From Nonomuraea sp. SBT364 (GTDB taxonomy: Bacteria; Actinomycetota; Actinomycetes; Streptosporangiales; Streptosporangiaceae), in NCBI RefSeq assembly GCF_001083785.1, contig NZ_LAVL01000035.1, positions 1 through 64,000 on the forward strand: 64,000 nt of DNA, given 5' to 3'. Under the pieces are notes generated by a model, which saw only the letters and a list, made by a program, of their open reading frames with translations, did no database searches and was not told the DNA's origin. A program made the position numbers and the translations under genes. Shown in pieces: positions 1 to 64,000 of this stretch. Within the stretch, counting starts at the first letter, position 1. Every line of letters starts with the position of its first letter.

Positions 1-68
1 GCGCCGGGGAGGGTCATCCAGGCGGGGACGCGGTCGCTGCCGCGCGGGGGGCCGGGGTGGTCAGTCAT
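1..68 (-). CDS. scpB: ScpB, N-terminal fragment
   Basis: Only the first 22 codons lie in the window; the gene runs off the left edge. The ATG at 68-66 overlaps the TGA of scpA (63-61), so translation is probably coupled. The readable peptide (start MTDHPGPPRG) is a variable N-terminus and carries no diagnostic motif. The call rests on position: scpB follows scpA directly in nearly all actinobacteria. ScpB is the winged-helix kleisin-binding subunit of the SMC-ScpAB condensin. The identity is inferred from synteny. Confidence 0.6.
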   Translation of the reverse strand, partial: MTDHPGPPRGSDRVPAWMTLPG

Positions 69-870
69 CTGCAGGATTCTCCGCGCTCTCCTCGTAGTCG
101 TCCCCCACCGAGACGTCGCCGTCGTCGGCGCCCGTCCAGGTGACGTGCAGGTCGCCGAGCGGTTCGAGCTGGTCGAACGTGACCGCCGACTCCCGGAAGA
201 GCTCCAGGACGGCGAGGAAGCGGGCGATGACCTCGAAGGTGCCCTCGCAGTCGGCGACCAGGGCCCTGAAGGTGGCTCTGCGCATGCGGCGCAGCCGCTG
301 GACCAGGATAGCGGCTTGTTCGCGGACGCTGGCGAGTGGTTGGTAGATGTGGCCGACGCTGACCGTGGGCGGCAGCTTCGGGGTGAAGGCCCTGGCGGCG
401 ATGCGGGCGAGCTGTTCGGGCCCGATGCCGAGGATGAGCTCCGGCAGCAGGTTGGCGAACTGGGGCTCCAGCGGGACGGTGCGGGGGAAGCGGAGCGCCT
501 CGTCGGCCAGCCGCCCGGCGAAGACCTTGGCCACCTCCTTGTAGGCCCGGTATTGCAGGAGGCGGGCGAACAGCAGGTCGCGGGCCTCCAGCAGGGCCAG
601 GTCCTCCTCGTCCTCGACCTCGCCCGAGGGCAGCAGCCGGGCCGCCTTCAGGTCGAGGAGCGTGGCGGCGACGAGCAGGAAGTGGCTGGTCTGGTCGAGG
701 TCCCACTCGGGGCCCCGGGAGCGGATGTAGGCGATGAACTCGTCGGTCACCTTGGACAGCGAGACCTCGGTGATGTCGAGCTTGTGCTTGGCGATCAGGC
801 CGAGGAGCAGATCGAAGGGTCCTTCGAAGACGTCCAGGTGAACCTGGAATCCCTGCTGCTGCTCGGTCAC
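61..870 (-). CDS. scpA: Segregation and condensation protein A (ScpA, kleisin)
   Basis: This 269-residue protein has the ScpA N-terminal signature: residues 8-60 contain VHLDVFEGPFDLLLGLI followed by KHKLDITEVSLSKVTDEF. The C-terminal winged-helix segment (RRATFRALVADCEGTFEVIARFLAVLEL in two parts) also matches kleisins. Known role: ScpA bridges the SMC ATPase heads and, with ScpB, forms the condensin complex that organises and separates chromosomes. The acidic tail after residue 245 is typical of actinobacterial forms. The ATG overlaps the stop of the upstream ParA-family gene by four bases (ATGA), and the stop overlaps scpB, so the three genes form one translationally coupled operon. Confidence 0.96.
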   Translation of the reverse strand: MTEQQQGFQVHLDVFEGPFDLLLGLIAKHKLDITEVSLSKVTDEFIAYIRSRGPEWDLDQTSHFLLVAATLLDLKAARLLPSGEVEDEEDLALLEARDLLFARLLQYRAYKEVAKVFAGRLADEALRFPRTVPLEPQFANLLPELILGIGPEQLARIAARAFTPKLPPTVSVGHIYQPLASVREQAAILVQRLRRMRRATFRALVADCEGTFEVIARFLAVLELFRESAVTFDQLEPLGDLHVTWTGADDGDVSVGDDYEESAENPADD

Positions 871-1808
871 CTGGCCATTGTCGCAGCCGCGGGCCAGCGC
901 GAGAGCACCTCGCGCGCCAGCTCACGGTAGGCGTTGGCGCCCAGGGACGAGGGGTCGAAGGTGGTGATCGGCTCGCCGGCGACGGTCGCGTCGGGGAAGC
1001 GCACCGTGCGGTTGATCACGGTGTGGAACACCTTGTCGCCGAACGCCTCGACGACCCGGGCGAGCACCTCGCGGCCGTGCAGGGTACGTGCGTCGTACAT
1101 GGTGGCGAGCAGGCCCTCGATCTCGAGGTCCTCGTTGAGCCGCTCCTGCACCTTGGTGATGGTGTCCATGAGCAGGGCGACGCCGCGCAGCGCGAAGAAC
1201 TCGCACTCCAGCGGCACCATGACGCCCTGGGCGCAGGTGAGCGCGTTGATGGTGAGCAGGCCGAGCGACGGCTGGCAGTCGATGAGGCAGACGTCGTAGT
1301 GCGGCAGCAGCGGCTTGATGACGCGGCCGAGCACCTGCTCGCGGGCGACCTCGGTGACGAGCTGGACCTCGGCCGCGGACAGGTCGATGTTGCTGGGCAG
1401 CAGGTCGAGGCCCTCGACGCCGGTCTCCAGCAGCACGTCCTCGGCGGTGACGTTGCGCTCCATCAGCAGGTTGTAGACCGTGAGGTCGAGCTGGAGCGGG
1501 TTGATGCCGAGGCCGACGGACAGGGCGCCCTGCGGGTCGAAGTCGACGAGCAGCACCTTGAGGCCGTATTCGACGAGGGCGGCGCCGAGGTTGATGGTGG
1601 TGGTGGTCTTGCCCACCCCGCCCTTCTGGTTGACCATGGCGACCACGCGGGCCGGGCCGTGGACGTCGCGCGGCGCCGGCTCGGGGAACACCGGCCGGGG
1701 GCGCCGGGTCGGGCCCAGGTTCACGCCACTGGAGGGCGCGTTGGTCTTGGTGTCTCCCCAGGGGTTGTCGGGGGTCCCCGGGGCCGAACCGTTGGTCTTC
1801 ACAGTCAC
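867..1808 (-). CDS. ParA/Soj-family P-loop ATPase
   Basis: This 313-residue protein has a deviant Walker A motif, KGGVGKT, at residues 62-68 (preceded by VVAMVNQ), then VDFDPQGALSVGLG and LIDCQPSLGLLTINAL. These are the canonical ParA/MinD motifs. About 50 proline-rich residues precede the ATPase fold and look disordered. The start is GTG at 1808, with a GGGAGG ribosome site nine bases upstream. It is the ParA homologue linked to scpA and xerD in actinobacteria, not the oriC-linked parAB pair: no parB is nearby. ParA proteins bind DNA as ATP dimers to position cargo. That this copy works with condensin is inferred from the operon. Confidence 0.93.
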   Translation of the reverse strand: MTVKTNGSAPGTPDNPWGDTKTNAPSSGVNLGPTRRPRPVFPEPAPRDVHGPARVVAMVNQKGGVGKTTTTINLGAALVEYGLKVLLVDFDPQGALSVGLGINPLQLDLTVYNLLMERNVTAEDVLLETGVEGLDLLPSNIDLSAAEVQLVTEVAREQVLGRVIKPLLPHYDVCLIDCQPSLGLLTINALTCAQGVMVPLECEFFALRGVALLMDTITKVQERLNEDLEIEGLLATMYDARTLHGREVLARVVEAFGDKVFHTVINRTVRFPDATVAGEPITTFDPSSLGANAYRELAREVLSRWPAAATMAR

Positions 1809-1841
1809 CAGCTCGAACCTCCCTGACGATCCCGAACCGGA

Positions 1842-1883
1842 CCGTCCGGACGGACACTATGGCGTCACCACTTAACGCGGCAA
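1842..1883 (-). promoter_or_regulatory. Candidate promoter and palindrome for the ParA-scpA-scpB operon
   Basis: On the minus strand TTGCCG (1883-1878), a 16-base spacer and CATAGT (1861-1856) form a plausible -35/-10 pair. A perfect 12-base palindrome, CCGTCCGGACGG, lies at 1842-1853, where transcription would begin. This is a pattern call only. No parS-like sequence was found here. Confidence 0.4.
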
Positions 1884-1924
1884 GGCGGCACGCCGATGTG
1901 CCGCACGACCCAAAAGACTATAGA

Positions 1925-2830
1925 TCACTGGAGGGCCCGGGGATGCGCTGCCGCGTAGACCTCGCGAAGTTTGTCGACGGTGACCAGTGTGTAGACCTGA
2001 GTGGTGGTGACGGAGGCGTGCCCGAGCAGTTCCTGGACGACCCTGACGTCGGCGCCGCCGTCGAGCAGGTGGGTGGCGAAGGAGTGGCGCAGGACGTGCG
2101 GGGAGATCCCGGCGAGCCCGGCGCGCACGGCGGCGGCCTGCAGCACCTCCCAGGCGCCCTGGCGGGTCAGCCGGCCGCCGCGGGCGTTGAGGAACACGGC
2201 CGGGGTGCCGCGGCCGTGGGCGAGCAGCCCGGGCCTGGCGCGGACCAGGTAGGCGTCGAGGGCGGCGCGGGCGTAGCGGCCCAGGGGGACGATGCGGGTG
2301 CGGCCGCCCTTGCCGCGCAGCCGTACCTGCTCGTCCTCCAGGTCGTCGACGGCCAGGCCGACGGCTTCGGAGATGCGGGCGCCGGTGCCGTACAGGACTT
2401 CGAGCAGGGCGCGGTTGCGCAGGGTGAGCGGCGCGCCGTCGGGGCCGGAGGCGGCGATGAGGCGTTCGACCTCGTCGACGGCGATGGCCTTGGGCAGGCG
2501 GCGGAGCTGGCGCGGCGGCCGTACCTGGTGGGCGGGGTCGTGCGCGGTGACGCCTTCGCGCAGCGCGAAGCGGTGCAGGCCGCGCACGGCGGAGACGGCG
2601 CGCGCGGCCGAGCTGGCGACGAGCGCGGGGTGGTCGCCGTCGCCTTCGCGCAGCGCGGCGAGGAAGGCGCGCACGTCGGCCTCCCCCACCTCGTCGAGGC
2701 GGAGGCGGCCGCGGGCCTGCAGGTGCTCCAGGTAGCGGCGCAGGTCGCGCCGGTAGGAGGCGAGCGTGTTGGCAGCCAGGCCCCGCTCCACCGCCAGATG
2801 GGCGAGGTAGCTGGAGAGCACCGCCTCCAC
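1925..2830 (-). CDS. xerD: Tyrosine recombinase XerD
   Basis: This 301-residue site-specific recombinase resolves chromosome dimers at dif together with XerC. An N-terminal SAM-like core-binding domain (about residues 1-90) precedes the catalytic domain. The catalytic residues can be read: R152 in GARISE, K174 in GKGGRTR, H245 and R248 in HVLRHSF, H271 in GHASVTTTQ and the nucleophile Y280. Length and motifs are standard, so this is the housekeeping enzyme and not a phage integrase. It lies 15 bp downstream of the Nudix gene on the same strand and 116 bp before the ParA-family gene, as in other actinomycetes. Confidence 0.95.
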
Positions 2831-2845
2831 GGATGGTCCTTCCGG

Positions 2846-5193
<2,348 letters not shown>

Positions 5194-5227
5194 CTAACAG
5201 GATGACCTAGCGGTAACTTTGATCCCT

Positions 5228-5872
5228 ATGTCACTTGTACGGCGGGCGTTCGGCACGCTGATCCACCGGGCCTACGCCGCGATCCGCGACGCCGGGGCCA
5301 TCACGCCGCAGACGCCCGCGGGTCATCGATTCCGCCGGCTGGGCGACGGGGCGAAGATCGCCTTCCCACCGGCCGCGATCTTCGGCGAACGCTGGATCGA
5401 GATCGGCGACCACACGCTGATCGGCGAGCGGGTGTCGATCTCCTGCGGCATGTGGCCGGGCGTGGAGCTGGGCTCCGGCTCGATCCTGCGGATCGGCGGG
5501 GGCTGCTCGATCGGCAGGGGCACGCACATCGTGGCCCACCAGTCGATCGACATCGGCGACGACGTCTTCACCGGCCCGTACGTGTACGTCACGGACCAGA
5601 ATCACGTGTACGACGACCCGGACATCCCGATCGGCAGGCAGTGGCCGCGCAACAGCCCGGTCTCGATCGGCTCCGGCTCGTGGCTGGGCGCGGGGGCGAT
5701 CATCCTGCCGGGCACCCGGCTGGGCCGCCAGTGCGTGGTGGCGGGCGGCGCGGTGGTGCGCGGCGAGTTCCCGGACCACAGCGTGGTGGCGGGCGTGCCT
5801 GCCAGGCTGGTGCGGCGTTACGACCCCGAGCACGGATGGCACGATCCAGGCGTGGCACTGGCGATCGACTGA
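5228..5872 (+). CDS. Left-handed beta-helix (hexapeptide) acyltransferase
   Basis: This 214-residue protein carries hexapeptide repeats from about residue 65 (IEIGDHTLIGERVSI) to 190. The late motifs SWLGAGAIILPG and VVAGGAVVRGEFPDHSVVAGVPARLV are those of O-acetyltransferases of the WbbJ/maltose-acetyltransferase type. Such proteins are trimers that transfer acetyl groups from acetyl-CoA to sugars or cell-surface glycans; the acceptor cannot be read here. ATG 5228 is preferred over an in-frame TTG at 5219. A TAACTT at 5214-5219 sits eight bases upstream, and with no Shine-Dalgarno visible the message may be leaderless. It stands alone, divergent from pyrG. Confidence 0.82.
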   Translation: MSLVRRAFGTLIHRAYAAIRDAGAITPQTPAGHRFRRLGDGAKIAFPPAAIFGERWIEIGDHTLIGERVSISCGMWPGVELGSGSILRIGGGCSIGRGTHIVAHQSIDIGDDVFTGPYVYVTDQNHVYDDPDIPIGRQWPRNSPVSIGSGSWLGAGAIILPGTRLGRQCVVAGGAVVRGEFPDHSVVAGVPARLVRRYDPEHGWHDPGVALAID

Positions 5873-5911
5873 CTCTGGACCGAACATACTTCTGGCGGTT
5901 AGCGTCGGGGC

Positions 5912-7027
5912 ATGCGGACCGGCATCTCCCAGCGTCTGGGCATCGAGTTCCCGCTGTTCGCCTTCAGTCACTGCCGTGACGTGGTGGCCGCGGTCACCAA
6001 CGCGGGCGGGTTCGGCGTGCTGGGCGCGATCGCGTACACGCCCGAGCAGCTCGACGCCGAGCTCACCTGGATCGACCGGCGGGTGGGCGGCCGGCCGTAC
6101 GGGGTGGACGTGCTCGTCCCCGGCCGCGTCGACGCGGCGGCGCTGGAGGGCGGCGTGGCGCGGGCGATCCCGGACCGGCACCGCGACTACGTCCTGCACC
6201 TGCTGGCCAAGTACGGCGTGCCCGGCCATCCCCCGGCGAGCGGCGGGGCGGACGAGTTCGGCAGGCGGGTGACGGCGGCGGGCGCGGCGGGACTGGCCGA
6301 CGTGGCGCTCAAGCACCCGATCGGGCTGATCGCCAGCGCGCTCGGGCCGCCCCCGCCGGAACTGGTGGACCGCGCGCGGGAGGCGGGCGTGCCGGTGGCG
6401 GCGCTGGTCGGCACCGTGGAGCACGCGCGCAGGCAGGTGGCGGCGGGCGCGGACATCGTCGTCGCGCAGGGCACGGAGGCGGGCGGGCACACCGGCGAGA
6501 TCTCCACGATGGTGCTGGTGCCGCAGGTGGTGGACGCGGTGGCGCCGGTCCCGGTGCTCGCGGCGGGCGGCATCGCCTCGGGACGCCAGATGGCGGCGGC
6601 CATGGCTCTGGGCGCGCAGGGCGTGTGGTGCGGCTCGGTCTGGCTGACGACCGAGGAGGCCGAGACGTCGCCCGCGGTCAAGCGCAAGCTGCTGGCCGCC
6701 TCGTCGCTCGACACGGTCCGCTCGCGCTCGCGCACCGGCAAGCCCGCCCGGCAGCTGCGCTCGGCGTGGACCGACGAGTGGGACTCCGGCCAGGAGAGCC
6801 CCGGGCCGCTCGCGATGCCGCTGCAGATGCTGGTGGCCGAGCGGGCGATGGCGCGCATCGGCGCGGCGGCCGAACGCGGCGAGCCCGGCGCCGTCGAGCT
6901 GGCCACCTACTTCGTTGGTCAGGTCGTCGGCCAGCTCGACCGGGTGCAGCCGGCCCGCGAGGTGGTCTACGGGATGGTGTACGAGTTCGCCGAGGCGGTG
7001 GAGCGGCTGTCCAGGCTCTCCCGGTGA
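5912..7027 (+). CDS. Nitronate monooxygenase family (2-nitropropane dioxygenase-like) FMN protein
   Basis: This 371-residue TIM-barrel flavoprotein begins with RLGIEFPLFAFSHCRDVVAAV and has NAGGFGVLGA, the glycine-rich pair conserved in the family. AQGTEAGGHTGE contains the family histidine, and LAAGGIASGRQMAAAMALGAQGV forms the FMN phosphate site. Family members oxidise alkyl nitronates to carbonyls and nitrite; some actinobacterial relatives have unknown substrates, so the exact reaction is uncertain. The stop overlaps a possible GTG start of the GntR gene. TAGCGT lies just before the ATG and may be the -10 of a leaderless promoter. Confidence 0.85.
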   Translation: MRTGISQRLGIEFPLFAFSHCRDVVAAVTNAGGFGVLGAIAYTPEQLDAELTWIDRRVGGRPYGVDVLVPGRVDAAALEGGVARAIPDRHRDYVLHLLAKYGVPGHPPASGGADEFGRRVTAAGAAGLADVALKHPIGLIASALGPPPPELVDRAREAGVPVAALVGTVEHARRQVAAGADIVVAQGTEAGGHTGEISTMVLVPQVVDAVAPVPVLAAGGIASGRQMAAAMALGAQGVWCGSVWLTTEEAETSPAVKRKLLAASSLDTVRSRSRTGKPARQLRSAWTDEWDSGQESPGPLAMPLQMLVAERAMARIGAAAERGEPGAVELATYFVGQVVGQLDRVQPAREVVYGMVYEFAEAVERLSRLSR

Positions 7028-7044
7028 CCGGCTACGATGCCCGA

Positions 7045-7788
7045 ATGGTCGGGAATCCTCCCGAGCTGGAACGCGGCACCGGGGTTCCCGCGCACGTGCA
7101 GATCGAGCGCTGGCTGCTCGACTCGATCTCCAGCGGCGACATGGAACCGGGCGACCGGCTGCCCGGCGAGCGTGAGCTGGCGGGGCGGCTCGGCGTGAGC
7201 CGGATGACGCTGCGCCAGGCGCTGGCCACGCTGGAGCGCGACGGGGTGCTGGTCAGGATGCCGGGCCGGGCGGGCGGGGCGTTCGTGGCCGAGCCGCGCG
7301 CCGACCGTGACCTGACGGGGCTGGCCGGGTTCACCGAGCAGATGCGGCGCGCCCACCTGCGCGCCGGCGCGCGCATCCTGACGGCGGCCACCGTGCCCGC
7401 GCCCGCCGCCGTGGCCGCCGCGCTGGAGGTCGCCCCCGGCTCCGCGGTGCACGAGGTCGCGCGGGTCCGCTCGGCCGGGCGGTCGCCGGTGGCGCTCGAA
7501 CGCTCCTTCTTCCCCGCGCTGCCGGGCTTCCTCGCGCACGACCTGTCGGGGTCGCTGTACGCGCTGCTGGCCGACGGGTACGGCCTGGCGCCCCGCACCG
7601 CGGTGGAGCATCTGGACCCGGTCATCGCCGGCCCCGCCGAGGCGGCCGAGCTGGGCGTCGGGCCGGGAGCGCCGCTGATGCGCGTCGAGCGGACCGCCTA
7701 CGCCGCCGACGGCACCCCGGTGGAGCACGCCCACGACCTGTTCCGGCCCGACCGGGTGCGGATCACGGTGCGCAGCGGCGTCACGTGA
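7045..7788 (+). CDS. GntR-family regulator, HutC subfamily (UTRA domain)
   Basis: Residues 10-75 form the winged-helix GntR domain (GDRLPGERELAGRLGVSRMTLRQAL). Residues from about 85 onward form a UTRA ligand-binding domain, ending in LMRVERTAYAADGTPVEHAHDLFRPDRVRITV. HutC-type regulators sense small metabolites and usually bind sites built on GTCTAGAC. Exactly such a site lies at 10158-10167 between the neighbouring catabolic genes. ATG 7045 gives 247 residues; a GTG at 7024 overlapping the previous stop is also possible. The 3' end overlaps the convergent dehydrogenase gene by eight bases. Regulation of that pair by this protein is inferred. Confidence 0.9.
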   Translation: MVGNPPELERGTGVPAHVQIERWLLDSISSGDMEPGDRLPGERELAGRLGVSRMTLRQALATLERDGVLVRMPGRAGGAFVAEPRADRDLTGLAGFTEQMRRAHLRAGARILTAATVPAPAAVAAALEVAPGSAVHEVARVRSAGRSPVALERSFFPALPGFLAHDLSGSLYALLADGYGLAPRTAVEHLDPVIAGPAEAAELGVGPGAPLMRVERTAYAADGTPVEHAHDLFRPDRVRITVRSGVT

Positions 7789-10126
7789 CCACCGTGGCGG
7801 GCACCCAGGCGCCCTCCACCTCGACCTCGACATCCATGCCGCCGCCCTTGTCCAGGTAGGCGTAGGCGATCGACTGCCCGTCGGTGTGGCCGTAGCCGCC
7901 GGAGGTCACCCGGGCCACGACCCGGCCGTCGAGGCGGACCGGCTCGTTGCCGAGCGCCACCGCGAGCGGATCGGCGAGCACCAGGCGGCGCAGCCGGCGC
8001 GCCGGGTCGGGATCGAGCGCGTCGCGGCCCAGGAACTCCTTGTCGAGCTTGACGGCGAACCCCAGCCCGGCCTCGTACGGCGTGGTCTCGGGCCCGATGT
8101 CGGCCCCCCACACCCGGTAGCCCTTCTCCAGCCGCAGGCTGTCGATGGCCCGGTAGCCGCCGGCCACCAGCCCGTACGGCTCGCCGGCCCGCCACAGCGC
8201 CTGCCACAGGCCCAGGCCGTACTCGGTGGAGCAGTAGAGCTCCCAGCCGAACTCGCCGACGAACGTCACCCGCAGCGCCAGCACCGGCACGTCGCCCACG
8301 GTCAGCTCGCGCGCGGTCATGAACGGGAAGTCCAGGGCGTCGGGCGTGAGCGTGGCGAGGATGTCGCGGGCGCGCGGCCCCCACAGGGCGAAGCAGGCGT
8401 GGCGGCCGGTCACGTCGGCCAGGCGGACGTCGGCGCCGCGCAGCCGGGCCTGCTTGCGCAGCCAGCCGAGGTCGTGGGAGCCGAACGCGGTGCCGGTGAC
8501 GACGAGGAACTCCCGCTCGCCGCGCCGGGTGACGGTGAAGTCGCACTCGATCCCGCCGCGCCGGTTGAGCGCCTGCGTGTAGGTGACGTCCCCCACCCGG
8601 CGGGCGACGCGGTTGGCGCACACCCATTCCAGCAGGGACGCGGCGTCCGGCCCGGTGACCTCGATCTTGGCGAACGAGCTCTCGTCGAACAGCCCGGCCG
8701 TGGTGCGGGTGGCGCGGTGCTCGGCGGCGACGGCGGGCGACCAGTTGCGCCCCGCCCAGCCGCGCGGCCTTGCGCCGTCACCGGCCGGCTCGTTGGCCGT
8801 GTAGTAGTTGACCCGCTCCCAGCCGGCCTTCTCGCCGAAGACCGCGCCGTGCGCGGCGTGCCAGCCGTAGGCGGGGGACGTGCGCAGCGGGCGGCCCGCC
8901 GAGCGCTCGTCGCCGGGGTATCGGATGTCGTAGTAGGTCTCGTAGTTCTCCACCGCGCGGGCCAGCGTGTAGGACGGGGATCGGTAGTGGGCGCCGAAGC
9001 GGCGGATGTCCATGTGCCAGACGTCCATGCCGGGCTCGCCCTCGACGATCCACTCGGCCATGATCCTGCCGATGCCGCCGGCGCCGGCGATGCCGTGGGC
9101 GCAGAAGCCGGCCGCCACGTAGAAGCCGCCGACCTCGGTCTCCCCCAGGCAGAACTCGTTGTCCGGGGTGAACGCCTCCGGGCCGTTGATGAGCTTGCGG
9201 ATGCCGACGTCGGCCATCGCGGGCACGCGGATCCGGGAGTTCTCGGAGATCTCCTCGAACCTCGGCCAGTCCTCCGGCAGCAGCCGCCCGTTGAAGTCGG
9301 CCGGGATCGCGTCGTAGGACGACTCCCCCGCCGTCCACGGCGCGCAGGTCCGCTCGTAGCCGCCCATGACCAGGCCGCTGACCTCCTGCCGGTAGTAGAC
9401 GAGCAGGTCGGGGTCGCGCAACGTGGGCAGCCCGGCGTGCTCGTGGAAGCCGTCGGTGACCACGTACTGGTGCGACATCGGCACGATCGGGACCCGCACG
9501 CCGGCCATCCGGCCGATCTCGGCGGCGAACATGCCGCCGCAGTTGACGACCACCTCGCAGTCGATGTCGCCCTGGTCGGTGCGCACCCGCGTCACGCGGC
9601 CGCGCTCGACGTCCAGGCCGAGGACCCGGGTGCGGGTGAGGACGCGCGCGCCGCCCTCCCTGGCCCCTGCCGTCAGCGCGTAGCACAGCCGTGACGGGTC
9701 GATCTGGCCGTCGGTGGGCAGGTAGGCGGCGCCGACGACGCCCTCGGGGTTCATCAGCGGGAACAGCTCGGCCGCCTCGGCGACGGAGATCTCCTCCAGC
9801 GGCAGGCCGAACGTGCGGGCCCAGCCGATCTGGCGGCGGATCTCGGCCATCCGCTCCGGGGTGGAGGCGAGCTTGATGCCGCCGCACTCCGTCCAGCCCG
9901 CGTCGAGGGTGCGGTAGAGCTCGACGGAGTACTGGTTCATCCGGGTCAGCGTCGGGTCGGCGCGGAGCTGGCCGACCAGGCCCGCCGAGTGGAAGGTCGA
10001 GCCGCTGGTGAGCTCGTCGCGCTCCAGCAGGACGACGTCCCGCTCGCCGAGCCTGGTCAGGTGGTAGGCGACGGAGGCGCCGCCCACGCCGCCCCCGATG
10101 ATCACGATGCGCGCCGAGTCGCTCAT
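7781..10126 (-). CDS. FAD-dependent dimethylglycine/sarcosine dehydrogenase-like protein with GcvT domain
   Basis: This 781-residue two-domain enzyme starts with an FAD-binding DAO fold (IVIIGGGVGGASVAYHL, then LLERDELTSGSTFHSAGLVGQLR) that covers about 400 residues. The C-terminal half is an aminomethyltransferase (GcvT) fold with LFDESSFAKIEVTGPDAASLL and FVGEFGWELYCS. Known relatives oxidatively demethylate dimethylglycine or sarcosine and pass the one-carbon unit to tetrahydrofolate. GSTFHSAGL contains the conserved histidine region used for covalent FAD attachment. It is divergent from a choline-kinase-like gene and controlled by a shared palindrome, which suggests a choline, betaine or related amine pathway. 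The precise substrate is not provable from sequence. Confidence 0.85.
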   Translation of the reverse strand: MSDSARIVIIGGGVGGASVAYHLTRLGERDVVLLERDELTSGSTFHSAGLVGQLRADPTLTRMNQYSVELYRTLDAGWTECGGIKLASTPERMAEIRRQIGWARTFGLPLEEISVAEAAELFPLMNPEGVVGAAYLPTDGQIDPSRLCYALTAGAREGGARVLTRTRVLGLDVERGRVTRVRTDQGDIDCEVVVNCGGMFAAEIGRMAGVRVPIVPMSHQYVVTDGFHEHAGLPTLRDPDLLVYYRQEVSGLVMGGYERTCAPWTAGESSYDAIPADFNGRLLPEDWPRFEEISENSRIRVPAMADVGIRKLINGPEAFTPDNEFCLGETEVGGFYVAAGFCAHGIAGAGGIGRIMAEWIVEGEPGMDVWHMDIRRFGAHYRSPSYTLARAVENYETYYDIRYPGDERSAGRPLRTSPAYGWHAAHGAVFGEKAGWERVNYYTANEPAGDGARPRGWAGRNWSPAVAAEHRATRTTAGLFDESSFAKIEVTGPDAASLLEWVCANRVARRVGDVTYTQALNRRGGIECDFTVTRRGEREFLVVTGTAFGSHDLGWLRKQARLRGADVRLADVTGRHACFALWGPRARDILATLTPDALDFPFMTARELTVGDVPVLALRVTFVGEFGWELYCSTEYGLGLWQALWRAGEPYGLVAGGYRAIDSLRLEKGYRVWGADIGPETTPYEAGLGFAVKLDKEFLGRDALDPDPARRLRRLVLADPLAVALGNEPVRLDGRVVARVTSGGYGHTDGQSIAYAYLDKGGGMDVEVEVEGAWVPATVVT

Positions 10127-10134
10127 GCCCGCGA

Positions 10135-10190
10135 GGCTAACCGGCGGGGGCCTAAAAGGTCTAGACCGTTTAGCGGGGCGGAGCTAGCAT
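10135..10190. promoter_or_regulatory. Bidirectional leaderless promoter pair sharing one HutC-type operator
   Basis: A near-perfect 22-base palindrome spans 10152-10173 with core GGTCTAGACC at 10158-10167; one base pair of the 11 mismatches. The core supplies a TAGACC -35 hexamer in each direction. Rightward: -35 at 10162-10167, 17-base spacer, TAGCAT at 10185-10190, ATG at 10196. Leftward: -35 at 10163-10158, 17-base spacer, TTAGCC at 10140-10135, ATG at 10126. Both messages would be leaderless. The core is the type of site bound by HutC-subfamily GntR regulators, one of which is encoded at 7045-7788. Confidence 0.75.
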
Positions 10191-10195
10191 CGACC

Positions 10196-11101
10196 ATGGC
10201 CGTGCTCGAGGTACTCGACCGCATCCCCCTGCTGACCGGTGTGCCGCGCTCCGTGGAGGAGCTGCCCGGCGGGCTGACCAACCGCAACTACAAGGTGACC
10301 ACCCCGGGCGGGGCGTACGTGGTGCGGGTGTGGGCCAGCGACGGGGCGCTGCTGGCCATCGACCGCGACGCCGAGCACGCCTCGTCGATCGCAGCCGCGC
10401 GGGCCGGGGTGGGCGCCCCGGTGCACGCCTACCTGCCGGACGAGGGGGTGCTGGTCGTGGGGTTCATCCCGGGGCGGACGTTCACCGCGGCCGACGTGCG
10501 CGACCCGGCCAACCTGCCGCGGGTGGCCGAGGCGTGCCGGCGGCTGCACTCCGGGCCGCGGTTCGTCCGCGACTTCGACATGTTCGACGTGCAGCGGCGT
10601 TACCTGGAGATCGTGCGGGAGCGGGGGTTCCGGCTGCCGGATCGGTATCTGGAGTTCATGCCCGTCGTTGAGCAACTCCGGAAATGTCTGGAAATTAGGG
10701 CAGAAGGCACCGTTCCGTGTAACAACGACCTGCTGGCCGGGAACATCATCGACGACGGCCGGCGGCTGTGGCTCATCGACTACGAGTACGCCGGCAACAA
10801 CGACGCCTGCTTCGAGCTGGGCAACGTGTGGAGCGAGTCGGACCTGTCGCTGGAGCAGCTCGAAGAGCTCGTCACCGCCTACTACGGCCGCCGCCTGCGC
10901 AACCGGATCGCCCGCGCGCGGCTGCTCGGCCTGATGGCCAGATACGGCTGGACGCTGTGGGCCTCCATCCAGGACGGCGCCAACGACACGATCGACTTCG
11001 ACTTCTGGGCCTGGGGCATGGACAAGTACGAGCGGGCCGTGGCCGAGTTCACCGGCGACGGGCTGGGGCGCCTCATGGACGAGGCGGCCCGGGCAGACTA
11101 G
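10196..11101 (+). CDS. Choline/ethanolamine kinase-like phosphotransferase
   Basis: This 301-residue protein has the protein-kinase-like fold of aminoglycoside/choline kinases. ELPGGLTNRNYKV forms the N-lobe nucleotide loop, CNNDLLAGN at residues 175-183 is the Brenner catalytic loop (asparagine where many kinases have histidine, a common variant in this family) and LIDYEYAG holds the metal-binding D195. It probably phosphorylates a choline-like amino alcohol; its partner is the divergent dehydrogenase. Codons for about residues 158-175 (10666-10720) are AT-rich and rare compared with the rest. The start is leaderless, five bases after the -10. Confidence 0.8.
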   Translation: MAVLEVLDRIPLLTGVPRSVEELPGGLTNRNYKVTTPGGAYVVRVWASDGALLAIDRDAEHASSIAAARAGVGAPVHAYLPDEGVLVVGFIPGRTFTAADVRDPANLPRVAEACRRLHSGPRFVRDFDMFDVQRRYLEIVRERGFRLPDRYLEFMPVVEQLRKCLEIRAEGTVPCNNDLLAGNIIDDGRRLWLIDYEYAGNNDACFELGNVWSESDLSLEQLEELVTAYYGRRLRNRIARARLLGLMARYGWTLWASIQDGANDTIDFDFWAWGMDKYERAVAEFTGDGLGRLMDEAARAD

Positions 11102-11105
11102 GGGC

Positions 11106-11699
11106 ATGCTCGCCGCACTGACCGGGCTCGGCCTGTCCACCGCCGCCGGGCTCAACGCCTACATCCCGCTGCTGGTCGTGGGTGTCCTGGCCAACCTGAC
11201 CGACAGGGTGCGGCTGCCCGACGGTTACGCGTGGCTGTCCAACTGGGGCGTCCTGGCGATCATCGCGGTGCTGCTGGCCGCGGAGATGGTGCTGGACAAG
11301 GTGCCGGCCGTCGACACGGTCAACGACCTGATCCAGACCGTCGTACGGCCCGCGTCGGGCGGCGTGGTGTTCAGCGCCACCAGCGCGGCGGCCGAGCTCG
11401 ACCACTCCACCTGGATGAGCGCGAACCCGTGGGCGTCCTGGCTGCTCGGCATCGTGATGGCGCTGGCCGTGCACGCGCTCAAGACGGCGGCCAGGCCGGT
11501 GGTCAACGCGGGCACGGCCGGGGCCGCGGCGCCGGTGGTGAGCGTCGCCGAGGACACGGGTTCGCTCGGCATGAGCCTGGTCGCGATCTTCCTGCCGCTC
11601 CTGGTGATCGTCATGCTGGCGGTGTTCGCGCTGGCGGCCTGGTGGACCGTCGGCAGGGTGCGCCGTTTCCGCGCCAGGCGCGCCCGCCCGCCCGGCTAG
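11106..11699 (+). CDS. DUF4126-family membrane protein
   Basis: This 197-residue protein has about four hydrophobic segments: residues 4-30, 45-62, 110-130 and 158-182. GLSTAAGLNAYIPLLVVG near the start and MVLDKVPAVDTVNDLIQTVVRP are the features that place it in the DUF4126 family, whose function is unknown. It begins four bases after the kinase stop and is probably co-transcribed with it. The basic C-terminal tail (RRFRARRARPP) is likely cytoplasmic. No function can be assigned. Confidence 0.75.
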   Translation: MLAALTGLGLSTAAGLNAYIPLLVVGVLANLTDRVRLPDGYAWLSNWGVLAIIAVLLAAEMVLDKVPAVDTVNDLIQTVVRPASGGVVFSATSAAAELDHSTWMSANPWASWLLGIVMALAVHALKTAARPVVNAGTAGAAAPVVSVAEDTGSLGMSLVAIFLPLLVIVMLAVFALAAWWTVGRVRRFRARRARPPG

Positions 11700-12232
11700 G
11701 GCCCCGCGGGGCCGAGCGCCTCGGCGGTGGCGCGCAGCCAGGCCAGCTCGGCCCGGCTGGTGGCGTGCGCGATGGTGAGCAGCCCCTGGCGGAACGGGTC
11801 GCCGAACTCCTGCGCGCCCATCGGCCTGCCGCCCTCGTCGTAGAAGAAGCTCGTCGGCTCCTCCAGAAAGGCCAGGCGCCGGCGCAGCACCGCCGCCTGC
11901 GCGCCCGGGTCGCCGAGGTGACGCAGGAAGGCCAGCAGCACGAACCACCGGTTCTCGTCGCTGATGTCGAGCTCCTCCGGCTCCCGCAGCCGCCGCTCCA
12001 GCTCGGCGCGCCCGTCGTCCGTCAGATAGAGCGTCCGGCGGGGGGCGGCCCCGGCCCCGGGCTCGTCCTTCCTGGTGAGCCAGCCGGCGGCGGCCATCCG
12101 TTTGATCGCCGGATAGAGCGTGCCGTCGGCCACCGGCCGCACGTGCCCCATCAGCGCCGCCACCCGGCCGCGCAGGTCGTAGCCGTGCAGCGGCCGGTCT
12201 CTGAGGAATCCGAGTATCGCGAGCTCCAGCAC
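11696..12232 (-). CDS. PadR-family transcriptional regulator
   Basis: This 178-residue protein has a PadR winged helix at residues 1-85 (ILGFLRDRPLHGYDL, DGTLYPAIKRMAAAGWL, LYLTDDGRAEL) and an alpha-helical C-terminal dimerisation region of the longer PadR group. The GTG start at 12232 fixes the family N-terminus VLELAILGFL. TATTGT lies seven bases upstream, so the message may be leaderless. It is divergent from an alpha/beta hydrolase, with a strong inverted repeat between them, the usual arrangement for PadR autoregulation and control of the neighbour. Its 3' end overlaps the convergent DUF4126 gene. Confidence 0.9.
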   Translation of the reverse strand: MLELAILGFLRDRPLHGYDLRGRVAALMGHVRPVADGTLYPAIKRMAAAGWLTRKDEPGAGAAPRRTLYLTDDGRAELERRLREPEELDISDENRWFVLLAFLRHLGDPGAQAAVLRRRLAFLEEPTSFFYDEGGRPMGAQEFGDPFRQGLLTIAHATSRAELAWLRATAEALGPAGP

Positions 12233-12255
12233 GGGTCCAACAATACCTCGGAGTC

Positions 12256-12279
12256 GATGTATATTGCTATCGATACATC
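12256..12279. promoter_or_regulatory. Inverted repeat, likely PadR operator
   Basis: GATGTAT at 12256-12262 and ATACATC at 12273-12279 are perfect 7-base arms with a 10-base spacer. The half-site resembles the ATGT...ACAT pattern reported for PadR-type regulators. It overlaps a possible rightward -10 (TATATT at 12260-12265) for the hydrolase, so a bound repressor would block it. Confidence 0.6.
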
Positions 12280-12292
12280 CAAGGAGAGAGCC

Positions 12293-13839
<1,547 letters not shown>

Positions 13840-13946
13840 TCACGCTCGGGCGAGGTGATCAAGGGCGGCGGGAACCCGCGGCGTCGGCCCGCGCGTTGGT
13901 CCGTTCGTCAGGCACGGCTATTCTCAAGGCGAGAACTCAACAGGAG

Positions 13947-14552
13947 GTGGCCACGATCAGCGAAATCGTCCTCATCGTGCTGGTGATCCTGGCGTTCCTC
14001 CTGCTGCTGACCGGGGTCGGCGTCTACCTCCTGGTCAAGCTGGGCAGGAAGGCCGCCACCAAGGCCAAGCAGGCCACGACCCGGCTCACCACGCACGTCA
14101 ACGCGATGGGCACCGGCGACGCCGCCGAGGTCGAGCGCCTCCGCCTCGACCTGCGCCGCGAGATGTCGCTCACCCGCCAGGCCGTCGAGCAGGCGCAACG
14201 CCAGGGCTGGGGCCTGGGCGACCTGCCCCGCCTGCTGGCCGACCTGACCGCGCAGGCCGACGTGCACGACGGGCAGCTCGGCATGTACGCCCAGCAGCGC
14301 CGCGTCTCGCCGTACGTCGACCACGCCACGCTCGACCGGCTGCGCCAGCATCAGGCCAAGCTGACGGCCATGTACGCCCGCATCCGCGCCGACCTGCTCA
14401 GCGACCAGGTGCACCACTCGGCCACGGGCATCGCCGACCTCGACAGCCGCACCGACCTGGAGATCGAGTCGCGCCGCCCCGCCCCCGACCCCCTCGACGA
14501 GATCGACGAGCTCTACCGCAAGACCATGCACGAACGCCGCGACCCCTCCTGA
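13947..14552 (+). CDS. Membrane-anchored coiled-coil protein of unknown function
   Basis: This protein of about 201 residues has one strongly hydrophobic N-terminal segment (IVLIVLVILAFLLLLTGVGVYLLV in two parts, residues 6-29), followed by a basic, heptad-like region and an acidic tail ending in IDELYRKTMHERRDPS. This is a single-pass anchor with a cytoplasmic helical domain. The start is uncertain: GTG 13947 is the first in-frame start near a GGAGG, but the spacing is very short; a TTG at 13896 is the alternative. No enzyme motif is present. I do not recognise a family. Confidence 0.65.
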   Translation: MATISEIVLIVLVILAFLLLLTGVGVYLLVKLGRKAATKAKQATTRLTTHVNAMGTGDAAEVERLRLDLRREMSLTRQAVEQAQRQGWGLGDLPRLLADLTAQADVHDGQLGMYAQQRRVSPYVDHATLDRLRQHQAKLTAMYARIRADLLSDQVHHSATGIADLDSRTDLEIESRRPAPDPLDEIDELYRKTMHERRDPS

Positions 14553-14611
14553 CCCGGCTACGGTTCGTGGCATAATCGCGCCAGAGGGTCACCGTCCCAG
14601 GGGGCGAATCG

Positions 14612-15190
14612 ATGAGCTCAGCCTTTCCGGAGTGGTTCTTTCCCGGCCCTCCCGGCGGCTGGACCGCCGACATGCTCGATCGTCTTCCCCCCGACGCGCC
14701 CAGGCACGTCGAGCTGATCGATGGGTCCCTCATCATGATGGTGCCCCAGACGATGTTCCACATGCTCGCGCTCAGACTGTTCGAACGGGAGCTCGTGCCT
14801 CCGGAGCACCTGGTCGTCGTCCGCGAGATGACCGTCACCCTGGGTTTGCGGCAGCGTCCCGAGCCGGACATTCTCCTGGTGAAGGAGACAGCGGCCAGGC
14901 GCATCGGCCTGACCAGTTTCAAGCCCGAGGACGTTCACCTGGTCGTCGAGGTGGTCTCGGAGGAAACTCGCGACAGGGATCGCACCACAAAACCCAGCAG
15001 GTATTCGACCGCGGGCATCAAGCACTTCTGGCGTGTTGAGCTGGAAGACGAGCGACCCGTCGTCTACACGTTCGAGCTCGAGCCCGCCATCAGGGCCTAC
15101 GTGCCCACCGGGATTCATCGAGGTCGCCTGTGCACCGACATCGGGTTCCCGGTCGACCTCGGCCTCGACCTCGACAAGGTCAGACGCTGA
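14612..15190 (+). CDS. Uma2-family (DUF820) PD-(D/E)XK nuclease-like protein
   Basis: This 192-residue protein has the Uma2 layout: HVELIDGSLIMM near residue 35, EPDILLV at about 83 (the catalytic D), LVVEVVSEET at about 112 (the E in EVVSEET) and the following DRTTKPSRYSTAGI. Uma2 proteins are restriction-endonuclease-fold proteins that expanded in actinobacteria and cyanobacteria; their biological role is unsettled. The gene is less G+C-rich than its neighbours and uses more rare codons, which may reflect transfer. CATAAT at 14571-14576 is a candidate -10. It overlaps the convergent zinc-ribbon gene by 11 bases. Confidence 0.82.
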   Translation: MSSAFPEWFFPGPPGGWTADMLDRLPPDAPRHVELIDGSLIMMVPQTMFHMLALRLFERELVPPEHLVVVREMTVTLGLRQRPEPDILLVKETAARRIGLTSFKPEDVHLVVEVVSEETRDRDRTTKPSRYSTAGIKHFWRVELEDERPVVYTFELEPAIRAYVPTGIHRGRLCTDIGFPVDLGLDLDKVRR

Positions 15191-15752
15191 GGTCACCGCC
15201 GTCCCATTCGCGGTAGATGTGGGCGGCGAGCTGCTCGGCGGTGGCGCCCTTGTTGAGCAGGGCGCGGGTGGCCTGGGCCTGGGCGGTCGTGGGCAGGTGA
15301 CCGTCGAGCAGGAGCGGCAGTGACAGCCGCCGCCCCAGCACCTCCCGCGCGGAGACCCAGCCCGGCCTGCGCAGCACCGACACGTTGACCCGCAGCGCGT
15401 GCTCGTTGCCGGGCGGGACGCCGGGCCGGTCGATCTCGACGGCGACGTAGCGGAACCCGTTGGCCAGGTTGCATCCGGCGCACCGGGCCGGCCCGCGGCT
15501 GAGCTTGCCGCCGCACTCGCCGCAGGTCAGCCGGTCGTAGGCGGCGTCGACCACCCGCCACGGGTGCCGGTCGGGCTCGTCGATCACCATCTCGGCGACG
15601 ACCCGCTCGTCCTCGGCGGTGAGGCGGCCGAACCTTCGGGCGACGAACTCCCGCCAGCCGGACTCGACGATCTCGTCCACGATCCCGGCACACCGGCCGC
15701 ATCCGGGCGCCCCGGCCGGCTCGAAGTGGCCACAGGGTCCGCATCGCCGCAT
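15180..15752 (-). CDS. Zinc-ribbon protein of unknown function
   Basis: This 190-residue protein has two cysteine clusters: CGPC...CGRC (residues 4-24) and CGEC...CAGC (about 77-92), each a likely zinc ribbon. The C-terminal half, with LPLLLDGHLPTTAQAQATRALLNKG split over a helix pair, has no motif I recognise. ATG 15752 is preferred, although a TTG at 15767 is in frame. The pairing with the convergent Uma2 nuclease gene may be accidental. The function is unknown. Confidence 0.65.
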   Translation of the reverse strand: MRRCGPCGHFEPAGAPGCGRCAGIVDEIVESGWREFVARRFGRLTAEDERVVAEMVIDEPDRHPWRVVDAAYDRLTCGECGGKLSRGPARCAGCNLANGFRYVAVEIDRPGVPPGNEHALRVNVSVLRRPGWVSAREVLGRRLSLPLLLDGHLPTTAQAQATRALLNKGATAEQLAAHIYREWDGGDLSV

Positions 15753-15847
15753 CCCTCCACAGTACAAACGCCCGCTGCCCGGCTTCAGCCGGTTTTCCGG
15801 GGCGCGGCGTCCTTCCCCCGGGCCGCGCCGGGCAGAAGACTGAGGGG

Positions 15848-16201
15848 ATGATTCACGGACTGCATCTCCTGTTCCACAGCCGGGACCCGGAGGCGGACCG
15901 GGCGTTCCTGCGCGACGTGCTCGGCTGGCCGTACGTGGAGGACCCGGCGTCGGGGGCCGGGTGGCTCATCTTCCGGACGCCGCCCGCCGAGCTGGGCGTG
16001 CACCCGGCCGGCGGCGAGCCGGTGGTGTCGCTGCACCTGATGTGCGACGACATCGGCGCGACCGTCGCCCGGCTCGCCGCCGAGGGCGTCGCCACCGGCC
16101 CGGTCACGGACGAGGGCTACGGCCTGGCGACGACGCTCACCCTGCCCAGCGGCGCCCCCATCGGCCTCTACGAGCCACGCCACGCCAGCCCGCTCGCCTG
16201 A
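15848..16201 (+). CDS. VOC (glyoxalase/dioxygenase superfamily) protein
   Basis: This 117-residue single VOC module begins MIHGLHLLFHSRDPEADRAF and shows the repeating beta-alpha-beta-beta-beta pattern, with VVSLHLMCDDIGATVARLAAEG in the middle and LPSGAPIGLYEPRH at the end. H5, H71 and E115 could serve as metal ligands. Members are glyoxalases, dioxygenases or antibiotic-binding proteins; nothing here narrows it further. It is divergent from the zinc-ribbon gene. Confidence 0.78.
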   Translation: MIHGLHLLFHSRDPEADRAFLRDVLGWPYVEDPASGAGWLIFRTPPAELGVHPAGGEPVVSLHLMCDDIGATVARLAAEGVATGPVTDEGYGLATTLTLPSGAPIGLYEPRHASPLA

Positions 16202-16205
16202 CGAG

Positions 16206-16289
16206 GTTCATGCGGGGGCCGGGAACCGTACAACACTCCTTGACCGGGAGATACACCCTCGCGTTCCGGGCAGTCGTCCCCGCATGAAC
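16206..16289. repeat. 12-base inverted repeat flanking the promoter region and covering a start codon
   Basis: GTTCATGCGGGG at 16206-16217 is the exact reverse complement of CCCCGCATGAAC at 16278-16289. The right arm contains the ATG of the PepSY lipoprotein gene (16284). The arms are 60 bases apart and enclose TTGACC, a possible -35. If both arms were transcribed, the stem would hide the start codon; if not, they may be paired protein sites. Confidence 0.55.
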
Positions 16290-17000
16290 GGGGAGACCAA
16301 GCGCAACACGATCATCGGCGCCACCCTGGCGAGCGCCGCACTGCTGACCGGCACGGGCTGCGGCCCCGCCGCGCCGGACGCGACGGGAGCGGCCCAGGCG
16401 GCCGGGGCGCCGGCAGCCGAGCCGACGGACCCGGAGGCCCCGCCCACCGACCCTGAAGGCCCGCCCACCGACTCCGAGATGTCGCCCACGGAGCCTGAGG
16501 CCTCGCCCCCGGACGCGACGCCTTCCCCCACCGACGGCAGCCCGTCGCCCGGCGCCACCCAGGGCGGCATCGCCGATCTCAAGAAGGCCGGCGACGCGGC
16601 TCTCGCCGCGGTCCCGAACTCCACGCTCATCTCCATCGAGAGCGAGGAAGACGGCAAGATCTGGGAGGTGCAGGTCGTCGACGGCCAGGGCGCCGAGCAG
16701 CAGATGGACATCGACGCCACCACCGGCCAGGTGGTGAACGGCCCCACGGCGGAGGAGTCGGACGCCGAGGACAAGGCCAAGCACCTCGAACGCGTCAAGG
16801 CCGCCAAGCTCAGCTACGCCCAGGCCGCCGACAAGATCGCCGCCTCCGTCCCGGAGGGGCGCATCACCGAGCTGAACCTCGACAGCAGCAAGGACAAGAC
16901 CGTCTGGGAGTCGGACGTCGTCACTCCCGACGGCACCAAGCACGAGGTCACCGTCGACGCGGCCTCCGGCGAGGTGACCAAGAGCGGCTCCACCAGCTGA
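16284..17000 (+). CDS. PepSY-domain lipoprotein
   Basis: This 238-residue exported protein has a signal peptide with lipobox LLTGTGC (C26), so it is probably lipid-anchored outside the membrane. Residues 38-85 are a proline/threonine/acidic linker built on PTDPE-like repeats, consistent with a spacer through the cell wall. Two PepSY-like modules follow (about 95-155 and 170-235), each with the pattern ISIESEEDGKIWEVQVVDG or ELNLDSSKDKTVWESDVV and ending in ATTGQVV or AASGEVT. PepSY domains are thought to inhibit or chaperone extracellular proteases. Its stop codon lies in a 17-base tandem duplication. Confidence 0.82.
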   Translation: MNGETKRNTIIGATLASAALLTGTGCGPAAPDATGAAQAAGAPAAEPTDPEAPPTDPEGPPTDSEMSPTEPEASPPDATPSPTDGSPSPGATQGGIADLKKAGDAALAAVPNSTLISIESEEDGKIWEVQVVDGQGAEQQMDIDATTGQVVNGPTAEESDAEDKAKHLERVKAAKLSYAQAADKIAASVPEGRITELNLDSSKDKTVWESDVVTPDGTKHEVTVDAASGEVTKSGSTS

Positions 17001-17018
17001 CCGGCTCCACCAGCTGAC
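16985..17018 (+). repeat. 17-base tandem duplication spanning a stop codon
   Basis: Two perfect copies of CGGCTCCACCAGCTGAC occupy 16985-17001 and 17002-17018. The first copy contains the TGA of the PepSY lipoprotein gene; the second repeats it in the 3' flank. Confidence 0.9.
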
Positions 17019-17049
17019 CTCCGGGCTCGGAGAGGGCGAGCCACGCGAA

Positions 17050-17086
17050 GGGCCCGTGCCTGCGGAGACTCCGCAGGCACGGGCCC
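17050..17086. terminator. Strong bidirectional terminator hairpin
   Basis: Seventeen-base perfect arms at 17050-17066 and 17070-17086 (GGGCCCGTGCCTGCGGA and its complement) enclose a GAC loop. It separates the convergent PepSY lipoprotein and VOC genes. Confidence 0.8.
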
Positions 17087-17116
17087 TGGCGATCCGTGAT
17101 CAGCCAGGAGGTGGCC

Positions 17117-17458
17117 TCATCCCTGGCCGCCGCCGAAGCTGATCTCGTTGCCTTCCGCGTCGCGGTAGATGACCTTCGTCACGCCGCCCTCGAACGTCTC
17201 GCGCCCGGCGGGCTCGATGCCGCGCCGGGCGATCCCGGCGACCCGGTCGTCCAGGTCGTCGACGAACGACAGCACCAGGGCGTTCCCCGCCCGTGCGGGG
17301 TCCTGCACGATGTAGACGTAGCGGTTGGCGGCCACCTCCCACACCGCCTCGATGTCGTTCGGCAGGAACGACGGCGGCCCGCCGAAGACCTTCTCGTACC
17401 ACGGCAGCGCCGTGGCGTAGTCGGTGACGGGTATGCCGGCGAAAAGGTCCAGCGTCAT
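17117..17458 (-). CDS. VOC (glyoxalase-like) protein
   Basis: This 113-residue single-module VOC protein reads LFAGIPVTDYATALPWYEKVFGG at the start and VTKVIYRDAEGNEISFGG at the end, the usual bleomycin-resistance/dioxygenase pattern. The first motif carries a valine and threonine where glyoxalase I has its histidine ligand, so metal binding is doubtful and a binding or scavenging role is possible. It lies 19 bp beyond the uvrB ATG-distal end on the same strand, that is, downstream of uvrB in the direction of transcription. Confidence 0.75.
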   Translation of the reverse strand: MTLDLFAGIPVTDYATALPWYEKVFGGPPSFLPNDIEAVWEVAANRYVYIVQDPARAGNALVLSFVDDLDDRVAGIARRGIEPAGRETFEGGVTKVIYRDAEGNEISFGGGQG

Positions 17459-17490
17459 GTCGTCCTCCGCACGTGGTCGAGGTGCCCGGG

Positions 17491-19599
17491 TCAGCTGATG
17501 CCTGCCTCACGCATGTCGCGCAGTTCGCGCTTGAGCTCCTTGATCTCGTCGCGCAGCCGGGCCGCCACCTCGAACTGCAGGTCGGCCGCCGCCTGGTGCA
17601 TCTGCTCGGTGAGGGACTCGATCAGCGACTCCATCTGCGCCCGGGGCAGCTCGCCGGCGATGGCCTTGGCGTGCTGGCCGGCCTTGGCGGCGGCGAATCC
17701 GGGGACCGGCGCCTTGCCGCGGGACTGGTTGCGCCCGCCGCCCATGAGCTGCTGGGTGTCGGCGTCCTCCCGCTGCAGCGAGTCGAGGATGTCGGCGATC
17801 TTCTTGCGCAGCGGCTGCGGGTCGATGCCGTTGGCCTGGTTGTAGGCGACCTGCTTGGCCCGGCGCCGGTTGGTCTCGTCGATGGCCCGCTCCATCGACG
17901 GCGTCACCTTGTCGGCGTACATGTGCACCTGGCCGGAGACGTTTCGGGCGGCGCGGCCGATGGTCTGGATGAGCGACGTCTCCGAGCGCAGGAAGCCTTC
18001 CTTGTCGGCGTCGAGGATGGCCACCAGCGACACCTCGGGCAGGTCGAGGCCCTCGCGCAGCAGGTTGATGCCGACGAGCACGTCGTACTCGCCGACCCGC
18101 AGCTCGCGCAGCAGCTCGATGCGGCGCAGCGTGTCGACCTCGCTGTGCAGGTAGCGGACCCGGATGCCGAGCTCCAGCAGGTAGTCGGTGAGGTCTTCGG
18201 CCATCTTCTTGGTGAGCGTGGTGACCAGGACCCGCTCGTCGCGGTCGGCGCGCTCGCGGATCTCGTGCACCAGGTCGTCGATCTGGCCCTTGGTCGGCTT
18301 GACGACGACCTCGGGGTCGACCAGGCCGGTGGGCCGGATGACCTGCTCGACGACGTCGCCCTTGACCCGGCCGAGCTCATAGGAGCCCGGGGTGGCCGAC
18401 AGGTAGACGGTCTGGCCGATCCGCTCCAGGAACTCCTCCCACTTCAGCGGCCGGTTGTCCATGGCGGACGGCAGCCGGAAGCCGTGGTCGACGAGCGTGC
18501 GCTTGCGGGAGGCGTCGCCTTCGTACATGGCGCCGATCTGCGGCACGGTCTGGTGGGACTCGTCGAGCACGAGGACGAAGTCTTCGGGGAAGTAGTCGAG
18601 CAGCGTGTTGGGGGCGCTGCCGGCGGGCCGGCCGTCCATGTGGCGGGAGTAGTTCTCGATGCCGGAGCAGGTGCCGATCTGGCGCATCATCTCGATGTCG
18701 TACGTGGTGCGCATGCGCAGCCGCTGGGCCTCCAGCAGCTTGCCCTGGCGCTCCAGCTCCGCCAGCCGCTCGGTGAGCTCGGCCTCGATCCCGGCGACGG
18801 CGGTGGCCATGCGCTCCTCACCGGCGACGTAGTGGGAGGCGGGGAAGATGTAGAGCTCTTCGTCCTCGGTGATGACCTCGCCGGTCAGCGGGTGCATGGT
18901 GGACAGCTTCTCGATCTCGTCGCCGAACATCTCGATGCGCACGGCGAGCTCTTCGTACTTGGGGATGATCTCGATCGTGTCGCCGCGCACCCGGAACGTG
19001 CCTCGGGTGAAGGCCAGGTCGTTGCGGGTGTACTGCATGTCGACGAGGCGGCGCAGCAGCTGGTCGCGGTCGACGTCCATGCCGACGCGCAGCCGGGCCA
19101 TGCGGTCGACGTATTCCTGCGGGGTGCCCAGGCCGTAGATGCACGAGACGGAGGCGACGACGATGGTGTCGCGGCGGGTGAGCAGCGAGTTGGTGGCCGA
19201 GTGGCGCAGCCGCTCGACCTCGTCGTTGATCGAGGAGTCTTTCTCGATGTAGGTGTCGCTCTGCGGGACGTACGCCTCGGGCTGGTAGTAGTCGTAGTAG
19301 GAGACGAAGTATTCGACCGCGTTGTTGGGCAGCATCTCGCGCAGCTCGTTGGCGAACTGGGCGGCGAGGGTCTTGTTGGGCTGCATGACCAGCGCGGGGC
19401 GCTGCAGCCGCTCGATGAGCCACGCGATGGTGGCGGTCTTGCCGGTGCCGGTGGCGCCCAGCAGCACGTTGTCCTTGGCGCCGGCCTTGACGCGGCGCTC
19501 CAGCTCGGCGATGGCCGTCGGCTGGTCGCCCGAGGGGGTCATCTCGGTGACGACCTCGAACGGCGCCACCTTCCGCTGCAAATCTGTGACCGGTCGCAT
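17491..19599 (-). CDS. uvrB: Excinuclease ABC subunit B
   Basis: This 702-residue helicase-like subunit of nucleotide excision repair receives damage from UvrA and recruits UvrC. It shows Walker A GATGTGKT (residues 48-55), the beta-hairpin region [12 protein letters not shown] that is inserted between DNA strands, DESH and the C-terminal UVR motif ([18 protein letters not shown], about 670-690) that contacts UvrC. ATG 19599 is the family start; a GTG three codons earlier is possible. Length is normal. It is a single gene with its own upstream gap of 36 bp to the XRE regulator. Confidence 0.97.
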
Positions 19600-19635
19600 G
19601 CTGCCCACTGTAGGTGGCCCGACCGACAGAATCGG

Positions 19636-19869
19636 TCAGGCCGTCCGCTCACCGATGCGGGGGAAGGGCACGGTGGAGAAGACCACCTCCACCGGCACCT
19701 CGAAGTATTCGGCTATCCGCAGCGCCAGGTAGAGGCTGGGACTGTATTCGCCACGCTCCAGATAGCCGACGGTCTGGTAATGGACTCCCAGGGCGTCGGC
19801 GAGCTGCCTGCGGCTGACACCCCGCTCGGCGCGCAGCAGGGCGATGCGGTTGTAGACGGTCTCGCTCAT
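19636..19869 (-). CDS. Small XRE-family regulator
   Basis: This 77-residue protein is a single Cro/CI helix-turn-helix: RIALLRAERGVSRRQLADALGVHYQTVGYLERGEYSPSLYLALRIAEYF in consecutive helices, then VPVEVVFSTVPFP. It is the small YozG-like type commonly encoded beside ABC exporters. It starts 14 bp after the permease stop on the same strand, so it belongs to the exporter operon and may bind the palindromes upstream at 21663-21711. Binding is inferred. Confidence 0.88.
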   Translation of the reverse strand: MSETVYNRIALLRAERGVSRRQLADALGVHYQTVGYLERGEYSPSLYLALRIAEYFEVPVEVVFSTVPFPRIGERTA

Positions 19870-19883
19870 CGTCGCCCATCTTC

Positions 19884-20738
19884 TCAGCCGATCCGCTGCA
19901 GTGCCCGGTCGCGCCGCGCCTGCATCAGCGAGCCCGATTCGCGGCGGGCCATCCGGCGCAGGATCGGCGGCGCGAGCACGAGCCCGGCCACGGTCCAGGC
20001 CAGCAGCACGCCGAACGTCGGCAGCGGGCGCCACGAGCCGCCCAGCTCGGCCGCGACCGCCGCGTCGGGCAGCAGCGCCGAGCGCATGCCGAGCCCGAGC
20101 CAGTAGATCGGGAACGCCTGGGCCACGCCCTGCAGCCAGCCCGCGAGCGCGGTGATCGGGTAGAAGATGCCGGAGATGGAGGTGAGCCCGCCGAAGACGA
20201 GCATCGACAGCCCGGCGGCGGTCTGCGGGTTGGTGGCCAGCGAGCCGATGACGGCGCCCCACGGCAGGGTGGCGGCCAGCCCGAGCAGCGCCACCCAGAA
20301 CACGGTGAGCCAGCCGCCCGCTCCGGCGGCGCGGAGTTCGGGCACCAGGATCAGCCCGGCGGCGACCACGACCACGAGGCTGCCGAGCGCGCCGAGCGAG
20401 ACGGACGTCACGCGGCCCACCAGGTAGCCGAGCATGCCGTGCGGCAGCGCCTTGGCCCGCAGCAGCGTGCCGTCCTCCCGTTCGACGGCGAGGGAGCCGA
20501 CGACGCCCATGAGACTGTTGAAGGCCACGCCGAGGCCAAGGATCCCGGGCATCGTGGCCGCCGCGAGCGACAGGTCGGTGCCGGGGATCCGCGCGTCGCG
20601 CTGGAAGTAGATCACGGCGATGAACGCGAACGTGGTGACGAGCGTGAAGCCGATCTCCTGTGGGTTGGCGAGGGCGTGCCTGAACTCGATCCAGCCTCTG
20701 GACAGCCCGAGCCGGGCGGCGTGCACGGCGGGGTTCAT
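19884..20738 (-). CDS. ABC-2 type exporter permease
   Basis: This 284-residue membrane protein has six predicted spanning segments, including GFTLVTTFAFIAVIYF, LGALGSLVVVVAAGLILV and LVFGGLTSISGIFYPITALAGW. The last of these, with the P-I-x-x-L-x-G pattern before the final helices, is typical of ABC-2 drug or polysaccharide exporters. EREDGTLLRAKALP forms the coupling helix. It overlaps the ATPase gene by four bases and works with it. The transported compound is unknown. Confidence 0.88.
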   Translation of the reverse strand: MNPAVHAARLGLSRGWIEFRHALANPQEIGFTLVTTFAFIAVIYFQRDARIPGTDLSLAAATMPGILGLGVAFNSLMGVVGSLAVEREDGTLLRAKALPHGMLGYLVGRVTSVSLGALGSLVVVVAAGLILVPELRAAGAGGWLTVFWVALLGLAATLPWGAVIGSLATNPQTAAGLSMLVFGGLTSISGIFYPITALAGWLQGVAQAFPIYWLGLGMRSALLPDAAVAAELGGSWRPLPTFGVLLAWTVAGLVLAPPILRRMARRESGSLMQARRDRALQRIG

Positions 20739-21652
20739 CCTTCTTCCTTCCTGACGATGGCCATGTAGGTGTCCTCCAGCGTCGCGCGCCGTACCTCCAG
20801 GTCGCCGATCTGATCGCCGTGCTGCTGGAACAGGCCGCGCACGAAGGCGGTGGCGTCGTCGGTGGCGTGCACGAAGTGCTCGCCGGCGCGGCTCCAGCGG
20901 ACCTGGGCGTCGCGGGAGACCTCGCGCGAGAGCTTGTCCGCGCTGCCGTCGGCGACGATCCTGCCGCCGGCCAGGATGAGGATGCGGTCGGCGAGCTTCT
21001 CGGCCTCGTCCAGGTCGTGCGTGGTGAGCAGGATGGTGGTGTCGTCCAGGTCGGACAGCCGGTGCACGAGGTCGTGGAAGTCGCGGCGGGCCTGCGGGTC
21101 GAAGCCGGCGGTCGGCTCGTCGAGGAAAAGCACCTCGGGGCGGCCGACGATGCCGATGGCGACGTCGAGGCGGCGGCGCTGGCCGCCGGAGAGCCGGTTG
21201 ACCCGCCGCCCGGCATGCTCGGTCAGGCCGACGGCCTCGATGAGCTCGCCGGTGCTCGTCGGGCGGCGCCGGTCAGGGGTGGAGTAGGGCGCGTAGTAGC
21301 GGCCCAGGTGGTCCAGCAGGTCGTGCACGGTCCAGCGGCCGTGGTCGCGCCACGACTGCAGGACGACGCCGAGGCGGGCCCGCCACCGCTCGTCGCCCTT
21401 GACGGGCTCGGCGCCGAGCACCCGGACGTGACCGGCGGACGGGGCGCGGAAGCCTTCGAGGATCTCGACCGTGGTGGTCTTGCCCGCGCCGTTGGGGCCG
21501 AGCAGGGCGATCACCTCGCCGGGGGCCACGGTGAAGTCGACGCCGCGCAGCACCTCCTGGGGCCCGTAGCTCATGCACAGGCCCCGGGCCTCGATGACCG
21601 AGGCCGCGTTCATCACAGTGATGTCTCCATCCAGTGTCGTAGCGGTGCCCAT
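20735..21652 (-). CDS. ABC exporter ATP-binding protein
   Basis: This 305-residue DrrA/CcmA-type ATPase has Walker A GPNGAGKTT (about residue 50), signature LSGGQRRRLDVA, Walker B VLFLDEPTAGFD and the switch histidine in LLTTHDLDEAE. The C-terminal 80 residues form the extra domain of this group. ATG 21652 is chosen because GGAGGGG lies directly upstream; an ATG at 21664 would sit inside the ribosome site and the operator. It forms an operon with the permease and XRE regulator, a common self-resistance or stress-export unit. Confidence 0.9.
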   Translation of the reverse strand: MGTATTLDGDITVMNAASVIEARGLCMSYGPQEVLRGVDFTVAPGEVIALLGPNGAGKTTTVEILEGFRAPSAGHVRVLGAEPVKGDERWRARLGVVLQSWRDHGRWTVHDLLDHLGRYYAPYSTPDRRRPTSTGELIEAVGLTEHAGRRVNRLSGGQRRRLDVAIGIVGRPEVLFLDEPTAGFDPQARRDFHDLVHRLSDLDDTTILLTTHDLDEAEKLADRILILAGGRIVADGSADKLSREVSRDAQVRWSRAGEHFVHATDDATAFVRGLFQQHGDQIGDLEVRRATLEDTYMAIVRKEEG

Positions 21653-21662
21653 GACCCCCTCC

Positions 21663-21711
21663 ATGTAGTAGACATACTACATTGATAGCACACGTACTAT
21701 TGATCGCAATA
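21663..21711. promoter_or_regulatory. Twin operator-like palindromes upstream of the ABC exporter
   Basis: ATGTAGTA (21663-21670) and TACTACAT (21675-21682) are perfect 8-base arms around GACA. A second, shorter one, TATTG-ATCG-CAATA, lies at 21698-21711. In the leftward direction TTGCGA, 16 bases and TATCAA could be the promoter, placing one palindrome over the -35 and the other at the start site. The XRE protein at 19636-19869 is the likely ligand (inference). Confidence 0.6.
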
Positions 21712-21793
21712 CTTCTATGACATTCGATTGCAAGCGATCTTTAAGTCGCACCCGATACGGTCGAATCCGCCTGTAGCGGAAGAGGAAGGTGCG

Positions 21794-23407
21794 ATGTCAC
21801 GACCCAGAGAGGCCTTGATCCAGGCAGGCCAGGGCGTAGCCCAAGCGGTCGCCCAAGGCGGAAACGTACGTCAGGCCATGAGCCAGGCCGTGGGGCAGGT
21901 CGCCCAGCAGGCGGGCCAGCTCGGCGGGCAGGGGCAGGGCTTCGCGCTGAACCCGCACGACTTCGCCGCCGCCCGTGACGGCGGCGTGTCGATCGGCACG
22001 CAGATCGAGGCGCGCACCGCCTCGCTCAACGAGGCCGGCGAGATCGTCAACCGCAGCTTCGCCGAGAACGGCATGCACGTCATCTCCCCCGTGGTGATCC
22101 CCAAGGGCAACACCGCCAAGGTGATCGTGCCGCTGGGCATCCTGATCGTGCTCGGCCTGATCGGCGCGCTCGGCAACGTCATCCCCAACACCGAGCTGTT
22201 CTTCGGCCCCCACTACTGGGTCGTGCTGGTGCTGGCGGCCGTGTTCCTGTGGTGGCGGCGCAGCGTGGTCATGGTGCCCGAGGGCTGCAAGGCCCTGATC
22301 ACCAAGTTCGGCAAGCTCGTGCACATCGCCGACCCGGGCCGGGTGACGCTGCTCAACCCGTGGAAGCGGGTCAGCTACATCGTCAACACGACCCGCGAAT
22401 ACCCCTTCAACGCACCGATCAGCGAGGCCCCGACCCAGCAGGGCGTCAAGGCCAGCGTCGACCTGTTCCTCCAGTTCAGGATCGAGAACCCGGCCGAGTT
22501 CATCTTCGTGCTCGGCTCGGTGAGCGGCTTCCAGTCCAAGCTGCAGAACGCCATCAGCGAGGTCACCCGCTCCCTGATCTACGCCCAGCGCGCCGAGGAC
22601 ATCTACGACCTGGTGGGCGAGAGCACGGTCGGCATGCTCGACAACCTCAACCAGCAGTTCCTGCCCGCCGTACGCCTCACCGACGTGAACATCACGCACG
22701 CCGAGCCGTCCAGCCAGGAATACCGCATGGACCTGGCCGCCCCCGAGATGGTCCGGGTGGCCAAGGAGGCCTACACCTACGAGTACGAGCTCCAGCTCCG
22801 CAAGGAGCAGAACGAGGGCGACCTGATCAAGGAGCTGGCCGGGCTGCAGGAGACGCTCAGCGCCATCCAGGCCGAGATCGCCGGCTACCAGGCCCGCATG
22901 GACACCGCGCTGGAGCGGGCCACCCACCAGGCGACCGCGCAGGCCAGGCAGCGCCTGGTCGAGGCCGAGTCCTCGGCCAAGGCCAACTCGGCGCTGCTGG
23001 AGGCGCAGGCGCTCGACATCAGGGCGCTCAGCGCGGCCGAGGCCCCGGAGATCCTCGACTACCGCTTCCAGCAGGACCTGCTGGACAAGCTGGAGTCGGT
23101 GTCGGCCCGGCTGCCGCAGGTCGTGCACGTGGGCGAGCAGAGTGACATCGACTTCCTGGAGCTGGCCCAGCAGCTCGTCGGCAGCAAGGCCGCGGTGCTG
23201 TTCACGCCCGAGGACATGGCCGCCATCCGGTCGCGCCTGTCCGAGATCGGCAGGCGCGTCTCGGGCCGCGAGGCGGAGATCGGCGCCCTGCTCAAGAAGG
23301 TCGAGAACGAGGTCACCGAGGCGCCTGACCCGGACCTGGCCGTCCTGGGCACCCCCGAGGGCCGCCACCATTCCGTCCCGCAGAGCATCGAGGGTGAGGT
23401 CCGATGA
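21794..23407 (+). CDS. SPFH/band-7 domain membrane protein (first paralogue)
   Basis: This 537-residue protein starts at ATG 21794 behind GAGGAAGG. A glutamine/glycine-rich N-terminal region (about 1-60) is followed by two hydrophobic segments (about 110-155, including VIVPLGILIVLGLIGAL and YWVVLVLAAVFLWW). The SPFH core follows: VPEGCKALITKFGKLVHI, FNAPISEAPTQQGVKASVDLFLQFRI and TRSLIYAQRAEDIYDLVG. A long coiled coil covers about 340-430. SPFH proteins oligomerise into membrane-associated rings or microdomains and often regulate proteases or channels. Its stop overlaps the next SPFH gene by four bases. Confidence 0.88.
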   Translation: MSRPREALIQAGQGVAQAVAQGGNVRQAMSQAVGQVAQQAGQLGGQGQGFALNPHDFAAARDGGVSIGTQIEARTASLNEAGEIVNRSFAENGMHVISPVVIPKGNTAKVIVPLGILIVLGLIGALGNVIPNTELFFGPHYWVVLVLAAVFLWWRRSVVMVPEGCKALITKFGKLVHIADPGRVTLLNPWKRVSYIVNTTREYPFNAPISEAPTQQGVKASVDLFLQFRIENPAEFIFVLGSVSGFQSKLQNAISEVTRSLIYAQRAEDIYDLVGESTVGMLDNLNQQFLPAVRLTDVNITHAEPSSQEYRMDLAAPEMVRVAKEAYTYEYELQLRKEQNEGDLIKELAGLQETLSAIQAEIAGYQARMDTALERATHQATAQARQRLVEAESSAKANSALLEAQALDIRALSAAEAPEILDYRFQQDLLDKLESVSARLPQVVHVGEQSDIDFLELAQQLVGSKAAVLFTPEDMAAIRSRLSEIGRRVSGREAEIGALLKKVENEVTEAPDPDLAVLGTPEGRHHSVPQSIEGEVR

Positions 23408-24633
23408 GCCGCGAGTTCTCGAAGATCAAGGAGTCCCTGGCCTCCTGGTCGGAGATCCGCCAGCTGCTGCGCGGCGGCGAGCAGGGCCAGCTCGTGCCCG
23501 TCGTGATCCCCAAGGACCGCCGCGGGTTCTCCTGGATGGCCCTGGTGTTCATCGCGATCTACTTCGCCGGGATGGCGGTGCTGACCGACTGGACCGTCAT
23601 GGCCGCGCTGGCCTCGCTGTTCTTCCTGGTCGTCGCGCTGCTCACGGTGTGGCGCAGGGCGATCATCGAGATCGAGGAGGGCACCACCGGGGTGCGCAGC
23701 CACTGGGGCGCGATCATCGGCACGCTGCCCCCTGGCCGCCACTACCTGTGGCTGCCGTGGGACCGCGTCGACGCGGTCGTCGACACCTCCACCGAGATCC
23801 CGTACTCGGCGCCGATCGTGGCCTGCCCGACGGCCGAGAACGTGCCGCTGAAGTCGATCGAATTCTTCCTGAAGTTCCGCATCGTCGACCCGGTGGCGTT
23901 CGTCCGCACGATCGGCGCCGGCAACTTCGACCTGGTGCTGTCCAGCGCCGTCCAGGACGCGATCCGGCAGCGCAGCCGCAGGGTCAACACCGAGCGGGCC
24001 TACGACCTGCGCGGCTCCGACGTCGGCGACATGCAGGACGCGCTCAACCGCCAGCTCGGCCGCTACGGGGTGCGCGTCACCGGCGCCAACATCCCCGACG
24101 TGCAGCTGCCCGACCAGTACCAGCAGCACCTGTCCACCCGCGAGAAGGTCGCCAAGGAGCTGTCGGCCTACGAGCGCGAATGGGAGCTGACCCGCAAGCG
24201 CCGCATCGACACGCTGCTGATGGAGATCGAGCGTTCCAAGAAGACCCGCGACGCCCGCGTGGTCGAGGTCAAGGCCGCCCACAACAAGGCGCGCAAGGAC
24301 GTGGCGCGCATGCTGGAGGAGCAGGAGACCGAGGCGCAGCGGGTGCGCTGGGAGATCGAGGCGCGCGGGCGCGCCGAGCTGACGTCCGCCGAGAACGAGG
24401 CCAAGGCGCTGCGCCGGCTGGCCGAGTCCTACCGCGACAACCGGGCCGTGCTGCAGTACGAGCTGGCTCGCAAGCGCCTCGACGTGGGCGCCAAACTGGC
24501 GGAGAACGCCCCGCAGCCGCTCGTGGTCCGCACGCAGCAGGGCGGCGGCGACTCCGCGCTGTCCACCCTGCTGCTGGCCCAGCTGCTTCCCCGCTTCTCG
24601 GCCAACGGCAAGGATCAGGCGCCGACCCCTTAA
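23404..24633 (+). CDS. SPFH/band-7 domain membrane protein (second paralogue)
   Basis: This 409-residue paralogue of the previous gene has VVIPKDRRGFSWMALVFIAI as its first membrane segment, a second at about 60-80, then IEIEEGTTGVRSHWGAII and an SPFH core with VPLKSIEFFLKFRIVDPVAF. Residues 235-360 are a charged coiled coil. The pair resembles other two-component SPFH complexes such as HflK/HflC in that two related subunits are encoded together, so hetero-oligomers are likely (inference). ATG 23404 overlaps the preceding stop (ATGA). Confidence 0.88.
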   Translation: MSREFSKIKESLASWSEIRQLLRGGEQGQLVPVVIPKDRRGFSWMALVFIAIYFAGMAVLTDWTVMAALASLFFLVVALLTVWRRAIIEIEEGTTGVRSHWGAIIGTLPPGRHYLWLPWDRVDAVVDTSTEIPYSAPIVACPTAENVPLKSIEFFLKFRIVDPVAFVRTIGAGNFDLVLSSAVQDAIRQRSRRVNTERAYDLRGSDVGDMQDALNRQLGRYGVRVTGANIPDVQLPDQYQQHLSTREKVAKELSAYEREWELTRKRRIDTLLMEIERSKKTRDARVVEVKAAHNKARKDVARMLEEQETEAQRVRWEIEARGRAELTSAENEAKALRRLAESYRDNRAVLQYELARKRLDVGAKLAENAPQPLVVRTQQGGGDSALSTLLLAQLLPRFSANGKDQAPTP

Positions 24634-24642
24634 GGAGGACCC

Positions 24643-25416
24643 ATGGTGTTCCGCAAGCTGATGGCCGCGTTCGGCGCGGGCGTCGAAGTAGACACGGTGC
24701 TGACCAACGCGACCGTGCGCCCCGGCGAGCCGCTGCGCGGGGTGGTCAACTTCCGGGGCGGCGGCTCCGACTACAAGGTGGAGGGCATCTACCTCGACCT
24801 GACCGCCGTGGTCGAGGTCGAGTCGGGCGACAACGAGTACAAGACGACCTACAGCTTCCTGCGCCAGCAGGTGGCGGGGACGTTCCAGCTCGCGGCCCGG
24901 GCCGAGCACGGCCAGCCGTTCGAGATCCCGATGCCGTGGGAGACGCCGATCAGCGCGATCTCCGGGCACGCGCTGCCCGGCATGCGGCTCGGCGTGCGCA
25001 CCGAGCTCGCGCTGGCCGGGGCGCTGGACAAGGGCGACCTCGACCCGCTGTTCGTCACGCCGCTGCCGGCGCAGGAGCACGTCATCGGCGCCCTGGACCG
25101 GCTCGGCTTCCAGTTCAAGAAGGCCGACCTGGAGCGTGGCACGCTGTACGGCTCGACGCTGCCGTTCTTCCAGGAGATCGAGTACTACGCGGGCGGCCAG
25201 TGGCGGCGCCACTTCAACGAGCTGGAGCTGACGTTCATCGCCGGGGCGCGGCAGATGGAGGTCATCCTGGAGGCCGACCAGCGCGGCGGTTTCCTGACCT
25301 CCAGCCACGACTCCTACAACCGCTTCACCGTCCGCTACGACGACCCGCCGGGCAGCGTCGACCAGGCGCTCCAGCGCGGCCTGGAGCAGATGGCGCGGCG
25401 GCGCGGCTGGTTCTAG
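24643..25416 (+). CDS. Spo0M-like sporulation-control protein (arrestin fold)
   Basis: This 257-residue protein matches the Spo0M/SpoOM family: FGAGVEVDTVLTNATVRPGEPLRGVVNFRGG over the first 45 residues, then EIPMPWETPISAISG and LGVRTELALAGALDKGDLDPL. The C-terminal YNRFTVRYDDPPG is also typical. These proteins have an arrestin-like beta sandwich and bind partners at the membrane; in Bacillus the homologue affects sporulation. Here it is the third gene of the SPFH unit (nine bases after the second SPFH gene, ribosome site AAGGAGG) and is followed by a strong terminator, so the three probably form one complex. Confidence 0.9.
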   Translation: MVFRKLMAAFGAGVEVDTVLTNATVRPGEPLRGVVNFRGGGSDYKVEGIYLDLTAVVEVESGDNEYKTTYSFLRQQVAGTFQLAARAEHGQPFEIPMPWETPISAISGHALPGMRLGVRTELALAGALDKGDLDPLFVTPLPAQEHVIGALDRLGFQFKKADLERGTLYGSTLPFFQEIEYYAGGQWRRHFNELELTFIAGARQMEVILEADQRGGFLTSSHDSYNRFTVRYDDPPGSVDQALQRGLEQMARRRGWF

Positions 25417-25427
25417 ACGGCTCCGGA

Positions 25428-25464
25428 TCGGGAGGGCGGCCCGCGCGCCGCCCTCCCGACTTTT
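25428..25464 (+). terminator. Intrinsic terminator after the SPFH-Spo0M unit
   Basis: Thirteen-base perfect arms TCGGGAGGGCGGC (25428-25440) and its complement (25447-25459) enclose a six-base loop and are followed by CTTTT. This separates the SPFH-Spo0M transcript from the next operon. Confidence 0.85.
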
Positions 25465-25566
25465 CCGGAGAGGGTACGCATTCCGCGCTTTTCCGTGCTG
25501 GCAGGGATCTGACGCGCTCGTTACCATGACCCCGGGACTGACTGATCGTCGGATGCGGGGCGAGCG

Positions 25567-26640
25567 ATGGCACGGTTCATGGGGGCATTGCGGCGGATCG
25601 CCCCATGGGCGGCCCAGAACGCCGACGTGGCGATCGCGCTCGGCCTGGCGATCGTGGTGGGCGTGCTGGGCATCATGCCCGACGACATCCTCGGCCAGAT
25701 GTTCGGCGCCGACGGCACCGAGGTGCAGGCGCAGCTCGTCAACGCCGCGACCCTGGTGATCCTGGCGCTGGTGGCGACCGCGCTGCTGCGCGACCGGGCG
25801 CGGCAGGCGCCGGTCGAGGAGACCATCACCTCCGGCGCGCTGGCCCAGCTCCCGCTCCGGCTGGAGCGGCTGGAGCAGATCGAGACGTTGGTCCAGGGCA
25901 CCCGCAAGGCTCTCGACGCCCTGCAGCTCGTCCGGGTGCTCGGCAGCGCCCAGGAGATCGCCCAGGCGCACGCCGAGGCGCGCCGCGACGCCAGCCGGTG
26001 GAGCTTCAAGGGCGGCACCGGCACCTACCTGCGCGCCGTCACGCTGCCCGTGTGCGTGGCCGCCGCCCGCCGCGACAAACGCCACCTCACCGTCCGGGTG
26101 GAGATCATCGACCCGACCGACCCCGTGGTGTGCGAGGCGTACGCCCACTACCGCCGATCGCTGTCCGACCTGCCCGACGGCACCGGCGAGACGTGGACCA
26201 CCGACCGGGCCAGGAAGGAGTCCTACGCGACGATCCTGGCCGCGTTCTGGCACCGGCAGCGCTACGGGCTGCTGGACATCGGGGTGGGCCTGTCGTCCAC
26301 GATGACGACGTTCCGCTGGGACCTGTCCAGCAGCCGCCTCATCATGACGGTCGAGGACCCGAACATGGCGATGACGGCGCTGGCCGACACCTTCTACTAC
26401 GAGAACGGCGACACCGAGCTGCGCCTGAGCTTCGAGCAGGCCCGCCGGGTGCCGCTGGAGGCGTACAAGCGGGTGCCGCTCAGCGACGAGCCCACCATCG
26501 AGGAGGTCCAGGACCTGTTCGAGCGGATCGGGATGCCGCTCCCCAAGGCCTACAACGGCCGCGACGTGGTCGACATCGCGCGCAAGGCGCTGCGCGCCGT
26601 CGACCCGTACGGCGAGCCGGTGCGTGAGCACGGGTCATGA
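25567..26640 (+). CDS. Two-TM protein with a large cytoplasmic domain, unknown function
   Basis: This 357-residue protein has two hydrophobic helices near the N-terminus (VAIALGLAIVVGVLGIM, about 17-37, and ATLVILALVATALL, about 59-75), a short coiled coil (LPLRLERLEQIETLVQGTRKALDALQ split across about 95-122) and a 230-residue soluble domain. That domain contains TVRVEIIDPTDPVVCEAYAHY, ESYATILAAFWHRQRYGLLDIG and DLSSSRLIMTVEDPNMAMTALADTFYYE. I do not recognise the family. The two-helix-plus-soluble-domain layout occurs in membrane-disrupting effectors but is not diagnostic. The stop overlaps the cupin gene. Confidence 0.75.
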   Translation: MARFMGALRRIAPWAAQNADVAIALGLAIVVGVLGIMPDDILGQMFGADGTEVQAQLVNAATLVILALVATALLRDRARQAPVEETITSGALAQLPLRLERLEQIETLVQGTRKALDALQLVRVLGSAQEIAQAHAEARRDASRWSFKGGTGTYLRAVTLPVCVAAARRDKRHLTVRVEIIDPTDPVVCEAYAHYRRSLSDLPDGTGETWTTDRARKESYATILAAFWHRQRYGLLDIGVGLSSTMTTFRWDLSSSRLIMTVEDPNMAMTALADTFYYENGDTELRLSFEQARRVPLEAYKRVPLSDEPTIEEVQDLFERIGMPLPKAYNGRDVVDIARKALRAVDPYGEPVREHGS

Positions 26641-27251
26641 GCTACGTCGGCGTCTATGAGCAGCTCGTCCGCGGACGGGCCAGGGCCTGGGCGCTGGAGG
26701 CGATCTCCGGCGACGTCCGGGCCGTACGGCATCCGCTCGGTTTCGTCTGCCTGCCGCTGGAGCGAGACGGCGGCGAGGGGGTATGCATCCATCTGTGGTC
26801 AGATTCGCTCGCACCCGCGAGCAGCACCACCTCGCAGATCCACTGCCACAGCTGGGACCTGGTCAGCCATGTGCTCTACGGCCAGGTGCGCAACGTGCAC
26901 GCGGTGGTCGACGACGCGGGGCCGGACGCGACGCACCGCGTGTTCGAGGTGGTCAGCGCCGCCGACGGCGACCGCATCTCGCCCACTCCGCGCACCGTGC
27001 GGCACCGTACCGGGCTGGTGGAGTCGTTCGGGCCCGGCGACACCTACACGCTGCCGGCCGGGCGCTTCCACAGCAGCGTGGTGCCGGAGGGCGGCGAGGC
27101 CGCCACGGTCGCGCTCGGGCGGGGCCGCCCGGGCAGCCGGGACCTGTCGCTCGGCCCGCTCGGCGCGGGCGACCACCACGTGTCGAGGCAGCCGCTCGAC
27201 GACCGGGAGACGGCGCTCGCCGTACGCCTGATTGCCGCCCGCCTGAGCTGA
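26637..27251 (+). CDS. Cupin-like protein
   Basis: This 204-residue protein has a cupin metal-site pattern: IHCHSWDLVSHVLYGQVRN (histidines at about 69, 71 and 77) and later GDTYTLPAGRFHSS with the second-motif histidine. The sequence between resembles cysteine-dioxygenase-like single-domain cupins, although the full iron ligand set cannot be confirmed by eye. It overlaps the two-TM gene by four bases (ATGA) and is followed nine bases later by the phosphatase gene, so all three are one operon. The substrate is unknown. Confidence 0.7.
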   Translation: MSYVGVYEQLVRGRARAWALEAISGDVRAVRHPLGFVCLPLERDGGEGVCIHLWSDSLAPASSTTSQIHCHSWDLVSHVLYGQVRNVHAVVDDAGPDATHRVFEVVSAADGDRISPTPRTVRHRTGLVESFGPGDTYTLPAGRFHSSVVPEGGEAATVALGRGRPGSRDLSLGPLGAGDHHVSRQPLDDRETALAVRLIAARLS

Positions 27252-27260
27252 GGGGTGCCG

Positions 27261-28058
27261 ATGGACCTGGACCGCGCGCGAACGCTGGCCGTCGAGGCGG
27301 CCGAGGCCGCCGGGCGGCTGCTGCTGGACGGCGCCGGCGGCGCGGTCGGCGTCCGGGCCAAGGGCGGCTCCGGCGACGTGGTGACCGACCTCGACCTGGC
27401 GTCGGAGAAGCTGCTGCTGGAGCGGATCCTCACCGCCTATCCGTCACACGCGGTCATCGCCGAGGAGTCGGGCCTGCTCGGCGTCACGGGCAGCGAGTGG
27501 ACATGGCTGATCGACCCGCTCGACGGCACCAACAACGTGGCCATCGGCCTGCCGGCCTACGTGGTCGGGGTGGCGCTGTGCCACGGCGGGCAGCCGGCGC
27601 TCGGGGTGGTGCACGACCCGGTGACGGCCCGCACGTGGTCGGCGGTGCGCGGCGGCGGCGCGCTGGACTCCTCGGGCGCGCCTCTGCGTGTCCCGCACCG
27701 GCCCGCGCCGCACGGGCCGCTCCTGGCTTGGACCCAGGGGTATGCTGTGACCAGGCAGGACGCTTCCGCACGGGCGCTGCGGACGAGGCTGGAGCTGGCC
27801 TCCAGGCGGGTGCTGCAGCTGTGGGCGCCGCTGCTGACGTGGGCGATGCTGGCCCGCGGCGACATCGACGCGATCGTCGGCTACCGGGCCGAGCTGATCG
27901 ACCTTCCGGCGGGCGCGCTGATCGCGCGGGAGGCGGGGGCCGAGATCCGGGCGCTGGACGGCGGGCCGTTCGAGGAGAGCCTCGACGGCGCGGCCGATCG
28001 CAGCTTCGTGGCGGCCCACCCGAAGGCCATGCCGGGGCTGCTGTCGCTGCTTGCGTAA
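27261..28058 (+). CDS. Inositol monophosphatase-family phosphatase
   Basis: This 265-residue protein has VIAEESG (the metal-binding glutamates), WLIDPLDGTNNVAIGLPAYVV (the DPLDGT signature) and a C-terminal motif YRAELIDLPAGALIAREAGA that replaces the usual WDxAAG tryptophan-aspartate with I-D. Such enzymes cleave inositol phosphates, fructose-1,6-bisphosphate, histidinol phosphate or 3'-phosphoadenosine 5'-phosphate using Mg2+. The substrate here is unresolved. It ends the two-TM/cupin/phosphatase operon; a hairpin follows. Confidence 0.86.
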   Translation: MDLDRARTLAVEAAEAAGRLLLDGAGGAVGVRAKGGSGDVVTDLDLASEKLLLERILTAYPSHAVIAEESGLLGVTGSEWTWLIDPLDGTNNVAIGLPAYVVGVALCHGGQPALGVVHDPVTARTWSAVRGGGALDSSGAPLRVPHRPAPHGPLLAWTQGYAVTRQDASARALRTRLELASRRVLQLWAPLLTWAMLARGDIDAIVGYRAELIDLPAGALIAREAGAEIRALDGGPFEESLDGAADRSFVAAHPKAMPGLLSLLA

Positions 28059-28073
28059 AAATCTTGAAACTTC

Positions 28074-28104
28074 AGGCGCGGAATGTCGATAACTTTCCGC
28101 GCCT
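28074..28104 (+). terminator. Terminator-like hairpin after the phosphatase gene
   Basis: AGGCGCGGAA (28074-28083) pairs with TTCCGCGCCT (28095-28104) around an 11-base loop. It lies between the phosphatase and the next small gene and could end or attenuate transcription. Confidence 0.6.
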
Positions 28105-28162
28105 TCCGGCGTCTCACTAACAGGTGCTCGTTCCGGCGGCACCGGTGGAAAGGAGAACCACC

Positions 28163-28447
28163 ATGTCGACCATGCCGACCACGCTGACCGAACTGACCGT
28201 GACGGAGCTCGCGCAGGTGCTCTTCGCCTCCGCCGTGCAGCCCTCCGACACCGCGTCCGGCGCCGTGTCCGCGCCGGAGATCCGGGCGGCGATCGACCGG
28301 CGGCTGTGCGCCTGTGGCGGGCAGGCCGGGTGCGCCGCCTATGTGGCCCAGGAGGCGGGCGACCATCCCGAGGTTTTCGTCACCCGCATGCGCTGGGCGC
28401 TGCAAGCCGTGGCGGGCGCCTACACGAGTCCTCTGGCGGCGGCATGA
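28163..28447 (+). CDS. Small cysteine-containing protein, unknown function
   Basis: This 94-residue protein starts at an ATG behind AAGGAG with good spacing. LTELTVTELAQVLFASAVQPSD is a helical N-terminal region and RRLCACGGQAGCAAYVAQEAGDHPE contains three closely spaced cysteines (C-A-C-x5-C), a possible metal or redox site. No family is recognised. It overlaps the next short gene by four bases. Confidence 0.7.
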   Translation: MSTMPTTLTELTVTELAQVLFASAVQPSDTASGAVSAPEIRAAIDRRLCACGGQAGCAAYVAQEAGDHPEVFVTRMRWALQAVAGAYTSPLAAA

Positions 28448-28599
28448 GCGGCGAGCGCGAGCGCAGGGAGTGGGCGCATCCGTGGTTCGCGGCCGTCGTC
28501 GGCCCCCGGCCGTCGGAGGAGCGGCCGGCCGAGGAGGACGAGCGCCGCGTCAGGCGCCGCCCTTCCCGGGTCACGACGGTCCGCCGCCGCCCTGCTTGA
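28444..28599 (+). CDS. Very small basic protein, unknown function
   Basis: This 51-residue frame starts with an ATG overlapping the previous stop (ATGA) and ends in a highly basic tail (RRVRRRPSRVTTVRRRPA). The coupling supports it as a gene, but the length is short and the composition ordinary for G+C-rich DNA. Its TGA lies inside the 15-base repeat shared with the convergent lipoprotein gene. Confidence 0.45.
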   Translation: MSGERERREWAHPWFAAVVGPRPSEERPAEEDERRVRRRPSRVTTVRRRPA

Positions 28600-28625
28600 C
28601 GGCGCCCTACTTGACGGCGCCCTAC
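28596..28625 (-). repeat. 15-base tandem duplication spanning a stop codon
   Basis: Two perfect copies of TTGACGGCGCCCTAC occupy 28596-28610 and 28611-28625. Read leftwards, each carries an in-frame TAG; the first TAG met ends the lipoprotein at 28622. Just beyond, the aligned position reads CAG. Confidence 0.9.
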
Positions 28626-29074
28626 TTGAGCAGGAACTTGCACAGGCCCTTGCCGGTGACGACCCGCTCGCCGTCGACGGTGATGCGGCAGGGCGCGGGC
28701 CTGAACTGGCCGTTGTCGTCGCGCACGGAGCCGGACACGATGGAGACCAGCCGGCCCACCTCCTGCTCGGCATCGGTCAGCTCGATCTTGGCGGTCTTCG
28801 ACCAGGGCAGGGTGGCCCCGGTCTCGATGCCGCTCTCGTCGGCGTTGTAGGTGATCGGCTGGACGGCCTCGCCCTTGCCCAGCACCTCCAGCTTGACCTT
28901 CCGCACGGCCTTGCGCGCGGCCTTCCCCGAGGTCTCCGCGCTCCGCGGGGTCCCGGCCGCCGAACCGGTGGAGGAGGGCGCCGACGCCGCCGAGCCGGAG
29001 GCTCCGCAGCCGCCCAGCGCCGCCGCCGCGAGCACGGCAAGACCGAAACATCTGATCAGAGGTGATTTGGCCAT
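28622..29074 (-). CDS. Lipoprotein of unknown function
   Basis: This 150-residue exported protein has signal peptide IRCFGLAVLAAAALGGCGAS with lipobox LGGC (C23). A serine/threonine/alanine spacer (about 25-50) precedes a single soluble domain VRKVKLEVLGKGEAVQPITY ... TAKIELTDAE ... CRITVDGERVVTGKG, with a cysteine pair near the end that could form a disulphide. The alternating strands resemble MmpS-like beta-sandwich lipoproteins, but I cannot confirm this. It lies 38 bp downstream of the ArsB-like carrier on the same strand, possibly in one transcript. Confidence 0.72.
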   Translation of the reverse strand: MAKSPLIRCFGLAVLAAAALGGCGASGSAASAPSSTGSAAGTPRSAETSGKAARKAVRKVKLEVLGKGEAVQPITYNADESGIETGATLPWSKTAKIELTDAEQEVGRLVSIVSGSVRDDNGQFRPAPCRITVDGERVVTGKGLCKFLLK

Positions 29075-29112
29075 GGCCACAATTGTCCCCGAGATCATCC
29101 GGTCCCCGGACC

Positions 29113-30285
29113 TCAGCCGAAGGCCACCAGCGCCCAGGTGGTCGCCAGCAGCCCGGTGACGGCCAGGCCGGCGCCGGTCAGCAGGAAGCGGCCCATGGGC
29201 ACCCGGACGTCGTGGCGGCGGCAGGACTCGAACCAGAGCAGCGTCGCCAGCGACGCCCACGGCGTGATGACCGTGCCCACGTTGGTGCCGACGAGCAGGG
29301 CGAACAGCTGCCCGCGATCGCCCGCCGGGATGACCTCCTCCAGCGCCTTGTAGGCGGGCAGGTTGTTGATCACGTTGGACAGCCCGGCGCCGACGGCCGC
29401 CGTGCGGTACGGGTCGCGCTCGTCGCCGAGCATCCAGTGCATCAGGTCGGCCAGGCCGTAGCGGCTGAGCGTGGGCACCACCAGGAACAGCCCGGTCACG
29501 AAGATCAGGAGCTGCCACGGCACGAGCCCCCAGGTCAGCCGCTTGCGGTCGCGCACCAGGAACGCCACCACGACGATGAGCCCCGCCGCCGTGGCCGCCG
29601 CCCACACCGCCACCCCGGCCAGCAGCGCGACGATGAACAGCACGCAGGCCACCGAGGCGGCGCCGAACAGCGCCCGGTCGGCGACCGGCTCCAGCAGCGG
29701 CGGCGTGTAGCGCAGGTCGCGCCGCCGCCCCCGCCGCCAGAAGAACGCCCACAGGAACGCCATCGTGACCAGGATCGCGACCGCCTGCGGCGCCCACATG
29801 TGCGCCGCGAACTCCAGCGAGCTCAGCTCGATGCGGTGCATGGCCAGCAGGTTCGTCAGGTTGGACACCGGGAACAGCAGGCTGGCGGTGTTGGCGAACC
29901 AGATCGTGGTCATGGCCAGCGGCAGGGCCGCGATGCGGGCCTTGGGGGCCAGGGCCAGCATCACCGGCGTGAGCAAAACGGCAGTCGTATCGAGATTCAG
30001 AAATATCGTAATAAATGACGCGAAGGCCGTACAAAGAAGGAAAAGGGCAACGTAGTTGCCCCGCCCGAACACCGCCATCCTGGCCGCGATCACGTCGAAG
30101 ACCTGAGCCTCTTTGGTGAGCTCGGCCAGCACGATGATGCCCACCAGGAACACCAGCAGCGGCCCGATCTCGGCCAGGCTCGCCCTGGCCTCGGCCAGGG
30201 GCAACAGCCCGGTGGCCACGAAGACCAGGCCGAGCGCGAGCAGCCCGATCCTGATCAGGTCGAGCACGCCAAAACGCCGCAACAC
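29113..30285 (-). CDS. ArsB/SLC13-type ion carrier
   Basis: This 390-residue membrane protein has 10-11 hydrophobic segments. FASFITIFLNLDTTAVLLTPVML and GLSNVINNLPAYKALEE with VGTNVGTVITPWASLATLLW are the two inverted N-x-D-T/T-N-x-G hairpin motifs of the ArsB/NhaD/SLC13 superfamily. Candidate substrates are arsenite, dicarboxylates or Na+/H+; there is no arsR or arsC nearby, so arsenite is not favoured. GTG 30285 is taken as start. The stretch 29976-30058 is AT-rich with rare codons. The longer frame upstream reads back through the STAND gene and is not real. Confidence 0.82.
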   Translation of the reverse strand: MLRRFGVLDLIRIGLLALGLVFVATGLLPLAEARASLAEIGPLLVFLVGIIVLAELTKEAQVFDVIAARMAVFGRGNYVALFLLCTAFASFITIFLNLDTTAVLLTPVMLALAPKARIAALPLAMTTIWFANTASLLFPVSNLTNLLAMHRIELSSLEFAAHMWAPQAVAILVTMAFLWAFFWRRGRRRDLRYTPPLLEPVADRALFGAASVACVLFIVALLAGVAVWAAATAAGLIVVVAFLVRDRKRLTWGLVPWQLLIFVTGLFLVVPTLSRYGLADLMHWMLGDERDPYRTAAVGAGLSNVINNLPAYKALEEVIPAGDRGQLFALLVGTNVGTVITPWASLATLLWFESCRRHDVRVPMGRFLLTGAGLAVTGLLATTWALVAFG

Positions 30286-30330
30286 CCGACGATGATCGCA
30301 CACGTGCTGGGAAACTCCGATCCCCCGTTG

Positions 30331-30336
30331 GATACT
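30331..30336 (+). promoter_or_regulatory. Candidate -10 of a leaderless promoter for the STAND gene
   Basis: GATACT lies six bases before ATG 30343, so transcription would begin at or next to the start codon. No convincing -35 was found 16-18 bases upstream. The GGGGAG adjacent to the ATG is too close for a normal ribosome site. Confidence 0.4.
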
Positions 30337-30342
30337 GGGGAG

Positions 30343-33300
30343 ATGGCACGTGACGGCAGGCCGACCCAGATCTTCGTCAGCTACTCCCCGGCCGACACGG
30401 CCTGGGCGACCTGGATCGCCTGGGAGCTGGAAGCGGCCGGCTACCGCACGATGATCCAGGCGTGGGACTTCGTGCCCGGCACCAACTTCATCGACTTCAT
30501 GGACCGCGGCGTCAGCGAGGCGCAACTGGTCGTGGCGGTGCTCTCGCGCAACTACCTGAGCTCGCGCTACGGGCGCCTGGAGTGGCAGGCTGCCCTGCGC
30601 GCCGACCCGGACAACCCGTCCAACAAGCTCGTCACGATCCGGCTGGAGGACGTGCAGCTCGACGGGCTGCTGTCCACGATCACCTGGGTCGACCTGCTGG
30701 GCGTCACCGACCCGGGGCAGGCCAGGGCGGCGCTGCTGGGCCGGGTCGGCGAGGCGCTGGCGGGCCGGGCCAAGCCGGAGACGGCGCCCGCGTTCCCGAC
30801 CGCCGGCGGGCCGCCCGTCGCGGTGCCGACGCTGCCGCCGCCCGGCGAGCGGGCCCGAGCCAGGCGCGCGCCGGTGTCCGCGCCGAAGTTCCCGCCGGCC
30901 ACCGGGCCGCAGACGCGCCGCGAGTCGCTCACCGTGCTGCACATCGCCGGGCCGCGGTTCGGGCGGGCGCTGCCCGAGCCGGGCGAGCCGTTCACGCCGG
31001 AAGACCTGCAGGCGCGCATCTGGGCGGATCTGACCGCCATGTACGACCGGGGCATGCCTCGGCCGGATCTCATGGTGGTCAGCGGCGACCTGACCGAGTC
31101 GGGCAGCCTCGGCCAGTTCGGCCAGGCGACCCGGTTCGTCACCGACTTACGGCTGCTCATCGGGCTGGAGCCGCACCGGCTGGTGATCGTGCCCGGGCCG
31201 CGCGACGTCACCAAGGCCGCGGCGAGCGCGTACTTCCTGACGTGCGAGGCCGACGACGTCAGCCCGCAGCCCCCGTACTGGCCCAAGTGGCGGCATTTCG
31301 CCGGCCTGTTCGGTGAGGTCTACCAGGGGCTGGACGACCGGGTGTTCGACGGCGGGCAGCCGTGGACCCTGTTCGAGGTGCCCGATCTGAAGATGGTCGT
31401 GGCCGGGCTCAACTCCACGATGGCCATGAGCCACCTGGAGCGCGACGCGTACGCGATGATCGGCGAGGCGCAGGCGGCCTGGTTCGCCGAGCGGCTGCGG
31501 CCTTACGAGGATCGGGCGTGGCTGCGGCTGGGCGTGATCGGTCATCCGCCGGCCGCGCTGCACGACGCCCCGGCCTTCGACCGGCTCCTGGCCCACCGGC
31601 TCAACCTGCTCTTCCACGGCCCCGGGCAGGCCGGCGACGGCGCCGTCGCCGCGCCGCGCTCCGGCCGCCACCACGTCGTCGAGATCACCCCCGGCGAGAC
31701 GCGCGTCTGGCTGCCCGACGGCGGCGCGCCGGAACGTTCCCGCCGCACCTGGCGGGCCGCCCGCGCCACCTTCACCGGCGAGACGCCGGACGCCCCGCCG
31801 CCGGCCCTCGCCCCGAGCTCGGGCGAGCGTGAGCCGAGCCCCGTCGACCTGCTGCTGGACCGCATCACCGAGGTGTGCGAGGCCCGGCACGAGCGGGCCC
31901 GCATCCGCCGCCTGCCCGGTCACCTGGTGGTCACCCACCCGGAGGACGGGTTCGTCCGCCAGCTCATGATCGGCGCGCACGTCGGCGAGCTGACCCCCGC
32001 CGACGCCGCCGACTTCGTCCGGCGCGCGCACGCGGCGGAGCTGGCCGCCGAGCTCGTCTACCAGGGTCCGCCGCCGGCCCGCGCGCTGCGCGACGACCTC
32101 ATGCGCCGGGGCGTGCGGCTGCGCAGCTTCACCGAGTTCCAGGGGCTGCTCGACCTGTCCGGCTACGTCAGCGAGCAGACCGCCAGGCTCGCCGGCGACC
32201 GCCGCTACCCGCCCGGCCTGTACGTCCCGCAGCGCTACCGGGAGCTGGACCGGCAGGGACAGCACGTCAAGGAGGGGCTCACCGACGAGCTGATGCGGCT
32301 GCTGGCCGCCGACCACGGCCGGTTCCTGCTGCTGCTCGGCGACTTCGGCCACGGCAAGACGTTCGCGCTGCGCGAGCTGGCCCGGCGCATCCCGGCGGAG
32401 CTGCCGCACCTGACGCCGATCTTCATCGAGCTGCGCGCCCTGGACAAGGCGCACTCCGTCGACGGGCTGGTGGCCGCCCACCTGGCCAACCACGGCGAGG
32501 AGTTCATCGACCTCAAGGCGTTCCGCTACCTGCTGCGGCAGGGCCGGATCGTGCTGCTGTTCGACGGGTTCGACGAGCTCGTCACCCGGCTCACCTACGA
32601 CCGCGCCGCCGACCACCTGGCGACGCTGCTGGCCGCCGCCGAGGACAAGGCCAAGATCGTGGTCGCCAGCCGCACCCAGCACTTCAAGTCGCACAGCCAG
32701 GTGCTGACCTCGCTCGGCGAGATGGTCGGCGTGCTGCCGCAGCGGCGGGTGCTCGGCGTCGAGGACTTCACCCACGACCAGATCCGCTCCTACCTGGCCA
32801 ACCGCTTCGACGACGGCGACGAGGCCGGCGCCCGCATGTCGCTCATGGAGGGCATCAAGGACCTGCTGGCGCTGGCGCAGAACCCGCGGATGCTGAGCTT
32901 CATCGCCGACCTCGACAGCGACCGGCTCCGCATGGTGGCCGGCGCCCGGCACACGATCAGCCCGGCGCTGCTGTACGAGGAGATCCTGCAGTCGTGGCTG
33001 GCCTTCGAGGAGCGCCGGGCGAAGGTGCCCGGCTCGGCCGCCTCGCTCACCAGGGACGAGCTGTGGCGGGCGGTGACGGCGCTGGCGCTGCGGCTGTGGG
33101 ACTCCGGCGAGTCGCTGCTGGGCCTGGACGAGCTGACGGAGATCGCCGAGACGCTGGCCGACCTGGCCAGCGGCCAGCTCACGGTCGCGCACACCGCGCA
33201 CGCGGTGGGGTCGGGCAGCCTGCTGGTGCGCACCGAGGAGGGCATGTTCGGGTTCATCCACGCCTCGGTGATGGAGTGGCTGATCGCCCGGCACGTCGCG

Positions 33301-35916
33301 GCCACGCTGGACTCGCCGGTCGCGCTGTCGCGCGGTCCGCTGTCGGCGCTGAGCATCGAGTTCCTGTGCGATCTGGCCGACGTGCGCGCGCTGCGCGCCT
33401 GGGTGGCCGACCCGCCCGCCGACGACGTGGCCCGCGCCAACGCGGTCAAGATCGCGGCGCGGCTGCGCACCCCGGCCAAGGCCGACCTGCGCGGCGCCAA
33501 CCTCAAGGGCGAGGACCTGTCGGCGCGGGACCTGCAGGAGGTCGACCTGACCGGCGCCGACCTGAGCGGCGCCACGCTGGCGGGCACCAACCTGTCCAGG
33601 GCCGTGCTGCGCGACGCCAAGCTGGTGGGCGCCAGGCTCGACAAGGCCGTGCTGGCCGGCGCCGACCTGCGCGGCGCCGACCTGTCGGGGGCGCGCCTGG
33701 CCCGCTCCGACCTGAGCGACGCCGCGGTCGAGGGCGCCCGCTGGCACCGGGCCGCGCTCATCAACGTGACCGGCACGCTGCCCCACCTGCCGGGCGCCGC
33801 CGTGGCGCCGGGCCAACCGGTGGAGATCCAGCTCGCCCCGGCCGCGATCGGCGTGCCGTACGGCTACCACTTCCAGACCAGCCGGCTGCCCGAGCCGATC
33901 GCCTACAGCCCCGACGGCTCCACGCTGGCCATCGGCAACGAGGACGGCGACGTGCTGCTGTGCGCCGGCGGGCTGCCGGTGCGCACCCTGCACGGACACG
34001 GCGGCCGCGTCTACGCGGTCTCGTTCGCCGGTGACGTGCTGGCGACCGGCGCGAGCGACGGCACCGTGCGGATCTGGGACTCCCTCACCGGCGAGCCGCT
34101 GCGCGAACTGGCCGGCGACCCCGACGGCGTCTGGCCGCTACGGCTCGACCCCGCGGGTGAGCTGGTCGCGGCGGGCGGCGGTGACGGTGTGGTGCGCATC
34201 TGGAAGACGGCCACCGGAGAGCTGGTGCACGAGCTGGCCGGGCACCGGGCGCCCGTCTACACGGCCTCGTTCGGCGGCTCGGCGCTGGTGACCGGCGACT
34301 CGGCGGGCGTCGTACGGGTGTGGAACCAGACCACCGGCGAGCTGACCCGCACCCTCGGCGGCCACCGCGGCGCGGTCTTCCGTGCCGTGCACAGCCCCGA
34401 CGGCACGCTGCTGGCCACCGGCGACGAGGCGGGCACGCTGCGGGTGTGGGAGACGGGCACCTGGGCGTCGCGGGCGGTGCTCACCGGGCACCGCGGCAGC
34501 ATCTACTGCGTGACGTTCGCCCCCGACGGGTCGTTGCTGGCCACCGGCGACACCTCCGGCGACGTGCGGCTGTGGGACCCGGCGGGCGAGTTCCGCGGCC
34601 TGCACACCACCCACGCCGCCGCCGTCTACCAGGTGGCGTTCTCGCCCGACGGCCACACGCTGGCCACCGGCGACTCCGGCGGCGTGGTGCGCCTGCAGCC
34701 GGTCGGCTCGCCGCACCGGGTGGAGCTGACCGGGCACCGGAGCTCGGTGTGGCCGTTCGCCTGGCGGCCCGACGGCGAGCAGCTCGCCACCAGCAGCAAC
34801 GACGGCACCATGCGGCTGTGGGACCCGGTGTCCGGGCAGTGCCAGCGGGTGCTGCGCGGCCACGGCAGGCGGATCACCTCGGTGCGGTTCAGCGCCGACG
34901 GCTCGATGCTGGCCACCAGCGGCAACGACGGCGTCGTGCGGGTGTGGGAGCCGCGTGCCGGGCGGCTGCTGCGGGAGGTGCCCGGGCGCGCCGACCGGCT
35001 CATCTCGGCGCTGTTCTCACCGGCCGGGCCGGTGCTGGCCGCCTCCAGCAACGACGGCGGCGTGCACTTCTGGAACGCCGCCACCGGCGACTACGAACGC
35101 GAGCTGAACGTCGAGACCGACCACGTGTGGGCCGAGGCGTTCAGCCCCGACGGCAACATGCTGGCCACGGCCAACGACGACGACAGCGTGCGGATCTGGT
35201 GGCGTTCGACCGGCCGCCTGGTCACCAACCTCGGCGACCACCGCGGCCGGGTGCGCTCGATCGCCTTCAGCCCCGACGGCCGCTACGTCGCCACCGGCTG
35301 CGACGACCGGCTCGTACGGCTGTGGCACGTGGAGTCGGGCGGCCGGGTGGCGACCCTCGAAGGGCACACCGACCGGGTCTACTCGGTGGCGTTCTCGCCC
35401 TCGGGCCGTCACCTGGCGAGCGGTGGCAACGACGGCATGGCCAAGCTGTGGGAGCTGCGCCCCGGTCAGCCCTGGCAGCCCGCCCTGCGGCACACGCTGC
35501 GGGCGAGCGCGGGGCGGCTGTGGAGCGTCGGCTTCGACGCCTCCGGCGACCGGATCGCGACCGGTGGCGACGACCGCGCCGTGCGCGTCTGGGACTCCGC
35601 CACCGGGCAGCTGGTGCACACGCTGCGGGGGCACTCCAGGCGCGTCTGGTCGGTCGCCTACAGCCCCGTCTCCGGCCTGCTGGCCAGTGCGGGCGACGAC
35701 GGGGTGGTCATCCTCTGGGAGGGCGCTGAGCGCCACGCGACGCTGCTGGGGCTGCCGGAGGGGTGGGCGGCGCTGGCGCCCGACGGCCGTTACAAGGTGC
35801 ACGGGGAGACGGCGGGGCAGTTCTGGCACGTGATCGGGATGTCGCGGTTCGAGCTGGGCGAGCTGGACCCGCACCTGCCGGGCGTCCGTCAGGTGCCCCT
35901 CGACGCGTCCTTCTGA
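30343..35916 (+). CDS. TIR - degenerate metallophosphoesterase - NACHT - pentapeptide - WD40 STAND protein
   Basis: This protein has 1857 residues. The TIR domain (8-140) has FVSYSPADTAWATWIAWELE, QAWDFVPG and LSRNYLSSRYGRLEW, with E80 as the candidate catalytic glutamate. Residues 196-430 have the calcineurin-like phosphoesterase layout but most metal ligands are changed. Residues 499-633 form an unassigned module. NACHT shows Walker A GDFGHGKT (666-673), Walker B VLLFDGFDE (about 737-745) and sensor VVASRT. Pentapeptide repeats cover 1047-1138, and about 15 WD40 units (1183-1796) suggest two seven-bladed propellers. STAND proteins sense a ligand with the repeats, oligomerise through NACHT and activate the effector; bacterial TIRs cleave NAD or make cyclic ADP-ribose. 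A role in phage defence is inferred, not shown. Confidence 0.9.
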   Translation: MARDGRPTQIFVSYSPADTAWATWIAWELEAAGYRTMIQAWDFVPGTNFIDFMDRGVSEAQLVVAVLSRNYLSSRYGRLEWQAALRADPDNPSNKLVTIRLEDVQLDGLLSTITWVDLLGVTDPGQARAALLGRVGEALAGRAKPETAPAFPTAGGPPVAVPTLPPPGERARARRAPVSAPKFPPATGPQTRRESLTVLHIAGPRFGRALPEPGEPFTPEDLQARIWADLTAMYDRGMPRPDLMVVSGDLTESGSLGQFGQATRFVTDLRLLIGLEPHRLVIVPGPRDVTKAAASAYFLTCEADDVSPQPPYWPKWRHFAGLFGEVYQGLDDRVFDGGQPWTLFEVPDLKMVVAGLNSTMAMSHLERDAYAMIGEAQAAWFAERLRPYEDRAWLRLGVIGHPPAALHDAPAFDRLLAHRLNLLFHGPGQAGDGAVAAPRSGRHHVVEITPGETRVWLPDGGAPERSRRTWRAARATFTGETPDAPPPALAPSSGEREPSPVDLLLDRITEVCEARHERARIRRLPGHLVVTHPEDGFVRQLMIGAHVGELTPADAADFVRRAHAAELAAELVYQGPPPARALRDDLMRRGVRLRSFTEFQGLLDLSGYVSEQTARLAGDRRYPPGLYVPQRYRELDRQGQHVKEGLTDELMRLLAADHGRFLLLLGDFGHGKTFALRELARRIPAELPHLTPIFIELRALDKAHSVDGLVAAHLANHGEEFIDLKAFRYLLRQGRIVLLFDGFDELVTRLTYDRAADHLATLLAAAEDKAKIVVASRTQHFKSHSQVLTSLGEMVGVLPQRRVLGVEDFTHDQIRSYLANRFDDGDEAGARMSLMEGIKDLLALAQNPRMLSFIADLDSDRLRMVAGARHTISPALLYEEILQSWLAFEERRAKVPGSAASLTRDELWRAVTALALRLWDSGESLLGLDELTEIAETLADLASGQLTVAHTAHAVGSGSLLVRTEEGMFGFIHASVMEWLIARHVAATLDSPVALSRGPLSALSIEFLCDLADVRALRAWVADPPADDVARANAVKIAARLRTPAKADLRGANLKGEDLSARDLQEVDLTGADLSGATLAGTNLSRAVLRDAKLVGARLDKAVLAGADLRGADLSGARLARSDLSDAAVEGARWHRAALINVTGTLPHLPGAAVAPGQPVEIQLAPAAIGVPYGYHFQTSRLPEPIAYSPDGSTLAIGNEDGDVLLCAGGLPVRTLHGHGGRVYAVSFAGDVLATGASDGTVRIWDSLTGEPLRELAGDPDGVWPLRLDPAGELVAAGGGDGVVRIWKTATGELVHELAGHRAPVYTASFGGSALVTGDSAGVVRVWNQTTGELTRTLGGHRGAVFRAVHSPDGTLLATGDEAGTLRVWETGTWASRAVLTGHRGSIYCVTFAPDGSLLATGDTSGDVRLWDPAGEFRGLHTTHAAAVYQVAFSPDGHTLATGDSGGVVRLQPVGSPHRVELTGHRSSVWPFAWRPDGEQLATSSNDGTMRLWDPVSGQCQRVLRGHGRRITSVRFSADGSMLATSGNDGVVRVWEPRAGRLLREVPGRADRLISALFSPAGPVLAASSNDGGVHFWNAATGDYERELNVETDHVWAEAFSPDGNMLATANDDDSVRIWWRSTGRLVTNLGDHRGRVRSIAFSPDGRYVATGCDDRLVRLWHVESGGRVATLEGHTDRVYSVAFSPSGRHLASGGNDGMAKLWELRPGQPWQPALRHTLRASAGRLWSVGFDASGDRIATGGDDRAVRVWDSATGQLVHTLRGHSRRVWSVAYSPVSGLLASAGDDGVVILWEGAERHATLLGLPEGWAALAPDGRYKVHGETAGQFWHVIGMSRFELGELDPHLPGVRQVPLDASF

Positions 35917-35995
35917 TCCCCGCGCTGATCCCCGTGCTGATCCCCGTGCTGATCCCCGTGCTGATCCCCGCGCTGATCCCGTGCTGATCCCCGCG
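35913..35995 (+). repeat. Seven-copy 12-base tandem repeat at the 3' end of the STAND gene
   Basis: Units of CTGATCCCCGTG or CTGATCCCCGCG run from 35913; the sixth is 11 bases. The TGA stop (35914-35916) lies inside the first unit. The following 170 bases to coaE hold no gene or clear signal. Confidence 0.95.
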
Positions 35996-36164
35996 GCCGG
36001 CTGAGCCGGGATCCCCGGTGACGCTGCCCGGCCCGGTGACGGTGCCCGACATGGGCCCGCCGAGCAGCCGGGCGCTCGGCAGCTCGGCGCGCAGCCGCCC
36101 GTCCGGCCCTCGGCCGGCCTATCCAGGGCGCCGGCGTACGCACCTGCTCACCGGCTGACGCCGG

Positions 36165-36767
36165 TCAGGCGCGGGCGGCCCGGCGGACGAGGTCGTCCCA
36201 GACGCCGGCGACGCGCGACTCCAGCTCGGCCAGGCCGGCCTCGTTGGGGATCACGACGTCGGCCACGGCCAGGCGGTCGTCGCGGGAGGCCTGGGCGGCG
36301 ATGCGGGCCCTGGCATCGTGCTCGGCCATGCCACGGTGCTCGGCGAGGCGGGCGACGCGGACGTCGTCGGCCGCGTCGACGACGATGACGACGTCGTACA
36401 TGGGGGCAAGCTTGTTCTCCGCCAGCAGCGGCACGTCGTAGACGACGATCGCGTCGTCGTCGGCCGCGCTCTGCAGGGCGGCGACCCGCTCCCCCACCAG
36501 CGGGTGGACGATGGCGTTGAGCGAGGCGAGCCTGTCGGGGTCGGCGAACACGATGCCGCCGAGCTTCTCCCGGTCGAGCGAGCCGTCGGCCCGCAGCACC
36601 TCCTCGCCGAACGCCGCCACCACCCGGGCCAGGCCGGGCGTGCCCGGCTCGACCACCTCGCGGGCGATCCGGTCGGCGTCGATGACCACGGCGCCCCTGG
36701 CCGCCAGCCGCCTGGCCACCTCGCTCTTGCCCGACCCGATGCCACCGGTGAGTCCGATCTTCAGCAC
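36165..36767 (-). CDS. coaE: Dephospho-CoA kinase
   Basis: This 200-residue protein makes CoA by phosphorylating dephospho-CoA, the last step of the pathway. It has P-loop GGIGSGKS (residues 8-15), [31 protein letters not shown] and the lid-domain motif [16 protein letters not shown]. Length and start are standard. It precedes the GNAT gene by nine bases in sequence but follows it in transcription, so it may share that promoter. Confidence 0.95.
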
Positions 36768-36776
36768 GCCCGAAGC

Positions 36777-37226
36777 CTACCCGCGCCGCAGATGGATGAG
36801 GGTCAGGTGGTCGTCCATCCGCTCGCGGTGCGTCTCGCGGTAGCCCAGGCGCCGGTAGAGGCGCAGGTTGGACTCCGACAGATGGCCCGTGAACAGGTCG
36901 AACGCCTCGGCCTGCGGCACCTGCTCGTGCAGCGCGGTCAGCAGCGCGGTGCCCACTCCCCTGCCCTGGCAGTCGGGCGCGACCACGAGCCGCCCCACCA
37001 GGCAGGTGGTGCCGGCGGGCGTGCCGCGCACCGCGCCGACGACGCGGCCGGCCTCGACGGCCTTGAGCACGACGCCCGCCTCGATGGCCTTGCGGACCTG
37101 CTCGACGGACTCCACGAGCGGCGGGATGTAGGGGTCGCCGTAGAGCTGGGCCTCGCTCACGTAGGCGGCCCGCTGGAGGGTGAGGATCTCGCCCGCGTCC
37201 GCGCCCGCCGCCCGCTGGATGTCCAT
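36777..37226 (-). CDS. GNAT-family N-acetyltransferase
   Basis: This 149-residue protein has the GNAT acetyl-CoA loop VVAPDCQGRGVGTALLTAL at about residues 83-101 and the later LYRRLGYRETHRERM. The substrate is unknown. MDIQRAAGADAGEILTLQRAAYVSEAQLYGD is a usual N-terminus for this group. It lies nine bases upstream of coaE and nine bases after the epoxide hydrolase stop, so the three genes are probably co-transcribed leftward. Confidence 0.88.
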   Translation of the reverse strand: MDIQRAAGADAGEILTLQRAAYVSEAQLYGDPYIPPLVESVEQVRKAIEAGVVLKAVEAGRVVGAVRGTPAGTTCLVGRLVVAPDCQGRGVGTALLTALHEQVPQAEAFDLFTGHLSESNLRLYRRLGYRETHRERMDDHLTLIHLRRG

Positions 37227-37235
37227 TCGAGCACC

Positions 37236-38381
37236 CTACTTCAGCAGGCCGCCGAAGAACGTACGGAGATCGGCCGCCAGGTCGCCGGGGACTGCCATGG
37301 CGACCATGTGGCTGGGGCTGTGGCGGCCTCCCCAGTGCACCACGGTGTTGCGGCGGCCGGCGATCCGCCTGAAGACGGCGGGGCCGCCGTGCGACACGCC
37401 GGTGGGCACGGCCGCCTGGTCGACGGGCAGACCGGCGGCGCCCTCGTAGTAGGTCCACGACGAGGAGCCACCGGTGCCGGTCAGCCAGTAGAGGGAGGCG
37501 GTGGTGAGCACCAGGTCGCGCGGGATCGGCTCGGCGGGCGTCCCGCCGGGCCAGCCGTCGAACTCCTTGAACCGCTCGACCAGGTAGGCGAGCTGGGCGA
37601 CGGGCGAGTCGGCGAAGCCGTGCGCGAGCGTCTGGGGGCGGGCGGCCAGGTAGGGGCCGTAGCCGCTGCCCTGCCCCATCCAGGCGGTGGCGGCCTCCAG
37701 CTCGGCCCGTTCCTCCTCGGTGGCGCCGGTGAGCTCGTCGGGATCGCCGGTGGGGATGCCGAGGCCGGCGGTGATGTGCGCGCCGATCACGTGCTCGCCG
37801 TCGAGCGCGGCGAGCTGGGGCGTGACCAGGGCGCCGGCGTCGTTGCCGTGCGCGCCGTAGCGCTCGTAGCCGAGCCTGCCCATCAGCTCGGCCCAGGCGC
37901 GCGCCACCCGGGCGACGGACCAGGGCCGCTCGTCGGCGGGCTCGGGGAACGGCGAGAAGCCGAAGCCGGGCAGCGAGGGCGCCACCACGTGGAAGGCCAC
38001 CGCCGGGTCGAGGCCGTGCGCCCGCGGGTCGGCGAGCGGGCCGGCCAGGTCCAGGAACTCGGCCACGGAGCTGGGCCAGCTGTGGGTGAGGATCAGCGGC
38101 GTCGCGCCCGGCTCGGGCGAGCGCACGTGCAGGAAGTGCACCCGCTGCCCGTCGATCTCGGTCGTGTACTGCGGGAACGCGTTGAGCCTGGCCTCCTGCG
38201 CCCGCCAGTCGAACCCGTCGGCCCAGTACGCGGCCAGCTCCCGCAGGTAGTCCACCGGCACCCCGCGCCGCCACCCGCCTCCGGGGAGCTGCCGCGCCCA
38301 CCGGGTGCGGCGCAGGCGGTCACGGAGGTCGTCGAGGTCGGTCTGCGGAACATCGATACGGAAGGGCGTGATGTCGTTCAT
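37236..38381 (-). CDS. Epoxide hydrolase (EHN-type alpha/beta hydrolase)
   Basis: This 381-residue protein has an N-terminal EHN region (FRIDVPQTDLDDLRDRLRRTRW), an oxyanion HSWP at 100-103, nucleophile D181 in HGNDAG and the catalytic histidine in GGRHSPSHM. WSYYxxA-like tyrosines in SSWTYYEGA fit the lid tyrosines of microsomal-type epoxide hydrolases. Such enzymes open epoxides to diols; the physiological substrate is unknown. ATG 38381 is chosen over one three codons earlier. A perfect inverted repeat begins 20 bases upstream. Confidence 0.9.
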   Translation of the reverse strand: MNDITPFRIDVPQTDLDDLRDRLRRTRWARQLPGGGWRRGVPVDYLRELAAYWADGFDWRAQEARLNAFPQYTTEIDGQRVHFLHVRSPEPGATPLILTHSWPSSVAEFLDLAGPLADPRAHGLDPAVAFHVVAPSLPGFGFSPFPEPADERPWSVARVARAWAELMGRLGYERYGAHGNDAGALVTPQLAALDGEHVIGAHITAGLGIPTGDPDELTGATEEERAELEAATAWMGQGSGYGPYLAARPQTLAHGFADSPVAQLAYLVERFKEFDGWPGGTPAEPIPRDLVLTTASLYWLTGTGGSSSWTYYEGAAGLPVDQAAVPTGVSHGGPAVFRRIAGRRNTVVHWGGRHSPSHMVAMAVPGDLAADLRTFFGGLLK

Positions 38382-38400
38382 GTGCACCACGATGTCCCCC

Positions 38401-38425
38401 CATGCGGAAAGGTTCGTTCCGCATG
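38401..38425 (-). promoter_or_regulatory. Inverted repeat upstream of the epoxide hydrolase gene
   Basis: CATGCGGAA (38401-38409) and TTCCGCATG (38417-38425) are perfect 9-base arms with a seven-base spacer. It lies between the rpsA terminator and the hydrolase start, where a repressor site would be expected, but no dedicated regulator gene is adjacent. Confidence 0.5.
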
Positions 38426-38427
38426 AC

Positions 38428-38463
38428 GAAAGGCCCCGTACGGAGATCCGTACGGGGCCTTTC
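38428..38463 (-). terminator. rpsA terminator
   Basis: GAAAGGCCCCGTACGGA (38428-38444) and its complement at 38447-38463 form a long stem; read leftward it ends in CCTTTC. It lies 18 bases after the rpsA stop. Confidence 0.85.
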
Positions 38464-38480
38464 TTCAGCGATCAGCTAGC

Positions 38481-39962
38481 TCAGCTCTGGCCGCCCGCGA
38501 GCTTCTCGCGCAGAGCCGCGAGAGCCTCGTCGGAGGCGAGAGCGCCGGCCGCCGGAGCGGACGAGGAGCTGCTCGACTGGGGCTGCGACTCACCGGTGTA
38601 GGTCGAAGGAGCGGCCTCGCCGGCCTCGGCCTCAGCCTTGCGGGCCTCTTCGATCTGCTTGCGGTGGGCCTCGTAGCGCGTCTGGGCCTCGGCGTACTGC
38701 CGCTCCCACTCCTCACGCTGCTTGTCGAAGCCCTCGAGCCACTCCCCGGTCTCCGGGTCGAAGCCCTCGGGGTAGATGTAGTTGCCCTGGTCGTCGTAGG
38801 TCGCCGCCATGCCGTAGAGCGTCGGGTCGAACTCGACCTCGGTGCCCACGCCTTCGTTGGCCTGCTTGAGCGACAGGCTGATGCGGCGACGGTCGAGGTC
38901 GATGTCGATGATCTTCACGAAGATCTCGTCGCCGACCTGGACGACCTGCTCCGGGATCTCCACGTGGCGCTCGGCCAGCTCGGAGATGTGGACCAGGCCC
39001 TCGATGCCCTCCTCGACCCGGACGAACGCGCCGAACGGCACCAGCTTGGTGACGCGGCCCGGCACGACCTGGCCGATCTGGTGGGTGCGGGCGAACTGCT
39101 GCCACGGGTCTTCCTGGGTGGCCTTGAGCGACAGGGAGACGCGCTCGCGCTCCATGTCGACGTCGAGGACCTCGACCGTGACCTCCTGGCCGACCTCGAC
39201 AACCTCGGAGGGGTGGTCGATGTGCTTCCAGGACAGCTCCGACACGTGGACCAGACCGTCGACGCCACCCAGGTCCACGAAGGCACCGAAGTTGACGATC
39301 GAGGACACGACGCCCTTGCGGACCTGGCCCTTCTGGAGGGTGTTGAGGAAGGTCTGGCGGACCTCGGACTGCGTCTGCTCAAGCCAGGCGCGGCGCGACA
39401 GGACCACGTTGTTGCGGTTCTTGTCGAGCTCGATGATCTTCGCCTCGAGCTCACGGCCGACGTACGGCTGCAGATCGCGGACACGGCGCATCTCGACCAG
39501 GGAGGCCGGGAGGAAGCCACGGAGGCCGATGTCGAGGATGAGACCACCCTTGACGACCTCGATGACGGTGCCGGTGACGATGCCGTCCTCGTCCTTGATC
39601 TTCTCGATCGTGCCCCAGGCGCGCTCGTACTGAGCACGCTTCTTGGACAGGATCAGGCGGCCCTCCTTGTCCTCCTTCTGGAGAACCAGGGCTTCGACGT
39701 GCTCGCCGACCTCCACGACGTCAGCAGGGTCGACATCGTGCTTGATCGAAAGCTCGCGCGAGGGGATGACACCCTCGGTCTTGTAGCCGATGTCGAGAAG
39801 AACCTCGTCTCGATCGACCTTGACGACGGTGCCCTCGACGATGTCGCCGTCGTTGAAGTACTTGATGGTCTCGTCGATCGCGGCGAGGAAGGCTTCCTCG
39901 GACCCGATGTCGTTGACCGCTACCTGCGGGGTGCTCGAGGTGGCCTCAGTGCTGGACGTCAT
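38481..39962 (-). CDS. rpsA: 30S ribosomal protein S1
   Basis: This 493-residue protein has four S1 RNA-binding domains, for example IVEGTVVKVDRDEVLLDIG (about 40-58), IVTGTVIEVVKGGLILDIG, VRKGVVSSIVNFGAFVDLG and VVPGRVTKLVPFGAFVRVE. It ends in an acidic, serine-rich tail. It helps the ribosome bind structured mRNA. ATG 39962 gives the family N-terminus MTSSTEATSS; an upstream in-frame extension to 40031 is unlikely. A strong promoter at 40112-40140 would give a leader of about 140 bases. Confidence 0.97.
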   Translation of the reverse strand: MTSSTEATSSTPQVAVNDIGSEEAFLAAIDETIKYFNDGDIVEGTVVKVDRDEVLLDIGYKTEGVIPSRELSIKHDVDPADVVEVGEHVEALVLQKEDKEGRLILSKKRAQYERAWGTIEKIKDEDGIVTGTVIEVVKGGLILDIGLRGFLPASLVEMRRVRDLQPYVGRELEAKIIELDKNRNNVVLSRRAWLEQTQSEVRQTFLNTLQKGQVRKGVVSSIVNFGAFVDLGGVDGLVHVSELSWKHIDHPSEVVEVGQEVTVEVLDVDMERERVSLSLKATQEDPWQQFARTHQIGQVVPGRVTKLVPFGAFVRVEEGIEGLVHISELAERHVEIPEQVVQVGDEIFVKIIDIDLDRRRISLSLKQANEGVGTEVEFDPTLYGMAATYDDQGNYIYPEGFDPETGEWLEGFDKQREEWERQYAEAQTRYEAHRKQIEEARKAEAEAGEAAPSTYTGESQPQSSSSSSAPAAGALASDEALAALREKLAGGQS

Positions 39963-40111
39963 GTGTGGAATTGCTCCGAACGCGGACAGATGTCGATGTG
40001 GCGATGCGCGGCAGGCCCTCTTCCGCATCAAGCCGAGGAGTTACGACATCGACGTGACCGAGCGCGAGCCCGCTCCGTCTGAGGCGCGCGCGAGCCCACA
40101 GCGCAGCGATC

Positions 40112-40140
40112 AGCATATGAGACCAACGCCACGGGGTCAA
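40112..40140 (-). promoter_or_regulatory. Promoter for rpsA
   Basis: Read leftward, TTGACC (40140-40135), a 17-base spacer and TATGCT (40117-40112) form one of the best matches to a primary sigma promoter in the window. It implies a long untranslated leader before ATG 39962. Confidence 0.75.
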
Positions 40141-40163
40141 TCCAACCGCCGTATCCACCGCGA

Positions 40164-41255
40164 CTAGTAAGCGTTGACCTGGGGTCTGCGCTTTGCCTCG
40201 ATGTTACCCCGAAGCCGGCGGGGGACGGAGACGCGCTCCGGGTCGCCGTCGGACACGTATCGCTTGCCGGGGTGCTTGTCCAGCCATTCGAGCCAGTACT
40301 GCGAGCACCACTTGCGGCACTCGCCCTTCTTTCCGTTGCTCTGGATCCGCTGGATCGCGCCCCGGTCGAAGTCTTTCGCGTACGGCGAAACCGACGGCTC
40401 GGCGCCGGCCAGGAACACCCCGTCGAAGTCGTACCGGGTGCCGTTCCAGGAGCCCTGGCGGGCCGCCTTCTTCGCACGCGGCATCGACCCGTAGGGCAGC
40501 GCCATGGTCGTGACGGGGTCTGCGCCCAGCCTGGCGAGCATCCGGTCGAGCCTGGCGATCTGCTTGCGCACGTTCTTCACGGGAAGCGAGCGCAGGTCGG
40601 GGTGGGACCAGGTGTGGTTGGCCACCTCGAACCCGTTGCCGGTCAGCCAGCGCACGGCCGCCGCCTGCTCCCGTTCGGTGCGCAGCCCGAACGGCGTGTG
40701 GTTGACCCAGAACGTGGCCACCGGCCGGAACCCCGGATGGCGCCCGGCCACGTCGAGCAGGATGCCCACGGCGGTGTCCCGCGCCGGTCCGCCCCCGGCG
40801 TCGAACGCGAAGTGGCTGGGATGGCCGTCGTCGAAGGTGAGCACGACGGGGAACTTCCCGGCGGGCACCCGGATGTCGCCGGCGGCGAACTCCTTGGCGC
40901 TGATCGGCACGTACCCCTTCCTGGCCAGCTTCTCCAGCTCCTGCCTGAACTGGGCGGGCGTGCGGTCGATCGAGGAGCGCCGCTTGGCGACCAGCCGGTG
41001 GTACATCAGCACCGGCACCAGCCCGAGCTCGTTGGCCTTGACCTGCCTGGCGAACTCCGGGGTCGCCACGACGCCCGGCGGCTGGGCCGCCTCCTCGACC
41101 GCCGGGCCGGTCGGCTGCGGTGTGGAGCGTTCCGCCGCCCGGGCGGGCGGGGCCGCCACGGGCCGGTCGGAAGCGGGCAGCAGCCACAGCCCGACGATCG
41201 CCGTGACCACCACCAGGACGTTCGCCGCGCCGATGATCCGCGTAAGGGACTGCAC
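40164..41255 (-). CDS. Exported polysaccharide deacetylase (NodB domain)
   Basis: This 363-residue protein has an N-terminal hydrophobic anchor (ANVLVVVTAIVGLWLLP, about 10-27), a proline-rich spacer and a NodB domain: VLMYHRLV, VVLTFDDGHPSHF (metal-binding DD) and EVANHTWSHPDL (HxxxH). It probably removes acetyl groups from peptidoglycan or another wall polymer outside the membrane. GTG 41255 is preferred because GGGAG lies four bases upstream and the anchor begins there; an ATG at 41333 would add a 26-residue AT-rich leader. It lies beyond polA on the same strand. Confidence 0.88.
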   Translation of the reverse strand: MQSLTRIIGAANVLVVVTAIVGLWLLPASDRPVAAPPARAAERSTPQPTGPAVEEAAQPPGVVATPEFARQVKANELGLVPVLMYHRLVAKRRSSIDRTPAQFRQELEKLARKGYVPISAKEFAAGDIRVPAGKFPVVLTFDDGHPSHFAFDAGGGPARDTAVGILLDVAGRHPGFRPVATFWVNHTPFGLRTEREQAAAVRWLTGNGFEVANHTWSHPDLRSLPVKNVRKQIARLDRMLARLGADPVTTMALPYGSMPRAKKAARQGSWNGTRYDFDGVFLAGAEPSVSPYAKDFDRGAIQRIQSNGKKGECRKWCSQYWLEWLDKHPGKRYVSDGDPERVSVPRRLRGNIEAKRRPQVNAY

Positions 41256-41351
41256 AAAACTCCCGTGCCACTCGGGGAAAACTTCCCTCAGCGTAATCCA
41301 AAGGATCACGAAAAAAGTGGCATGCCCCGACATACCGGGCCGAAACCCCGC

Positions 41352-44042
41352 TCAGTGGCCGGCGTCCTCCCACGTCCTGCCGACGCCGACGGAGACCTCC
41401 AGCGGGACCCGCAGCCGGTAGGCGGCGTTCATCTGGTCGCGCACCAGCTGCCGCAGCGTCTCCAGCTCGCCCGGCGCGACCTCGAACACGAGCTCGTCGT
41501 GGACCTGCAGGAGCATCCGCGAGCCCAGCCCCTCCTCCGCGAGCGCCTGGCGGACGTGCAGCATCGCGACCTTGATGATGTCGGCGGCCGAGCCCTGGAT
41601 GGGGGCGTTGAGCGCCATCCGCTCGGCCATCTCCCGCCGCTGGCGGTTGTCGCTGGTCAGGTCAGGCAGGTAGCGGCGGCGGCCCATCATGGTCTCGGTG
41701 TAGCCGTTGGTGCGCGCCTGGCGGACGATGTCGTGCAGGAAGTCGCGCACGCCGCCGAACTCCTGGAAGTATTCCTCCTTCAGCGCCCGCGCCTCGGCCA
41801 CCGGGATGTTGAGCTGGCCCGCCAGGCCGAAGTCGGACAGGCCGTAGGCCAGCCCGTAGTTCATCGCCTTGATGCGGGCCCGCAGCTCGCCGTCGATCTG
41901 CTCCGGCGGCAGGTCGAACACCCGCGCCGCGGTCGCCTGGTGGAAGTCGTGGCCCGACTCGAACGCGGCGATCAGCGACTCGTCGCCCGACAGGTGCGCC
42001 ATGATGCGCAGCTCGATCTGGCTGTAGTCGGCGGTCAGCAGCGTCTCGTAGCCCTCCCCCACGACGAAGCCCTGCCGGATGCGGCGGCCCTCGGCGGTGC
42101 GGATCGGGATGTTCTGCAGGTTGGGCTTCTCCGAGGAGAGCCGGCCGGTGGCGGCGATGATCTGGTTGAAGGTGGTGTGGATACGGCGGTCGTCGCCGAT
42201 CTCCTTGATCAGGCCCTCGACCGTGGTGCGCAGCTTGGTCTGGTCGCGGTGCCGCAGCATGATCGTCGGCAGCTCGTGCTCGGACTGGGTGGCCAGCCAG
42301 GCGAGCTGGTCGGCGTCGGTGCTGTAGCCGGTCTTGATCTTCTTGGTCTTGGGCAGGCCGAGCTTGACGAACAGCACCTCCTGCAGCTGCTTGGGCGAGC
42401 CGAGGTTGAACTGCTCGCCGACCGACCGGTGCGCCTCCTCGACCGCGTGCTTGACGGCGGCGCCGAACTCGGCCTCCAGACCGGCGAAGTATTCGCTGTC
42501 GACGGCGATGCCGGCGCGCTCCATCTCGGCCAGCACGGTGAGCAGCGGCAGCTCCACGTCACTCAGCAGCTGGGTGCCGCCGCGCCCGGCCAGGAAGCCC
42601 TCCAGCGCCTCGGCCAGCTCACGCACCGCGTGCGCGCGCAGCGCCAGATCCTTGGCCGGGGCGTCGTCGTCGTCGCCGAACAGGGCGGCCTGGCCGTCGG
42701 ACTCCTCCTCGGCCCGCAGGTCGCGGTTGAGGTAGCGGCGGGCGAGGTCTTCGAGCGCGAACGTGCGCTGCCCCGGCATCGCCAGGTAGGCCGCCAGCGC
42801 GGTGTCGCAGGACAGCCCGCGCAGCTCCATGCCCTGCGCCCACAGCGCCAGGATGGGGCCCTTGGCGTCGTGCACGGCCTTGGGCCTGGCCGGGTCGGCC
42901 AGGTAGGCGCGCAGGGCCGCCTCGTCGGCCTCGGTCAGCTTGACCGGGTCGATGTGCGCGGCGGTGCCGTCGGGCGAGGCGATGGCGATGGCGTCGACGC
43001 GGCCGGTGCCGCTGCCGTAGACGCCCTTGAACGCGACGCCGGCGCGGCCCTCGGGCAACGCCGCCAGCCAGCCGGCCACCCGGTCGGGGCCGAGGATCAC
43101 GGTCTCGACCTCGAAGCCCTGGTCGGGCTCCTGCTCGCCGGTGCCGAGGGTCTTGAAGACGCGCTCGCGCAGCTCGCCGCGGATCTGCAGGGTGTCGAAG
43201 AGCTTGTTGACCTCCTCGCGCTCCCAGGCGCCCTGCTTGAGGTCGGTCAGCTCGGCCTCCAGCGGGACGTCGCGCAGCAGCTCGGTGAGCCGGCGGTTCA
43301 TCAGCACCTGGGCGACGTGCTCGCGCAGCTTGTCGCCGACCTTGCCCTTGACCTCGTCGACCCGGTCGACGAGCGCGGTCAGCGAGCCGAACTCGCGCAC
43401 CCACTTGGCCGCGGTCTTCTCGCCCACGCCGGGGATGCTGAGCAGGTTGTCGCTCGGGTCGCCGCGCAGCGCCGCGAAGTCGGGATACTGCACGGGGGTG
43501 AGGCCGTACTTCTCCTGGACGGCGTCGGGGGTGAACCTCGTCATGTCGCTGATGCCGCGGCGGGTCATGAGCACGGTGACGTCCTCGTTGACGAGCTGCA
43601 GCGCGTCGCGGTCGCCGGTCACGATGAGCACGCTCATGCCCTCGGCGCCGGCGCGGGTGGCCAGCGTGGCGATCAGGTCGTCGGCCTCGAAGCCGGCCTT
43701 GGACAGGCGCGGGATGCGCAGGGTGTCGAGCAGCTCGAAGATGAGCTGCATCTGGCCGCGGAAGTCTTCGGGCGTCTCGCTGCGGTTGGCCTTGTAATCG
43801 GAGTATTCCTCGTGCCGGAACGTCGGCTCCGATCGGTCGAAGGCCACCGCCACGTGCGAGGGCTGCTCGTCGCGCAGGATGTTGGTCAGCATCGAGGTGA
43901 ACCCGTAGACCGCCTCGGTGTGCTGACCGTCGGTGGTCATCAGGTTGGCGTCTTTCAGCGCGTAGAACGCACGATAAGCCAGGGAATGCCCGTCAAGCAG
44001 CAGCAGGCAGGGTCGGCTGGGGGTCACTTCACTCTTCGGCAC
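41352..44042 (-). CDS. polA: DNA polymerase I
   Basis: This 896-residue polymerase has a 5'-3' exonuclease domain (LLLLDGHSLAYRAFYAL, VTGDRDALQLV, PGVGEKTAAKW), a central 3'-5' exonuclease-like domain and a polymerase domain with motif A DYSQIELRIMAHL, motif B RRxxKxxxYGxxYG-like INYGLAYGL and motif C QVHDELVFEV. The central domain lacks the DxE metal ligands, so proofreading is absent, as is usual in actinobacteria. It fills gaps in repair and Okazaki-fragment processing. It is divergent from a thioesterase gene. Confidence 0.97.
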   Translation of the reverse strand: MPKSEVTPSRPCLLLLDGHSLAYRAFYALKDANLMTTDGQHTEAVYGFTSMLTNILRDEQPSHVAVAFDRSEPTFRHEEYSDYKANRSETPEDFRGQMQLIFELLDTLRIPRLSKAGFEADDLIATLATRAGAEGMSVLIVTGDRDALQLVNEDVTVLMTRRGISDMTRFTPDAVQEKYGLTPVQYPDFAALRGDPSDNLLSIPGVGEKTAAKWVREFGSLTALVDRVDEVKGKVGDKLREHVAQVLMNRRLTELLRDVPLEAELTDLKQGAWEREEVNKLFDTLQIRGELRERVFKTLGTGEQEPDQGFEVETVILGPDRVAGWLAALPEGRAGVAFKGVYGSGTGRVDAIAIASPDGTAAHIDPVKLTEADEAALRAYLADPARPKAVHDAKGPILALWAQGMELRGLSCDTALAAYLAMPGQRTFALEDLARRYLNRDLRAEEESDGQAALFGDDDDAPAKDLALRAHAVRELAEALEGFLAGRGGTQLLSDVELPLLTVLAEMERAGIAVDSEYFAGLEAEFGAAVKHAVEEAHRSVGEQFNLGSPKQLQEVLFVKLGLPKTKKIKTGYSTDADQLAWLATQSEHELPTIMLRHRDQTKLRTTVEGLIKEIGDDRRIHTTFNQIIAATGRLSSEKPNLQNIPIRTAEGRRIRQGFVVGEGYETLLTADYSQIELRIMAHLSGDESLIAAFESGHDFHQATAARVFDLPPEQIDGELRARIKAMNYGLAYGLSDFGLAGQLNIPVAEARALKEEYFQEFGGVRDFLHDIVRQARTNGYTETMMGRRRYLPDLTSDNRQRREMAERMALNAPIQGSAADIIKVAMLHVRQALAEEGLGSRMLLQVHDELVFEVAPGELETLRQLVRDQMNAAYRLRVPLEVSVGVGRTWEDAGH

Positions 44043-44104
44043 ACAGGCAGCCTAGTCTCCAACTGCGACAGAAAACCCGAGCTCGAAAGACTGGAGGCGT
44101 CCCC

Positions 44105-44509
44105 TTGACGCAGATCGACCCGGCCTCCTTCACCGCGGTCCACCAGGGCACGCTGGCCGATCGGATGGGCATCGAATTCCTGGAGGCGACCGCCGAGCGC
44201 GTGGTCGGCCGGATGCCGGTGGCGGGCAACACCCAGCCGTACGGCCTGCTGCACGGCGGCGCGTCGGTGGTGCTGGCCGAGACGCTCGGCTCGACGGCGG
44301 CCGCCATCCACGCCGGTCCCGGCAGGATCGCCATGGGCATCGAGATCAACGCCACCCATCACCGCTCGGCGACCTCGGGCTTCGTGACGGGCGTGGCCAC
44401 CCGGCTGCACGGCGGCCGCACGCTGGCGAGCTACGACATCGAGATCACCGACGAGCAGGGGCGGCGCGTGTGCACCTCCCGTCTCACCTGCATGCTGCGC
44501 GACGCCTGA
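44105..44509 (+). CDS. Hotdog-fold thioesterase, PaaI type
   Basis: This 134-residue single hotdog domain has MPVAGNTQPYGLLHGGASVVLAETLGS, with the HGG motif and the following catalytic-region glutamate. The TTG start follows GGAGG by eight bases. Related enzymes hydrolyse aromatic or menaquinone-pathway acyl-CoAs (PaaI, MenI type); which one is unclear. It is divergent from polA and stands alone. Confidence 0.88.
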   Translation: MTQIDPASFTAVHQGTLADRMGIEFLEATAERVVGRMPVAGNTQPYGLLHGGASVVLAETLGSTAAAIHAGPGRIAMGIEINATHHRSATSGFVTGVATRLHGGRTLASYDIEITDEQGRRVCTSRLTCMLRDA

Positions 44510-44571
44510 TCGCACCAGCCCCTTTGCGCACAGGCCCCCGGGCTCGCTACGGTTGTCCCAGCGGGGCCCGC

Positions 44572-44634
44572 GGGGAGGCCGAGTAGACAACGGGTGAGGC
44601 CGGGGAAGCCTCATACGGCACCAAAGGCCTCCCC
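44572..44634 (+). ncRNA. Nested stem-loop structure, possible structured leader or terminator
   Basis: GGGGAGGCC (44572-44580) pairs with GGCCTCCCC (44626-44634). Inside, GAGGC (44596-44600) pairs with GCCTC (44608-44612) around a seven-base loop, leaving single-stranded segments on both sides. A GTTTTC follows at 44642. I could not match it to a riboswitch class I know; it may end the thioesterase transcript or act as a leader element. Confidence 0.35.
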
Positions 44635-44742
44635 CGGGCTCGTTTTCACGTTCCGCTTCGCATCGTTAGCGTTTCGTTAGTCACCCGCGCCAGGCGTCAC
44701 CGCTCATTTAGCCCCTGACCTGCCGCGTTGTTTGCTCACACA

Positions 44743-44772
44743 AGTGACACACACATGTCACTAATTGGTGAC
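44743..44772 (+). promoter_or_regulatory. Operator cluster upstream of livHMGF
   Basis: AGTGACA (44743-44749) and TGTCACT (44756-44762) are perfect arms around CACACA, and a third half-site GGTGAC follows at 44767-44772. CATACT at 44777-44782 is a candidate -10. The arrangement suggests control of the transporter by a dimeric regulator. Confidence 0.5.
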
Positions 44773-44896
44773 GAACCATACTGAACCGGGCGTACCCGGA
44801 ATAGGCTCCCGCCACAGCATCCCAGTCGTGCCTGCGATGCCCGCGTGTCGAGATGGAGGGGCACAACCCCGCCTTGACCTATCTGAGGGAGCACCA

Positions 44897-46186
44897 TTGC
44901 GCAGAGCCGTGATCGCGTTCACGGCCTTCCTGGGTGGACTCATTCTCTTGCTCGCCGCTCCGGCCCATGCGGCCGATCCGGAACAGAGCCTGAGGGGAAC
45001 ACTCCAACACCAAGGCCAGCCAGTGAACGGCGTGAAAATCGTCGTGACCACCGAGAGCGGACAACCCGTTCAGGAGGTCACCAGTGACGCCAAAGGCACA
45101 TGGGAAGTGCCGGTCGAGAAGGCCGGAAAGTACAAGGTCACGCTGGATGTCAGCACCCTCCCGCCGAACCTGCAGGTCCGGGGCGGCAGCAACACCCGCA
45201 CCCCGACCGTGTACGAGGGCAACCCGGCGAGCGTGCTGTTCGCCCTGCAGCCCAAGACCGCCGCGGGAGCGGAGCCCGAGCAGAGCGGGGGCGGCGGCAG
45301 CGCCTTCTGGGAACGGGCCGCCCAGCTCACCTTCGAGGGCCTGAACCTGGGGCTGATCATCGCGCTCGCCGCGCTCGGCCTGTCCCTCATCTACGGCACC
45401 ACCGGCCTGACCAACTTCGCCCACGGTGAGCTGGTCACGCTCGGCGCACTGCTGGCCTACGCCTTCAACACCGGCATAGGGCTGCACCTCATCCCCGCCG
45501 CGCTGATCGCGGTCATCCTCGCCGGCGGGCTCGGCTACGCGCAGGACAGGTTCTTCTGGGGCCAGCTGCGCCGCCGCGGCACCGGCATCATCGCCGCGAT
45601 GATCGTCTCGATCGGTGTGGCGATCTTCCTGCGTTACCTGTTCCTCATCCTGTTCGGCGGCCAGAGCGAGGCGTTCGCCCAGTACAACGCCCAGCCCGGC
45701 ATCCAGGTCGGTCCCATCTCGGCCGCCCCCAAGAACTTCGTCGCCATGGGCATCGAGCTGCTGGTCCTCATCGTCGTCGGCGTCGCCCTGCTGCGCACCC
45801 GCACCGGCAAGGCCGCTCGCGCCGTGGCCGACAACCCCGCCCCCGCCGCCTCATCGGGCATCAACGTCGACCGGGTCATCCGCATCATCTGGACCGTGGG
45901 CGGCGCCATCGCCGCGCTGGCCGGCATCATGCTCGGCCTGTCGCAGAACCTGAAGTTCACGATGGGCCAGGACATCCTGCTGCTCATCTTCGCCGGCGTC
46001 ACGCTCGGCGGGCTCGGCACCGCCTTCGGCGCCCTGGTCGGCTCGATCATCGTCGGCCTGTTCATCCAGGTCTCGACGCTGTGGGTGCCGCCGGAGCTCA
46101 AGAGCGTCGGCGCGCTGGCCGTGCTCATCATCGTGCTCCTCTTCCGGCCGCAGGGCATCCTGGGCCGCCGCGAGCGGATCGGCTGA
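44897..46186 (+). CDS. livH: LivH-type branched-chain amino-acid permease with an extra N-terminal exported Ig-like domain
   Basis: This 429-residue protein starts at TTG 44897 behind GAGGGAG. Residues 1-25 are a signal peptide ending APAHA. Residues 30-120 form a beta-sandwich-like region (LRGTLQHQGQPVNGVKIVV, then TSDAKGTWEVPVEKAGKYKV) resembling carboxypeptidase-regulatory or SpaA-type Ig domains. The LivH permease follows (ALGLSLIYGTTGLTNFAHGEL, about 155-175, and IFAGVTLGGLGTAFGALVGS). Ordinary LivH proteins are about 290 residues and lack the extra domain. It should lie outside the membrane next to the substrate-binding proteins. It is first in the livHMGF operon. Confidence 0.88.
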   Translation: MRRAVIAFTAFLGGLILLLAAPAHAADPEQSLRGTLQHQGQPVNGVKIVVTTESGQPVQEVTSDAKGTWEVPVEKAGKYKVTLDVSTLPPNLQVRGGSNTRTPTVYEGNPASVLFALQPKTAAGAEPEQSGGGGSAFWERAAQLTFEGLNLGLIIALAALGLSLIYGTTGLTNFAHGELVTLGALLAYAFNTGIGLHLIPAALIAVILAGGLGYAQDRFFWGQLRRRGTGIIAAMIVSIGVAIFLRYLFLILFGGQSEAFAQYNAQPGIQVGPISAAPKNFVAMGIELLVLIVVGVALLRTRTGKAARAVADNPAPAASSGINVDRVIRIIWTVGGAIAALAGIMLGLSQNLKFTMGQDILLLIFAGVTLGGLGTAFGALVGSIIVGLFIQVSTLWVPPELKSVGALAVLIIVLLFRPQGILGRRERIG

Positions 46187-46197
46187 CGGGGGGAACC

Positions 46198-47184
46198 ATG
46201 GACTGGATCACGATCATCTCCACCACCGTCAAGGCCGCCATCGGCGTCGAGACGGTCTGGTACGCGCTCGCCGCCATCGGCATCAACATCCACTTCGGCT
46301 ACACCGGCCTGCTCAACTTCGGGCAGTCGGCGTTCCTGGCGGTCGCCGGCTACGGCCTGGCGGTCACCGTCACCGTGCTCGGCCTGCCCTTCTGGATCGG
46401 CATCGGGGTGGGCCTGCTGGCCGCCGTGCTGCTGGCCGTCGTGCTGGGCATCCCGACCCTGCGGCTGCGCGCCGACTATCTGGCCATCGTCACCATCGCG
46501 GCGGCCGAGATCGTCCGGCTGGTGTTCCGCTCGGTGGCGTTCAAGGACGTCTTCGGCGGCTCCGACGGCCGTCGCGGCTTCTCCGACGGCTTCTACGCGC
46601 TCAACCCCTTCCCCGAGGGGGAGTACGGGTTCGGCTGGCTCCTGTTCGGCGAGCGGACGCTGTGGGTCCTCGTCGTCGGCTGGATCCTGGTCGGCATCTC
46701 CTGCGCCATCGTCTTCCTGCTCATGAAGAGCCCCTGGGGCCGTGTGCTCAAGGCGATCCGCGAGGACGAGGACGCCGTGCGCAGCCTCGGCAAGAACGTC
46801 TTCTCCTACAAGATGCAGTCGCTCATCCTGGGCGGCGTCATCGGCTGCCTCGGCGGCTTCATCTACGGGCTCGCCTACGCCTCGGTCCAGCCGGACATCT
46901 TCGGCACCGAGACCACCTTCTTCGCCTACACGATCGTCATCCTCGGCGGCGCCGCGCGCGTGTTCGGCCCCGTCGTCGGCTCGGCGATCTTCTGGGTGCT
47001 GCTGGTGCTGGTCAACGGCGTGCTCAGCGGGGCGGTCGAGTCGGGGATCATCACCTTCATGGACTCCACCCAGGTCGGCCCGTTCCGCTTCCTCCTCGTG
47101 GGGCTGGGACTCATCCTCTTGCTCGTCTTCCGGCCACAGGGCATCTTCGGTGACAAGAGGGAGATAGCAATCGATGCACGCTGA
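46198..47184 (+). CDS. livM: LivM-type branched-chain amino-acid permease
   Basis: This 328-residue permease has about nine membrane segments, with GYTGLLNFGQSAFLAVAGYG near the start, RLRADYLAIVTIAAAEIVRL and the coupling motif SPWGRVLKAIREDEDAVRSLGKN. It forms the transport channel with LivH. ATG 46198 follows GGGGGA by four bases and lies 11 bases after livH. The stop overlaps livG. Substrate in known systems: leucine, isoleucine and valine; other amino acids or amides are possible. Confidence 0.93.
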   Translation: MDWITIISTTVKAAIGVETVWYALAAIGINIHFGYTGLLNFGQSAFLAVAGYGLAVTVTVLGLPFWIGIGVGLLAAVLLAVVLGIPTLRLRADYLAIVTIAAAEIVRLVFRSVAFKDVFGGSDGRRGFSDGFYALNPFPEGEYGFGWLLFGERTLWVLVVGWILVGISCAIVFLLMKSPWGRVLKAIREDEDAVRSLGKNVFSYKMQSLILGGVIGCLGGFIYGLAYASVQPDIFGTETTFFAYTIVILGGAARVFGPVVGSAIFWVLLVLVNGVLSGAVESGIITFMDSTQVGPFRFLLVGLGLILLLVFRPQGIFGDKREIAIDAR

Positions 47185-48105
47185 ATCCGCCATCGACCGC
47201 AAGGCCGCCGCCCTGGCCGCCTTCAAGGACCTGGACCGCGAACCCGGAGTGCCCAAGCCGGACCCGATCCTCGTCGTGGACAACGTGGTGCGCCGCTTCG
47301 GCGGCCTGACCGCCGTCGACGTCGGGCACGTCGAGGTGCAGCGCGGCTCCATCACCGCGCTGATCGGCCCCAACGGCGCCGGCAAGACCACCTTCTTCAA
47401 CCAGCTGACCGGCTTCGACACCGCCGACTCCGGGCAGTGGACGTTCAACGGCCGCAGCATGAACGGCGTGCCCGCCCACAAGGTGGCGCGGGCCGGGATG
47501 GTGCGGACCTTCCAGCTCACCAAGGCGCTGTCGAAGCTCACGGTGCTGGAGAACATGCGCCTGGGCGCGCAGAAGCAGCTCGGCGAGAACTTCTGGCGCG
47601 CGCTGGTGCCCGCCGTCTGGCGCGGCCAGGAGGGTGAGATCACCGACCGGGCCGAGGAACTGCTGGCCCGCTTCAAGCTCGACGCCAAGCGCGACGACTT
47701 CGCCGGCTCGCTGTCCGGCGGCCAGCGCAAGCTGCTGGAGATGGCCCGCGCGCTCATGGTCCAGCCGGAACTGGTCATGCTCGACGAGCCGATGGCCGGC
47801 GTCAACCCGGCACTCACCCAGTCGCTGCTCGGCCACGTCAAGGACCTGCGCGAGCAGGGCATGACGGTGCTGTTCGTCGAGCACGACATGGACATGGTGC
47901 GCGACATCAGCGACTGGGTCATCGTCATGGCCCAGGGCGCCGTCATCGCCGAGGGCCCGCCCGGCACGATCATGTCGGACGAGCGCGTCATCGACGCCTA
48001 CCTGGGCGCCCACCATGACGCCCCGCTCTCCGAGAGCGATCTCGCCGAGCAGCTCCATGAGGCCGAGGTGGCGCTCGAAGCCGAGTTCGAAGAGGAGACG
48101 AAGAA

Positions 48106-48109
<4 letters not shown>
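47174..48109 (+). CDS. livG: LivG-type ATP-binding protein
   Basis: This 311-residue ATPase has Walker A GPNGAGKTT, signature LSGGQRKLLEMARALM, Walker B LVMLDEPMAGVNP and the switch histidine in LFVEHDMDMV. A 25-residue N-terminal leader and an acidic C-terminal tail (ESDLAEQLHEAEVALEAEFEEE) extend the usual LivG core. It overlaps livM by 11 bases and livF by four. Confidence 0.94.
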
Positions 48110-48891
<782 letters not shown>

Positions 48892-48905
48892 CGCGTCCGG
48901 ACGAG

Positions 48906-48938
48906 GAAGGGGCTCCCCCGGGGCCCCTTCGTTGTTTT
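48906..48938 (+). terminator. Terminator after livF
   Basis: GAAGGGGC (48906-48913) pairs with GCCCCTTC (48923-48930), followed by GTTGTTTT. This ends the livHMGF transcript. Confidence 0.8.
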
Positions 48939-48972
48939 CAACGGGTGCTGTTTTGTCTTCAATGGGTGCTGT
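48937..48972 (+). repeat. 21-base imperfect tandem duplication over a start codon
   Basis: TTCAACGGGTGCTGT at 48937-48951 recurs as TTCAATGGGTGCTGT at 48958-48972, 21 bases later. The second copy has the ATG used by the lipoprotein gene; the first reads ACG at that place. Confidence 0.75.
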
Positions 48973-49366
48973 GAAACGTCTCGCGGCTTCGGCACTCCTC
49001 TTCCTCCTGATCGCCGCCTGCGGCTCCTCCCCCGCCCCCGGCACGTACAGCACCGGAGGCGACCCCGGCGACGACCCCTGCGCGCGCGTGGTCTCCGCCA
49101 TCGGCTACGCGGGCCTGCTGCTCGAACCCGAGGGCCGCGAGGACGCCCAGGACTTCGAGGACGCCGTCATCGGCCGGCTGGCCGAGGTGCACGGCATCAC
49201 CCGCCAGTTCGGCCCCCGCCTGCCGGACTCACTCGCTGCGGCGGTCCGTACGGTCGAGTCCACGACCGCGGATTTGTCGAAGGCGCAGGTGCCGCGCGAG
49301 CGGCAGGTGGCGTTGCTCAAGCGGTACCGCACGGCGGCCGGGCAGATCGAGGCCGGCTGCCGCTGA
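48962..49366 (+). CDS. Small lipoprotein of unknown function
   Basis: This 134-residue protein has a signal peptide and lipobox LIAAC (C20). The mature part is mostly helical (DFEDAVIGRLAEVHGITRQFG, then ERQVALLKRYRTAAGQIEAGC) and has cysteines near each end. The start is uncertain between ATG 48962 and GTG 48971. It lies between two terminators, so it is a single-gene unit. The function is unknown. Confidence 0.7.
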   Translation: MGAVKRLAASALLFLLIAACGSSPAPGTYSTGGDPGDDPCARVVSAIGYAGLLLEPEGREDAQDFEDAVIGRLAEVHGITRQFGPRLPDSLAAAVRTVESTTADLSKAQVPRERQVALLKRYRTAAGQIEAGCR

Positions 49367-49373
49367 GCACGCC

Positions 49374-49410
49374 GAAGGGCCCGGTCTCAGGGGGGAAGAC
49401 CGGGCCCTTC
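49374..49410. terminator. Bidirectional terminator
   Basis: GAAGGGCCCGGTCT (49374-49387) pairs with AGACCGGGCCCTTC (49397-49410). It serves the convergent small lipoprotein and first substrate-binding protein genes. Confidence 0.8.
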
Positions 49411-49424
49411 TCGTCGTGCGGGGA

Positions 49425-50717
49425 TCAGCCCTCGATGTTGCCCGTGCGGTACTCCAGCGCCTTCACGGGGTACTTGTTGTCGTCGCCGTACTGGTAGATG
49501 CCGATGGTGGCGACGGCCGGGTCACCGGCGTCGTTGAACTCGACGGGACCGCTCACGCCGTCGTAGTCGATGTCCTTGCCCGCCTTCAGCAGCTCCGAGC
49601 AGGTCTTGAAGTTGGTGCACTTCTCGCCGCCCTTGCTGACCTCGGCCAGCTTGGCGGCGATGTCGGCGCCCACGTCGCTCTTGGCGACCTCGGCGGCCAG
49701 CGCGATCAGGTTCGCCGCGTCGTAGGACTCGGGGGCGTAGGTGAAGTCCTCGAGCTTGGGGTCGACGGCCATGAGGCTCTGCCGGAACTCGTCGGGAGCC
49801 GCGGCGCCGGGGTAGGTGCCCTTGACGCCCTTGAGCGTGCCCTTGGGCATCTTGACGTAGTTGGTGTTCGACATGTTGCCGTCGACCATGTACCACTTGA
49901 CCTTGTCGGCCGGCATGCCCTGCTTGACCAGCTCGCCGATGACCTTCGAGGTCTCCTCGAAGCCGATCAGCACGACCGCCTGCGGGTTCTTGGCCTTGAT
50001 CTTGGCCACGTCGGCGGAGAAGTCGGCCGCCTTCGGGTCGTAGTCGACCCGCTCGACGACCTCGCCGCCGCCGTCCTGGACGGTCTTGGCCACCTGGTCG
50101 GCCAGGCCGGTGCCGTAGGAGTCCTGCATGGCCATGATGCCGATCGAGGCGTTGCCGTCGGCGACGATCAGGTCACCCAGCACACGGCCCTGCAACTGGT
50201 CCGGCGGGGCGGTGCGGAAGTACAGGCCCTTGTCCTCGATCGTGGTGAACTTGTCGGAGGTGTTGGCCGGGGAGAAGTGGACCACTCCGGCGCCCGTGAT
50301 CTTGTCGATGACCGACTCCGACACCGACGAGGACGCGGCGCCGATGATGGCGTCGGCGTTCTGGGTCAGCAGCTTGTCGACCGACTGCGAGGCGATGTTC
50401 GTGGTGGTGTCGCCGGAGTCGGTGTGAATCTTGGCCACCGGCTTGCCGAGCACGCCACCGGCCTCGTTGATCTCCTTGACCGCCAGGTCGACACCCGCGA
50501 ACTCGGGCGGGCCGAGGAAGGCGAGCGATCCGGTCTGCGGCAGCAGCGAACCGAGGGTAAGCGTGCCGTCGCCCTTCGCCGCGGGGGCCGCGGAGGATGG
50601 GGCGGCCGAGGGGGACTCAGGCGTGGCGGTGTTGCTGCCGCCACCGCAAGCTGTCAGGGCGAGGCTGGTGGCAGCCGCGACAGCCAGCACCCGTCCCACG
50701 GGAGCAATGCGGATCAT
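49425..50717 (-). CDS. Branched-chain amino-acid ABC substrate-binding lipoprotein (copy 1)
   Basis: This 430-residue periplasmic-binding-fold lipoprotein of the LivJ type has a signal peptide, lipobox LTAC (C19) and the core GSLLPQTGSLAFLGPPEFAG, IHTDSGDTTTNIA, GAASSSVSESVIDKI and SPANTSDKFTTI. The start follows AAGGAG. LivJ proteins deliver hydrophobic amino acids or amides to LivHMGF. This is one of three near-identical-design copies on the strand opposite the transporter. TTGGCVxxx-type cysteines EKCTNFKTC near the end probably form a disulphide. Confidence 0.92.
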   Translation of the reverse strand: MIRIAPVGRVLAVAAATSLALTACGGGSNTATPESPSAAPSSAAPAAKGDGTLTLGSLLPQTGSLAFLGPPEFAGVDLAVKEINEAGGVLGKPVAKIHTDSGDTTTNIASQSVDKLLTQNADAIIGAASSSVSESVIDKITGAGVVHFSPANTSDKFTTIEDKGLYFRTAPPDQLQGRVLGDLIVADGNASIGIMAMQDSYGTGLADQVAKTVQDGGGEVVERVDYDPKAADFSADVAKIKAKNPQAVVLIGFEETSKVIGELVKQGMPADKVKWYMVDGNMSNTNYVKMPKGTLKGVKGTYPGAAAPDEFRQSLMAVDPKLEDFTYAPESYDAANLIALAAEVAKSDVGADIAAKLAEVSKGGEKCTNFKTCSELLKAGKDIDYDGVSGPVEFNDAGDPAVATIGIYQYGDDNKYPVKALEYRTGNIEG

Positions 50718-50798
50718 GAAGTAATCTCCTTCATTTCCAGGCCGGGATCCGTCAGCACCGCCGAGCGTTCCCGATCGAATGACGGAAACGTACAAAAT

Positions 50799-50814
50799 GC
50801 CTGGACATCCAGGC
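50799..50814 (-). promoter_or_regulatory. Inverted repeat upstream of substrate-binding protein copy 1
   Basis: GCCTGG-ACAT-CCAGGC is a perfect palindrome in the gap between copy 1 (start 50717) and the divergent lipoprotein. It sits next to an AT-rich patch that may be the promoter. Confidence 0.45.
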
Positions 50815-50907
50815 CAGATGCGCAGGTGAACTGTCGGCACTTGGATGCGGAGTCGTAATCAGTCCTCAACTTACGGCGGGGACCCGGGTGTGCCTAATGT
50901 GCTGGGT

Positions 50908-51750
50908 GTGAAGCGCATATGGGCCATCGGCATGCTGTGCGTCCTCGCCGCCGGGTGCAGCTCCGCTCCACCTGCCGCGCCGTCTGCCGAGCCGCCGGCG
51001 GGCGTGTCGGTCACGCTGGGACAATGGCGTTCGGACGAGGCGGCGCACCGGTTGCAGGTAGCCGTCCGGAATACGAGCGATACACCGGTGTATTTCGCCG
51101 ATCTTCAGCTCGTGACACCGTCACTCACTACCGTTCCCGTCCAAAAGGCTGATTCGACCATCAAACGGACGGCAAGGACAGATCTTCCCATTCCTTACGG
51201 AAAGGCCGTCTGTCCGTCGCAGGGGCTGCCCGAGGTGCGGCCCGCCACCGTCGTCGCCCACGTCCGCGCCGGATCCGAGCAGCGGCTGCGCCGCGTCGTC
51301 TTCCCGGTGCCCCATCCCGACCCGGTGCTGGCCAGGCTGGTGCGCGACGAGTGCTCGGAACACCTCATCAGGCAGGCCGCCGAGCTCGCCTTCGGCCCGA
51401 CGTGGGAGCAGCACGGCGACGCCATGCGCACCACGCTCATCCTGACCCGCCGCGGCCCCGGCGCCGTCACCGTGCACTCCATCGGCGGCACCACGCACTA
51501 CCTCGTCACCGGCGGGGAGACCCTGCGGGCGGAGCTGGACGCCTCGGCGCAGCGGGCCGAGGTGCCCGTCGAGATCACCCCCGCCCGCTGCGACGCGCAC
51601 GCGTTCGCCGAGGCCAAGAAGGCGTTCATGTTCCCCGCCCGCGCCAGCGTCGACGGGGGCGAGGAACGCGTCGTCATCCTCACACCGCCCGAGCAGGTGC
51701 AGAAGCGCCTCATCCGCTACGCGGCCGACGTCTGCGACCTGGGCGGCTAG
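50908..51750 (+). CDS. Lipoprotein of unknown function
   Basis: This 280-residue exported protein has VKRIWAIGMLCVLAAGCSS at its start, lipobox LAAGC. The domain after residue 30 begins with a short beta region (VSVTLGQWRSDEAAHRLQVAVRNTSD in two strands). Cysteines at the VCPSQ, DECSEH, ARCDAH and DVCDLGG positions suggest two disulphides. Three GTGs (50890, 50899, 50908) could start it; the last gives the best signal peptide. Codons at 51115-51210 are less G+C-rich. It is inserted between two substrate-binding genes and overlaps copy 2 by four bases. Confidence 0.68.
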   Translation: MKRIWAIGMLCVLAAGCSSAPPAAPSAEPPAGVSVTLGQWRSDEAAHRLQVAVRNTSDTPVYFADLQLVTPSLTTVPVQKADSTIKRTARTDLPIPYGKAVCPSQGLPEVRPATVVAHVRAGSEQRLRRVVFPVPHPDPVLARLVRDECSEHLIRQAAELAFGPTWEQHGDAMRTTLILTRRGPGAVTVHSIGGTTHYLVTGGETLRAELDASAQRAEVPVEITPARCDAHAFAEAKKAFMFPARASVDGGEERVVILTPPEQVQKRLIRYAADVCDLGG

Positions 51751-53039
51751 CCGGCGATGTTGCCGGTGCGGTACTCCAGGGCCTTGGCGGCGTACTTGTT
51801 GTCGCCGCCGTACTGGTAGACGCCGATCGTGGCGACCGCCGGGTCACCGGCGTCGTCGAACTCGATCGGGCCGCTGACACCGTCGAAGTCGATGTCCTTG
51901 CCCGCCTTCAGCAGCTCGGCGCAGGTCTTGAAGTCCTTGCACTTCTCGCCGCCCTTGCTGACCTCGGCCAGCTTGCCCGCGATGGACCTGCCGCTGTCGT
52001 CCTTGGCCGCCTCGGCGGCCAGCGCGATGAGGATGGCCGCGTCGTACGACTCCGCCGCGTAGGTGAAGTCGTCCAGCTCGGGGTCGAGCTTCATGAGCTT
52101 GTCACGGAAGGCCGTCGGCGCCTCGGCGCCCGGGATCGTGCCCTTCACGCCCTCCAGCGTGCCCTTGGGCATGTCCAGGTAGTTGGCGTTCGACATGTTG
52201 CCGTCGACCAGGTACCACTTGACCTTGTCCGCCGACAGGCCCTGCTTGACCAGCTCCTGGATGACCTTGGCGCCCTCCTCGAAGCCGATCAGCACGATCG
52301 CCTTCGGGCTCTTCGCCTTGATCTTGGCCACGTCCGCGGAGAAGTCGGCCGCCTTCGGGTCGTAGTCGACCCGCTCGACCACCTGCGCGCCCGCCGCCTC
52401 GGCCGTCGTCGTCACCTGGTCGGCCAGGCCGGAGCCGTAGGAGTCCTGCATCGCCAGGATGCCGATGGAGTCGTTGCCGTCGGCCACGATCAGGTCGGCC
52501 AGCACGCGGCCCTGCAGCTTGTCCGGCGGGGCCGTGCGGAAGTAGAGACCGTCGTCCTTGATCGTGGTGAACTTGTCGGACGTGTTCGCCGGGGAGAACT
52601 GCACCAGCCCGGCCCCGGTGATCTTGTCGACGACCGACTCCGACACCGACGAGGACGCCGCGCCGATGATCGCGTCCGCCTTCTGCGAGATCAGCTTGTC
52701 CACCGACTGGGCGGCGATGTTCGTGGTCGTGTCGCCGGAGTCGGTGTGGATCTTGGCCACCGGCTTGCCGAGCACGCCACCGGCCTCGTTGATCTCCTTG
52801 ACCGCCTGGTCGACGCCGGCGAACTCGGGCGGGCCCAGGAACGCCAGCGACCCCGTCTGCGGCAGCAGCGTGCCCAGCGTCAGCGTGCCGTCGCCCTTGG
52901 CCGCGGGGGCCGCGGAGGAGGCCGCCGAGGACGGGCTCTCCTGCGCGGCCGTGTCGCCGCCACCCCCACAGGCCGTCAGCGCCAGGCTCGCGGCGGCCGC
53001 GACAGCCAGCATGCGCCCGGCCGGAGCAATGCGGATCAT
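51747..53039 (-). CDS. Branched-chain amino-acid ABC substrate-binding lipoprotein (copy 2)
   Basis: This copy also has 430 residues, the same length as copy 1, and the same motifs: lipobox LTAC, GTLLPQTGSLAFLGPPEFAG, IHTDSGDTTTNIA, SPANTSDKFTTIK and the closing cysteine pair EKCKDFKTC. Differences cluster in the ligand-adjacent middle (DEFTYAP versus DDFTYAA) and in the helix following VERVDYDPKAADFSADVAK. Start follows AAGGGGAG. A perfect hairpin lies in its leader. Different ligand preference among the copies is plausible but not shown. Confidence 0.92.
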   Translation of the reverse strand: MIRIAPAGRMLAVAAAASLALTACGGGGDTAAQESPSSAASSAAPAAKGDGTLTLGTLLPQTGSLAFLGPPEFAGVDQAVKEINEAGGVLGKPVAKIHTDSGDTTTNIAAQSVDKLISQKADAIIGAASSSVSESVVDKITGAGLVQFSPANTSDKFTTIKDDGLYFRTAPPDKLQGRVLADLIVADGNDSIGILAMQDSYGSGLADQVTTTAEAAGAQVVERVDYDPKAADFSADVAKIKAKSPKAIVLIGFEEGAKVIQELVKQGLSADKVKWYLVDGNMSNANYLDMPKGTLEGVKGTIPGAEAPTAFRDKLMKLDPELDDFTYAAESYDAAILIALAAEAAKDDSGRSIAGKLAEVSKGGEKCKDFKTCAELLKAGKDIDFDGVSGPIEFDDAGDPAVATIGVYQYGGDNKYAAKALEYRTGNIAG

Positions 53040-53058
53040 CAAGAAACTCCCCTTGTCC

Positions 53059-53083
53059 CAGCGGAGGAACTCTCCCTCCGCTG
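53059..53083 (-). promoter_or_regulatory. Leader hairpin before substrate-binding protein copy 2
   Basis: CAGCGGAGG (53059-53067) and CCTCCGCTG (53075-53083) are perfect 9-base arms with a seven-base loop. It ends 19 bases upstream of the start codon, just before the ribosome site, so it may stabilise or gate the message. Confidence 0.5.
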
Positions 53084-53160
53084 CGTTTTCCGAGTTCAGC
53101 ATGCCGGTGAACGACGGAAAAAGGGGGTTGTTACGCAGCTTTTATGCTGATTCGTGATGT

Positions 53161-53193
53161 CCGAAACACCCGCCCCGAGCACGGGCGTTTCGG
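53161..53193 (-). terminator. Terminator-like hairpin after substrate-binding protein copy 3
   Basis: CCGAAAC and GTTTCGG pair at 53161-53167 and 53187-53193, with CCCG and CGGG inside. It lies downstream of the 26-base repeats that follow copy 3. Confidence 0.6.
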
Positions 53194-53200
53194 CCACCAC

Positions 53201-53284
53201 CAGCCGGCCCCTTCGATTGCCGGCTCAGCCGGTCCTTCCCGATTGCCGGCTCAGCCGGCCCTTCCCGATTGCCGGCTCAGCCGG
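53201..53284 (-). repeat. 26-base tandem repeat containing hairpins at the 3' end of copy 3
   Basis: Units begin at 53215, 53241 and 53267, with a partial one before 53215. Each holds CCGGCTCAGCCGG, itself a small palindrome. The stop codon of copy 3 lies inside the last unit as read on the plus strand, which is the first one transcribed. Confidence 0.9.
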
Positions 53285-54560
53285 CGATGTTCCCCTTGCG
53301 GTATTCGGTCGCCTTGGCCGCGTTGAACTTGTTGTCCGGCCCGTACTGGTAGACGCCGATGGTCGCCACCGAAGGATCACCCGCGTCCGTGAAGTCGACC
53401 GGGCCGCTCACGCCGTCGTAGTCGATGTCCTTGCCCGCCGTGAGCAGGTCCGCGCAGCTCCGGAAGTCCTGGCACTTCTCGCCGCCCTTGCTGACCTCGG
53501 CCAGCTTCGCCGCCGCCGGCCGCCCCGCGTCGTCCCCCGCCGCCAGCGCCGCCAGCGCGATCAGCGTCGCCGCGTCGTACGACTCCGCCGCGTACGTGAA
53601 CTCCGTCAGATCGGCGTCCACGGCCAGCAGCCGCTTCTGGAACTCCTCCGGAGCCGAGGCGCCCGGGATCGTGCCCTTGACCCCTTCCAGCGTCCCCCGG
53701 GGCGCTGTCAGGAAGTTCGAGTTCGACATGTTCCCGTCGACCATGTACCACTGGTGCCGATCGGCCGTCATCCCCTGCTTGACCAGCTCTTGCACCACCT
53801 TCGCCGTCTCCTGGAAGCCGATCAGCACGATCGCCTTCGGGGCGGCGGCCTTGATCTTGGCCACGTCCGCGGAGAAGTCCGCCGCCTTCGGGTCGTAGTC
53901 CACCCGTTCCACCACCTGGCCGCCCGCCTCCTCGGCGGTCCTGGTGAACTGGTCGGCCAGGCCGGAGCCGTAGGAGTCCTGCATCGCCAGGATGCCCACG
54001 GTGGCGTGCCCGTCGGACACCACCAGGTCGGCGAGCACCCGCCCCTGCAGCTTGTCCGGCGGGGCCGTGCGGAAGTACAGGCCGTCATCCTTGATCGTGG
54101 TGAACTTGTCGGAGGTGTTCGCCGGCGAGAACTGGATGACCCCGGCGCGGGTGATCTTGTCGATGATCGATTCCGACACCGACGACGACGCCGCCCCGAT
54201 GATCGCGTCCACCTTCTGCGACAGGAGCTGGTCCACCGACTGCGAGGCGATGTTCGTCGTCGTGTCACCCGAGTCGGTGTGAATCCTCTCCACCGGCTTG
54301 CCCAGCACGCCGCCGGCCTCGTTGATCTCCTTGATCGCCAGGTCGACCCCGGCGAACTCCGGCGGGCCCAGATAGGCCAGGGTGCCCGTCTGCGGCAGCA
54401 CCGTGCCGATCGACAGCGTCCCGTCCCCCTGGCGCCCCTGGGCCGAGGCCGAGCTCTGTCCGGCGGCGCCGGGCTCGGCGGTCGTGCCGCCGCCGCCGCA
54501 GGCCGCCAGCGCCAGGCACGCCGCGGTGACGACGACCGGCGTGCGAAAGATGCGGATCAT
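53277..54560 (-). CDS. Branched-chain amino-acid ABC substrate-binding lipoprotein (copy 3)
   Basis: This copy has 427 residues and lipobox LAAC (C21), with GTVLPQTGTLAYLGPPEFAG, IHTDSGDTTTNIA, GAASSSVSESIIDKI and SPANTSDKFTTIK. It is the most divergent of the three in the signal peptide, in DADLTEFTYAAESYDAATL and in the last 20 residues (YGPDNKFNAAKATEYRKG). Its terminal cysteine pair EKCQDFRSC is kept. It is transcribed towards copy 2 but separated from it by repeats and a hairpin, so each copy probably has its own promoter. Confidence 0.92.
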   Translation of the reverse strand: MIRIFRTPVVVTAACLALAACGGGGTTAEPGAAGQSSASAQGRQGDGTLSIGTVLPQTGTLAYLGPPEFAGVDLAIKEINEAGGVLGKPVERIHTDSGDTTTNIASQSVDQLLSQKVDAIIGAASSSVSESIIDKITRAGVIQFSPANTSDKFTTIKDDGLYFRTAPPDKLQGRVLADLVVSDGHATVGILAMQDSYGSGLADQFTRTAEEAGGQVVERVDYDPKAADFSADVAKIKAAAPKAIVLIGFQETAKVVQELVKQGMTADRHQWYMVDGNMSNSNFLTAPRGTLEGVKGTIPGASAPEEFQKRLLAVDADLTEFTYAAESYDAATLIALAALAAGDDAGRPAAAKLAEVSKGGEKCQDFRSCADLLTAGKDIDYDGVSGPVDFTDAGDPSVATIGVYQYGPDNKFNAAKATEYRKGNIAG

Positions 54561-54706
54561 CGCAAGCGTCTCCGTTCGTGATGAGGGAGCTTTTCGTCCG
54601 CCCATCAGAAGTGCCGGGACGCCTCACGCGATAGCCGCCGAAGCCGGTTGGATGCCCTTCCGTGACCGCATCACAACCCATGCCACGAAATTTCCTGATA
54701 TATGCC

Positions 54707-55294
54707 CTACTGCGAGCGCTCCGCCGCGTCGTCTATAACGATCTGGGCAACCTCACGCATGCTCAACCGGCGATCCATCGACGCCTTCTGGATCCACCGG
54801 AACGCCTGCGGCTCGGCCCAGCCGTGCTGGGCCATCAGCTGGCCCTTGGCCCGCTCGACCAGCTTGCGCGTCTCCAGCCGCTCCGACAGGCTCGACACCT
54901 CGGCGGCCAGCGCCACCATCTCCTCGTGCCGGCTCACCGCCATCTCGATCGCGGGCACCAGGTCCGCCTTCGTGAACGGCTTGACCAGGTAGGCCATCGC
55001 CCCCGCGTCCCTGGCCCGCTCGACCAGGTCACGCTGCGAGAACGCGGTGAGGATCAGGCACGGCGCGATCCGCTCCGCCACGATCCGCTCGGCCGCCGAG
55101 ATGCCGTCGAGCACGGGCATCTTGACATCCAGGATCACCAGGTCCGGCCGCAGATCCGTGGCCAGGTGGATCGCCTGCTCCCCGTCACCGGCCTCCCCCA
55201 CGACGACGTAGCCGTCTTCCTGGAGCATCTCCTTGAGATCGAGGCGGATCAGCGCCTCGTCTTCCGCGATCACCACTCGCCGCTGCGTACTCAC
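54707..55294 (-). CDS. ANTAR-domain response regulator
   Basis: This 195-residue protein has a receiver domain with phosphoacceptor D56 in LVILDVKMP, acidic pair ED at 11-12 and K105 in LVKPF. A C-terminal ANTAR RNA-binding domain (about 130-190: LETRKLVERAKGQLM, then AFRWIQKASMDRRLSMREVAQ) follows. ANTAR proteins bind paired hairpins in nascent RNA and prevent termination when phosphorylated; the actinobacterial orthologue is PdtaR-like. The partner kinase is not in the window. A palindrome overlaps its promoter, and its leader lacks a ribosome site. Confidence 0.93.
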   Translation of the reverse strand: MSTQRRVVIAEDEALIRLDLKEMLQEDGYVVVGEAGDGEQAIHLATDLRPDLVILDVKMPVLDGISAAERIVAERIAPCLILTAFSQRDLVERARDAGAMAYLVKPFTKADLVPAIEMAVSRHEEMVALAAEVSSLSERLETRKLVERAKGQLMAQHGWAEPQAFRWIQKASMDRRLSMREVAQIVIDDAAERSQ

Positions 55295-55304
55295 GAGCAG
55301 AAGA

Positions 55305-55325
55305 GTACCGATGTCCGGTACATTA
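55305..55325 (-). promoter_or_regulatory. Promoter-overlapping palindrome of the ANTAR regulator gene
   Basis: GTACCG-ATGTC-CGGTAC lies at 55305-55321 and overlaps TAATGT (55325-55320, leftward), a candidate -10. The start codon is 10 bases downstream of the palindrome with no Shine-Dalgarno. Confidence 0.5.
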
Positions 55326-55401
55326 GAGCCACGTAGGCGCCATCGTTGATCACTTCAGCGGCAGGCCCACGACCGCGAGGTCCTGACATTTACGGATTTC
55401 G

Positions 55402-55476
55402 GCCCCGGTACCCCAATTGGCAGTAGGGAGCGGATTCAAAACCCGTTCAGTGTGGGTTCGAGTCCCACCCGGGGCA
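55402..55476 (+). tRNA. tRNA with anticodon CAA (leucine codon) and a short variable loop
   Basis: The acceptor GCCCCGG (55402-55408) pairs with CCGGGGC (55469-55475), followed by discriminator A. The T arm GTGGG-TTCGAGT-CCCAC is perfect. The anticodon loop TTCAAAA gives CAA, which reads UUG (leucine). The variable loop is only five bases (TCAGT), unlike normal class II leucine tRNAs. The D stem is weak (about three pairs) and the anticodon stem has an A-C mismatch at its base. CCA is not encoded. The 75-base fold is otherwise complete. Confidence 0.7.
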
Positions 55477-55483
55477 CACCCCG

Positions 55484-55513
55484 ACCGCCCGGCCCCCAAC
55501 CGGGCGGTTTCTC
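55484..55513 (+). terminator. Terminator after the tRNA
   Basis: ACCGCCCGG (55484-55492) and CCGGGCGGT (55500-55508) form a perfect stem, followed by TTCTC. It starts eight bases after the tRNA. Confidence 0.8.
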
Positions 55514-56133
55514 ATTTACCGCCTGCGCCATCCCCGGACGGCGCCCCATCCCCGTCCTCCGGCCTCACCACCTCGCTGGCGACGGGCCTTCCCCGGAGGG
55601 CGGACCGACGCGTGCATGCGAACCACCGCCCGACGTGAGCGCGCCGAGAGCCCACCCACGCGAGAGCGCGAGGCGCCCGCGGAAAACGTGGAAGCAGGGC
55701 AGCGCGAAGCCCCGCGCTCGAAGCCCCCACGCGGGAAGCGCGGAAGCAAGCGGTGGGAGCGAACGCCCCGCGCGTATGAGAGCACAGGAGCGCGAACGCC
55801 CCGCATGTGAGAGCGCGCAGCGCCGACGCCGCGCCCGACGCGGAAGCGGGAACGCCCTCGCCGCCCCGGCTGGGCCCCAGCCCGCGCCGCCGCCCAAGAG
55901 CGGCCGGGAGGGGTACGCGGGCGGCCCGGGAAGAGTTGAGCCTGTGCCGGCGGCAGCGGAAAGGGCCGGGGCGGGGCGCACGGGTGAGGCCTCGGCCGGG
56001 TCTGCTGCCGGGCAGGGTGCGGCAAAGACTGCGCAGGCCCCGCCGGATATGGGACGTTTTACGGGGGACGGCGGGGAATACCAAGGTTGATCTTGGGTGA
56101 TGTACAGGGTGACGGTCCGTGGAGGTGGGTCTG
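55514..56133. other. Gene-poor interval of about 620 bp
   Basis: No convincing coding sequence was found; long frames exist on both strands, but they are arginine/alanine-rich with no family pattern and no ribosome site. GCGAACGCCCCGC recurs at 55759-55771 and 55792-55804, 33 bases apart, each followed by a GTATGAGAGC or TGTGAGAGC variant. Upstream of the next gene, CCAAG-GTTGAT-CTTGG (56081-56096) is a possible operator. Confidence 0.6.
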
Positions 56134-56553
56134 GTGGGATTGAGCGAGCAGGAGCGGGAGAAGTTCCTGGCCGAGTCGCACATCGCGGGGGTGGCCGTGG
56201 ACGCCGGCCCCGGGCGGGCGCCGCTGAACGTGCCGGTCTGGTACGACTACGAGCCGGGCGGGGCGGTGGAGTTCCTGACCGGGGCGGATTCGGTCAAGGC
56301 GCGGCTGATCGGGAAGGCGGGCCGGTTCACGTTGCTGGTGCAGCGGACGAGCCCGACCTACAGGTACGTGTCGGTGGAGGGGCCGGTCGTGGGCCAGGGA
56401 CCGACGACGCTGGCGCAGCTGACCCGGATCGCGGCCCGCTACCTGCCGCCGGAGGCGGTGGCCGGGTACGTGGAGGGCTCGGACCTGAACGCGCTGGTGA
56501 CGTTCCGGATGAGCCCGGAGCGGTGGCTGTCGGCGGACCTCGGCGTGCTCTGA
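56134..56553 (+). CDS. Pyridoxamine 5'-phosphate oxidase-family (FMN/F420 split-barrel) protein
   Basis: This 139-residue protein has the split-barrel pattern: LSEQEREKFLAESHIAGVAVD, NVPVWYDYEPGGAVEFLTG and LLVQRTSPTYRYVSVEGPV. This group includes F420- or FMN-binding oxidoreductases; the cofactor is not certain. GTG 56134 follows GGAGG by eight bases; an earlier GTG at 56119 is inside that ribosome site. It lies 62 bp before dapD. Confidence 0.8.
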   Translation: MGLSEQEREKFLAESHIAGVAVDAGPGRAPLNVPVWYDYEPGGAVEFLTGADSVKARLIGKAGRFTLLVQRTSPTYRYVSVEGPVVGQGPTTLAQLTRIAARYLPPEAVAGYVEGSDLNALVTFRMSPERWLSADLGVL

Positions 56554-56615
56554 AAGGCACGCGACGCGGTGCGGGCTGAGCTGGGCGTGGAGCGGATCGC
56601 GGTATTTTGTGGCAC

Positions 56616-57578
56616 GTGACTGCTATCGATCCCACCGTTACCGGCGCGTACGGCGTCGGACTGGCCACCGTCGCCGCTGACGGCACCGTACTCGACACCT
56701 GGTTCCCCGCTCCGGAGCTGGGCGAGCCGCCCGTCACGGGCACCGAGCGGCTGCCCGCCGGGGAGGCGGGCGAGCTGGCCTCGCTCATCGGTCCCGACGA
56801 GGCGCGCGGGGTCGAGGTGGTGGCGGTGCGCACCGGCATCGCCAAGCTCTCCGAGCCGCCCGCCGACGCGCACGACGCCTACCTGCGGCTGCACCTGCTG
56901 TCGCACCGGCTGGTGCGGCCGCACGGGCTGAGCCTGGACGGGGTGTTCGGCAAGCTCGCCAACGTGGTGTGGACGAACTTCGGGCCGTGCGCCGTCGAGG
57001 GGTTCGAGTCGGCGCGGCTGCGGCTGCGGGCGCGGGGCGTGGTGACGGTCTACGGGGTGGACAAGTTCCCGCGGATGGTCGACTACGTGATGCCCGCCGG
57101 GGTGCGGATCGCCGACGCCGACCGGGTGCGCCTGGGCGCGCATCTGGCGAGCGGCACGACGGTCATGCACGAGGGGTTCGTGAACTTCAACGCCGGCACC
57201 CTCGGCACCGCCATGGTGGAGGGCCGGATCTCGGCCGGTGTGGTCGTCGGCCCGGACTCCGACGTCGGCGGCGGCGCGTCGATCATGGGCACGCTGTCGG
57301 GCGGCGGCAAGCAGGTCATCTCGGTCGGCGAGCGCTGCCTGGTGGGCGCGAACGCGGGCCTCGGCATCTCGCTGGGTGACGACTGCGTGGTGGAGGCGGG
57401 CCTGTACGTGACGGCGGGCACCCGGGTGACGCTGCCCGACGGGAGCGTCGTCAAGGCCAAGGAGCTGTCGGGCGCGGACGGCGTCCTGCTGCGCCGCAAC
57501 TCGCAGTCGGGCGCGGTGGAGGCGATCCCGCGCAAGGGCGGCGGCGTGGAGCTGAACGCGGCCCTGCACGCGAACTGA
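56616..57578 (+). CDS. dapD: Tetrahydrodipicolinate N-succinyltransferase
   Basis: This 320-residue enzyme adds succinate to tetrahydrodipicolinate on the way to meso-diaminopimelate and lysine. It has the actinobacterial (Rv1201c-type) form: [31 protein letters not shown], then a left-handed helix with [20 protein letters not shown] and [17 protein letters not shown] 56616 is preceded by TATTTT at 56603-56608, fitting a leaderless start. Wall biosynthesis depends on its product. Confidence 0.93.
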
Positions 57579-57609
57579 GACGGAACTCGGACAGCGCGAA
57601 GAAGGCGGA

Positions 57610-57645
57610 GAAGGCGGAAAGGGCCGGTCGGCTCTTTCCGCCTTC
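57610..57645. terminator. Bidirectional terminator between dapD and pyk
   Basis: GAAGGCGGAAAG (57610-57621) pairs perfectly with CTTTCCGCCTTC (57634-57645) around a 12-base loop, between convergent genes. Confidence 0.8.
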
Positions 57646-57659
57646 GGATCGTTCCGGCG

Positions 57660-59090
57660 TCAGTTGGTGTGCGACACCGCGGAGCCGATGGTGTGCACGC
57701 GCAGGGCGTTGGTGGAGCCGGGGGTGCCGGGAGGCGAGCCGGCCACGATGACGACCTTGTCGCCCTTCTCCAGGCGGCCCAGCGACAGCAGCGACGCCTC
57801 GACCTGGCGGACCATGTCGTCGGTGTGGTGCACGAACGGCACCTGGAACGTCTCCACGCCCCACGTGAGCGAGAGCTGGCCGCGCACGTGGGCGGCGGAG
57901 GTGAAGGCCAGCAGCGGGATCGGGGAGCGGTAGCGGGCCAGGCGGCGCGCGGTCTCGCCGGACATGGTGAACGCCACCAGCGCCTTGGCGCCGACGATCG
58001 CGCCCACCTCGGCGGCGGCGCGGGCGATGGCCCCGCCGGTGGTCTCCGGCATGCGCTCCAGGGTGTGGGTGGCGTGCAGCGAGGACTTCTCGGCGGCGCA
58101 GGCGATGCGGTCCATGGTGGAGACCGCCTCGATCGGGTAGTTGCCGACCGAGGTCTCGCCCGAGAGCATGACGGCGTCGGCGCCGTCCATGACGGCGTAG
58201 GCGACGTCGGAGGCCTCGGCGCGGGTGGGCCGCGGCGAGCTCATCATCGAGTCGAGCATCTGGGTGGCGACGATGACCGGGCGGGCCTTCTCGCGGCACA
58301 GCTCGATGATGCGGCGCTGCACGATCGGGACCTGCTCCAGGGGCAGTTCGACGCCGAGGTCGCCGCGGGCGACCATGATGCCGTCGAAGGCCTCGACGAT
58401 CTCGGGGAGGCGCTCGACGGCCTGCGGCTTCTCGATCTTGGCGAGCAGCGGGAGGCGGACGGCCTCCTGCTCCATGATGTTGCGCACCACATCGGCGTCG
58501 GACGGGCGGCGGACGAACGACAGGGCGATCATGTCGAAGCCGGTGCGCAGCGCCCAGCGCAGGTCGGCCTCGTCCTTGTCGGTGAGCGCGGGGGCGCTGA
58601 CGTTGATGCCGGGGAGGTTGAGGCCCTTGTTGTCGGAGATCATGCCACCGATGACGACCCGGGTGATGACCCGCTCGCTCTCGACGCGGGTGGCCTCCAG
58701 GACGAGGCGGCCGTCGTCGACGAGGATGGTGTCGCCGGGGCGCACGTCGCCCGGCAGGCCCTTGTAGGTGGTCGACACCTGGTCACGGTCGCCGGGGACG
58801 TCCTCGGCGGTGATGGTGAAGACGTCGCCGAAGCCGAGGCGGACCGGGCCTTCCTCGAACGTGCCGACGCGGATCTTGGGGCCTTGCAGGTCGGCGAGCA
58901 GGCCTACACCGCGGCCGAGGTCGGCCGCCACCTCCCTGACCCGGTCGTAGACCTCTCTGTGCATGTCATGATTGCCATGGCTGAGGTTGAACCGTGCCAC
59001 ATCCATGCCGGCGGCGATGAGCTCGCGCAGGCGTTCGGGAGAGGATGTGGCGGGGCCTAGGGTGCAGACGATTTTCGCGCGACGAGTCAC
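57660..59090 (-). CDS. pyk: Pyruvate kinase
   Basis: This 476-residue glycolytic enzyme converts phosphoenolpyruvate and ADP into pyruvate and ATP. It has RRAKIVCTLGPAT at the start, RFNLSHGNHDMH, the active-site motif LLAKIEKPQAVE, MVARGDLGVE and ATQMLDSMMSSPRPTRAE. GTG 59090 matches the family N-terminus and follows GGTAGGA. The lysine in KIEKP is the catalytic K. The C-terminal regulatory domain (from about 350) is intact. Confidence 0.96.
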   Translation of the reverse strand: MTRRAKIVCTLGPATSSPERLRELIAAGMDVARFNLSHGNHDMHREVYDRVREVAADLGRGVGLLADLQGPKIRVGTFEEGPVRLGFGDVFTITAEDVPGDRDQVSTTYKGLPGDVRPGDTILVDDGRLVLEATRVESERVITRVVIGGMISDNKGLNLPGINVSAPALTDKDEADLRWALRTGFDMIALSFVRRPSDADVVRNIMEQEAVRLPLLAKIEKPQAVERLPEIVEAFDGIMVARGDLGVELPLEQVPIVQRRIIELCREKARPVIVATQMLDSMMSSPRPTRAEASDVAYAVMDGADAVMLSGETSVGNYPIEAVSTMDRIACAAEKSSLHATHTLERMPETTGGAIARAAAEVGAIVGAKALVAFTMSGETARRLARYRSPIPLLAFTSAAHVRGQLSLTWGVETFQVPFVHHTDDMVRQVEASLLSLGRLEKGDKVVIVAGSPPGTPGSTNALRVHTIGSAVSHTN

Positions 59091-59125
59091 GAGTCCTACC
59101 TTAATTGGTACAGACCACTTGGCAG

Positions 59126-59472
59126 TCACTGACGACGGAGAACGTACCCGACGTAGGAGAACAAGACGGCAACGGCGACCAGCAGGCGTGCCAAGTTCGT
59201 GTATTCCTCCGGATAGATGACGCCCTCGATGTAGTGGTCGATGAAGCCGGCGGCCGGCAGCCCGTCGAGCCCGGCGTTGCGCCGCGCCCAGTCTTCGAGC
59301 AGCGTGAGCGGGCACTCGACGCCGGTGACGACCGACAGCAGGCCCCAGCCGGCGACGGCGAGGTGCACCCAGATCGTACGCCTCCAGCGCCAGGCGACGA
59401 ACCCACCCACCGCCAGGTAGGCGAGGAACGTGAGGTGCACCACCAGCGCCGCGTCCGCGATGAGGCGATACA

Positions 59473-59476
<4 letters not shown>
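59126..59476 (-). CDS. DUF2784-family membrane protein
   Basis: This 116-residue protein has three to four hydrophobic helices (ADAALVVHLTFLAYLAVGGFV, VHLAVAGWGLLSVVTGVECPLTLLE and LARLLVAVAVLFSYVGYVL, read in pieces) and the motif GFIDHYIEGVIYP that marks DUF2784. The function is unknown. Its ATG overlaps the stop of the protease gene by four bases (ATGA), so the two are translationally coupled. Confidence 0.85.
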
Positions 59477-61116
<1,640 letters not shown>

Positions 61117-61198
61117 ATTTCCTCCATCCCCCGCACTCCCCCAGAAACTGCATCTTCCCGACACCGACCGGGTGATGCAACTCGGCCCGAAGTCAGCG

Positions 61199-61238
61199 CG
61201 AAGCGCCCGCCCCTCTTCCTTGAGGGACGGGCGCTTCG
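61199..61238 (-). terminator. Terminator after gltD
   Basis: CGAAGCGCCCG (61199-61209) pairs with CGGGCGCTTCG (61228-61238), with CCCTC/GAGGG inside. It lies seven bases beyond the gltD stop, reading leftward. Confidence 0.85.
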
Positions 61239-61245
61239 GGACGTG

Positions 61246-62724
61246 CTAGACCAGCGGACGGGCCGTCGGCAGGATCGGGTAAGGCAGCGCCGTCTCGCCG
61301 GTCAGGTAGCGGTCGACGCCGCTGGCGGCGGCACGGCCCTCGGCGATGGCCCAGACGATCAGCGACTGCCCGCGCCCCATGTCGCCGGCCACGAACACGC
61401 CGTCGACCTTGGACATGTACGTCTTGTCGCGCGAGACGTTGCCTCGGGCGTCGTAGAAGCCGTCACCGGCCAGCTCGGCCAGGTCCTGGAGCAGGGCGCC
61501 CTTCTCCGGGCCGAGGAAGCCCATCGACAGGGTGACCAGCTCGGCGGGGATCTCCCGCTCGGTGCCCGGGATCGGCTTGAACCCGTTCTGCGGGCCCTCG
61601 ACCTCGACCAGGCGCAGCGCGCGCACGTTGCCGTCGGCGTCGCCGGTGAACTCGGTCGTGGAGACCGCGTAGACGCGCTCACCGCCGCCGTCGGCCAGCT
61701 CCTCGTGCGCGCTCTCCATCTTGAACAGGATGGGGAACGTCGGCCACGGCTGGCTGCCGGGCCGCGACGCGGGCGGCTGGGGCATGATCTCCAGCTGGGT
61801 CACGGAGGCCGCGCCCTGCCGGATGGCGGTGCCGATGCAGTCGGCGCCGGTGTCGCCGCCGCCGATCACCACCACGTGCTTGCCCTCGGCCGAGACGGGC
61901 GGGACCGCGTAGTCGCCCTCCTGGACCTTGTTGGACAGCGGCAGGTACTCCATCGCCTGGTAGACGCCCTTGAGGTCGCGCCCCGCCACCGGCAGGTCGC
62001 GCCAGGCCGTGGCGCCTCCGGACAGCACCACCGCGTCGTACTGCTCGCGCAGCTCGGCGGCGGTGACGTCGACGCCGACGTCGACGCCGGTGCGGAACTC
62101 GGTGCCCTCGGCCCGCATCTGGGCCAGGCGCCGGTCGATGTGCCGCTTCTCCATCTTGAACTCGGGGATGCCGTAGCGCAGCAGCCCGCCGATGCGGTCG
62201 GCGCGCTCGTACACCACCACGTCGTGACCGGCGCGGGTGAGCTGCTGGGCGGCGGCCAGCCCGGCGGGGCCGGAGCCGACGACCGCGACCTTCTTGCCCG
62301 TCCTGACCGCCGGGGGCTGCGGGGTGACCCAGCCCTCGGCGAACGCGCGGTCGATGATCTCGACCTCGACCCGCTTGATCGCCACCGGGTCGGAGTTGAT
62401 GCCCAGCACGCACGCCGCCTCGCACGGAGCCGGGCAGAGCCTGCCGGTGAACTCCGGGAAGTTGTTGGTGGCGTGCAGCCGCTCGATCGCCTCCTGGTAG
62501 TCGGTGCGGTGGACGAGGTCGTTCCACTCCGGGATGAGGTTGCCCAGCGGGCAGCCGTTGTGGCAGAACGGGATGCCGCAGTCCATGCAGCGGGCCGCCT
62601 GCTTGGTCAGCTTCTCCTGCGGGAAGTCCTGGTAGACCTCCTGCCAGTCGCCGATGCGGACGTCCACGGGGCGGCGCGCCGGCAGCTCGCGGTCGTGCGT
62701 GAGGAAACCCTTGGGGTCGGCCAT
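61246..62724 (-). CDS. gltD: Glutamate synthase (NADPH) small subunit
   Basis: This 492-residue flavoprotein passes electrons from NADPH to GltB. It has iron-sulphur cysteines C46, C49, C54 and C58 (RCMDCGIPFCHNGCPL), a second set in CPAPCEAAC, FAD motif VAVVGSGPAGLAA and NADPH motif VVVIGGGDTGADC. Its ATG is 13 bases after the gltB stop, so the two form one transcript that ends at the following hairpin. Confidence 0.96.
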   Translation of the reverse strand: MADPKGFLTHDRELPARRPVDVRIGDWQEVYQDFPQEKLTKQAARCMDCGIPFCHNGCPLGNLIPEWNDLVHRTDYQEAIERLHATNNFPEFTGRLCPAPCEAACVLGINSDPVAIKRVEVEIIDRAFAEGWVTPQPPAVRTGKKVAVVGSGPAGLAAAQQLTRAGHDVVVYERADRIGGLLRYGIPEFKMEKRHIDRRLAQMRAEGTEFRTGVDVGVDVTAAELREQYDAVVLSGGATAWRDLPVAGRDLKGVYQAMEYLPLSNKVQEGDYAVPPVSAEGKHVVVIGGGDTGADCIGTAIRQGAASVTQLEIMPQPPASRPGSQPWPTFPILFKMESAHEELADGGGERVYAVSTTEFTGDADGNVRALRLVEVEGPQNGFKPIPGTEREIPAELVTLSMGFLGPEKGALLQDLAELAGDGFYDARGNVSRDKTYMSKVDGVFVAGDMGRGQSLIVWAIAEGRAAASGVDRYLTGETALPYPILPTARPLV

Positions 62725-62737
62725 GCGGTACGCCTCC

Positions 62738-64000
62738 TTAACCCTGGACCGCGGCCGCCATGACGGCCTCGTCGATGTCCCTGCCTTCGATGCGGGCGGC
62801 CTCGGCGGCCTCCATGACCCGCTTGTAGTCGGTCGGCATGATCTTGCCGAACCGGCCGAGCGCGGCGTCCCAGTCGGCCAGCAGTTGCTTGGCCACCGGG
62901 GAGCCGGTCTCGGCGAAGTGCTGCTCCACGGTCTCCTTGAGGAAGTCCGCGTCCTGGCCGGTGAGCGGCTCGATGGCGACCATCTCGCGGTTGACCCGAT
63001 CCGGCTGGAGGTCGAGCAGGTAGGCGACGCCGCCGGACATGCCCGCCGCGAAGTTGCGGCCGGTGGGGCCGAGGACGACCGTCCGGCCGCCGGTCATGTA
63101 CTCGCAGCCGTGGTCGCCGACGCCCTCGACGACAGCGGTCGCGCCCGAGTTGCGGACGCAGAACCGCTCGCCGACGACGCCCCGGATGAACACCTCGCCG
63201 GACGTGGCCCCGTACAGGGCGACGTTGCCCGCGATGATGTGGCCGTCCAGCGGGGCCGCGTCGTGCGGCCGCAGCGTGATCCGCCCGCCCGACAGGCCCT
63301 TGCCGAGGTAGTCGTTGGCGTCGCCGGTGAGCCGCAGCGTGATGCCGCGCGGCACGAACGCGCCGAAGGAGTTGCCCGCCGAACCGGTGAAGGAGATGTC
63401 GATCGTGTTGTCGGGCAGGCCGGCGCCGCCGTGACGCTTGGTGACCTGGTAGCCGAGCATGGTGCCGACGGTCCGGTTCACGTTGCGGATGGGCAGTTCC
63501 AGCGTGACCGGCGTGCCGTCCTCCAGCGCGCCCTCGGCGAGCTGGATGAGCGTGTTGTCCAGCGCGTGCCGCAGCCCGTGGTCCTGCTCGGCGGTGCGCC
63601 GCAGCGGGGTGCCCTGGGGCAGCTCCGGGCGGTGCAGGATCGGCGACAGGTCCAGGCCGCCGGCCTTCCAGTGGTTCTCGGCCGCGCTCACGTCGAGCAT
63701 CTCGACGTGCCCGATGGCCTCGTCCAGCGAGCGGAAGCCCAGCTCGGCCAGGTATTCGCGGATCTCCTCGGCGATGAACTCGAAGAAGTTGACCACGAAC
63801 TCCGGCTTGCCGGCGAAGCGCTTGCGCAGCTCCGGGTTCTGCGTGGCGACGCCGACCGGGCAGGTGTCGAGGTGGCACACCCGCATCATCACGCAGCCGG
63901 ACACGACCAGCGGCGCGGTGGCGAAGCCGTACTCCTCGGCGCCCAGCAGCGCCGCGATGACCACGTCGCGGCCGGTCTTGAGCTGGCCGTCGACCTGCAC
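62738..64000 (-). CDS. gltB: Glutamate synthase large subunit, C-terminal part
   Basis: Only the last 420 residues are present; the 5' end lies beyond the right edge. The fragment opens in the synthase TIM barrel ([22 protein letters not shown]), includes the 3Fe-4S cysteines in [17 protein letters not shown] and ends with the C-terminal GXGXG beta-helix ([46 protein letters not shown]). GltB transfers the glutamine amide to 2-oxoglutarate. A leading methionine would be an artefact; the gene continues. Confidence 0.96.

Follow-up and report, generated by a model that had tools for sequence, protein, structure and literature searches.

The STAND gene of Nonomuraea sp. SBT364 (30343..35916, + strand, within the 64 000-nucleotide stretch analysed here, the window) encodes a TIR–NACHT–WD40 protein of 1857 residues, and it recurs across genomes in the company of four partner genes, A, B, C and T. 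These recurring partners, together with near-fixation in the genus, suggest a surveillance system of several genes that is built into the host, and not a solitary anti-virus gene. Bacterial NLR-like proteins have been studied mainly as mobile anti-phage genes. The present gene is set apart by being mostly single-copy, at a recurrent place, near-fixed in its genus and accompanied by defined, co-inherited partners. We may therefore ask whether a TIR-NLR can serve as a bacterial housekeeping checkpoint, and whether its toxicity depends on dedicated partners; both questions can be tested. On balance, we lean towards a host-encoded, partner-dependent multi-gene NLR system. That its trigger is mainly internal rather than phage is conceivable, with the odds somewhat against it.

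The protein is read in a single intact frame that holds all of the domains named in the initial annotation, in the order TIR, pseudo-phosphoesterase, inactive restriction endonuclease (REase), NACHT, pentapeptide repeats, WD40 repeats and a C-terminal motif. The TIR domain (residues 10–129; 30370..30729, +) matches TIR_2 with an E-value of 1.7e-34 (119.4 bits against a cutoff of 28), and its catalytic residue Glu80 (codon 30580-30582, +) is kept in 190 of the 190 rows with a letter at that position in an alignment of 193 relatives. Structure prediction backs the TIR fold, as well as that of the phosphoesterase. By its predicted fold and its catalytic Glu, the domain may be assigned to the TIR NADase class, the NADase activity itself being only predicted. 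The NACHT NTPase (about residues 661–823; 32323..32811, +; PF05729, E 9.4e-11, 42.3 bits against a cutoff of 26.7) carries both Walker A and Walker B motifs, and Lys672 (codon 32356-32358, +), Asp741, Asp744 and Glu745 are conserved in the same alignment. Judged by this domain and its motifs, the protein is a NACHT-type STAND NTPase, and the switch proposed at the outset holds. The same is true of the C-terminal repeat region, which is made up of pentapeptide repeats (about residues 1046–1145; 33478..33777, +; PF00805, E 2.8e-35) and 14 stretches of WD40 repeats (about residues 1201–1800; 33943..35742, +; PF00400).

Two modules separate the TIR domain from the NACHT domain. The calcineurin-like phosphoesterase (about residues 193–465; 30919..31737, +) is degenerate, as had been read from the sequence: the fold is kept, and the di-metal ligands of the DxH, GNHD and GHxH motifs are lost across the aligned family, which rules out an active phosphoesterase in this protein. 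Despite this loss, Asp288, Asn357 and His401 are retained in 193 of 193 rows. The following module, initially taken for a new one, is the already described NA-iREase3 (NACHT-associated inactive restriction endonuclease; residues 502–605; 31846..32157, +; PF22739, E 9.1e-36). Nor is the domain order unusual, as was supposed; it is common in actinobacteria. The protein scores below the cutoffs of the named anti-phage NCBIfam models EruA (31.8 of 1000 bits), DS9_1 (30.6 of 420 bits) and HyoA (12.9 of 1200 bits), and its matches in the PADLOC list, which comes without cutoffs, are only to the TIR or repeat parts. Measured against three Nonomuraea loci, the dN/dS of the whole gene is 0.18–0.28, compared with 0.18–0.34 for coaE. 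By part, it is 0.02–0.13 for the TIR domain, 0.06–0.09 for the NACHT domain and 0.36–0.61 for the first WD40 half, the fastest-evolving part. The STAND gene in Streptosporangiales is under purifying selection.

Three of the partners, A, B and C, are found upstream of the STAND gene and share its strand, and T is divergent from it. Gene A (25567..26640, +) encodes 357 residues with two predicted transmembrane segments; at least two are predicted in 63 of 70 loci. It has the fold of the phospholipase D (PLD) superfamily and no HKD catalytic motif (HxKxxxxD), which is found in 0 of the 50 sequences examined. It has 817 relatives, of which the 120 listed are devoid of Pfam domains and nearly all named hypothetical; A points to a membrane pseudo-PLD family without a Pfam description. 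Gene B (26637..27251, +; 204 residues) has no Pfam match and is cupin-like by motif, with HxH, G and PxGxxH-like motifs recognized by eye and His69, His71 and His145 invariant in 46 rows. No PDB sequence matched the A or B profile at an E-value of 1. Gene C (27255..28058, +; 267 residues) belongs to the inositol-monophosphatase family, as indicated by its Pfam match (PF00459, E 3.2e-42, 145.3 bits against a cutoff of 27) and by the metal ligands Glu70, Asp87, Asp90 and Asp216, intact in 69 of 69 sequences. Gene T (29113..30300, −) encodes a transporter of the CitMHS/ArsB superfamily (PF03600, E 8.7e-36), with a provisional start codon. Genes were mapped with a GC-frame caller of our own, which puts some start codons in the wrong place, and an ORF at 29062-30018 (+), first taken for a conserved neighbour, is an antisense shadow of T. 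A second A-like gene lies beside the STAND gene or the first A in three genomes (G001, G035 and G242; about 40–47% identical), and also at loci L080 and L087.

The association of these genes with the STAND gene was followed at several scales. Among the 80 loci fetched, B is present in 72, A in 70, C in 68 and T in 74, and in the eight loci without B only 1 to 2303 bases precede the STAND match. The A-B-C-T set is found again in Streptomyces, Nocardia and Amycolatopsis, where the outer flanks of the loci differ. In Frankia and Protofrankia, B, STAND and T are retained; L078 (Frankia) lacks both A and C, and A may have been cut off in L076. Given these ties between the STAND gene of this branch and A, B, C and T, its description as a one-gene system is wrong here. 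All 43 Nonomuraea genomes are concordant: 40 have both A and STAND and three have neither. In the sample of the order (n = 297), in which A was the partner searched genome-wide, A and STAND occur together in 121 genomes, STAND alone in seven, A alone in 14 and neither in 155, before correction for split contigs; the seven STAND-only cases are six distant STAND genes and one contig edge. In G049 the only A-like gene is 44% identical.

In the genus of G488 the STAND gene is patchy, with strong matches (E below 1e-70) in 41 of 160 genomes. The 40 strong A matches all fall inside these 41, and the one STAND genome without a strong A, G719, is an assembly of 990 contigs. The 42 strong B matches are in the same 40 genomes and in two more, G672 and G756, where the STAND gene beside B is a distant one (E 4e-63 and 1e-67) and A is lacking; counting them, A is present in 40 of 43. 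Weaker matches had been dropped before these counts (STAND in G672, G756 and G678, with E above 1e-70; A in G708 and G804; B in G663, G667, G708 and G804). The P value of the A/STAND co-occurrence is 3e-57 in the order sample and 5e-37 in this genus, shared ancestry being ignored in both. In 28 of the 36 genomes tabulated with both genes on one contig, A and STAND are 6.4–43.7 kb apart, and in the other eight about 4.5 kb; in the two genomes mapped (G709 and G488), A-B-C form one unbroken group and T remains next to STAND.

The pattern is one-sided. Close STAND genes without B were not seen where the contigs allow a look, yet A-B occur without STAND in G067, G079, G182, G195, G217, G235 and G264 (the A-only genomes of the order that were looked at exclude G137, G225, G233 and G296). 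This asymmetry would fit partners that hold the NLR in check, license it or serve as its guardees. Losses can also be joint. In G014 and G025 the whole set is gone, Spo0M and coaE being about 4.2–4.4 kb apart with unrelated genes between them, and in G066 none of the set lies within the 19 kb fetched. In G172 the genes decay together: STAND has large internal deletions, A is shortened, T is present, and B and C were not found. G041 retains a T-like gene (57%). The counter-example is G217, in which A-B-C-T are kept and STAND is gone, leaving 358 bases from T to coaE. Apparent absences of STAND in G011 and G171 were rejected, as pieces of the gene lie at contig ends, and so was that of A in G177, where A is off the contig.

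The genome of strain SBT364 has one full-length STAND copy. The gene is present in 40 of the 43 Nonomuraea genomes sampled (39 by search, plus G011 with pieces at two contig ends), in 128 of the 297 genomes and 22 of the 62 genera of the order at an E-value of 1e-20 (with a single match in 124 of the 128), and in 32 of the 394 genomes and 12 of the 137 genera of the class sample. No match was found in 50,697 phage records, nor in any true plasmid among 72,556 plasmid-collection records; the sole match there, NZ_LT559118.1, is an 11.85-Mb Nonomuraea gerenzanensis record filed as a plasmid that is evidently a chromosome. Neighbours in the 80 loci include rpsA (44), polA (34) and SPFH and Spo0M genes (35–36), and coaE clusters were found in 54 of 81 sets, the window included. 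In Streptosporangiales, the STAND gene stands at a recurrent place near coaE-rpsA-polA and is mostly single-copy. In the window, two adjoining SPFH/Band-7 genes followed by Spo0M (21728-25416) lie upstream of A, as in 35–36 of the 80 loci.

The initial annotation had proposed an immune or death sensor, to be doubted if close homologues proved to be ordinary signalling genes outside defence islands. No known defence gene was found among the window neighbours scanned with Pfam or NCBIfam, a search of the window's flanks only; PADLOC gives no match for A, B, C or T, and many Streptosporangiales loci adjoin coaE, rpsA and polA. Taken together, this leans against a defence-island association and towards the ordinary-gene side, for this branch only. 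No paper on STAND with the A-B-C-T gene set was found in the open-licence literature searched.

The wider family is more diverse. Our own profiles, run on 39 loci, reveal a core that does not vary (phosphoesterase, inactive REase, NACHT, pentapeptide, WD40 and C-terminal motif), some of the genes being split or cut. In 20 divergent loci (L140–L159), the head placed on this core is a TIR domain in 13, a trypsin-like domain in two (L156 and L159) and of unidentified type in five (L150, L154, L155, L157 and L158); neither A nor B was found there in the 5.8–19 kb fetched. With its exchangeable N-terminal domains and, in part, several copies per genome, this divergent branch resembles conflict systems; together with the weak matches to named anti-phage models, this speaks for the immune side. 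In G672 and G756, B adjoins a NACHT protein that has an HTH head in place of TIR, with a separate TIR-phosphoesterase gene nearby. At L123:4217-13037 and L124:5947-14692, B adjoins an HTH-headed phosphoesterase-NACHT-WD40 protein and a separate TIR-phosphoesterase gene lies near. The dead phosphoesterase is there on both the HTH-NACHT protein and the TIR gene, as expected of an adaptor. In this family, an inactive phosphoesterase and an inactive nuclease would form the invariable link that joins interchangeable heads to a NACHT switch. Four phosphoesterase-NACHT family matches occur in one genome, G323 (L140–L143, with L142 spread over several frames), and a 1117-residue relative from Nonomuraea antimicrobica (P0026) has listed Pfam domains that end at the pentapeptide repeats, with no WD40.

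From what is known of such families, the WD40 propellers would bind the trigger, the NACHT domain would oligomerize with ATP and the TIR domains, brought together, would consume or convert NAD+, with growth arrest or cell death to follow; the pseudo-phosphoesterase and inactive REase may serve as constant connectors between head and switch. From the one-sided pattern, we infer that the partners could restrain, license or be guarded by the NLR, which might monitor a state, of the membrane or of a small molecule, that A, B, C and T maintain. A partner-dependent system of this kind is favoured by the way in which A and B track STAND in the patchy genus of G488, even at up to 44 kb, by the presence of the set across several actinobacterial orders, by the co-loss in G014, G025 and G066, by the decay in G172 and by the conservation of the TIR Glu and the Walker residues. 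It is weakened by G217 and the other genomes with A-B and no STAND, by G672 and G756 without A, by L078, by the conflict of five of 24 supported splits between the A+B and STAND trees, and by the fast first WD40 half, as a phage sensor might show. A more specific form, which we put forward only tentatively, is an addiction-like guard: a near-core TIR-NLR, kept only with B and usually A as antidote or guardee, would watch the membrane or small-molecule state of the A-B-C-T set and, on failure, kill or arrest the cell via NAD+. The gene would then represent one line of a modular, defence-like family, the shared core of which bears TIR, protease or HTH heads, and this line would have become a housekeeping checkpoint.

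Other readings have to be weighed against this partner-dependent system. The domain plan, the exchangeable TIR and trypsin-like heads of divergent relatives with up to four copies per genome, the faster first WD40 half and the weak EruA and DS9_1 matches, far below their cutoffs, would all suit a stand-alone anti-phage STAND of the Avs/bNACHT type, in which WD40 binds a phage product, NACHT oligomerizes, TIR removes NAD+ and the infection aborts, with A, B, C and T as mere neighbours. We regard this as unlikely, as A and B accompany STAND even where they are not adjacent to it, the gene is near-fixed and mostly single-copy in Nonomuraea, many loci adjoin core genes, and the phage and plasmid records yielded no true match. 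The partners could instead synthesize, cleave or transport a small molecule under a STAND signalling regulator, the TIR domain of which makes a signal without killing. Such a metabolic or membrane control module would agree with the preserved metal ligands of C, the metal-type cupin motif of B, the transporter T and the HTH head beside B in G672 and G756. However, the separate TIR-phosphoesterase gene in these two genomes means that TIR is kept there, A-B persist without STAND, and C is missing at some loci retaining B and STAND; this reading seems to us quite improbable. We very much doubt that shared ancestry and location alone, with genes inherited together at one place and no common function, account for the data. 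Synteny within genera is strong, the co-occurrence tests ignore phylogeny, and G217 and others have lost STAND alone, but the pairing is intact at 6.4–43.7 kb in most of the genomes tabulated in the patchy genus, and the same set has different outer flanks in other orders. When trees were compared for 40 loci, 19 of 37 splits were common to STAND and coaE+rpsA, and two of 17 supported core splits were in conflict, which is a weak test.

The partner-dependent system can be set beside known ones. Like the Avs and bNACHT anti-phage STAND proteins, it has a central STAND/NACHT NTPase flanked by an effector at the N-terminus and a sensor region at the C-terminus; it differs in its two inactive-enzyme connectors, its co-inherited partners and its near-fixed, mostly single-copy state in one genus. 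The STAND conflict systems of multicellular bacteria, described in passages of PMC8195603 and PMC7159879, combine variable effectors, TIR and calcineurin-like domains among them, with adaptor domains. They share a constant switch core with exchangeable heads, whereas here an inactive phosphoesterase belongs to that constant core, and those passages name no A-B-C-T set. According to PMC13236601, LypABC of Caulobacter is a CARD-NLR-like system serving host lysis in gene transfer. It is also a multi-gene NLR-like system in host use, yet it has peptidase effectors and no TIR, and the likeness drawn here is one of description.

Further afield, the APAF-1 apoptosome has a WD40-gated NTPase switch and plant TIR-NLRs carry a TIR effector on an NLR, whereas the present protein is of the bacterial NACHT type, with extra connector modules and partner genes.

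Finally, a GATACTG box (30331..30337, +) lies directly 5′ of the STAND start codon. The ATACTG motif is found within 120 bases upstream of STAND in 60 of 76 loci (0.006 expected per locus), with an in-frame start 2–8 nucleotides past it in 53 of the 76. It precedes A in only one of 68 loci and is absent from the Streptomyces and Herbidospora loci. Unlike the box, the remaining DNA upstream of the STAND start is not conserved, which suggests a leaderless transcript, and we infer that GATACTG is the probable −10 element of a leaderless STAND mRNA.
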